Assembly: GCF_000802235.1 (NCBI RefSeq)
Contig: NZ_JTDL01000001.1
Location: 1 to 33,577 of the forward strand
Source of the DNA: Sinomonas humi
GTDB lineage: Bacteria > Actinomycetota > Actinomycetes > Actinomycetales > Micrococcaceae
DNA length: 33,577 nt
Reading direction: 5' to 3'
Every line of letters begins with the position of its first letter. Position 1 is the stretch's first letter. Of this stretch, positions 1 to 33,577 are shown piece after piece. A program made the translations under genes and the position numbers. The notes below the pieces were generated by a model. That model searched no databases and was not told where the DNA came from. It saw nothing but the letters and a program-made list of their open reading frames with translations.

Positions 1-238
1 CGAGTCCCTCAACGCACGCTACCGGCGCGCAGTCAGGGCCCGAGGCCACTTCCCCAACGACGCGGCGGCCCTGAAGTGCCTGTACCTCGTCACCCGGTCC
101 CTTGACCCCACTGGGCGCGGCAGGGCACGCTGGGCCACACGCTGGAAGCCGGCACTGAACGCCTTCGCGATCGCCTTCGAAGGCCGCATCAACTAACCAT
201 GGGCCAAACCGAACCCACCGTTATTCGGACAGTCCCCC
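1..238 (+). mobile_element. Right end of an IS256-family insertion sequence
   Basis: The transposase stops at 196. About 20 bp further on lies ACCGTTATTCGGACAGTCCC (217-236), which has the look of an IS256-family terminal inverted repeat. Beyond it, from about 239, a different coding frame continues without its own plausible start. I infer the boundary from these two facts. The matching left repeat and the target duplication lie outside the window. Confidence 0.55.
2..196 (+). CDS. IS256-family transposase, C-terminal part (5' end outside window)
   Basis: The open frame runs from the window edge to TAA at 194-196 and gives 64 residues. It begins ESLNARYRRAVRARGHFPN, then KCLYLVTRSLDPTGRG, W-x3-WKPALNAFAIAFEGR and stop. 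The N-R-x-R and WKPALNxFAI(x)F pattern is the conserved C-terminus of IS256-type (mutator-like) DDE transposases. The catalytic DDE residues lie upstream of the window, so I cannot say whether the element is intact. The frame shown has no internal stop. The element probably ends shortly downstream (see next entry) and appears to have landed inside the gene whose tail starts near 239. Confidence 0.85.
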   Translation, partial: ESLNARYRRAVRARGHFPNDAAALKCLYLVTRSLDPTGRGRARWATRWKPALNAFAIAFEGRIN

Positions 239-436
239 GATGGGAAGACCGTGGCTGTGGGGAGTCTGGACCAAGGCGTGTCGGGCGATGGGAACACCAG
301 TTGCACGTTCAGTTTCTCGATCGCGGATGTGCCCGGTGGCAGCAAGTTCTACAGTGTCGAGGTCGCGCACAGAGGCGAGATGCAGTACTCCGAGGACCAG
401 CTGAAGAGCGGGGTCAGCCTGTCGCTGGGCTCCTAA
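239..436 (+). pseudogene. 3' fragment of a hypothetical protein gene truncated by the IS element
   Basis: Codons from 239 read D-G-K-T-V-A-V-G-S-L-D-Q and continue to KFYSVEVAHRGEMQYS and a TAA stop at 434-436, about 65 residues. The amino-acid composition is that of a folded, exported-type beta domain, and it has one Cys in TSCTFSFS. There is only an internal GTG and no convincing ribosome binding site, and the frame runs straight out of the IS end. I read it as the C-terminal domain of an interrupted gene, perhaps a lipoprotein. Its family is not recognised. A good terminator follows 22 bp after the stop, as expected for a real gene end. Confidence 0.55.
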
Positions 437-457
437 GTGCGTAGTCACTAAAAACAG

Positions 458-494
458 AACGACCCCTGGCAGATTATCGGTGGGGGTCGTTTTG
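458..494 (+). terminator. Rho-independent terminator after the truncated gene
   Basis: The 9-bp perfect stem AACGACCCC (458-466) / GGGGTCGTT (483-491) is followed by TTT. The A-run on the left side (451-454) would also let it act on the opposite strand. Confidence 0.75.
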
Positions 495-500
495 CGTGAG

Positions 501-659
501 TTACTTAGCATCCCCTGCCACAGGGCGTTGCCTCTTTCTTATCGCACAATCCACCTTCAGCTTCAAGGCCCAACGCTTTTCTGCGAGCGTAGGCTCGAAG
601 TGACGAGTGTTGGTTTCAGGTACAGCATGGTGTTTGTTTAGCAGGTCTAAGAGGTTCAT
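501..659 (-). CDS. Possible small ORF coupled to the broken upstream gene
   Basis: This 52-codon frame begins MNLLDLLNKHHAVPETNTRHF and ends RPVAGDAK. Its ATG overlaps the TGA of the upstream frame as ATGA, an arrangement typical of translational coupling. No family is recognised. It lies in a degraded region, so it may be a chance frame or a remnant of the tail of another gene. Confidence 0.22.
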   Translation of the reverse strand: MNLLDLLNKHHAVPETNTRHFEPTLAEKRWALKLKVDCAIRKRQRPVAGDAK

Positions 660-960
660 GGGCTCATAATGGAGCCGAACTGTGCGTCCTTATGGACGAT
701 GGCCGCGGCGATCACGTAGCAGCTGATGTGGTCGAGGCTGACGTCCTGCTGGATGATGTCGGAACCGGCCTGCGACATGAAGGCGGTCGGGAGTGGGGTG
801 AGCCAGTTGAGCGGGACGGTGGCGCTGAGGCTGAGGACGAACAGGATGATCGTCAGGCGGACGATGAAGCAGATGGTCGATCGGACCAGGTGCGGTTGGG
901 CCTTGTACTTGGGCCGGAGGGGACGACGGGCGCGGGACGAACGAGCGGCGTGGCGGACAT
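656..960 (-). pseudogene. Broken N-terminal part of a monofunctional peptidoglycan transglycosylase-like protein
   Basis: A ribosome site (GAGGAG) precedes ATG 960-958, which begins MSATPLVRPA but runs into a stop after 35 codons. Shifting one frame near codon 10 gives a good protein: basic RRPLRPKYKAQPHLVR, a membrane helix (TICFIVRLTIILFVLSLS), then VPLNWLTPLPTAFM and SLDHISCYVIAAAIVHKDAQFG, and a stop. The helix, the W-x-TPxTAFM stretch and the P/SLD-I-S-x-x-V-x-A-A-I-x-x-D-x-x-F-x-x block resemble the start of MtgA-type GT51 transglycosylases (WVPLDRISP, AVIAAEDxxFxxH). The usual E-D of AAEDxxF reads H-K-D here, and the rest of the GT51 domain is missing. I infer an inactive remnant with a frameshift and a 3' truncation. 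The family match is moderately sure. Confidence 0.45.
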
Positions 961-1018
961 AGCGTGCTCCTCGGAGGAGGGAGAGTGCACCCCACGGAAA
1001 ACGTAGGGAGTGGCTCAA

Positions 1019-1333
1019 GAAATAGCCTGCCGGCCCACCAAATGTAAATGCTTTGATGCGTCCGTTACCGTTCAGATACCAATACGCGAGACATCGCCTT
1101 GTAACTTGGAAGCGATTGCTTCAGGTGCAGAATAGTCGGGGGAGTGACGAGGTCCAGCGAGCCGAGCGGGGCGATCTTGGCATCGATTCTTCCGGAATTG
1201 AATAGGCATTCGTGGAACACGGGAACGTTCGGTAAATCCGAGATGTTGTGGTGCACAACGCCCCAGCGCGATATCGCCCGCGGTGGAGTTCATGGCACTT
1301 ATGGGAACGAGCGTATCCGGAAACCTGAAGGTT
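1019..1333. other. Gap without a clear gene
   Basis: The only candidate is a minus-strand frame, 1256-1065 (GTG start, 63 codons, from HHNISDLPNVPVFHECLF to SRVLVSER). It looks protein-like, but an in-frame TGA lies only 14 codons upstream and no ribosome site is seen. It may be a gene relic. Base composition is less GC-rich than in the rest of the window. Confidence 0.3.
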
Positions 1334-2005
1334 TCAGCCGAAGACTCGCAGCGTCCAGTCGCAGTCGGTTGTCACATCCAAGTAATGCGAGCCAGCATCG
1401 TCGTGGACGTACGTCATATCGGCCGCTGTGCTTCCGTCATCCACAGAGACATGGGCATCGCGATCTTCCGATTCCACGTCGAGCACGCCTCTTCCTGTCG
1501 GCTGCTTGGAGCAGTCGAACGACCACTGAACCGCCCATTCGGCCGGGGTGGTGAACTTGGCCGTGGTGGTGTCGCCGACGCCGGCATGCTCGTAGATGAG
1601 CCGCAGTCCCGACGGGGGAGCCATCTTAGGTGTCGGAACAACGACATCCGGGGAGTTCGTCACCGAAGCCGACGAATGAGGAAGCGAAGGAATCAAGAGA
1701 TCCACAACGACCAGCAGCACGATGCTGCCGACTCCCAGAGCGACGCCGGTCTCCGCCATCGCGCGTCGTGACCCCTCTCGAATCGCGATGCTTCCGAGAA
1801 CGAGTGCGGCAATGGCGAGAACGATGCTGACAAGTCCGATGATCGGGATCAGCGCGATGAGGCAGGCAGCGATGCCGAGGATGAGCACGCCGACTCCGAG
1901 GCCGCTCTTCGGTCGACGTGGCTGCGGCGGTAGATGCCATTGGGGCGGCGGTCCCGGGACGTAGGGGCCTCGATTGCCGCTACTCGGTCCTTGCCACCCA
2001 GACAT
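1334..2005 (-). CDS. DUF4190-like membrane protein with extracellular C-terminal domain
   Basis: 223 residues. A Pro/Gly-rich cytoplasmic N-terminus (residues 1-33) is followed by two or three hydrophobic helices (about 36-70 and 86-108) with the small-residue pattern of DUF4190 proteins. A soluble domain of about 110 residues lies outside and ends in HYLDVTTDCDWTLRVFG. That T-D-C-D-W ending, paired with a Cys in WSFDCSKQPTG, is common in actinobacterial surface proteins and suggests one disulfide. The start is ATG 2005-2003 with GGAGGGGG just upstream. It seems intact although both sides are degraded. Function is unknown. A role as a membrane-anchored surface protein is inference. Confidence 0.75.
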   Translation of the reverse strand: MSGWQGPSSGNRGPYVPGPPPQWHLPPQPRRPKSGLGVGVLILGIAACLIALIPIIGLVSIVLAIAALVLGSIAIREGSRRAMAETGVALGVGSIVLLVVVDLLIPSLPHSSASVTNSPDVVVPTPKMAPPSGLRLIYEHAGVGDTTTAKFTTPAEWAVQWSFDCSKQPTGRGVLDVESEDRDAHVSVDDGSTAADMTYVHDDAGSHYLDVTTDCDWTLRVFG

Positions 2006-2165
2006 ATGTCCCCCTCCATCGGCGTCACCGTCGACCGTTCGTATTGCCTCCTCTCAACATATCTCTGAGGAGGCTGGAAGCCGGCCTAGTGAGCCTTCTT
2101 GCTCGAACCTGTCTAAGCCTTTGTGGTCGTTAGCGTCGTTCTGCCGCTAAATCGCCAGTGAAGAA
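2006..2165. other. Intergenic region, no gene seen
   Basis: It contains the upstream region of the minus-strand DUF4190-like gene and of the plus-strand ORF at 2166. I see no hairpin or clear promoter. Confidence 0.4.
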
Positions 2166-2483
<318 letters not shown>

Positions 2484-2524
2484 ACGAGTACGCATCTAAC
2501 CTCTGCCTAGCTCTGGAGGGCTTC

Positions 2525-2950
2525 GTGAAAATCAAGGTGCCCCTGGCCACGCTCCAGTTGCTCGTAGGCGCGTTCGCCGTCGTCGGCGGCCTGCTGATGA
2601 TGACCGGGAACATGGGACTGCAGCAGGACTGGCTCGAGAAGACGCCCTTTACCGACTGGACGATCCCTGGCCTCGCGCTGCTGCTCTTGCCGGGTCTGGG
2701 GGAACTGCTCGCCGCCGCCGCGGTCCTGTCCCGCTGGCGCTACGCCCGCTTCCTCGCGGTCTTCTCCGGCCTTGGACTTGTCGGGTGGATCCTCGTGCAG
2801 CTGCTCTGGATGCAGATCTTCCACCCAGTGCTGCACCCGCTGGTCGGGAGCATCGGAGTGGCCATCGCCGTCCTCGGATGGTTCCTCCCCCCGAATTCGC
2901 CCCGCAGGACTTCGGACTCTGCTGCTCTAAAAGGCTTCGACCTAGCCTGA
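2525..2950 (+). CDS. Small four-helix membrane protein, unknown function
   Basis: 141 residues with four hydrophobic segments (about 7-27, 45-70, 77-98 and 104-124) and short loops. It has the general look of DoxX/DUF-type small membrane proteins, but no diagnostic motif lets me name it. The GTG start at 2525 is chosen because CTGGAGGG ends 4 bp before it. It is the first gene of a plus-strand group with the E2-like acyltransferase and the metal ATPase. It shares AGCCTGAA about 40 bp before the start with two other genes of the group. Its role in the group is unknown. Confidence 0.7.
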   Translation: MKIKVPLATLQLLVGAFAVVGGLLMMTGNMGLQQDWLEKTPFTDWTIPGLALLLLPGLGELLAAAAVLSRWRYARFLAVFSGLGLVGWILVQLLWMQIFHPVLHPLVGSIGVAIAVLGWFLPPNSPRRTSDSAALKGFDLA

Positions 2951-2951
2951 A
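2941..2951 (+). promoter_or_regulatory. CCTAGCCTGAA promoter/leader motif for the E2-like gene
   Basis: TAGCCT fits the actinobacterial -10 pattern TAnnnT. The motif is followed 28 bp later by TTTGGAGGG (2980-2988) and then ATG 2993. The same 11-mer with nearly the same spacing precedes the 5765 gene. Confidence 0.5.
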
Positions 2952-2992
2952 TATTGGACGTGGACCGAATTTCACCCGCTTTGGAGGGCGCC

Positions 2993-3781
2993 ATGGAAGG
3001 CTCTCGCGGATACCGGATCGAACGGCTCACGCGAGAGCGCCGGGCGATGGCGGCAGGGCAGGAGATCGCCCGCAAGCGGCACCTCATGTATGGGTTGGTC
3101 GAGGCCGATCTGACCCTGCCCCGAGCCCTCTTGCGCGAGCACCGCGAGCACACGGGCGAGCGGCTCTCATTCACCGCGTACGTCGTTTCATGCGTGGCTC
3201 GCGCCCTAGCCGAATTTCCCGAATTGAATGCCCTCCGCAGAGGTCGCGACCTCATCCTGATTGACGAAATCATTGTCGAAGTCTTGATCGAGCGGACCGT
3301 CAACGGCCAGTCCGCCGTGAGCTATCTGCCAATCCGCAATGCCAATGCGAAATCCTTCACTGAGATCCACGCCGAAATCCGAGCAGCCCAGAACAGCACG
3401 CCGGAGGCGATCGCAGGGCAGCGCTGGCTCGCCGCAATACCACCCGTTCTCATCCCACCGCTCATGCGATGGATGCGCCAGAGCATCCCGTGGGCCCTGC
3501 GGCTTGGGGTCGCCGGGGTGAACAACGTTGGCATGGGCTCCGGAATTGCTGGCTGGGCGGTAAGCCCTGGTGCCGGGACGTTGGCCGTCACCATCGGCGG
3601 CATCAGCAGGCAGCCGCGAGTCATCGACGGGCGCATGGAGGAGCGGGAGATCGGCCACCTGACCATCGCCGTCGACCATGACGTTGTCGACGGCGCCCCG
3701 GCCGCGCGCTTCACCTCGCGGCTGCTCGAACTGCTCGCTCAGGGAGAAGCGGTCCGCACCTTCGCCGGACCCCGTGCCTAA
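2993..3781 (+). CDS. Stand-alone 2-oxoacid dehydrogenase E2-type acyltransferase domain protein
   Basis: 262 residues from ATG 2993, which has TTTGGAGGG 4 bp upstream. The TTG at 2954 would add 13 residues but has no ribosome site. The fold signature is that of the E2/CAT catalytic domain: KRHLMYGLVEADLT near the start, SFTAYVVSCVARALAEFPELNA, and the active-site block with H229-D-V-V-D233-G, which keeps the catalytic His and Asp of HxxxDG. The lipoyl and subunit-binding domains of a real E2 are absent. A hydrophobic insert, Pro- and Trp-rich (about residues 143-170), suggests membrane contact. Without a lipoyl domain it cannot be a normal pyruvate dehydrogenase E2; its acyl acceptor is unknown. 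Its stop overlaps the start of the metal ATPase, so the two are probably made together. Confidence 0.85.
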   Translation: MEGSRGYRIERLTRERRAMAAGQEIARKRHLMYGLVEADLTLPRALLREHREHTGERLSFTAYVVSCVARALAEFPELNALRRGRDLILIDEIIVEVLIERTVNGQSAVSYLPIRNANAKSFTEIHAEIRAAQNSTPEAIAGQRWLAAIPPVLIPPLMRWMRQSIPWALRLGVAGVNNVGMGSGIAGWAVSPGAGTLAVTIGGISRQPRVIDGRMEEREIGHLTIAVDHDVVDGAPAARFTSRLLELLAQGEAVRTFAGPRA

Positions 3782-5690
3782 CCGCCCTAGCGCTCAAGCC
3801 GGCTTGGCCGTAAGACTAACCCCCGTGGAGCGGGTCCTTTCGGCTGCCCTCACGGGCGCACGCCGATATCCAGTCGTCCTCGCAGGGCTTCTCGTGCTGG
3901 CCATATCCCTCTTGTTCGAGGCCACCGGAGAGCCAACCGCGGGGGGCCTCGTCGCGGGAGCGTTCGCGGCAGCGGTGGGTGCCTGGACGGCGATCGGCAT
4001 GGTCCGGGACCTCCTCCGCGGGCAGTGGGGCCTCGACATCCTGGCCGTGACCGCGATCGGAGCCACCCTTGCCGTCCGGGAGTACATCGCCGCCGTCATC
4101 ATCGTGCTCATGCTCACGGGCGGCGGAGCGCTCGAAGACTTCGCTGCCGGCCGGGCGAAGCGCGAGCTCACCGCCCTACTCGAGCGAGCCCCGCGCGTCG
4201 CTCACCGGCAGACGGACGACGGCGTCGAGGACGTCCCGCTCGACGCCGTCCGCCCGGGCGACGTCCTTCTCGTGCGGCCCAGCGAGGTCGTTCCCGTCGA
4301 CGGAACGCTCGCCTCGAGCGCTGGGGTCTTCGACGAATCGTCCCTGACCGGAGAAAGCCTCCCCGTCGAGCGCACGGAGGGCGAGCCCGTGCTGAGCGGT
4401 TCGGTCAACGGAACAGGCGCCGTCCTTCTGCTCGCGACAACGACAGCCGCGGACAGCCAGTTCTCGCAGATCGTCGCCCTCGTCCAGCAGGCGGCCGAGA
4501 GCCGGGCGCCTGTGGTTCGGCTCGCGGACCGCTACGCTGTGCCGTTCACGGTCTTCTCACTCGCCCTCGCTGGACTGGGATGGTGGATTTCCGGCAGCGC
4601 CGTCCGTTTCGCCGAGGTGCTTGTGGTCGCGACCCCGTGCCCGCTGCTCATCGCCGCGCCCGTTGCCTTCCTCGGCGGAATGAGCCGGTCCGCCAAGAAC
4701 GGGGTGATCGTCAAAGGCGGAGCCGTCCTCGAGATCCTCTCCCGAATCAGAACGGCTGCGTTCGACAAGACCGGGACGCTCACCCAGGGACGCCCCGAGC
4801 TTGTTGAGATCCGCCCCGAATCAGGCTTGGACCCGCACGAACTCCTCGCACTCGTTGCCTCCGCGGAACAGTATTCATCGCACGCGCTCGCAGCCTCCGT
4901 CGTCGAGGCGGCGACCAACCGCGGCGTCGACTTGCTGCCCGTCGAGAGCGCCGAGGAGGTCGCCACGAACGGCGTGAGCGCCGTCGTCGACGGCCGCAAA
5001 GTCCACGTCGGCAAACGGTCCTACGTCACGGACATGCTCGGGGCCGAAGTTGCGGAGCCCCCGCTGCGTCCCGGAGAGCTCGCGGTCTACGTCGCGGTCG
5101 ACAGCGAGCCGGGGGGCGTCGTCGTCCTCCGCGACGCTCCCCGCGCCGAGGCGAAGGCGACGCTCGCGCGGCTCAAGCGTGCCGGCGCAGCGCACGTCCT
5201 CATGCTGACGGGCGACGCCGAAGCCACCGCACGCAGCATCGCGGCAGAGCTCGGGGTCACTGAGGTCCGCTTCGGGCTGCTCCCGCTCGAGAAGGTCGAG
5301 GCCGTGCGCGCGGCCGCGCCGCGCCCGGTGCTCATGGTGGGCGACGGCGTCAACGATGCCCCGGTACTCGCAGCGGCCGACGTCGGCATCGCCATGGGCG
5401 CGCGCGGGGCGACCGCCGCGAGCGAGTCGGCTGGCGCCGTCGTCCTCGTTGACGACATCTCGCGCGCCGCGAAGGCGGTCGAGATCTCCCAGTACACGGT
5501 GAAGATCGCTCTCCAGTCCATCTGGCTCGGGATCGCCCTGAGCGTGGGGCTCATGGTTGTCGCTCTCACCGGGGTGCTTCCTCCCGTCGCCGGGGCCCTC
5601 CTCCAGGAACTCGTCGACGTCGCGACCATCCTCAACGCTCTTCGGGCGATTGGGGGCCGCCCCCATGGGCGCCTCGCGCGGGACTTCTGA
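3774..5690 (+). CDS. P1B-type heavy-metal-translocating P-type ATPase
   Basis: 638 residues from GTG 3774, which overlaps the upstream stop by 8 bp; GTG 3824 is an alternative. It has all P-type ATPase parts: actuator loop SLTGES, transmembrane metal-site motif T287-P-C-P-L, phosphorylation site D331-KTGTLTQG, and hinge G523-DGVNDAP. Two C-terminal helices follow, with the P1B pattern (QSIWLGIALSVG, ALLQELVDVATILNALR). There is no N-terminal CxxC metal-binding domain. The usual CPC/CPH motif reads TPC, and the SEHPL motif reads SSHAL. TPC is rare and has been linked to the P1B-5 group (Ni/Fe), but those often carry a C-terminal hemerythrin, which is missing here. It should export a metal ion using ATP; the metal cannot be read safely. 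Confidence 0.92.
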   Translation: MPNRPSAQAGLAVRLTPVERVLSAALTGARRYPVVLAGLLVLAISLLFEATGEPTAGGLVAGAFAAAVGAWTAIGMVRDLLRGQWGLDILAVTAIGATLAVREYIAAVIIVLMLTGGGALEDFAAGRAKRELTALLERAPRVAHRQTDDGVEDVPLDAVRPGDVLLVRPSEVVPVDGTLASSAGVFDESSLTGESLPVERTEGEPVLSGSVNGTGAVLLLATTTAADSQFSQIVALVQQAAESRAPVVRLADRYAVPFTVFSLALAGLGWWISGSAVRFAEVLVVATPCPLLIAAPVAFLGGMSRSAKNGVIVKGGAVLEILSRIRTAAFDKTGTLTQGRPELVEIRPESGLDPHELLALVASAEQYSSHALAASVVEAATNRGVDLLPVESAEEVATNGVSAVVDGRKVHVGKRSYVTDMLGAEVAEPPLRPGELAVYVAVDSEPGGVVVLRDAPRAEAKATLARLKRAGAAHVLMLTGDAEATARSIAAELGVTEVRFGLLPLEKVEAVRAAAPRPVLMVGDGVNDAPVLAAADVGIAMGARGATAASESAGAVVLVDDISRAAKAVEISQYTVKIALQSIWLGIALSVGLMVVALTGVLPPVAGALLQELVDVATILNALRAIGGRPHGRLARDF

Positions 5691-5714
5691 CTCTGACGGC
5701 TGAAACACCTCCGG

Positions 5715-5725
5715 CCTAGCCTGAA
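5715..5725 (+). promoter_or_regulatory. CCTAGCCTGAA promoter/leader motif for the 5765 gene
   Basis: Identical 11-mer to 2941-2951. A CTGACG -35-like box lies at 5693-5698, 18 bp before TAGCCT. The leader ends in TTTGGAGGG (5750-5758), the same as the E2-like gene. The middle of the leader is also similar (GACG-x-x-GGACC). Confidence 0.55.
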
Positions 5726-5764
5726 ATCAGAACGACGGACCACCGCGTCTTTGGAGGGAACGTC

Positions 5765-6265
5765 ATGATCGTCCAGAATTCGATGATCGTGTTTTATGTC
5801 TTGGCCGTTCCGGCCTTCTTCGGGAACGTGCTCGCGGGAGTCAACAGGTGGGCGCGTCTCGTGGGGCGACTCGCCACGGGATTGATGATGCTGCTCGGCG
5901 GCGCGGGGGTGAACGCCTCGTTCCTTATCTCCGGCGACGATTATTCGGGTTTCGCAGACGACGCCAAATTCGGGTGGGTTACTCAGGCGTGGAACGCCGT
6001 CGTGCCCCCGAACTACGCATTCTTCATCGGGCTGCTCATTGCGTTTGAGGCAGTGGTCGGAATCCTCATCCTCTCCGGCGGCCGGCCGGCACAAGTTGGG
6101 CTTCTGTGCGCGATCGCATTCCACGTGGCCCTTGGCTTGTTCTTCTCGTGGTTCCTCACGGGTTACGCCGCGGTGATGCTCGTGGCCCTGGTGCTGTTGT
6201 TCCTTGCCGAGACACGTCCCGCGGCCGCTCCCACAGCCCGACCGCTCCGGCACGGTCTGGCTTGA
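5765..6265 (+). CDS. DUF2165-like small membrane protein
   Basis: 166 residues with four predicted helices (about 8-28, 32-53, 82-104 and 108-145) and a short conserved-looking outer loop with N-A-S-F-L-I-S-G-D-D-Y, W-V-T-Q-A-W-N-A and PPNYAFF. The arrangement resembles predicted small integral membrane proteins of the DUF2165 type. ATG 5765 follows TTTGGAGGG at normal distance. It has its own copy of the promoter/leader motif seen before the E2-like gene, so it is probably co-regulated with the metal ATPase group. Function is unknown, and the family name is tentative. Confidence 0.65.
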   Translation: MIVQNSMIVFYVLAVPAFFGNVLAGVNRWARLVGRLATGLMMLLGGAGVNASFLISGDDYSGFADDAKFGWVTQAWNAVVPPNYAFFIGLLIAFEAVVGILILSGGRPAQVGLLCAIAFHVALGLFFSWFLTGYAAVMLVALVLLFLAETRPAAAPTARPLRHGLA

Positions 6266-6304
6266 ACTCCTGGGCCTCCCGGGGTTCGGGCCGGGGCTGC
6301 CCGG
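6266..6304. other. Short convergent gap
   Basis: The two genes meet tail to tail. The GC-rich CCCGGGG and GGGCCGGGG stretches could form hairpins, but I do not see a clean stem with a T-run. Confidence 0.3.
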
Positions 6305-7480
6305 TCAGGGGTGCCCGGCGGTAGCCGCGTGCGTGATCATCAATGAGTAGGGCGGGTAGAGGTCGAGGCCGTCTGGGTTCGCGAGCAGTCCCGGAGTGCT
6401 TCCCGCGACGTGATCGGCGCCGTACTGCCACACGATCTTGTTCGCGTGCGGGTCCACGACGACAACGCGGTCGTTGTAGTCGTCATTCGCAATGACGTCT
6501 CCGTTCGGCAGGGGCAGGGCGAGGGACGGATGGTTGAGGGCCTGGGCACCGGTCGGCGCGTATCGCCACAGGATCTTGCCGGTCTTGTCGAACTCGACGA
6601 TCTGCCCCGGCATTGAATAATCAACCGTCAGATACACGCCCGGCCTTATTTCATTGCTGTCCGAGGGATACGCGACCGAGGGGAGCCGGGCGGACCATTT
6701 GACCGCGCCTTCGGGCGTTATTTCGTCGACCCAGCTGCCGTTGATCTCGGTGATGAGGAAATTGCCGTCCGCGAGCGGGAAAGCGCCGTTCGGGCTCCCG
6801 TACGAGGCGGGCGGATGGTGCACGCACTGGCCGTTTCCGAATTGCCTGCTGATGTCCTTGCCTTGAGGCGGGATCACGATGATGCGGCAATTCATGATGT
6901 CTGCACTGACCAAGGTTCCGTCCCGCAGCATGATCGCGTCGTCGGGATGGTGCACCTGCCCAGCCTTGGCGCCGGGGACCCCTGCAGCGCCGTAGTGGTA
7001 GGTCACTGTGTGGGTCTGGATATCGATGACGCGAATTATTTCGTCGTCCTCTTCCGTCGCCACGACCTGCCTGCCGTCCGGGGTGAAGAAGGCGTCATCG
7101 GGAACTCGAAAGGTCTCGCCCTTCTTCAAGTCGCCTGGCCGGGGGTACTGCCAAATGGTCCGCCCCTCCGGATCGACAATGATGATCCGGTTGTTCAGCT
7201 TGTCCGCAATCAGGATGGGAAAGGGCAGCGCGGAAGGATTCGATCCCCGCTGCAAGTGGCCCGGGCCCGACGCCCCAGCGACGAGCGCCGAGAGAAAGTC
7301 GCGCGAAGGGGACGGCGACGGCGTTGGTGGCACCGACGTGGGCGCGGCCGCTCGCGAGCTGGCGCTCGTCGTCGTCCGCTCTTCGCTCGGCGACCCGCTG
7401 CACGCCGCCATCGCGAAGACGGCGACGGCGGCAGCAACCGCCCTCGCCGCAGAAAACCCTGCCCTCTTCTTGCCAGCCAA
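6305..7480 (-). CDS. Secreted lipoprotein with NHL/PQQ-like beta-propeller
   Basis: 391 residues from a TTG start, which is the only start before the signal peptide. Residues 1-27 form a lipoprotein signal with basic start and lipobox A-M-A-A-C27. A Ser/Thr/Pro linker (about 28-60) leads to a propeller of about 300 residues with repeated blade motifs: NRIIIVDPEGRTIWQYPRPG, DEIIRVIDIQT, GQIVEFDKTGKILWRYAP and DRVVVVDPHANKIVWQYGA. The V-D-P-x-G-x-x-x-W-Q-Y blades match NHL/arylsulfotransferase-like or PQQ-like propellers. No catalytic residue can be named. It is probably anchored to the outer face of the membrane, perhaps as a binding or sensor protein. The gene is separated from the redox operon by about 80 bp. 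Confidence 0.8.
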   Translation of the reverse strand: MAGKKRAGFSAARAVAAAVAVFAMAACSGSPSEERTTTSASSRAAAPTSVPPTPSPSPSRDFLSALVAGASGPGHLQRGSNPSALPFPILIADKLNNRIIIVDPEGRTIWQYPRPGDLKKGETFRVPDDAFFTPDGRQVVATEEDDEIIRVIDIQTHTVTYHYGAAGVPGAKAGQVHHPDDAIMLRDGTLVSADIMNCRIIVIPPQGKDISRQFGNGQCVHHPPASYGSPNGAFPLADGNFLITEINGSWVDEITPEGAVKWSARLPSVAYPSDSNEIRPGVYLTVDYSMPGQIVEFDKTGKILWRYAPTGAQALNHPSLALPLPNGDVIANDDYNDRVVVVDPHANKIVWQYGADHVAGSTPGLLANPDGLDLYPPYSLMITHAATAGHP

Positions 7481-7559
7481 TCTCGTTCCACTGCGATCCG
7501 AAAGGTGACCCGGTTGATGGGTGGTTACCCCTCGGATCGGCGGCTACGAAATTTGCGCC

Positions 7560-7796
7560 TCAGGCGCGGGTAACGCGGCGGAGCATGAGCGCTTGGAGCG
7601 GGCAGAGGTCCACGGCGTCCTGAGCGGCCGTGGCCAGGGGCTCCGGCACGCGGACGTCCCGGCCCCCTCTGCCCACGGGGTAGCCCCAGTCGTCGCGGAC
7701 CAGGAGTTCCGGCAGGAGCTCGGTGCAGAGCCCTCGGCCGTCGCAGCGGGCGAAGTCGATGTGCAGTTCGAGCTGGGCGCGGCTCAATGCGTCCAC
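7560..7796 (-). CDS. Small ferredoxin, probably 3Fe-4S type
   Basis: 78 residues from GTG 7796, overlapping the end of the NuoF-like gene by 13 bp; longer starts would run deep inside that gene. The cluster ligands are C18-D-G-R-G-L-C24 and C65-P. The spacing C-x5-C...C-P, with the middle Cys replaced, is the pattern of single-cluster [3Fe-4S] ferredoxins of actinobacteria. It is the last gene of a redox operon and probably takes or gives electrons to the NuoF-like flavoprotein. A 4Fe-4S cluster with D19 as ligand is possible. Confidence 0.85.
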   Translation of the reverse strand: MDALSRAQLELHIDFARCDGRGLCTELLPELLVRDDWGYPVGRGGRDVRVPEPLATAAQDAVDLCPLQALMLRRVTRA

Positions 7797-8998
7797 CCCC
7801 GATGTGCCGTGCACATTCCGGAGAGGTGCGTTTGAACCTCGTCCCTGAACACGGCAAGCGTGCTGTGCACGAACCTTGCGCTCCCATCGGGATGCCGGCA
7901 CGCCCCGCGACCAGTCACTAGGCCAGCCAGGCGCTCAGCTTCGGAAGCGAGCCACGGAGTGCGCTCCCCCGCGGCGATCCGTTCGACCACGCTCGCCATT
8001 GCAGGCAGGCCGAACATGCAGGGGCCGCACTGGCGGGCCGAGCTCTCGGCCAAGTACCTCACGATTCCCGCCGAAGCCTCCAGGCCGCACCGCCCTCGAG
8101 CGAGCGCCATGAGCACCCCGGCGCCGGGGGTCGCGCCGTACCGCGCGAGCCCGCGGCCGGTCAGCGGCAGATCGAAACCCTCCGCGGGAACCCATGCGCC
8201 GTGGAAGCCGCCCACGAGCACCGCCGCGAGCGAGCTTGCGTCGACGCCTCCGAGGCGCAGAACCTCGCGGATCGTCGCCCCGCCGGGCGCCTCGACAACC
8301 CATTCGGTCGGGACGTCCCCGGAGAGGCTGTAGAGCCTCGTGCCGGGATCATCCGCGGTGCCGGCGCTGCGGAACCAATCCGCGCCGAACCGCGCTACGA
8401 GTGCCAGATGGGCGAGCGTCTCGACGTTGTGGAGCAGGGTCGGCCGGCCCTCATAGCCGGACTTCCCAAGCCGCAACGGCTTGTCCCGCGGGAGGGCGAT
8501 GCCCGTCTCGAGAGCATTGACGACGGCGGACGCCTCACCCGAGATGAAGGCCTCGGGAGCCTCGACGAGCTTGACCTTCGGCCGATCGCGCCGCTCGGCG
8601 AGCGCTTGCGCGACGAACGGAAGCGAATCCGCCGTGGCGTACAGGAACAGGGTCGAAGCTCCGATCGCCTCGCCTACCGTGACGAGCCCGTCGAGGACGA
8701 GGTGCGGTGCCTGGCGCAGGAGGGCGGCGTCCTTGCGGCTGACCGGCTCGCCCTCGGCACCGTTCGCAATCACGACCGCGCGGCCTGCGCTCGTCGCGGC
8801 GAGCTTGCGCCAGGCAGGGAATCCGGCTCCGCCGCGGCCAGTCAAGCCCGAGGCGTCGAGCTCGGCCAGGAGTGCGTTGCGGCTCCAGCCCGAAGGCCTC
8901 TTGCCGTACGCAGCCTCGTGCGAGGCCAGGTCGGGCTGGGCGGCGGCGAAGAGGCCACCGGTGCCCAGTTGACGCGGGTCGAGCGTCATCTCGGTCAT
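7784..8998 (-). CDS. NuoF-like NAD(P)H/FMN-binding flavoprotein (complex I 51-kDa-type)
   Basis: 404 residues from ATG 8998, which has GAGGAGGAG just upstream. It has the NuoF layout: Gly-rich GLTGRGGAGFPAWRKL (NADH site), N-G-A-E-G-E-P-x-S-x-K-D (FMN site), GEASAVVNALETG, then an SLBB-like part and the iron-sulfur domain. In that domain the usual E-S-C-x-x-C-x-x-C reads E318-S-S-A-R-Q-C324-G-P-C327, with a distal C367. The first cluster Cys is thus Ala321, leaving three Cys. No other complex I subunits are near. With a haem membrane protein upstream and a ferredoxin downstream, it probably moves electrons between NAD(P)H, ferredoxin and the membrane. The direction is unknown. Confidence 0.9.
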   Translation of the reverse strand: MTEMTLDPRQLGTGGLFAAAQPDLASHEAAYGKRPSGWSRNALLAELDASGLTGRGGAGFPAWRKLAATSAGRAVVIANGAEGEPVSRKDAALLRQAPHLVLDGLVTVGEAIGASTLFLYATADSLPFVAQALAERRDRPKVKLVEAPEAFISGEASAVVNALETGIALPRDKPLRLGKSGYEGRPTLLHNVETLAHLALVARFGADWFRSAGTADDPGTRLYSLSGDVPTEWVVEAPGGATIREVLRLGGVDASSLAAVLVGGFHGAWVPAEGFDLPLTGRGLARYGATPGAGVLMALARGRCGLEASAGIVRYLAESSARQCGPCMFGLPAMASVVERIAAGERTPWLASEAERLAGLVTGRGACRHPDGSARFVHSTLAVFRDEVQTHLSGMCTAHRGWTH

Positions 8999-9007
8999 CT
9001 CTCCTCC

Positions 9008-9562
9008 TCAGATCCGCCCGAGCCTGGCCCGGGATGTCTCGATGAAATTCGCGCTCAGCCGCCAGATGATCAAACAGGCGACGACGGCGGCGCAGCCCCA
9101 CGCGTAGGCCTGGAACCACAGGTCCACAGCGTTGGTGCCCGAGCCGAGCGCATGGGCGAACGCGAAGGGCCACATCGCGTAGGCGGCCCAGTGGATCGCA
9201 CGGAACGTGCGTTGGCCGATGCGCTGGCGCAGGAGGCCCGTGACGACCAGCGCGATCACGAGGTCGAAGGCCACCGTCCCGAGGCCCACCCAGAAGGGAT
9301 TCCAACCCGCCGTGAAGGGCACGATCACATTGGGCGGGGAAAGCTTCGCGTGGGGATCGAGCATGAGCGTGCTGACGTGCAGGACGAGGAACACGAGGGC
9401 TAGAAGCGACGTGCTGCGGTGCAGGAGCGCCACGGAGAACCGCGGAAGGCCCGGCAGCGGCCTGCCGGAACGGCTCACTATCCCGAGCACGACCACGAGC
9501 GTGAAGAGCCCGAGTGAGACGATCCCGCTCGCGCGGCCGAAGGCCCAGAAGACTTCGTTCAA
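9008..9562 (-). CDS. Ferric-reductase-like haem-binding membrane protein
   Basis: 184 residues with about five or six membrane helices. Two His pairs are placed for stacked b-haems: H48/H62 in LLHRSTSLLALVFLVLHV and H124/H137 in RAIHWAAYAMWPFAFAHALG. The 13-14 residue spacing in each pair is the cytochrome b/ferric-reductase-like transmembrane signature. The start is TTG 9562, directly after an in-frame stop, because no ATG or GTG suits. It lies 9 bp before the NuoF-like gene and 4 bp after the small anchored protein gene, so one transcript is likely. It probably passes electrons across the membrane. Confidence 0.85.
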   Translation of the reverse strand: MNEVFWAFGRASGIVSLGLFTLVVVLGIVSRSGRPLPGLPRFSVALLHRSTSLLALVFLVLHVSTLMLDPHAKLSPPNVIVPFTAGWNPFWVGLGTVAFDLVIALVVTGLLRQRIGQRTFRAIHWAAYAMWPFAFAHALGSGTNAVDLWFQAYAWGCAAVVACLIIWRLSANFIETSRARLGRI

Positions 9563-9566
9563 TCAG

Positions 9567-9842
9567 TCACGACCCTGATGAATGGCCGAACGCGCCGCCG
9601 CCCTGCGAGGACTGGAGCCCCTGCTGGTACGGCTGATACTGCTGATTCTGCTGCTGAGGGGCCTGCTGATACGTCTGGTTCCCGCTCGAATCCGACGAGG
9701 TATTGCTCGTCGTCGATGCTGTGCCCGCAGGCGCATACACCGCGGCGGCGATTGCTGCCGCCCCGAGCGCGCTCGCGGCACCCAACGAGAAGGTCGTCTG
9801 ACGTGCCCGCCGGCGTCCTGTGTCACGAATGCTGGGGCTCAT
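9567..9842 (-). CDS. Small anchored Ser/Gln-rich protein, first gene of the redox operon
   Basis: 91 residues from ATG 9842, chosen because GAGGAGGAG lies 4 bp upstream. A basic N-terminus (R10-R15) precedes one hydrophobic helix (about 18-38) with an A-x-A cleavage-like site. The rest is low-complexity outside sequence rich in Ser, Thr and Gln-Tyr (QQQNQQYQPYQQ) and Gly at the end. No cofactor motif is present. In related operons an FMN-binding protein occupies this place; here there is no S(T)GAT-type FMN attachment motif. Function is unknown. Confidence 0.65.
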   Translation of the reverse strand: MSPSIRDTGRRRARQTTFSLGAASALGAAAIAAAVYAPAGTASTTSNTSSDSSGNQTYQQAPQQQNQQYQPYQQGLQSSQGGGAFGHSSGS

Positions 9843-9935
9843 GGTCTCCTCCTCTTCGTTCCGATCCTCAAGCTGTGCTTCCAGCATGAAGCGTCGTCTT
9901 GTGCCATCGCTGAAAGGCGGCTGTGGACTTTCATA

Positions 9936-10005
9936 GCGAAACCCCTGTTACCCGCTGAAACCCTCGGTAGCGCTCAGGGGTTTCAGCAGTTCGCATGGGT
10001 TTCGC
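9936..10005. repeat. 70-bp nested imperfect palindrome between divergent genes
   Basis: Outer arms GCGAAACCC (9936-9944) / GGGTTTCGC (9997-10005) and inner arms GCTGAAACCC (9954-9963) / GGGTTTCAGC (9978-9987) share the same centre (9970.5). The unpaired 9-base stretches on each side are equal in length. No T-run follows. It could be an operator array, a cruciform or a structured leader. Confidence 0.85.
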
Positions 10006-10107
10006 GCCCACAAGTTAAGGATGGACCTCGAGGTCTAAGAGCGTTCTAAGAATCCCTACCAGCAGAGGGGGTCCCACAGGGCCTGCCAATGAGGTCGGCA
10101 AAACGCC

Positions 10108-10120
10108 TAACGTCGATCAC
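10108..10120 (+). promoter_or_regulatory. Possible leaderless -10 box for the epimerase gene
   Basis: TAACGT (10108-10113) fits TAnnnT and ends 7 bp before ATG 10121. No ribosome site is seen. The -35 is weak (TGCCAA, 10084-10089). Confidence 0.4.
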
Positions 10121-11110
10121 ATGAAAATCGTCGTCATCGGTGGCAGCGGCCATATCGGCTCTTTCCTCGTCCCCCGGCTGGTCCGTGCCGGCCACGAGGT
10201 GACCAACATCAGTCGCGGCAGGCACAAGACCTATGTCGATGCCCCCGAATGGCAGAACGTGCGCCAGATTGCCGCAGACCGCGAGCAAGAAGACCGTGAG
10301 GGCACTTTCGGCGACCGGGTCGCGGCGCTCGGGGCGGACGTCGTCGTCGACCTTGTCTGCTTCACCCTCGAATCGGCGACCTCGCTCGTCGAGCGGCTCC
10401 GGGGCCAGACAGGCCACCTCGTGCACTGCGGGTCCGTGTGGCGTTATGGCCCCAGCCGCAAGCTTCCTATCTCCGAGGGCAGCGACACGGCCGGTCCGAC
10501 CTTCGGCGACTACGGCATCCAGAAAGACCGGATCGCCCGGATGCTCAAGGACGAAACTGCCTCGGGCGGCCTCGTGACGACGTCCCTGCACCCTGGTCAC
10601 ATCGTCGGCCCGGGCTGGCACCCGATCGGCCCCCTCGGGAACCTCGACCCCGCCGTCTGGCACGCCCTCTCGGCAGGGGAGCCGCTGCAGGTCCCCGGAA
10701 GCGGCACCGAAATGATGCACCACGTCCACGCCGACGATCTCGCGCAGGCGTTCGAGATGGCCATCGAGCACCGCGAGGCCGCAGCCGGCGAGGACTTCAA
10801 CATCGTCGCACCGACGGCGCTCAGTGTTCGCGGCTACGCGGACATAGCCGCGGGGTGGTTCGGCCAGACCGCCAAGCTGGAGACGGTGAGTTGGGAGGAC
10901 TTCCGCCAATCGACGACGCCGGAATTCGGCGAATCGACGTGGGGTCACCTTTATCGGAGCCAGTGCTTCAGCATCGAAAAGGCCAAGTCCCTCCTGGGCT
11001 ACGCGCCTCGGTACGAGCCGGAAGAGGCCGTGCTCGAGTCCGTCCGTTGGCTCATCGACAACGACCAGCTCAGTGTGGCCGCTGCCCTGCAGGAACCAGC
11101 TGTCCGCTGA
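10121..11110 (+). CDS. NAD-dependent epimerase/dehydratase family protein (extended SDR)
   Basis: 329 residues. The N-terminal Rossmann motif G7-G-S-G-H-I-G13 binds the dinucleotide. The catalytic Y131-x3-K135 lies in DYGIQKDR, and S105 in HCGSVWRYG could be the third member. H-P-G-H-I-V-G-P-G-W and HHVHADDLAQAFEMA match the substrate-side part of extended short-chain dehydrogenases. The length is usual for the family. The substrate (a sugar nucleotide or another carbonyl) cannot be read. It is a single gene, divergent from the redox operon and followed by the inverted repeat array. It is likely translated from a leaderless or nearly leaderless mRNA. Confidence 0.88.
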   Translation: MKIVVIGGSGHIGSFLVPRLVRAGHEVTNISRGRHKTYVDAPEWQNVRQIAADREQEDREGTFGDRVAALGADVVVDLVCFTLESATSLVERLRGQTGHLVHCGSVWRYGPSRKLPISEGSDTAGPTFGDYGIQKDRIARMLKDETASGGLVTTSLHPGHIVGPGWHPIGPLGNLDPAVWHALSAGEPLQVPGSGTEMMHHVHADDLAQAFEMAIEHREAAAGEDFNIVAPTALSVRGYADIAAGWFGQTAKLETVSWEDFRQSTTPEFGESTWGHLYRSQCFSIEKAKSLLGYAPRYEPEEAVLESVRWLIDNDQLSVAAALQEPAVR

Positions 11111-11119
11111 CAGGCGCAG

Positions 11120-11384
11120 CCGTCCCTCCCTTCCCGTCCCCGGAGCAGCACAGCCGTCCCTGACCGGCACACCCGTCCCCGAGCAGCACAGCCGTCCCTG
11201 ACCGGCACACCCGTCCCCGAGCAGCACAGCCGTCCCTGACGGGCATAATCGGTGCACCTGCCGGACGGTTATGCCTCTGCCAGACGATCGTGCCGGCCAC
11301 GGACGGTCATGGAGGCGAGGGACGGTTATGCCGGCCACCTTAGGCCAGCCACGGACGGTTATGCCGGCCACGGAGGGGCATGCC
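11120..11384. repeat. Inverted array of 19-bp-period repeats
   Basis: The left half repeats CCGTCCC-x-GA-x-C-x-GCACA units with starts at 11120, 11134, 11154, 11173, 11192, 11211 and 11230. Two 38-bp double units, 11154-11191 and 11192-11229, are identical. The right half carries the reverse complement core GGACGGTTATGCC at 11263, 11282 (degenerate), 11301, 11320, 11353 and 11372, again mostly 19 bp apart. The halves turn around at about 11240-11262. The array fills the gap between two convergent genes and codes for no clear product. Confidence 0.9.
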
Positions 11385-11408
11385 CGTGGCAGATGGCGTG
11401 GCAGATGG

Positions 11409-11888
11409 TCAAGGTCCCGGTGGCTGGACGGGAGTGATCGGGACGTCGAAGGTCTGCCGGATCTGGCCGTTGTCGAGGCGCTGCTCGTGGAACGGACCTG
11501 GGATGGTGGCTCGCCAGAAGCGCGTCGCGGCGTCATTGCCGGGCACCTGCGAGACGAGCCATTTGCCCGGGAACCGCGAAAAGAGAGCCCGCGCTGCTCC
11601 TGTCCCAATTCCCTGCCCCCGATACTTCCGAAGGACGAAGAACTCCGCCATCTCCGTGACCTTCCCTGTCCGCACGAGAGCGAAACCCGCGGGATGACCA
11701 TCGACGCGGAACAAGAACGGGTGACGCTCGGATTCCGTCCAATAGAACTCGAGCCATCGGTACCCGTAGAACCCGTCATCGTTGACATCGCTCTGGTCGA
11801 GCTCGGAAATGTCGTAGCGGTACAACTCCAAGAGCTGGCGGAGCAGCGAGCGTTGCTCGGGCTCCGCAGGAATGACCTCCAACTCCAT
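11409..11888 (-). CDS. GNAT-family N-acetyltransferase
   Basis: 159 residues. The acetyl-CoA binding motif A is FFVLRKYRGQGIGTGAAR (Q/R-x-x-G-x-G). It is preceded by FRVDGHPAGFALVRTGK (beta strands before motif A) and followed by WLVSQVPGNDAATRFWRA (motif B: N-x-x-A-x-x-F-W). These are typical of GNAT enzymes that acetylate small molecules or protein N-termini. Start ATG 11888 fits the family length. The substrate is unknown. Its 3' end lies 25 bp from the inverted repeat array, which may serve as a shared transcription end. Confidence 0.88.
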   Translation of the reverse strand: MELEVIPAEPEQRSLLRQLLELYRYDISELDQSDVNDDGFYGYRWLEFYWTESERHPFLFRVDGHPAGFALVRTGKVTEMAEFFVLRKYRGQGIGTGAARALFSRFPGKWLVSQVPGNDAATRFWRATIPGPFHEQRLDNGQIRQTFDVPITPVQPPGP

Positions 11889-11982
11889 CCGACCACCCTA
11901 TCGAGAGGCGTTAGACCAGCGCGTTCGGGCGGTCACAAGGCCTCTTGCTGAAGCCCTTCCGGCGGCGTAATTTCAAATCAAT

Positions 11983-12012
11983 CCAGATCGATCTGGGCCG
12001 CCCCCTAGGGGG
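11983..12012 (+). promoter_or_regulatory. Two adjacent palindromes before the GH3 gene
   Basis: CCAGATCGATCTGG (11983-11996) is a perfect 14-bp palindrome and could be an operator. CCCCCTAGGGGG (12001-12012) is a perfect 12-bp palindrome whose right half is the ribosome site of ATG 12015. A hairpin there would hide the site. Confidence 0.55.
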
Positions 12013-12014
12013 TA

Positions 12015-14006
12015 ATGATGCGCCACTCTCCGCTCCCCACCCTCGGGTTCGCCGCCTTCGTCGCTCTCGCCAGCGTTGCCCCGGCCGCTCCCAGCGCGAC
12101 GTCGAGTCCGACGGCGGGTGGGCCGCCGCCGTCGTCCGCTCCCCCGGTCTTCAGCCTCGCGGCGAGCACAACGGATTGTGCCTCGACAGTCCTGTCCGGG
12201 ATGACCCTTGCCCAGCAGGTGGGGCAGCTGTTCATGATGGGCGTGACCAGCACGGGACCGACCAGCACTCAGCTCGGCGAGATCAGCTCGAACCATCTCG
12301 GCGGCGTCGTCCTCACGGGTGACAGCGCGGCCGGGGTAACCGGCACGCTCCAGATCACCAATCAACTGCAGGCGCAGGCAACGAGCACGGCGGGCGTAGC
12401 CCTGTCAGTGGCCGTCGATCAAGAAGGCGGCTACGTCCAGGTCCTCAGCGGCCCTGGCTTCTCCAGCATCCCGACGGCGCTCGCCCAAGGATCGATGGAC
12501 CCGACGGCCCTGCGACAGGCGGCGGCGCAGTGGGGGCGCGAGCTGCTCAATGCGGGAATCACCCTCAATCTGGCTCCCGTGCTGGACACCGTGCCCGCGA
12601 GCCTCGGCGGGGCCAACATTCCGATCGGCTACTACGAGCGCGAGTACGGATACACGCCGGACGTCGTCACCTCGCACGGCACGGCGTTTGCCAGCGGAAT
12701 GGCCGACGCCAAAGTGCAGGCTACCGGCAAGCACTTCCCCGGCCTCGGGCGGGTGACGGCCAACACGGACACGACGTTCGGCGTCACTGACACCGTCACC
12801 ACGAGGCATGACGCCTACCTGCAGCCGTTCGCGGCCGCGATCAGCCAGGGGATTCCGGCGATCATGGTTTCGCTCGCGCAGTACAACGCCATCGACGGCC
12901 TGCGCGCAGCCTTCTCCCCCACCGTGATGCAGGGAATGCTCCGGAGCGATCTGGGGTTCGGCGGCGAGATCATCTCGGACAGCATGGCCGCCGTCGCCGT
13001 ATCCGATCTCACCCCTGCCAACCGGGCGATGGACTTCCTCACAGCCGGCGGCACCGTGGTCCTCGACACCAATCCCGCGGACATCCCGCCCATGGTGAGC
13101 GCCGTCGTCGCGAGGGCCCAGCAGGACCCAAGCTTCTTGGCGCAGGTGCAGGCGGCGGCGGGGATCGTCCTCGAACAGAAGTACCGCGCCGGGCTCGTCT
13201 CCTGCCCGGCGGCTTACGATCCCATCGTCCAGCACTATCAGCAGCTCGGCGGCAGCGGCTCCTTCCTCGGCCAGCCCAGCGGCTCGGAGTACCGCATCGC
13301 TGGCGGCCGCGCCCAGGACTACGCGGGCGGCACGATCTACTGGTCGTACACGACTGGCGCCTTCGAGGTGAACGGCGGCATCCTCAGCCACTACCGCTCA
13401 CTTGGCGGGCCAGGGGGCTTCCTCGGATTCCCGCTGACTGACGAGAGCGGCGTGCCCGGCGGGCGCTACAACAACTTCACGGGCGGCTCGATCTACTGGA
13501 GCCCAGCGACCAACGCTCGGGAAGTCCACGGCGCGATCCTCGGGCATTATCGGGCCCTCGGCGGGCCGGGTGGCTTCCTCGGATTCCCGCTGACTGACGA
13601 GACGGGCACCCCGGGCGGCCGCTACAACGACTTCACGGGCGGCTCGATCTACTGGAGCCCAGCGAGCGGAGCCCATGAGGTGAACGGGGGGATCCTGGGC
13701 CACTACCGGGCCCTTGGCGGCCCGGTAGGCTTCCTCGGATTCCCCCTCACGGATGAGACCGGCACTCCCGATGGAATAGGCCGCTACAACAACTTCACCG
13801 GCGGATCGGTCTACTGGACAGCGGGCACCGGCGCCCGTGAGGTGCACGGTGCAATCAGGGCGAAATGGGGGTCCCTCGGGTACGAGCGAAGCCCGCTCGG
13901 ATACCCGGTGAGTGACGAATACGGCGTTCCCGGCGGCCGTCGCAATGACTTCCAGCACGGTTCGATCGTGTGGAATCAGGCGACGGGCACGACTCAGGTG
14001 ATCTGA
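12015..14006 (+). CDS. Secreted GH3 beta-N-acetylhexosaminidase with five LGFP repeats
   Basis: 663 residues from ATG 12015 (ATG 12018 is also possible). Residues 1-25 are a secretion signal. The GH3 (NagZ-type) domain covers about 55-400 with DQEGGYVQ, K239-H-F-P-G-L-G-R (the acid/base loop region) and the likely nucleophile D322 in IISDSM. A C-terminal set of five LGFP repeats (about 405-663) contains LGGPGGFLGFPLTDE and FTGGSIYWS units. LGFP modules bind the mycolate/arabinogalactan or peptidoglycan wall in related bacteria. It probably trims N-acetylglucosamine from wall fragments outside the cell. The repeats are also near-identical in DNA (see 13225-14003). Confidence 0.92.
   Translation: MMRHSPLPTLGFAAFVALASVAPAAPSATSSPTAGGPPPSSAPPVFSLAASTTDCASTVLSGMTLAQQVGQLFMMGVTSTGPTSTQLGEISSNHLGGVVLTGDSAAGVTGTLQITNQLQAQATSTAGVALSVAVDQEGGYVQVLSGPGFSSIPTALAQGSMDPTALRQAAAQWGRELLNAGITLNLAPVLDTVPASLGGANIPIGYYEREYGYTPDVVTSHGTAFASGMADAKVQATGKHFPGLGRVTANTDTTFGVTDTVTTRHDAYLQPFAAAISQGIPAIMVSLAQYNAIDGLRAAFSPTVMQGMLRSDLGFGGEIISDSMAAVAVSDLTPANRAMDFLTAGGTVVLDTNPADIPPMVSAVVARAQQDPSFLAQVQAAAGIVLEQKYRAGLVSCPAAYDPIVQHYQQLGGSGSFLGQPSGSEYRIAGGRAQDYAGGTIYWSYTTGAFEVNGGILSHYRSLGGPGGFLGFPLTDESGVPGGRYNNFTGGSIYWSPATNAREVHGAILGHYRALGGPGGFLGFPLTDETGTPGGRYNDFTGGSIYWSPASGAHEVNGGILGHYRALGGPVGFLGFPLTDETGTPDGIGRYNNFTGGSVYWTAGTGAREVHGAIRAKWGSLGYERSPLGYPVSDEYGVPGGRRNDFQHGSIVWNQATGTTQVI
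13225..14003 (+). repeat. DNA tandem repeats encoding LGFP modules
   Basis: Five units of about 53 codons. The middle ones share long near-identical stretches, such as GGCTTCCTCGGATTCCC at about 13419, 13571 and 13729. Recombination could change the number of units. Confidence 0.8.
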
Positions 14007-14012
14007 ATTCCC

Positions 14013-14672
14013 CTATTGCCGATTGAGCGGGCTGAGCTGTATTCGCCTTGCCAGTGCGTACGCGGCCGGGAGATCTGCCTCGCTCTCGACAAACACACGG
14101 CCGATGACGAGCGCGGAATTGCTTGGAGAAGAAATCAGTCTCATGCCGTTCGGCACCTGCCCTTTCCACCGTGGACCGATGAGGAGAAACTCACCGGCTC
14201 CGGTTCCCGTGGTCCGCTTGCCGACGTAAGCGAAATTGGCGCTGTCGGATGGGCTCGTGAACTGCAGGCTGTAGTACCGGCCTGCAGTATCGGGCACGTG
14301 CAGGACTTGCGGCCCTTCGCGAAGGTCGAGCCAACCTCCGATGTAGAGCACGTCATTGGTTCCGGTTGCCAGGAGGCTCCCCGTCCCGACTGAGGGAGAA
14401 GAGGTAGTCGGAGCGGCATAGAGCGTGTTGACGGGGATGGGACCGTCACCGAACCCGCGCTTCAGAATCGCTCTCTTGTAGCCGTTGACCGTGATGCGCG
14501 GCCAGAAGTAGATGAAAGCAGGCGTGACGAGAAGCCACACAACGAGAGCGGCCACGCCGAGCACGACAACCTGGCCCCACCCTTGAGCAATTCGCTGGTA
14601 GACGACCCAAGCGAAGACCACGAGTATGACCGCTGTCAGGGGATACGCGTATTTCAGGATCAGGCGGTTCAT
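14013..14672 (-). CDS. DUF1254-like membrane-anchored protein
   Basis: 219 residues. Two N-terminal helices (about 10-28 and 33-56) lead to an outside domain with VNTLYAAPTTSSPSVGTG, DVLYIGGWLDLREGPQVLHVPDTAGRYYSLQFTSPS and GEFLLIGPRWKG. The Y-x-x-x-x-x-D-L-x-x-G-P-x-x-x-x-x-P-D-x-x-G-R-Y-Y-x-x-x-x-x-D/S pattern is typical of DUF1254. It is 1 bp downstream of the DUF1214-like gene, so the two are one operon. Many bacteria have these domains fused in one chain; here they are two membrane-anchored proteins. Function is unknown. Confidence 0.8.
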   Translation of the reverse strand: MNRLILKYAYPLTAVILVVFAWVVYQRIAQGWGQVVVLGVAALVVWLLVTPAFIYFWPRITVNGYKRAILKRGFGDGPIPVNTLYAAPTTSSPSVGTGSLLATGTNDVLYIGGWLDLREGPQVLHVPDTAGRYYSLQFTSPSDSANFAYVGKRTTGTGAGEFLLIGPRWKGQVPNGMRLISSPSNSALVIGRVFVESEADLPAAYALARRIQLSPLNRQ

Positions 14673-14673
14673 A

Positions 14674-15276
14674 TCACTGCAGCCTTGTCACTTCCGGCAC
14701 CCTGTAGCGGCCTTCGAGAATTTCCTCGCTTGGAAGGTACGCGCGGAGCATCAGCTTGAACTTGCCCGCCGGAATCGGGAGCCAGTTCTGCTCGCGCCCA
14801 ATCGGGGCACTCGTCTGAAGATGGATATCGACCGAACCGTCCGCGTTCTTCACAAGATCTGAACGATCGTCGAAGCTAGAGCGACCGATGGGGTTCGGAA
14901 CCATGTACCCCACAGGATCGGTCACTGTGAGCGACCAGAAGGCATCATTCGGCGGGAACTGGCCCGGCGGAACCCGCATGAGGTACGCATTCCTTCCGGT
15001 GAGCGTCTGCCCGGAGCCGTCCACGGTCGTCGTCCAATAGGCAGCCTCCTCGAACACATTGACAGCGGGCAGGGCCTTGGCGCATGCGGCTCGCACCAGA
15101 ACGCCGTTGCCCGGCCGCCCGCACAGAGGGATGGCCTTCCAGCCGTTGACTGTCGTAGTCAGTCTCTTGGCGACGGAATTCATGATGAAGATTGCGGTGA
15201 GGAAGGCGAGCGTCGCACCAATGATGACTCCTTGCACGACGCCGGAATGCGCGAGCCAAGTGAAGAAACCGCCCAT
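14674..15276 (-). CDS. DUF1214-like membrane-anchored protein
   Basis: 200 residues with one N-terminal helix (about 13-33). The soluble part has TVNGWKAIP, the DUF1214 core with D-G-S-G-Q-x-L-T-G-R-N-A-Y-x-x-x-x-P-P-G-Q-F-P-P-N-D-A-F-W-S-L-T-V-T-D, and then QTSAPIGREQNWLPIPAGKFKLMLRAYLP near the end. These are the hallmark strings of DUF1214. It is the first gene of a two-gene operon with the DUF1254-like gene. The start ATG 15276 is the only one before the helix. The biochemical role is unknown. Confidence 0.85.
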   Translation of the reverse strand: MGGFFTWLAHSGVVQGVIIGATLAFLTAIFIMNSVAKRLTTTVNGWKAIPLCGRPGNGVLVRAACAKALPAVNVFEEAAYWTTTVDGSGQTLTGRNAYLMRVPPGQFPPNDAFWSLTVTDPVGYMVPNPIGRSSFDDRSDLVKNADGSVDIHLQTSAPIGREQNWLPIPAGKFKLMLRAYLPSEEILEGRYRVPEVTRLQ

Positions 15277-15327
15277 GCGCGCAGATTAGCGCGGCCTAGA
15301 TGCCAAGAGGGAGCGTCCACGCACCCC

Positions 15328-15356
15328 TTGACCGTGAGCCAGCTCACGCGTAGCCT
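15328..15356 (+). promoter_or_regulatory. Promoter with CRP/GlxR-like operator before the MFS gene
   Basis: TTGACC (15328-15333) and TAGCCT (15351-15356) are spaced by 17 bp. Between them lies CGTGAGCCAGCTCACG (15333-15348), which fits the CRP-family core GTGA-N6-TCAC. A site placed in the spacer would be expected to repress. A second palindrome, TCCTATAGGA, lies at 15372-15381. Confidence 0.65.
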
Positions 15357-15394
15357 CGAAAATGCCGAATATCCTATAGGAAATAGGAGGAATC

Positions 15395-16735
15395 GTGGCC
15401 GAAGCTGTCCGCGAGACCGTTGGGCGGAAGCGCTGGACGCGCCTCATCCCGGTGGCCATAATTGTCTACATCATCTCGTTCATGGATCGGACCAATATCG
15501 GGTTCGCCTTGAACGGTCTTCAGAAGGACCTCGGTATTGACGCTGCTCAGCAGGGTCTTGCCGCAGGGATCTTCTTCATTGGCTACCTGACCCTGCAGAT
15601 TCCGGGGGGTCACTTGGCCGAGCGCTGGAGCGCGAAGAAATTCGTCGGAATCATGGTTCTCGTCTGGGGCCTCCTAGCGGTCGCCACGGGCTTCGTCCAG
15701 AACTTCGCCGAACTGCTCGTAGTCCGCTTCCTGCTCGGCGTGGCCGAAGCCGGCATCTGGCCGGCGATCTTGGTGCTCATCAGCCACTGGTTCCCCGCGG
15801 CCGAACGCGCCCGCGCGTACGCCTTCTGGATGATGAACATCGCGATCTCCTCGATCATCACAGCACCCCTCTCGGGCTGGATCCTCTCCTTCTCGGACTG
15901 GCGCTGGCTTTTCATCATCGAGGGCCTGTTCCCGTTCGTGATCGCGGCTCCCATCTGGTGGATCTTCGTCTCAGACCGTCCGCGCGACGCGAACTGGGTC
16001 TCCCCTGAGGAGCGCGCCTACATCGAGGAAGGGCTCGCGGCCGACGAGGCTGCCAACCCCCATGTGGGACACGTGAGCATCGGGCACGTCTTCCGGAACG
16101 GTGCCGTCTGGCGCCTGACACTGGTCTACTTCCTGATCCAGATCGGGTTCTACGGCCTCAACATCTGGCTCCCCAAGGTGGTCAAGACCATCACGTCGGG
16201 ATCTTCCCTCGAGGTCGGCTTCGTCACGGCGATCCCGTACGTGCTGGCGATGTTCGCGCTCTGGTACAACGCCAAGGCCGCGGACCGGTCGGGCCGCTAC
16301 TCGACTCACGTCCTGCTCTCCATGGCGGTCGGTGCCGTCGCCCTCGTGATCTCGGTGGCAACGGGCAGCTCCCTGCCGATCCTCGCCATCGTCTTCATCA
16401 GCATTGCGGTGGCAGGAGCGCTCGCCTACGACGGCCCCTTCTGGGCATCGTCGTCGCGCGCCATGCCGGTCGTGGTGGCAGGAAGCGCGATGGGCCTGAT
16501 CAATGCCGTGGGCAATCTCGGCGGCTTCGTCGGACCTTATGTGGGGGGCTTCCTACAGGACGCCTCAGGCGGAAGCTTCATGGCGGCGTCGGTATTCCTG
16601 GCCGCCTGCCTCCTCGCGGCGGGGCTCGTCATGCTCACCCTCAGGAGAAGCGGAGACCGGCCGGTAGCCAAAGTCGCGGCCGATGCCGCGGACTCTGACA
16701 AGAAGCGTTCGTCCCGCTTGAGGCACGGCCACTGA
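15395..16735 (+). CDS. MFS permease, anion:cation symporter (ACS)-like
   Basis: 446 residues with twelve predicted helices. GTG 15395 follows AGGAGG by 5 bp. The start has the ACS signature YIISFMDRTNIGFALNGL, then GGHLAERWSAKKF (the loop 2-3 motif), RFLLGVAEAGIWPAILVLISHWFP, and FVSDRPRDANWVSPEER in the central loop. These strings are shared with permeases for organic acids such as tartrate, glucarate or phthalate. The substrate cannot be decided. The promoter has a CRP/GlxR-like operator, which suggests carbon-source control. A strong terminator follows. Confidence 0.9.
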   Translation: MAEAVRETVGRKRWTRLIPVAIIVYIISFMDRTNIGFALNGLQKDLGIDAAQQGLAAGIFFIGYLTLQIPGGHLAERWSAKKFVGIMVLVWGLLAVATGFVQNFAELLVVRFLLGVAEAGIWPAILVLISHWFPAAERARAYAFWMMNIAISSIITAPLSGWILSFSDWRWLFIIEGLFPFVIAAPIWWIFVSDRPRDANWVSPEERAYIEEGLAADEAANPHVGHVSIGHVFRNGAVWRLTLVYFLIQIGFYGLNIWLPKVVKTITSGSSLEVGFVTAIPYVLAMFALWYNAKAADRSGRYSTHVLLSMAVGAVALVISVATGSSLPILAIVFISIAVAGALAYDGPFWASSSRAMPVVVAGSAMGLINAVGNLGGFVGPYVGGFLQDASGGSFMAASVFLAACLLAAGLVMLTLRRSGDRPVAKVAADAADSDKKRSSRLRHGH

Positions 16736-16752
16736 TTCAACAGGTCGATGCC

Positions 16753-16798
16753 AACGGTTCGGTCCCCAGGGCTCCCACGCCCTGGGGACCGAACCGTT
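16753..16798 (+). terminator. Strong hairpin terminator after the MFS gene
   Basis: A 19-bp perfect stem, 16753-16771 / 16780-16798, has an 8-base loop and ends in GTTTC. It also lies just upstream of the antiporter promoter (TATGAT at 16811-16816). Confidence 0.85.
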
Positions 16799-16847
16799 TC
16801 TCCCTCGGCGTATGATGCCGCCACGACCGTCGAGGAGAGGCAGGCCG

Positions 16848-17996
16848 GTGTCGTTCATCGAGCTTTCGCTCATCTGCATCGTTGCGCTCCTCGGCCCCCT
16901 CCTCGCCGCACGAGAGGCGTGGCACCTGCCCCTCGTCCTCGGCGAACTGCTCGCCGGCGTCGTCGTTGGCAAGTCCCTGCTCGGGTGGGTTGACGCTGGC
17001 AACCAGACACTGACCTTCCTCGCGAACATCGGCTTCGCCCTCATGATGTTCGTCGCGGGGACCCACGTCCCGATCCGAGACAAGACGATCCGCGCAGCCA
17101 TCGGCAAAGGCGCGCTGCGCGCCGTCGTGACTGCCGTCGTCGCCGTCGCCCTCGGCATCGCCGTCGCGCTCCTCTTCGCCTCCTCGAAGGCGCCGCTCTA
17201 CGCGGTCCTCATGGGATCGTCGTCGGCCGCGCTCGTGCTGCCGATCATCGACTCGCTCGCACTCAAGGGCACCTCGATCCTCGAGCTCACAGCGCAGGTA
17301 GCCCTTGCGGACGTCGCCGCGATTGTCGCGCTCCCTCTCGCCATCGACCCCACGAACGCCATGCCCAAGGCGGTCGGGGCGCTTGCGGTCGCGGTGTGCG
17401 CAGTCGCCGTCTGGTGGATTCTTCGCCGCTTCGAGAGAAATGGCGCACGACGGCGCCTCCACACCCTTTCGGAGCACCGCAAGCTCGCGCTCGAACTGCG
17501 GATCCAGCTTTCGATCCTCTTCGCCCTGGCCGGACTCGCGGCCCTGTTCAACGTCTCGATCATGCTCGCTGGCTTCGCGTTCGGCCTCGCAGTCTCCGCC
17601 GTGGGAGAGCCACGCCGCCTCGCGCGCCAGCTCTTCGCCGTCAACGACGGATTCCTCGGACCCGTCTTCTTCGTGTGGCTCGGCGCCTCGATCGACCTGC
17701 GCCAGCTCGCGAGCCACCCGGCGATGATCGGCCTCGGTCTCGCGCTCGGCGCGGGCGCAGTCGTCGCCCACGCGGCCGGGCGCCTCACCGGCATGCCGCT
17801 CCCATTCGCCGTCGCCTCGGCAGCGCAGCTCGGCGTCCCCGTTGCTGCGGCGACGATTGGCCGATCCTTGGGTGTGCTGGCTCCCGGGGAGGACGCCGCG
17901 CTCCTCCTGGGCGCGCTCGTCACGATAGGAACGACGACGGCGGCGGCGAGCCTCGCCGCTCGCGGGCAGCGTGACCCTTCAGCCCAGCCCGGCTAG
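16848..17996 (+). CDS. Cation:proton antiporter (CPA2 family)
   Basis: 382 residues from GTG 16848, chosen because GGAGAGG lies 7 bp upstream; an earlier ATG at 16812 overlaps the likely -10 box. Ten to twelve helices carry CPA2 marks: LVLGELLAGVVVGKSLLG, IGFALMMFVAGTHVPI, ELTAQVALADVAAIVALPLAI with the ion-site Asp, and a late FFVWLGASIDLRQL. No RCK (TrkA-N) domain is present. It probably exchanges Na+ or K+ for H+ across the membrane. A CDF-type exporter gene follows at 11 bp. Confidence 0.88.
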   Translation: MSFIELSLICIVALLGPLLAAREAWHLPLVLGELLAGVVVGKSLLGWVDAGNQTLTFLANIGFALMMFVAGTHVPIRDKTIRAAIGKGALRAVVTAVVAVALGIAVALLFASSKAPLYAVLMGSSSAALVLPIIDSLALKGTSILELTAQVALADVAAIVALPLAIDPTNAMPKAVGALAVAVCAVAVWWILRRFERNGARRRLHTLSEHRKLALELRIQLSILFALAGLAALFNVSIMLAGFAFGLAVSAVGEPRRLARQLFAVNDGFLGPVFFVWLGASIDLRQLASHPAMIGLGLALGAGAVVAHAAGRLTGMPLPFAVASAAQLGVPVAAATIGRSLGVLAPGEDAALLLGALVTIGTTTAAASLAARGQRDPSAQPG

Positions 17997-17999
17997 CCT
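17971..17999 (+). promoter_or_regulatory. Promoter for a leaderless CDF-type gene
   Basis: GTGACC (17971-17976), a 17-bp spacer and TAGCCT (17994-17999). The -10 ends 7 bp before ATG 18007, so transcription should start at or next to the ATG. No ribosome site is present. Confidence 0.55.
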
Positions 18000-18006
18000 C
18001 GCTCCC

Positions 18007-18624
18007 ATGAGCCAGCGCCGACGGGTGAGCCTTGTCCTTCTGTTGAACGTCGCAATGATCGGCGCCCTCGTCGTCGCCGGCTTCGCTTCGAACTCGCTGG
18101 GGCTGCTCTCGGAGGGTGGGGACTTCCTGGCTGATTCGCTCGGGCTCGCCCTCGGGCTGCTCGCAATCTATCTGCGTGACCACCACCGGAACGAGAAGGC
18201 CACGACGTGGGTTGCACTGGTCAATGGTGTGTGCCTCCTCGGGGTATCGGCCGCTGTCGGAACGGGCGCCATCGGCCGGCTGGCCTCGGGCACCCCCGAA
18301 GTGCATGGTTTGCCGGTGCTCGTGGCGTCCGGGGCAGCCGCCCTGGTCATGCTCGCCGCGGCCCTGATCCTCGGCACGGGCGCGGGGCGCGAGGACCTGC
18401 ACATGCGCTCGATCCTCCTCGACACTGTCGCGGACGGTGCCGCCGCGGCTGTTGTTGCCGTGGTTGGGGCCGTCATCGCGTTCACGCACACCTTGTATTG
18501 GCTGGACTCGGCGGCGGCCTGCCTCGTCTCCGTCCTCATTGTGGTCGCCGCAGCCCGGCTGCTGGCCGACGTGACCCGGGCCCTCCGCGCGGGTACGGCC
18601 TACGTTCCGTCCGACAACGACTGA
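18007..18624 (+). CDS. Short cation diffusion facilitator (CDF)-type exporter
   Basis: 205 residues with six helices. Helix 2 has SNSLGLLSEGGD39-FLAD43 and helix 5 has SILLD139-TVAD143. Both metal sites thus read D-x3-D, whereas Zn/Cd exporters have H-x3-D. DD-DD pairs are known in Mn-type CDF proteins. The usual cytoplasmic C-terminal domain (about 80-90 residues) is missing, as the chain ends at residue 205. It probably exports a divalent metal in exchange for H+. ATG 18007 is preferred over the GTG upstream because a leaderless promoter fits it. Confidence 0.82.
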   Translation: MSQRRRVSLVLLLNVAMIGALVVAGFASNSLGLLSEGGDFLADSLGLALGLLAIYLRDHHRNEKATTWVALVNGVCLLGVSAAVGTGAIGRLASGTPEVHGLPVLVASGAAALVMLAAALILGTGAGREDLHMRSILLDTVADGAAAAVVAVVGAVIAFTHTLYWLDSAAACLVSVLIVVAAARLLADVTRALRAGTAYVPSDND

Positions 18625-18691
18625 CGGGCCTGAGGTCCGGATACGGCATCTAACAATCAGGCGACAGCGTTCTACATCACTTGACACTCAT

Positions 18692-19369
18692 GTGACAGAA
18701 GTGAATCGTGGGATTGTGACTCGCCACCTGCGCCTTCCGGCCCTCGCCGCCACATTCTTCGTCGCGGCTCTCGGCCTCGCTGCCTGCGGCAACAACGCCA
18801 CGAGCCAGACGAGCACGAGCCCGAGCAGCTCGTCCACGTCGTCGCCGTCGGCCACGCCGTCCTCAACGGACTCCCCGTCCGCAAGCGCAACTCCCACGTC
18901 AACTTCGGGTGGCGCTGCGCCGAGCACCGCGCCGGTTGCCGGCAGCCCAGCCCGATGCGTCTCATCGCAGCTCAAGGCCTCTCTCGGGCCGGGCGCTGGC
19001 GGCGCGGCGGGGCACGTCTACTCCAAGATCGTCCTCACGAACACCAGCTCAACGCCTTGCCTCCTCGCGGGCTTCGCCGGGGTCTCGCTCACCGCGGGCC
19101 CCGACGGCGGCCCAATCGGAGCCCCCGCGGACCGCGACAACTCGGTGCCCGTCACGAACATCGTCCTCCAGCCCGGGCAGTCCGGGGGTGCGGACTTCGG
19201 CTACACCCAGCCGGGCCTGTACGGCGGAAGCTGCACTCAGGTGCAAGCGGCGGGCATCCGCATCTACCCGCCGGAGGACTACGGTTCGGTCTTCATCGCC
19301 CAGCCCGAGACCGCGTGCAGCGAGACGAGCATCCACCTGCTGACCCTCAAGGCCTTCCAGCCGATGTAG
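18692..19369 (+). CDS. DUF4232 lipoprotein
   Basis: Up to 225 residues. From GTG 18692 the lipobox L-A-A-C has Cys32; from GTG 18716 (MTRHLRLPALAATFF) the signal is 24 residues long, which is more usual. A Ser/Thr/Pro linker (about 35-80) leads to a DUF4232 domain with RCVSSQLKASLGPG, ...SKIVLTNTSSTPCLLAGFAGVSL and QPGQSGGADFGYTQ. The Cys pair in this domain probably forms a disulfide. A TTGACA box lies at 18681-18686. DUF4232 proteins are surface lipoproteins of unknown function in actinobacteria. Confidence 0.85.
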   Translation: MTEVNRGIVTRHLRLPALAATFFVAALGLAACGNNATSQTSTSPSSSSTSSPSATPSSTDSPSASATPTSTSGGAAPSTAPVAGSPARCVSSQLKASLGPGAGGAAGHVYSKIVLTNTSSTPCLLAGFAGVSLTAGPDGGPIGAPADRDNSVPVTNIVLQPGQSGGADFGYTQPGLYGGSCTQVQAAGIRIYPPEDYGSVFIAQPETACSETSIHLLTLKAFQPM

Positions 19370-19419
19370 CAGGCAGCACACGCCGTTATTCTGTCGCCGG
19401 CGTGGGGCATGATTGACGC

Positions 19420-22400
19420 ATGATGGCTCGGAGCGCGACCCCCGCACCTGCGGCGGGCCGCGCCGTCCTCGAGCGGTTCGGCGGCGCGACTCGGGAGTGG
19501 TTCCTCGGCGCCTTCCGTGAGCCAACCCCCGCACAGGCCGGCGCCTGGGAGGCGATCTCCTCGGGGCGGCACGCGCTCGTCGTCGCCCCGACCGGCTCGG
19601 GTAAGACCTTGGCCGCCTTCCTCTGGTCGCTCGATCGGCTCATGCGGAGTGACGTCAGCTCGCAGAACCCTCCTTCCGCCGGGCTCGCCTCGGACCAGGC
19701 GGACGACGACGGCGCGCTCCCGGGCATGCCCCGTCCCCGCCGCCGGGGCAAGAGTGGGGGCCCCAAGAACCTCACGAAGGTGCTGTACATATCGCCGCTC
19801 AAGGCGCTCGGCGTCGACGTCGAACGCAATCTGCGAGCGCCGCTGATCGGCATCTCCCAGACCGCCCGGCGTCTAGGCTTCCCTGTGCCCGAGGTGAGCG
19901 TCGGTGTCCGCTCGGGGGACACCACGGCCTCGGACCGGCGTGCTCTCCTGAGCAACCCGCCGGACATCCTGATCACCACCCCGGAGTCCCTCTATCTCAT
20001 GCTCACTTCCCAGGCACGGGAGACGCTGAGCGAGGTCCAGACGGTGATCGTGGACGAGGTGCACGCGGTGGCCGGCACCAAGCGGGGCGCTCATCTCGCG
20101 GTCTCGCTCGAACGCCTCGACGCCCTGCTGCCCAAGCCCGCGCAGCGGATTGGGCTCTCGGCAACGGTCGAGCCGCGCGAACTGGTCGCGCAGTTCCTCG
20201 CGGGGCAGGCACCGTGCGAGGTTGTCGCGCCGCCTGCTGCGAAGACGTGGGAGCTCACCGTCACGGTGCCCGTTGAGGACATGAGCGACCTGCAAGGTGC
20301 GGCCGCTGCCAACGACATGGGCCCTGCGAGCGGGCTCCAGCCTCAGGCCTCGATCTGGCCCCACGTCGAAGAGAAGATCGTGGATCTGGTCCTCGCGAAC
20401 CGCTCGACGATCGTCTTCTCGAATTCGCGGCGCCTAGCGGAACGGCTCACGGGCCGACTCAACGAGATCTACGCCGAGCGCCTGCAGCCGAGCGTGTGGG
20501 ACGAACCGATCCAGCAGCCGGACGGGCCCACTGCGGCGACCTCCCGCACCCCTGCCGAGATGATGGCGCAGGCCGGCCAGACGGCGGGCGCGGACCCGGT
20601 CTTGGCCCGTGCCCACCACGGTTCTGTGTCCAAGGAGCAGCGCGCACAGATCGAGGACGACCTCAAGTCCGGGCGGCTGCGGTGCGTGGTCGCGACGAGC
20701 AGCCTCGAGCTCGGCATCGACATGGGTCTCGTGGACCTCGTGATCCAGGTCGAATCGCCGCCGTCGGTCGCGTCCGGCCTCCAGCGCGTGGGGCGCGCGG
20801 GGCATCAGGTGGGTGAGGTGAGCCAAGGAGTGCTCTTCCCCAAGCACCGCGCCGACCTCGTTCACACCGCGATCACGGTCGAACGCATGCTCGCGGGGCA
20901 GATCGAGGCCCTGCGCATCCCCGCGAATCCGCTCGACATCCTCGCTCAGCAGACCGTCGCCGCCACCGCCTTGGGTCCGGTCGACGTCGAGGAGTGGTTC
21001 GACGTCGTGCGGCGTTCCGCGCCGTTCGCGACCCTGCCGCGCTCGGCGTTCGACGCAACCCTCGACCTCCTCTCCGGGAAGTACCCGAGCGACGAGTTCG
21101 CCGAGCTCCGACCACGCATCGTGTGGGACCGGGACGAAGGGACCATCGAGGGGCGCCCCGGCGCGCAGCGACTCGCCGTGACCTCGGGCGGGACCATCCC
21201 CGACCGCGGCCTGTTCGGCGTCTACATCGTGGGTTCGGAGGTCGAGGGGTCTGCTCGAGAGGCGGCGCGGGGCGGCCGCCGCGTGGGCGAGCTCGACGAG
21301 GAGATGGTGTACGAATCGCGCGTCGGCGACGTGTTCGCGCTCGGGGCCACGAGCTGGAAGATCGAGGACATCACCCATGACCGCGTCCTCGTCTCCCCCG
21401 CCTTCGGCCAACCGGGCAAGCTCCCCTTCTGGAAGGGCGACGGCGTGGGGCGGCCGGTTGAGCTTGGCCGCGCCCTCGGCGCGTTCCAGCGCGAGGTCTC
21501 CGGCGCGGACCGCGAACGCGCGCTCGAGCGCATCGAGGCCGCCGGGCTCGACGCTTTCGCGGCGGGGAACCTCGTTCAGTACCTCGACGAGCAGAAGCAG
21601 GCGACGTCGATCGTGCCGAGCGATCGGACGCTCGTCGTCGAGCGGTTCCAAGACGAGCTGGGCGACTGGCGGGTCGTCCTGCACTCGCCTTTCGGCATGC
21701 CCGTGCACGCGCCTTGGGCGCTCGCCGTGGGCCAGCGCCTGAGCCAGCGGTACGGAATCGACGGATCCGCAATGGCGGCCGACGACGGGATCGTCCTGCG
21801 TGTGCCCATGATGGAGGACGAGCCCCCCGGAGCAGAGCTGTTCGTCTTCGAGCCCGACGAGATCGAGGGGATCGTGACGGACGAGGTCGGCGGATCTGCA
21901 CTGTTCGCGGCCCGGTTCCGCGAGTGCGCGGCCCGCGCGCTGCTGCTCCCCCGGCAGAATCCCGCCAAGCGGCAGCCGCTGTGGCAGCAGCGCCAGCGCG
22001 CGTCCCAGCTGCTCGACGTCGCCAAGAAGTTCCCCCAGTTCCCCATCATCCTCGAGGCCGTCCGCGAATGCCTCCAGGATGTGTACGACCTGCCCGCGCT
22101 CAAGGACGTTGCGGCCTCGATGCAGCGGCGCGAGCTGCGGCTTGTCGAGACCACGACGCAGCAGCCCTCGCCGTTCGCCCGCTCCCTGCTCTTCGGCTAT
22201 GTTGCCCAGTTCCTCTACGAAGGCGATTCGCCGCTGGCCGAACGGCGGGCCGCCGCGCTCTCCCTCGACTCAACCCTGCTCAACGAGCTCCTCGGCCGCG
22301 CCGAACTCAGCGAACTCCTCGACGCGCGCATCATCGAGCAGACCGAGCGGGAGCTGCAGCGGGTTGCTGAGGATCGGAAGTTGACCGGGCTCGAGGGCGC

Positions 22401-24330
22401 GGCGGACCTGTTGCGCCTGCTGGGGCCGCTCTCGACGGAGGAAGTCGCCGAGCGGCTTCGCGTCACAGAGGGCGAAGCCGCCCAGCATCTCGCTGATAGC
22501 GCCCGGCACCTCGAGGAGCTGATAGCCAGCAAGCGGGCCCTTCTGGTCTCGATTGCGGGAGTCGAGCGCTATGCCGCCATTGAGGACGCCGCCCGGTTGC
22601 GGGATGCCTTGGGCGTTCCCCTGCCCATCGGGGTTCCGCTCGCGTTCATTGAGCCGGTCGCAGATCCTCTCGGGGACCTCGTGGGGCGGTATGCGAGGAC
22701 GCACGGGCCGTTCACTGCCGGGGAGGCGGCCGCGCGGCTCGGGCTCGGGGTCGCCGTCGTCCATGGGACGCTCAAGCGCCTCGCCGCGGACGGTCGTGTC
22801 ATCGAGGGGACGTTCCGCCCCACGACCGGCGACGCACCCGTCACCGGAGGCCCAGGCGAATGGTGCGACGCCGAGGTGCTGCGCAGGATCCGGCGCCGTT
22901 CCCTCGCGGCGCTGCGCGCCGACGTCGAACCCGTCGACCAGCCCGCCTTCGCGCGCTTCCTTGCCGCGTGGCAGCACGTCGGGGAGAACTCTGGGACTCG
23001 TGGCGCACCCCGGGGGTCGCTGCGCGGGCACGACGGCGTCCTCACCGTCGTCGACCAGCTCGCCGGTGTTCCGGTCCCGGCGAGCGCATGGGAATCGCTC
23101 GTGCTGCGGAGCCGAGTCTCGGACTACTCGCCCGCCCTGCTCGACGAACTCATGGCGAGTGGCGAGATCCTCTGGACCGGTGCCGGAGCCCTGCCGGGCA
23201 ATGACGGCTGGGTGAGTCTGCATGTCGCCGAGTCCGCGCCCTTGACGCTCGCCCCGGACCCCGACTTCACGCCCGACGACGTCCAACAGCGCATCCTCGA
23301 CTTCCTCGCGGGCGGGGGCGGCTACTTCTTCCGCCAGATCGCCGAGGCGGGCGGAGGCATGGACTCCGTTCTCACAGACGAGGCGGCAGTCCACGCGCTG
23401 TGGGATCTGGCTTGGGCTGGCAGGGTCACGGGAGATACCTTCGCGCCCGTCCGAGCGATGCTCGACGCCGGTCACACCGCCCACCGGCAGCCCTCCCGAA
23501 CACCGCGGGCCCGCACCTACGGTGGCGGGCGCGGATCCATCGGAAGTTCAGCCCTGCGCGGCGGGCGCCTCCCCCGGGTCGGCCGGCTGGGCGCGGTGAC
23601 GGGCTTGGGCTTCGACGCGCCGTCGTCCGCCGCGCCCCCCATGGCGGCGGGCCGCTGGGCCGCAGTCCGCCAGGTCGAGCTCGACCCGACCGTCAAGGCC
23701 CACGCCCTCGCCGAACTGCTCATGGACCGCTATGGGGTCCTCACCCGCGGATCCGTCATGTCCGAAGAAGTCCCGGGCGGATTCGGCCTCCTGTACAAGG
23801 TGCTCTCGAGGCTCGAGGAGGCCGGCAAGTGCCGGCGGGGCTATTTCGTGGACCGGCTTGGAGCCGCGCAATTCGCGGTGCCCGCCACAGTTGACCGCTT
23901 GCGCTCCTACGCGCGGGATGAGACCACGGCAGTTACCGGCCTCGATTCAGACGCGCCGCGCGCGGCCCTCGCCCTCGCCGCCACAGACCCCGCAAATCCC
24001 TACGGGGCGGCGCTCGCCTGGCCCGAGGTACCCGACGCCGCGACCGGCCACCGCCCCGGGCGCAAGGCGGGCGCTTTGGTCGTGACGGTCGACGGCGCGC
24101 TGGCCCTCTACGTCGAACGCGGCGGCAAGACGCTGCTCGCCTTCACCGACGACGACGAAGTGCTGGCTCCCGCTGCTACGGCGCTTGTCGGCGTCGTCCG
24201 CTCAGGCGCGGTGGACAAGCTCGTCATGGAGAAAGTCAACGGTCGGGACCTCCTCGACACGCCTCTCTCCCGGGCGCTCACCGCCGCGGGAGCCTACTCG
24301 ACGCCGCGAGGGGTGCGGATCCGTGCCTGA
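19420..24330 (+). CDS. lhr: Lhr-type ATP-dependent DNA helicase
   Basis: 1,636 residues, the full length for actinobacterial Lhr. The N-terminal superfamily 2 core has A56-P-T-G-S-G-K62-T (Walker A), TPESLYLML, D212-E-V-H (motif II), S-A-T (motif III) and SSLELGIDMGLVDLVIQVESP with RVGRAGH (motif VI). A long Lhr C-terminal region with winged-helix and homing-type domains follows. An Arg- and Asp-rich insert (about 75-115) after motif I is common in this group. It is a 3'-5' DNA translocase and RNA:DNA unwinding enzyme linked to repair of crosslinks and mitomycin damage. The stop overlaps the first of the 28-bp repeats that lead to the nei2 start, so the two are one operon. Confidence 0.95.
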   Translation: MMARSATPAPAAGRAVLERFGGATREWFLGAFREPTPAQAGAWEAISSGRHALVVAPTGSGKTLAAFLWSLDRLMRSDVSSQNPPSAGLASDQADDDGALPGMPRPRRRGKSGGPKNLTKVLYISPLKALGVDVERNLRAPLIGISQTARRLGFPVPEVSVGVRSGDTTASDRRALLSNPPDILITTPESLYLMLTSQARETLSEVQTVIVDEVHAVAGTKRGAHLAVSLERLDALLPKPAQRIGLSATVEPRELVAQFLAGQAPCEVVAPPAAKTWELTVTVPVEDMSDLQGAAAANDMGPASGLQPQASIWPHVEEKIVDLVLANRSTIVFSNSRRLAERLTGRLNEIYAERLQPSVWDEPIQQPDGPTAATSRTPAEMMAQAGQTAGADPVLARAHHGSVSKEQRAQIEDDLKSGRLRCVVATSSLELGIDMGLVDLVIQVESPPSVASGLQRVGRAGHQVGEVSQGVLFPKHRADLVHTAITVERMLAGQIEALRIPANPLDILAQQTVAATALGPVDVEEWFDVVRRSAPFATLPRSAFDATLDLLSGKYPSDEFAELRPRIVWDRDEGTIEGRPGAQRLAVTSGGTIPDRGLFGVYIVGSEVEGSAREAARGGRRVGELDEEMVYESRVGDVFALGATSWKIEDITHDRVLVSPAFGQPGKLPFWKGDGVGRPVELGRALGAFQREVSGADRERALERIEAAGLDAFAAGNLVQYLDEQKQATSIVPSDRTLVVERFQDELGDWRVVLHSPFGMPVHAPWALAVGQRLSQRYGIDGSAMAADDGIVLRVPMMEDEPPGAELFVFEPDEIEGIVTDEVGGSALFAARFRECAARALLLPRQNPAKRQPLWQQRQRASQLLDVAKKFPQFPIILEAVRECLQDVYDLPALKDVAASMQRRELRLVETTTQQPSPFARSLLFGYVAQFLYEGDSPLAERRAAALSLDSTLLNELLGRAELSELLDARIIEQTERELQRVAEDRKLTGLEGAADLLRLLGPLSTEEVAERLRVTEGEAAQHLADSARHLEELIASKRALLVSIAGVERYAAIEDAARLRDALGVPLPIGVPLAFIEPVADPLGDLVGRYARTHGPFTAGEAAARLGLGVAVVHGTLKRLAADGRVIEGTFRPTTGDAPVTGGPGEWCDAEVLRRIRRRSLAALRADVEPVDQPAFARFLAAWQHVGENSGTRGAPRGSLRGHDGVLTVVDQLAGVPVPASAWESLVLRSRVSDYSPALLDELMASGEILWTGAGALPGNDGWVSLHVAESAPLTLAPDPDFTPDDVQQRILDFLAGGGGYFFRQIAEAGGGMDSVLTDEAAVHALWDLAWAGRVTGDTFAPVRAMLDAGHTAHRQPSRTPRARTYGGGRGSIGSSALRGGRLPRVGRLGAVTGLGFDAPSSAAPPMAAGRWAAVRQVELDPTVKAHALAELLMDRYGVLTRGSVMSEEVPGGFGLLYKVLSRLEEAGKCRRGYFVDRLGAAQFAVPATVDRLRSYARDETTAVTGLDSDAPRAALALAATDPANPYGAALAWPEVPDAATGHRPGRKAGALVVTVDGALALYVERGGKTLLAFTDDDEVLAPAATALVGVVRSGAVDKLVMEKVNGRDLLDTPLSRALTAAGAYSTPRGVRIRA

Positions 24331-24414
24331 TAAGACCAGCGGAGCTGGCTGTGCCTGATAAGACCAGCGGAGCTGGCTGTGCCTGATAAGACCAGCGGAG
24401 CTGGCTGTGCCTGA
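24323..24414 (+). repeat. Three exact 28-bp repeats forming overlapping mini-ORFs
   Basis: Units 24323-24350, 24351-24378 and 24379-24406 are identical, and the first 8 bases (GTGCCTGA) occur a fourth time at 24407. Each unit holds GGAG, 6 bp and GTG. Each GTG opens an 11-residue frame (MPDKTSGAGCA) whose TGA lies inside the next GTGCCTGA. The first TGA is the lhr stop; the last GTG is the nei2 start. Confidence 0.95.
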
Positions 24415-25237
24415 AGGCGACAACGTATGGCAGGCGGCAACCCGCATGCATGCAGCCCTCGCGGGGAAGCGCCTCGCCCAGACTGACTTCCGCGTGCCCT
24501 CGTTTGCGACCCTCGACCTCGCGGGGTGGACCATCCTCGACGTCGTCTCGCGGGGAAAGCATCTGCTCCACCGACTCTCCCCTCCCGAAGACGCCGATCC
24601 GAGCGCAGGCTCGGCACCGCTCAGCATCCATTCGCATCTGAAGATGGAGGGAAGCTGGCAGGTCTACGGCGCCGGCGAACGTTGGCGGAAGCCAGCGCAC
24701 ACCGCCCGCGTCGTGCTCCGCACCGAGGACGGTACGAGCGCCGTCGGCTTCTCTCTCGGCGTGCTTGAGGTGATCCCGACCGCGGAGGAGCAGACCGTCG
24801 TCGGCCATCTCGGCCCCGACCTCCTCGGCGCAGACTGGAACCCGGCCCTTGCCGAAGCGAACCTTCGTGCCCAGCCCGACCGGCCGATCGGCCTGGCGCT
24901 CCTCGACCAGCGCAACCTCGCCGGCATCGGCAACATCTACCGGAACGAGGTGTGCTTCCTCGCGCGTGTCCATCCGGCGACTCCCGTCTCGGAAGTCCGT
25001 GACCTCACAGGCCTCGTGGCGATGGCCCAGCGACTGCTGGAGGTCAACCGCAATCGAGGGTCCCGGAATACAACCGGCGGATTCGGCCCGCGGGGCAACT
25101 CGTGGGTCTATGGGCGCGCGGGGCAGCCCTGCCGACGCTGCCACACGAGAATCCAGCACGGCGTGCTCGGCGAGGGCGGCGTCTCAGAGCGGGACATCTA
25201 CTTCTGCCCGCGCTGCCAGCCGCCGCCCCAGCACTGA
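24407..25237 (+). CDS. nei2: Nei2-type endonuclease VIII / Fpg-family DNA glycosylase
   Basis: 276 residues. After Met removal the catalytic P-E-G-D start is exposed (P2, E3). VVSRGKHLL has the conserved Lys of the beta-turn, and NLAGIGNIYRNEVCFLARVHP is the helix-two-turn-helix DNA-binding part. The C-terminal zinc finger is C-R-R-C...C-P-R-C (CRRCHTRI, YFCPRCQ). The order lhr then nei2 is common in actinobacteria, which supports a joint role in repair of oxidised bases. GTG 24407 is the only start that gives the N-terminal Pro. It is probably translated by re-initiation after lhr. Confidence 0.95.
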   Translation: MPEGDNVWQAATRMHAALAGKRLAQTDFRVPSFATLDLAGWTILDVVSRGKHLLHRLSPPEDADPSAGSAPLSIHSHLKMEGSWQVYGAGERWRKPAHTARVVLRTEDGTSAVGFSLGVLEVIPTAEEQTVVGHLGPDLLGADWNPALAEANLRAQPDRPIGLALLDQRNLAGIGNIYRNEVCFLARVHPATPVSEVRDLTGLVAMAQRLLEVNRNRGSRNTTGGFGPRGNSWVYGRAGQPCRRCHTRIQHGVLGEGGVSERDIYFCPRCQPPPQH

Positions 25238-25246
25238 GCCCCGCGT

Positions 25247-25675
25247 TCAGGGGCGCTCCTCGAATTCGGCGGTGACGAGTGGATCGGCGGCGTGCTGCAC
25301 CGTCGAACCACCCCACTCCACCGAGCCACCCCGCTCCACGGCAAATCCATTCCGCACCCAGTATTCGTAGCCGCCGATCAGCTCGCGCACCTCGAAGCCT
25401 TCGGCGAGCAGGCGGTGCGCAGCCGTCGTCGCGCCGTTGCAGCCCGGACCCCATCCGTAGACGATGAGGGTGCGGCCGAAGGGCAGAGCGGCAAGGCTCG
25501 CATCCTTGGGCAGGTGAAGGGCACCGGCGATGTGGCCGTGGTCCCACGAGAGCTGCTTGCGGGTATCGACTATCACGGCAGTGCCGTCCGCCTGGGCCCG
25601 ATGAGCGGCAACAGCATCGATTTCGTACGCGAGCTTCGCTTCGACGTACGCGAGGAGGCTCTCACGCGAAACCAT
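25247..25675 (-). CDS. Single-domain rhodanese-like protein
   Basis: 142 residues. The rhodanese fold marks are VIVDTRKQLSWDHGHIAGALHLP and the active-site loop YGWGPGC79NGATTAAHRLL. C79 would carry the persulfide. ELIGGYEYWVRNGF is the usual C-terminal helix block. The tail has VERGGSVEWGGSTVQ, a short internal repeat. It starts 3 bp after the deacylase stop and is the last gene of the D-amino-acid operon. A role with D-cysteine or sulfide released by the PLP enzyme is possible but not shown. Confidence 0.88.
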   Translation of the reverse strand: MVSRESLLAYVEAKLAYEIDAVAAHRAQADGTAVIVDTRKQLSWDHGHIAGALHLPKDASLAALPFGRTLIVYGWGPGCNGATTAAHRLLAEGFEVRELIGGYEYWVRNGFAVERGGSVEWGGSTVQHAADPLVTAEFEERP

Positions 25676-25678
25676 GGG

Positions 25679-27289
25679 CTACTCTCCAGCAGACTCAAGA
25701 CGACGGGTCGGTTCGACGAGGGACGCGGACGCAGACTGGCGCCTCAGACCCCGTCCCGGCTTACTCTCACCGAGGGCGCCGCGGCTCAGTACCTGCTCAC
25801 CGGCCACCACGACGTCGTCGATGCCCACGGCCTCGCCCAGCGGACGCTCATAGGTGGCCGTGTCGCGCACAGCCTCCGGGTCGACGACGATGAGATCGGC
25901 TATCCAGCCAGGGGCTACTCGGCCTCGTCGTCCTAGGCCGAAGCGTGCAGCGGGTGCCGCCGAAAGGTGGCGTACCGCCTCCGGCCACGACCAGGTCGAG
26001 GTTTCCCGCACGAATTCGCGAAGGTAGCGAGCGAAGGTGCCGCGGGCGCGAGGGTGTGGATGTGCCCCGATGAAGATGCCATCAGAGCCCCCCATGTGTG
26101 CAGGATTCGAGAAGATGCGGGCGAGTTCGGCAACCCCGCGTTCGTGGGGCACCGCCATCACGGCATTCACCTGCAGACGGGAGGCTGCCAGCAGGTCGAG
26201 GGCAAAGTCGATGGGGTCTGCGCCGGCCTTTGCAGCGGCGGCGTCGAGGGTGAGTCCGTGCGCCCACGCGAAGGCGGGTGCCGCGATGTGCGCGAGGGTG
26301 ATCATCGAGGGCCATCCGGGGCCGAGGCTTGCGTTGCGTTCGACGGCGGGGAACCAGTCCCGTCGCAGGCCTATTCGTTCGGCCGGGTCCTGGATGGCTT
26401 CGACGACAGCCTCGGCTGGGAGCACCGAGAGTTCCGGCGGGAGCAACGGCATGCCCAGCAGAGTGCATCCCCGGGTGTAGGGGTAGGCGTCGAAGGTGGC
26501 ATCGACCCCGGCGCGCGCAAGGGCCTCGAGCTGTTCCTGCACGATCTCCGCCTGAGCGTGGAAGTGCGAGATGTGGACTCTGGCGCCGGAGAGGGCGCTG
26601 ATACGAGCGATCTCTTCGACACCAGCAGCAGAATTCGCCTCGTATCCACCGCGCATATGCGTCACGTAGACGCCGCCCACCGAGGCGACGGGCGAACACA
26701 GTGCGCCAATCTCGTCGGTAGTGGCGAAGAGGCCCGGGACGTAGTCGAGCCCCGTGGAGAGACCGACCGCCCCCTCACGCATGCCCTGCTCGACAAGTTC
26801 CACCATGGCCGCACGCTGCGCCTCGTCCGCAGGCGCTTTCGAGCGGCCGCAGACCTCCCATCGCACGGTTCCCGCAGGGACCAGATAGGCGAAGTTGAGG
26901 CGGGACCGCCCCTCAACACCGGCGAGGTATGCGGCGACGCCTCCCCCCGAGTATCCGGGGTGCGCGCCGTTGATCGCAGCGAAGTATTCGCTCCCGTACG
27001 CCCCGTCCCCCGGCGCGTAGGACACGCCGTCCTGCCCCGCGATCGCCGTCGTGACTCCCTGCTTCAGCAGGGAACGCTGTACTGACGCGTCCTCGACGAA
27101 GCCGTCGGCGTGCGAGTGGGTGTCAACGAATCCAGGCAGTATGTAGCGGCCTCGGCAGTCGATGATCCGGTCATCCGGCCCCACAGGGATCTCGCCGATC
27201 TCGGTGATGGTCTCGCCTTCGATGGCAACATCGGCGTGCCGCATTCCGTCTGGATCGACGACAGTTCCGCCGCGCATCACCAATCGCAT
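25679..27289 (-). CDS. N-acyl-D-amino-acid deacylase (amidohydrolase superfamily)
   Basis: 536 residues from ATG 27289; longer reads run upstream without a ribosome site. Metal-binding H58-x-H60 lies in PGFVDTHSHAD. KQGVTTAIAGQDGVSYAPG, GAVGLSTGLDYVPG, VYVTHMRGG and HISHFHAQAE are typical of D-aminoacylase/dihydroorotase-like enzymes, as is GGSDGIFIGAHPHPRARGTFARYLREFV near the end with the catalytic Asp. The enzyme should remove acyl groups from N-acyl-D-amino acids. It sits 32 bp after a D-amino-acid lyase gene and 3 bp before rhodanese. Confidence 0.93.
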   Translation of the reverse strand: MRLVMRGGTVVDPDGMRHADVAIEGETITEIGEIPVGPDDRIIDCRGRYILPGFVDTHSHADGFVEDASVQRSLLKQGVTTAIAGQDGVSYAPGDGAYGSEYFAAINGAHPGYSGGGVAAYLAGVEGRSRLNFAYLVPAGTVRWEVCGRSKAPADEAQRAAMVELVEQGMREGAVGLSTGLDYVPGLFATTDEIGALCSPVASVGGVYVTHMRGGYEANSAAGVEEIARISALSGARVHISHFHAQAEIVQEQLEALARAGVDATFDAYPYTRGCTLLGMPLLPPELSVLPAEAVVEAIQDPAERIGLRRDWFPAVERNASLGPGWPSMITLAHIAAPAFAWAHGLTLDAAAAKAGADPIDFALDLLAASRLQVNAVMAVPHERGVAELARIFSNPAHMGGSDGIFIGAHPHPRARGTFARYLREFVRETSTWSWPEAVRHLSAAPAARFGLGRRGRVAPGWIADLIVVDPEAVRDTATYERPLGEAVGIDDVVVAGEQVLSRGALGESKPGRGLRRQSASASLVEPTRRLESAGE

Positions 27290-27321
27290 TCTTGGGCCCT
27301 TTCGCGAGTGCCGGCTGATGG

Positions 27322-28635
27322 TCAGAAGAAGGTGCGGACGAGGTCGACGACGCGATCGTCGTCCTGTGATGCCACCACGGGGAGGTAGTGCCATTTGTCG
27401 AACGTCGTGCATGGATGCGACAGGCCGAGCGCGACGACGGAGCCCAGGGCGACGTCCTGCTCCCCAAGGCCGAGGTAGCTGTGCTGATCGTTCATCGCGA
27501 GGATCGATGCGCCCTCGAGTGCCGACCACTCGTCACCCAGATGTGCGGCCGACTGCCGCGGGACCGGGAGTCCCTCGTCGAACGGGAAGTCCCTCTTGCC
27601 GCCGTCGAGCAACGCGAGCCCCCGTTCGGGGTGGGAAACCACCCGTGCGATTCCGCGCATCCCGGAACGGAACCGACCAGAGGCCAACGAACCCGCGCCC
27701 TGACTTCCGCCCTCGTCGAGCGGCGAGACCCGCCGGTAGAACCCGTCGTCGTGGGTAATGTAGGCGCCGCTGCGCAGGGTCCACAGAGTCCCCTCGTCGG
27801 CCGCCATCGCGTCCGCGTAGACCTCCGCAACCACGTCGAAGTAGGCGCTCCCGCCCGCGGTCACGTAGATCTCGCCCTCACCGTCGTAGAGAGCGCCCAG
27901 CGACTCGTGCAGCTCGACCTGTCGCCGAAGATATGCGCGCACGGCGTCGAGCGAGGCTTCGGTCCGGTCATGGGCGAGGGAGCCCTCGTAGCCGGCGACG
28001 CCGGCCAGACGGACGACGTCGGATGCTGCCGCCCGCTCGGCGACCTCAACTGCTTCGGCGATGGTGCGAGCTCCCGTGCGGCCGCCTTCCGCCCCCAGCT
28101 CGACGCAGACGTCGACGGGCCGTGGGGTGCCGGCCGCGCGAAGGGCTCGCTCCATCTCGTCGATGGTCGCAACCGAATCCGCCCACGAGACGAAGCGGAA
28201 CTCCGGATCGGCGAGCTCAGCGGCGAGGTAGCGCAGCGAGCGGTCGTGGACGACGGCGTTGGCGAGCATGATGGAGTTCAGCCCGAAGGTTCGCGCCGTC
28301 CGGACCTGCCCCATAGTGGCGAGGGTGATGCCGAGACTCCCGGCATCGAGCTGCCTCTGCCAGAGCGCAGGGGCCATGGTGGTCTTGCCGTGGGGCATCA
28401 GTTCGAGCCCATGGGACGCGCTCCACTGGGCCATGACGCGCAGGTTGTTCTCGATCGCATCATTGTCGAGGGCCACAAGAGGAGTCCAGAACTCCGAGAG
28501 CCTCGGCTCGCTCGCGAGGAACTCATCCACCGTCAGGCCGAACGCCCGCGCGGGAATCCCCTTGTCGCGTGCGGACAGGCGCTCGCTCCCCAGCTCCTCC
28601 AGCCGAAGCGCTCCCGTCGCTGCGGACATGCTCAT
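27322..28635 (-). CDS. D-serine-dehydratase/D-threonine-aldolase-like PLP enzyme
   Basis: 437 residues. The fold-type III start is FWTPLVALDNDAIENNLRVM with the likely PLP lysine K84 in MPHGKTTMAP. Near the C-terminus H407-P-C409 in LSHPCTTFDKW is the zinc site of the D-serine dehydratase (DSD1) family, followed by WHYLPVV. These two marks separate it from plain alanine racemases. It should break D-amino acids such as D-serine or D-threonine to keto acid and ammonia or aldehyde. Its start overlaps the ridA stop as ATGA, so translation is coupled. Confidence 0.9.
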   Translation of the reverse strand: MSMSAATGALRLEELGSERLSARDKGIPARAFGLTVDEFLASEPRLSEFWTPLVALDNDAIENNLRVMAQWSASHGLELMPHGKTTMAPALWQRQLDAGSLGITLATMGQVRTARTFGLNSIMLANAVVHDRSLRYLAAELADPEFRFVSWADSVATIDEMERALRAAGTPRPVDVCVELGAEGGRTGARTIAEAVEVAERAAASDVVRLAGVAGYEGSLAHDRTEASLDAVRAYLRRQVELHESLGALYDGEGEIYVTAGGSAYFDVVAEVYADAMAADEGTLWTLRSGAYITHDDGFYRRVSPLDEGGSQGAGSLASGRFRSGMRGIARVVSHPERGLALLDGGKRDFPFDEGLPVPRQSAAHLGDEWSALEGASILAMNDQHSYLGLGEQDVALGSVVALGLSHPCTTFDKWHYLPVVASQDDDRVVDLVRTFF

Positions 28636-29024
28636 TTGCCGTCAGGCAGAGCGGCGACGACGTCGATCTCGACCAGGATGTTCGCGAGCTGCGAGCCAAC
28701 CGTGGTCCGGACGGGGTAAGGCTCGGAGAAGAACTCCTTGTAAGCCTCGTTGAACTCGGCGAAATCCGCCAGATCGGCCAAGTGCACGGTGGTCTTCACG
28801 CAGTCGTCCATAGTGAGTCCGCGCTCGGCAAGGACGGCCTGCACATTGCGCAGCACCTGGCGGGTCTGCTCGGCCACGTCGTCCGCCACAGCGCCCGTTG
28901 CCGGGTTCTGCGGACCGAATCCAGCCGTGTAGAAGAAGCCGTTTGCCTCAATGCCTTGGCTGTAGGGGCCCGCCGGCTGGGGAGCGTTAGTGGTGCGGAC
29001 AGCGGTCTTGGTCGTGACAGTCAT
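28632..29024 (-). CDS. RidA family enamine/imine deaminase
   Basis: 130 residues from ATG 29024 with AAGGA upstream; an earlier ATG at 29042 has none. It has the RidA/YjgF marks APQPAGPYSQGIEANGFFYTAGFGPQNPATG, QTRQVLRNVQAVLAERGLTMDDCVKTTVHLADLADFAEFNEAYKEFF and P-V-R-T-T-V (Arg for the carboxylate). RidA turns reactive 2-aminoacrylate and similar imines into keto acids. This fits with the downstream D-serine-dehydratase-like enzyme, which would release such enamines. Confidence 0.95.
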   Translation of the reverse strand: MTVTTKTAVRTTNAPQPAGPYSQGIEANGFFYTAGFGPQNPATGAVADDVAEQTRQVLRNVQAVLAERGLTMDDCVKTTVHLADLADFAEFNEAYKEFFSEPYPVRTTVGSQLANILVEIDVVAALPDGK

Positions 29025-29072
29025 GGATTCGTTCCTTTTCAATTCGTTAGGCGGACGGGGAAGACTGCGGGC

Positions 29073-30413
29073 TCACTTCGGCTCGTACAACCGGCCCGCA
29101 TTCTCGACATCCGGGCGGAGCGAGGCGTAGGCGGTGCCGATAATGCCGATGAGCGCGATCGCAGCAGCATAGATGATGACGGGCCACACGCTGCCGAAGG
29201 CGGCGGAGAGAGCGGTAGCGATGAGCGGCGCGAAGCCACCGCCGATGGTGTTCGAAATCTGGTAGCCGATATTGACGCCCGTGGTGCGCGCTTCGACGTC
29301 GAACATTTCAACGAGCATTGTCTGAAGGGTGCCCTGCATCGCGACGCCAGGGATGACGAAGCCGATAACCATGCCGAGCCAGATGAGCACGGCCGTTTCA
29401 GTTCCGTAGAGCGCGAAGGCGGGGTAGATCAGAAGGGCGAAGGCGATGCACGCGCCGATGTAGGTCTTGCGGCGCCCGATCTTGTCCGAGAGGCTCCCCC
29501 ACAGTGGCGCGGCGAAGATCTGCAGGACCCCGACAATCATCGTGCCGATGAATCCCACCTGCGCCTGAGTGCCCTTGGAGACCATGAAGGCAAGGCCGAA
29601 GGTCAGCACGAGGTACCCAGCGATGCTCTGCGGCAGGCCGATCAGGATCCCGAGAATCGCATTCTTCGGGTGGCGGAAGACCTCCCTGAGGGGGGACTTG
29701 CCCTTCTCCTGATTCAGGGCACGGGCTGCGGCGAGGTCCTTGAATTCGTTGGATTCGTCCAGCTTGGAGCGGAGAATCACGGCGATGATGGCGAGGACGA
29801 GGGCGAACACGAAGGGAATTCGCCAGCCCCAGGTGATGAAGAACGAGTGGGAACCAGCGCCAAAGGCAGCCATCAGACCAGCAGAAGCCACGTTGGCGAC
29901 GCCGGCGCCGCTGATCAGCAGGGCTCCGAAGAGCCCGCGACGGCCTGCGGGAGCGTGCTCGACGACGAGGGCTGCTGCGCCTCCCATCTCACCCCCGACG
30001 AACAGTCCCTGAAGCATCCGGAAGAAGAGAAGCAGGATGGGTGCGGCTATTCCGATGGTGCCGGCCGAGGGAATGAGGCCGATAGCGGCAGTGGAGATGC
30101 CCATGCCGACGACGGTGATCATCAGAGTCGTCTTGCGGCCCATGCGGTCGCCGATATGGCCGAAGACGAGGCCGCCGATCGGGCGGAGGAGAAATCCGAA
30201 GGCGAAGCTCGCGAATGACGAGAGCGTTCCCACCACCGGGTTGCTGTTGGGGAAGAAAACCGTTGGGAAGACGGTGGCCGAGGCCAGGCCGTAGAGGTAG
30301 TAATCGAAGTACTCCATGAGCGTGCCGATTGCCCCGCCCGCGACTACGCGGCGCTGCTTCGCCGGAATCGCCGTCCTCCATGACGCCCGTTGTTCCTGCT
30401 CTGTCCGTACCAC
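29073..30413 (-). CDS. MHS-family MFS transporter, probable D-amino-acid or derivative uptake
   Basis: 446 residues with twelve helices. GTG 30413 has AAGGAGG 6 bp upstream. GTLMEYFDYYLYGLASATVFPTVFFP and LLRPIGGLVFGHIGDRMGRKTTL are the metabolite:H+ symporter (ShiA/ProP-like) marks. WGWRIPFVFALVLAIIAVILRSKL ends the first half. It is the first gene of the operon and divergent from the YheO-like regulator gene, 174 bp away. Uptake of N-acyl-D-amino acids or D-amino acids is inferred from the operon. Confidence 0.9.
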   Translation of the reverse strand: MVRTEQEQRASWRTAIPAKQRRVVAGGAIGTLMEYFDYYLYGLASATVFPTVFFPNSNPVVGTLSSFASFAFGFLLRPIGGLVFGHIGDRMGRKTTLMITVVGMGISTAAIGLIPSAGTIGIAAPILLLFFRMLQGLFVGGEMGGAAALVVEHAPAGRRGLFGALLISGAGVANVASAGLMAAFGAGSHSFFITWGWRIPFVFALVLAIIAVILRSKLDESNEFKDLAAARALNQEKGKSPLREVFRHPKNAILGILIGLPQSIAGYLVLTFGLAFMVSKGTQAQVGFIGTMIVGVLQIFAAPLWGSLSDKIGRRKTYIGACIAFALLIYPAFALYGTETAVLIWLGMVIGFVIPGVAMQGTLQTMLVEMFDVEARTTGVNIGYQISNTIGGGFAPLIATALSAAFGSVWPVIIYAAAIALIGIIGTAYASLRPDVENAGRLYEPK

Positions 30414-30517
30414 AAGAGCCTCCTTACCCTAGGTCCAGATTTCGGTGCTGCTTTTGATTCCGGCTACCCTGCCGGCCCGCAAGTCCGATCGGTAAGCTAG
30501 CACCCACTTGAACAGTA

Positions 30518-30547
30518 TGTCTACGACCCGTACGGTTTGTCTATGAC
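30518..30547 (+). promoter_or_regulatory. Probable operator of the D-amino-acid locus
   Basis: TGTCTACGAC (30518-30527) and TGTCTATGAC (30538-30547) are direct repeats exactly 20 bp apart, that is about two helix turns. A perfect palindrome CCGTACGG (30528-30535) lies between them. They stand between the divergent transporter and regulator genes. Confidence 0.55.
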
Positions 30548-30587
30548 TACGGGACTCGTAACATTGCTTTTGAGTGAGGGGAGCATC

Positions 30588-31319
30588 ATGACCGCGAGCC
30601 TGTCCCAGCCGTCTCTGGACGCGCTTGCCCATATGGGGACCTACGAGTCAGTGGACGAGATCCTCGCGGTGTTCCGCCCGGTCATCCACGCTGTGGCCGC
30701 CGCCGTCGGCCCAGGCTGCGAAGTCGTGCTGCACGACCTTTCGGCTCCCGACCCCGATCTCGGCCACACCATCGCCGCAATAGAGAATGGCCACGTAACG
30801 GGACGTGAAGTGGGCGGCCCCTCGAGCAGCCTCGGGGCCAGTGTGCTTCACGATCAGGGAGCCGACCACAACGCCTTCGGGTATCGGGGATTGACGAGCG
30901 ACGGACGCGAGCTCCGGTGCTCGTCCGTGTACTTCCGAAACTCGGCCGGGCGCATCATCGCGGCCTTGTGCATCAACTTCGATGTCAGCATGATCCAACG
31001 AATGCGAGGGCTGCTCGACGGGTTGATCGGGGAGCCCTCCACCGACGTTCCGGAGCGCCCGAACGAGTTCTTCGGACGGGATCTCGTAGCGGTGATGGAT
31101 GCGATGGTTGCCGAGGCAATTCGAGAAATCGGCAAGCCTGTGGACCAGATGAGCCGCGACGACCGCATCGCAGTCCTCACCAAGCTGGACCAGCAGGGAG
31201 TCCTGCAAATGCGAAAGGGCGTTGAAAGCATTGCCGCCCGCCTCGGCATCTCTCGGGTCACCGCATATGCATACCTCGATGAGGCCCGGAATCAGGAAGC
31301 GGAAAAAGCCGCCGGATAA
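30588..31319 (+). CDS. YheO/DauR-like transcriptional regulator (PAS-like domain plus HTH)
   Basis: 243 residues from ATG 30588 with GAGGGGAG upstream. The N-terminal PAS-like YheO domain (about 15-135) has PVIHAVAAAVGPGCEVVLHDLS and CSSVYFRNSAGRIIAALCINFDVS. The C-terminal HTH_22 domain has GVLQMRKGVESIAARLGISRVTAYAYLDEAR, the DNA-reading helix. DauR, a member of this family, controls D-arginine use in Pseudomonas. Divergent position and D-amino-acid operon next to it strongly suggest local control. Confidence 0.92.
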   Translation: MTASLSQPSLDALAHMGTYESVDEILAVFRPVIHAVAAAVGPGCEVVLHDLSAPDPDLGHTIAAIENGHVTGREVGGPSSSLGASVLHDQGADHNAFGYRGLTSDGRELRCSSVYFRNSAGRIIAALCINFDVSMIQRMRGLLDGLIGEPSTDVPERPNEFFGRDLVAVMDAMVAEAIREIGKPVDQMSRDDRIAVLTKLDQQGVLQMRKGVESIAARLGISRVTAYAYLDEARNQEAEKAAG

Positions 31320-31411
31320 CCCTCCACCGTTTGCGGGAAGGCTCCGTGCGGGCTATTGTTCGAGCTGACTTCGTCAGAAGCGCTGTCGTAGCGCCGTGTC
31401 CAAGGAGGTGA

Positions 31412-31465
31412 GTGGCGATTTTCGTTTACAGTCGGGCACTCACACCCTCACGCTGGAGCCTCTAG
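31412..31465 (+). other. Possible leader mini-ORF before the patatin-like gene
   Basis: AAGGAGGTGA (31402-31411), a near-perfect match to the 16S rRNA 3' end, stands just before GTG 31412. The frame gives 17 residues (MAIFVYSRALTPSRWSL) and stops. The spacing of 3 bp from GGAGG is short. It could be a leader peptide or chance. Confidence 0.2.
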
Positions 31466-31526
31466 AGCTTCTTCGTCTTCGGTCCTCGGGTGCCCATTTC
31501 TCGGACGCCCTGAAAGGGATCAAGAC

Positions 31527-32519
31527 ATGTCTCAATTTCACGAATCGCTCCCTCCGACCGGAGCCAATGACCGATCCTCCGTGCCCGACCCGGCGGAGCC
31601 CGCGTCCCGTTCGCACAACCTCGCCCTGGTCCTCGGCGGCGGCGGAGCGGCCGGAAATGCGTGGGTTATCGGGATAGTCGCTGGCCTCGCCGAAGCCGGC
31701 GTCGATCTTGCAGAAGCCGCGGATCTGGTGATCGGTACCTCGTCGGGGGCCACCGCGGCAGCACAGGTGCGCAGCGGAATAGCGCCAGCTGAGCTTTTGG
31801 CATCGGTGCTGTCTGCACCGGTCCGACCGGGCGGGCAGAATCGGCAAGCACCGCCGGCGTTTGCGATGGAAGCGGCCTTCGAGCGAATCCGTGCCATTGG
31901 CGCCGCCGCCACCTCTGCCGCCGATCTACAGCGGGCAATGGGCGCGTTTGGCCTCGAAAGCGACTCCAAATTCCCGCCGGACGGTGGACGGCGACGGGCA
32001 ATTGTCGCCTCAAGACTGCCTCGCGCTGAATGGCCAGAAAAGCCGATGGTCGTAGTGGCGGTCAACGCTCACACCGGTGAGCTGGTTGCCTTCGACCGCA
32101 ATTCCGGCGTCGAATTGGCAGACGCCGTCACCGCGAGCACAGCGATGCCCGGCCTAGGCGCCACGCACAGCATCGACGGCACTCACTACATCAACGGTGG
32201 CGTCCGCTCCACCGACAATGCTGACCTTGCTGCGGGCTACGCGAACGTCGTCGTACTCTCGCCGTTCGGCGGACGGAGCGGGCCGGCCCCGGAAGGCCAG
32301 TTCGAAGGCCTGCGCCGATCGCCGGAATGGGGCACAGACCTGACGAGCCAGGTCGAGGCCCTCCGGCGGCAGGGCAGCCGCGTGGAAGTGATCACGCCGG
32401 ACGCCGATTCCGTCGTGGCGATGGGCACGAACCAGATGGATCTCGCTACCCGCATACCTGCAGCGCGTGCGGGCTTCGCCCAAGGCAGGCGGGAGGCAGC
32501 CCGCCTGACGTTCGACTGA
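31527..32519 (+). CDS. Patatin-like phospholipase family protein
   Basis: 330 residues from ATG 31527 with AAAGGG upstream. The oxyanion loop is LVLGGGGAAGNAW and the nucleophile Ser stands in VIGTSSGATAA (G-x-S-x-G). The second dyad part, normally D-G-G or D-G-A, reads HYIN223GGVRSTDNADLA, so the catalytic Asp seems to be Asn. A nearby Asp in SIDGTHY (about 219) is unlikely to replace it. Otherwise the length and blocks fit actinobacterial patatins. The likely role is lipid acyl hydrolysis in the cytoplasm or at the membrane; activity is in doubt. A 5' untranslated region of about 200 bp precedes it. Confidence 0.88.
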   Translation: MSQFHESLPPTGANDRSSVPDPAEPASRSHNLALVLGGGGAAGNAWVIGIVAGLAEAGVDLAEAADLVIGTSSGATAAAQVRSGIAPAELLASVLSAPVRPGGQNRQAPPAFAMEAAFERIRAIGAAATSAADLQRAMGAFGLESDSKFPPDGGRRRAIVASRLPRAEWPEKPMVVVAVNAHTGELVAFDRNSGVELADAVTASTAMPGLGATHSIDGTHYINGGVRSTDNADLAAGYANVVVLSPFGGRSGPAPEGQFEGLRRSPEWGTDLTSQVEALRRQGSRVEVITPDADSVVAMGTNQMDLATRIPAARAGFAQGRREAARLTFD

Positions 32520-32527
32520 GGGCACCA

Positions 32528-32557
32528 TCTGCGAGGGCTCCGCTACGCCCTCGCAGA
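32528..32557 (+). terminator. Hairpin after the patatin-like gene
   Basis: A 10-bp perfect stem TCTGCGAGGG (32528-32537) / CCCTCGCAGA (32548-32557) with a 10-base loop and no T-run. Confidence 0.6.
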
Positions 32558-32583
32558 GGTCCACGACAATGGAAGATGCAAGC

Positions 32584-32609
32584 TTGATATATTAGTTCCA
32601 TACTAGACT
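32584..32609 (+). promoter_or_regulatory. AT-rich promoter/operator candidate before the aminotransferase gene
   Basis: TTGATA (32584-32589) could be a -35; TAGACT (32604-32609) and TACTAG (32601-32606) are -10-like but at short spacing. TAGT-N5-ACTA (32593-32605) is an inverted repeat of the kind bound by MarR or GntR proteins. Confidence 0.35.
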
Positions 32610-32659
32610 TGGAAACCCTGCAAGGGATCGATCTTCAACTCGACGAGGAGTGGAAAAGT

Positions 32660-33577
32660 ATGCAGCAACTCGCGAACCGGCTCGAACGGCTGGGCACTGA
32701 AACTGCCTTCAGCGTCGCACAAGCCGCGGCGGCGTGGAAGGCTCAGGGGAACCGGGTGTACCCCTTCCACCTCGGGGACATCAACATCCCGACGGCCCCG
32801 CACATCATCGAGGCCATGAACCGGGCGATCGCGGATGGGTACACGGGCTACTGCCCGGGCCCGGGGATCCCGCAGCTGCGCGAAGCCCTCGCGGAGGACC
32901 TCGGATCGCGTCGTGGCATCGAATTCTCTCCGGACAACGTCGTGGTGATGACGGGCGGCAAGCCGGTCATCACCAAGTTCCTGCAGGCGGTCATGAACCC
33001 CGGCCAGGAGGTGCTCTACCCGAATCCCGGCTTCCCGATCTACGAATCGCAGATCGAGTACCTCGGCGGAACGGCAGTGCCGTACCGCTACCTGCCCACG
33101 AGCGAGGGCTTCGCCATCGATCTCGACCAGGTGCGCGCCTCGATCACCCCAAACACGGTCGCGATCATCTACAACGACCTGCAGAACCCGATCTCGGCCG
33201 AGTCGACGGCGGCCGAGCGCGAGGCGGTCGCTCAGCTCGCGCTGGAGCACGATCTCTGGGTGCTCTCGGACGAGGCTTACTTCGAGACGCGCTACGAGGG
33301 TGTCTCGAGCTCGATCGCATCGCTCCCCGGCATGGCGGAGCGCACGGTTATCCTCTACACGTTCAGCAAGAAGTTCGCGATGACGGGCTCCCGCCTCGGC
33401 TGCGCGGTCGCCCCGCCCGAAATCGCCAAAGTGCTCAGCACGCTCAACACCAATGACGAGTCGTGCACGACCCACTACGTGCAGTGGGGCGGCATCGAAG
33501 CACTCCGCGGCCCCCAGGAACCCGTGCAGCAGATGCTGGACGTACTGCGCGAGCGCCGGGATGCCGCCTGCGGACTC
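32660..33577 (+). CDS. Class I/II aminotransferase, partial (3' end outside window)
   Basis: 306 codons are open to the window edge from ATG 32660; GAGGAG lies about 9 bp upstream. It is a PLP-dependent fold-type I enzyme: FHLGDINIPT, GYTGYCPGPGIPQLREALAEDL, TGGKPVITKFLQAVMNPGQEVLYPNPGFPIY, then VLSDEAYFETRY (the Asp that holds the PLP ring) and TFSKKFAMTGSRLG with the PLP lysine. N-D-L-Q-N-P-I-S replaces the more usual N-x-P-x-N-P-T-G. The length so far fits about 400 residues. The substrate amino acid is unknown. Confidence 0.92.
   Translation, partial: MQQLANRLERLGTETAFSVAQAAAAWKAQGNRVYPFHLGDINIPTAPHIIEAMNRAIADGYTGYCPGPGIPQLREALAEDLGSRRGIEFSPDNVVVMTGGKPVITKFLQAVMNPGQEVLYPNPGFPIYESQIEYLGGTAVPYRYLPTSEGFAIDLDQVRASITPNTVAIIYNDLQNPISAESTAAEREAVAQLALEHDLWVLSDEAYFETRYEGVSSSIASLPGMAERTVILYTFSKKFAMTGSRLGCAVAPPEIAKVLSTLNTNDESCTTHYVQWGGIEALRGPQEPVQQMLDVLRERRDAACGL

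Follow-up and report, generated by a model that had tools for sequence, protein, structure and literature searches.

The lhr-nei2 junction of the soil bacterium Sinomonas humi raises the question of why a chain of three identical, very short open reading frames should stand between two DNA-repair genes, that of a helicase and that of an endonuclease VIII-like protein. In the window (the whole stretch of DNA that was analysed, 33,577 nucleotides), lhr (19420..24330, on the forward strand like all the features described below) encodes a large ATP-dependent helicase of 1636 amino acids, which ends in ...RIRA and matches NCBIfam NF007284 (1796 bits, cut-off 1496). It is followed by nei2 (24407..25237), whose product of 276 amino acids, starting with MPEGDN, is Nei2-like; its best NCBIfam match is the Nei2 model NF040775 (E 1.7e-90; 302.9 bits, which lies under the 400-bit cut-off of this model). 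The order of the two genes, on the same strand, is that of the Lhr-Nei2 operon.

Between them lies a tandem array of 3.3 perfect copies of a 28-bp unit (24323..24414; TRF: period 28, 100% matches), which, as a repeat, is far beyond chance; its copy number was read from a draft assembly of 156 contigs. The octamer GTGCCTGA occurs at 24323, 24351, 24379 and 24407, and each time closes one reading frame (GCC TGA) while opening the following one (GTG CCT GA). The chain therefore runs from lhr through three copies of MPDKTSGAGCA to nei2, with an 8-nt overlap at all four joints. At the first of them (24323..24330) the 3' end of lhr reads CGT GCC TGA, and the first GTG is overlapped over 8 nt by the lhr stop. 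Mini-ORFs 1 (24323..24358), 2 (24351..24386) and 3 (24379..24414), all recovered by chain detection, consist of 11 codons and a stop each; octamers 2 and 3 occupy 24351-24358 and 24379-24386. At the fourth octamer (24407..24414) the stop of mini-ORF 3 meets the start of nei2 and is made by CCT, the codon of nei2 Pro2. Since 28 equals 1 modulo 3, the chain is kept with any number of units. The four-fold stop/start octamer and the three mini-ORFs had been reported in the initial annotation, and both were confirmed by the sequence, TRF and the reading frames.

The same annotation assigned to every mini-ORF a GGAG site of its own. A GGAG is indeed present inside each unit (24341..24344, 24369..24372 and 24397..24400), but it lies 6 nt before the following GTG, so that it would serve the next start (those of mini-ORF 2, mini-ORF 3 and nei2, respectively) and not that of the mini-ORF in which it is found. 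The first start is preceded, at a spacing of 9 nt, by the SD-like GAGGGG (24308..24313) in the lhr tail. The predicted pairing with the 16S tail, calculated with what we take to be the anti-SD sequence, is -10.2 kcal/mol for the stretch upstream of the first start and -6.0 kcal/mol for each of the following three. A hairpin (CCAGC-GGA-GCTGG, with the SD in its loop) can be drawn in every unit; it folds no better than shuffled sequences (z of 0.26 for one unit and -0.90 for the whole array) and is not claimed as a structural element.

We consider it likely that the mini-ORFs are relay cistrons which preserve termination-reinitiation coupling, and which were born by duplication of the junction or by insertion. 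A ribosome terminating lhr at the TGA (24328-24330) would re-initiate on the overlapping GTG, translate 11 codons, terminate on the next octamer and re-initiate again, the nei2 start being reached after three mini-ORFs. The relay peptide would be disposable, and the selected trait would be a frame that leads from the lhr stop and terminates precisely at the start of nei2. Relays would originate at the ancestral 8-base lhr-nei2 overlap via tandem duplication or insertion. Only units of a length equal to 1 modulo 3, or those with another stop/start overlap restoring the link, would persist, because other lengths break the coupling or fuse to the N-terminus of Nei2. According to the available part of PMC11323726, Pro2 of Nei2 is needed for AP-lyase activity in Mycobacterium smegmatis (P2A and P2C mutants), and the two genes make up an operon induced by DNA damage in this species. 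Such damage induction is a plausible reason for keeping the pair coupled. Actual re-initiation by ribosomes, and the dependence of nei2 expression on it, we infer from the comparison of junctions set out below.

A nei2 match was found in 336 of 395 genomes of the family. Junctions were taken from 218 of these 336, picked mainly by listing order and genus, and 208 rows were kept; 80 named loci added 41 distinct rows, the remainder duplicating genome rows apart from two that were unparsed. Collapsing junctions of identical sequence left 249 distinct ones, drawn from the family and from named relatives alone. For a chain to be scored, every joint had to overlap by -1, -4, -8, -11 or -14. The two genes overlap directly in 174 of the 249 junctions (173 at -8, one at -1). 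A spacer with a start codon on the lhr stop (-8 or -4) is present in 52, and a spacer without such a start in the other 23. All 52 spacers of the former kind are bridged to nei2 by mini-ORFs, with a stop/start overlap at every joint (entry at -8 in 41 and at -4 in 11), while none of the 23 spacers of the latter kind is bridged (two of them are only under a looser rule).

The relays that follow this frame rule are diverse. Spacers range from 6 to 473 nt across the junctions, and the mini-ORFs, whose sequences vary, from 5 to 162 amino acids. The spacers of 407 and 473 nt are each a single open relay (140 and 162 amino acids), and both hold tandem repeats (18/36/54 and 75 bp in one, 51 bp in the other) with the frame kept. 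That such different mini-genes obey one frame rule suggests that their purpose is the hand-over of ribosomes from lhr to nei2. An explanation by genus alone was dropped once the rule appeared in other genera.

Repetition itself is a less constant trait. One mini-ORF is present in 46 of the 52 relay rows, two in five, and three in S. humi alone, so a series of units is not a conserved feature. This weighs against the view, put forward as a possibility in the initial annotation, that the array acts as a rheostat, expanding and contracting so that the number of relays sets the dose of Nei2. The chain does survive each added unit, and the variable repeat between rnc and fpg1 of M. tuberculosis is reported, in the accessible portion of PMC2734929, to go with the fpg1 transcript level. 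On the other hand, instability of the repeat is assumed here, in a comparison that covers one genome per species, and the SD of the unit is predicted to be weaker than that of the first start, so that extra copies could equally lower Nei2 or do nothing. We therefore regard a rheostat as rather unlikely.

A further 22 loci that fell outside the automatic parse, including all 13 from the wider order, were read by hand. Six overlap directly at -8, three at -14 and four at -1. Relays were found in L309, from the same family, and in L355 and L357, which belong to the order but to other families. The relay of L355 consists of two mini-ORFs joined by short stop/start overlaps (its lhr is the second-longest upstream ORF, chosen by the C-terminus), and that of L357 of a single mini-ORF of 25 amino acids with -14 overlaps; L356 is also bridged, but the gene before its bridge was not recognised as lhr. 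Five hand-read loci are unbridged (L277, L327, L330, L262 and L264). Two of these, L262 and L264 of Prescottella equi, are counter-cases, with an overlapping GTG, a 4-nt gap and no relay. Two more come from genus g23: L277 (-1 GTG) and L083 (-4 TTG; checked separately, outside the 249 rows) have an overlapping start and no bridge. Gaps of up to 6 nt seem to be tolerated without a relay, as in P. equi.

How often would such chains arise by accident? In simulations, each spacer was exchanged for Markov sequence that matched its length to within one base; chains then appeared in a mean of 0.344 of trials per row (range 0.02-0.66). Row counts overstate independence, since the rows are related, and the junctions were mapped onto a tree of the lhr 3' end and the nei2 head. 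After pruning of the 23 uncoupled tips, which leaves an overlap or a chain at every tip (no pruned spaced tip had a start on the lhr stop), we estimate that relays were gained 18 times independently and that, over the 226 coupled tips, the junction distance changed at least 40 times. With the gains treated alike, the joint chance of all 18 is about 5e-9 at 0.344 each and about 4e-6 at 0.5 each; these probabilities are descriptive, since the frame rule was noticed in the same data before it was tested.

The codons at both ends of the relays point in the same direction. Where lhr already terminates upstream, codon choice at Pro2 of nei2 should be unconstrained, unless the mini-ORF stop located there matters. 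Pro2 is encoded by CCT in 42 of the 52 relay genomes, as against 34 of 531 Pro codons in the 3' part of lhr in the same genomes, in counts which are not independent between genomes and with an exit stop which is itself part of the chain scoring. The ten remaining relay genomes have CCC, and all of them possess a substitute exit stop (eight at -14 via GGT of Gly4, two at -1). In the uncoupled rows CCT stands at Pro2 in only 3 of 23. At the entry, the Arg codon that is the source of the GTG is CGT in 27 of 27 cases in genus g32; in the rest of the lhr 3' part CGT accounts for 34 of 249 Arg codons, the same dependence between genomes applying to this count. This retention suggests that both ends of the relay are under selection, while the peptide between them is free. 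Passage of ribosomes by re-initiation, as proposed in the initial annotation, is thus strongly supported by comparative data: the 52 bridged against 0 of 23, and the entry and exit codons that are kept.

The same observations bear on three other explanations of the mini-ORFs. In the first, translation of the mini-ORFs serves no purpose: nei2 is initiated from an SD of its own, and repeats in GC-rich DNA have given rise to the mini-ORFs by chance. The predicted SD before nei2 is indeed stronger in the 52 relays (median -9.5 kcal/mol) than in 169 plain overlaps outside Sinomonas (-5.7), and genera g22 and g23 demonstrate that nei2 can be uncoupled from lhr. Within Sinomonas, the SD at nei2 is weaker in relays (-5.6 to -7.6) than in plain relatives (-8.4 to -10.2). 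As purposeless mini-ORFs would leave the frame agreement in 52 of 52 rows, the CCT and CGT retention and the frame-keeping in spacers of 407-473 nt unexplained, we judge this explanation improbable. A side idea is that, outside Sinomonas, the relays may also relieve a clash between the coding of lhr and the supply of an SD.

The second possibility is that the mini-ORFs encode functional small peptides. Some of the peptides in g32 are alike, ending in PGRNRA; however, the shared last residues (RA, HA) are dictated by the octamer, and PGRN results from the coding of the SD-like stretch. Moreover, the peptides are wholly different between genera, when compared by eye, and range from 5 to 162 amino acids, which makes a role of the peptide itself hardly probable at all. 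The third holds that the spacer is kept translated against Rho-dependent polarity, or that it is a frameshifted extension of Lhr. Continuous translation would block polarity, and an open frame is needed in both cases, but neither demands an exit stop on the nei2 start or a start codon at the entry. In addition, spacers of 6-40 nt are too short for protection from Rho to be needed. We give this third idea very little credence.

Coupling of two genes is not sufficient to bring forth relays, as is indicated by control pairs. Among 30 junctions of pyrR-pyrB, a pair with a 4-base overlap, 29 are plain overlaps and one 3-nt spacer is bridged by a 4-aa ORF (L364). In 70 further genomes this pair overlaps by -4 in 53, by -1 in six and by -23/-26 in two, five have gaps of 2-6 nt with 0 relays, and four lack a recognisable start; two of the five with gaps, L432 and L451, are unbridged despite an overlapping start. 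Generality of the rule to any overlapping pair was thus unsupported in pyrR-pyrB beyond the single case of L364. In ruvC-ruvA, an uncoupled pair, spacers of 49-259 nt were found in 30 of 30 junctions (by a longest-ORF rule, which may have missed the true ruvC stop in some). A start lies on the upstream stop in four of the 30, and none of the four is bridged, so a start on the stop alone gives no bridge; two of the 30 are bridged by accident via a -14 entry. A rough look by eye at pyrB-pyrC and ruvA-ruvB revealed mostly plain overlaps or +1 starts. Among the pairs compared, relays are peculiar to lhr-nei2, and coupling alone does not explain them.

We also asked where the array came from. The locus is carried by 15 of 15 Sinomonas genomes examined, the source genome included. 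The closest relative by nei2 (G014, 93% identity) and three other relatives have one octamer linking lhr to nei2 and no array, and from this the array was most likely acquired after the divergence from G014. The initial annotation derived the repeat from a duplication of the lhr-nei2 junction. This origin can be seen in relatives: the relay spacer of G068 contains 16 bp copied from the nei2 head, that of G110 repeats the lhr tail together with the nei2 head (22 bp), and in L226 the octamer and the bases upstream of it have been copied (19 bp). In Sinomonas G002, G003 and G004, 14 bp from the end of lhr are duplicated and the joint is GTGA, and Arthrobacter rhizosphaerae (L263) has an independent series of octamer-like units of 18, 19 and 19 bp. 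In S. humi itself, only the octamer is ancestral, and the filler is not a local copy. Junction duplication as the source of relays is accordingly right as a class, judging from these related junctions, and the initial interpretation as a whole is partly supported and has been enlarged.

The 20-nt filler, TAAGACCAGCGGAGCTGGCT, is flanked by an 8-bp direct repeat, and the array shares with MIRUs the plan of mini-ORFs that lie between adjacent genes and overlap both neighbours. Both features would fit the insertion of a MIRU-like mobile repeat at the nei2 start. However, a search of the genome with up to three mismatches returned only three matches to the filler, all within the array (the best other match inside the window has five mismatches), and an exact search of the species collection, from which records very near the window may be absent, gave no match to a 25-base piece of the unit. 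A dispersed element was ruled out on these grounds. As the relatives display local duplication instead, insertion of a mobile repeat appears very unlikely.

Returning to relay cistrons as the preferred reading, we tentatively propose a wider scheme, in which the lhr-nei2 junction of the Micrococcaceae is a natural record of how ribosome hand-over has evolved: new cistrons with no fixed sequence or length keep arising there, survive only when the ribosome is relayed in their frame, and by their number (0 to 3) set the Nei2:Lhr ratio through a loss at each re-initiation. The junctions address two open questions, namely whether true re-initiation takes place at overlapping genes of actinobacteria, and whether intergenic short ORFs are functional or noise. 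They provide a clean comparative test: many independently born spacers that are frame-locked and free in sequence, with rare codons keeping the stop on the nei2 start. They also constitute a natural series of relays (5 to 162 amino acids, one to three in a row) ready for measuring the efficiency of ribosome hand-over, and retention of frame and codons is a simple criterion for finding other relays.

Several known systems resemble these relays. They differ from leader-peptide attenuators and regulatory uORFs in that no conserved peptide was found, the peptides of different genera being unrelated by eye. Apart from MIRUs and engineered cassettes, we noticed no earlier account of such relays in the open-access literature. 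For TeRe-coupled gene pairs, re-initiation where stop and start overlap is documented (Huber 2019; available part of PMC6728339), the hand-over point likewise consisting of overlapping stop and start codons; TeRe, as described there, passes directly from gene to gene, whereas lhr-nei2 has up to three intermediate cistrons. VNTR3239 (ETR-F) of the M. tuberculosis complex lies between rnc and fpg1 and is a variable tandem repeat placed, like the S. humi array, directly 5' of an Fpg/Nei family glycosylase gene, but it concerns another gene pair and begins 40 bp past the rnc stop (PMC2734929, in the portion available).

Short ORFs that deliver ribosomes, including a proposal of this role for MIRUs, are treated in the accessible text of PMC12548453, which also names the bicistronic designs and mini-cistron cassettes of biotechnology. 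The latter resemble the relays in using a short leading cistron to bring ribosomes to the start that follows. Such cassettes have an internal SD and an overlapping stop and start, and are engineered, placed first in the mRNA and single. The lhr-nei2 relays, in contrast, are natural, internal and serial.

The closest parallel in plan is with mycobacterial interspersed repetitive units (MIRUs), which were reportedly described by Supply in 1997. As far as the available parts of PMC12548453, PMC4213456 and PMC2734929 describe them, MIRUs are repeats inside operons, tandem in senX3-regX3, with a -4 spacing, and the last of these sources gives a unit size of 40-100 bp. In both, a small ORF overlaps the stop and the start of its neighbours, at -8 in all four joints here as against -4 in MIRUs. 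They differ in that MIRUs are dispersed, whereas the array occupies one locus; its 28-bp unit lies outside their size range; and in relatives of S. humi unrelated relays have repeatedly arisen at the same junction. Compared with MIRUs by their description, the lhr-nei2 array is not a member of their family but a single-locus relative in plan, with -8 joints.

The relay, i.e. the reading frame which bridges the lhr stop to the nei2 start by stop/start overlaps, was found in a long and internally repetitive form at two loci of genus g32. The lhr-nei2 spacer of L333 (genome G045) comprises 473 nt and holds a relay ORF of 162 aa containing a tandem repeat (51 bp, 6.6 copies), while that of L334 (G198) comprises 407 nt and holds a relay ORF of 140 aa with tandem repeats of 75 bp and 18/36/54 bp.

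The two genes are uncoupled in genera g22 and g23 (e.g. loci L087, L098 and L167), where a start codon on the lhr stop was observed in none of the 21 parsed rows. Here nei2 starts mostly with ATG, and its second codon (Pro2) is mostly CCC. The g23 spacers have lengths spread over all classes modulo 3, and a Shine-Dalgarno sequence of the AGGAG or AAGGA type precedes nei2 in 10 of 16 rows of this genus.

Among the first 30 sampled junctions of the overlap-joined control pair pyrR-pyrB, a single one was spaced (L364, G010); a mini-ORF of 4 aa links the two genes across its 3-nt spacer, entering at -8 and exiting at -4. As a separate observation on the uncoupled control pair ruvC-ruvA, the 259-nt spacer of L418 (G012) appears to contain a tandem duplication of the last part of the upstream ORF together with the bases that come after it.

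The window carries other repeats: a CACGAC hexanucleotide array detected by TRF (2351-2397; 7.8 copies, 97%), and a 38-bp tandem repeat (11133-11245; 2.9 copies, 97%) placed outside the lhr-nei2 locus, immediately 3' of a forward-strand ORF ending at 11110. A 156-bp repeat (13371-13818; 2.8 copies) lies within ORF 12015-14006 and codes for LGGPGGFLGFPLTDE-type repeats, which we take to be LGFP-like and which follow a putative secreted glycoside hydrolase domain.
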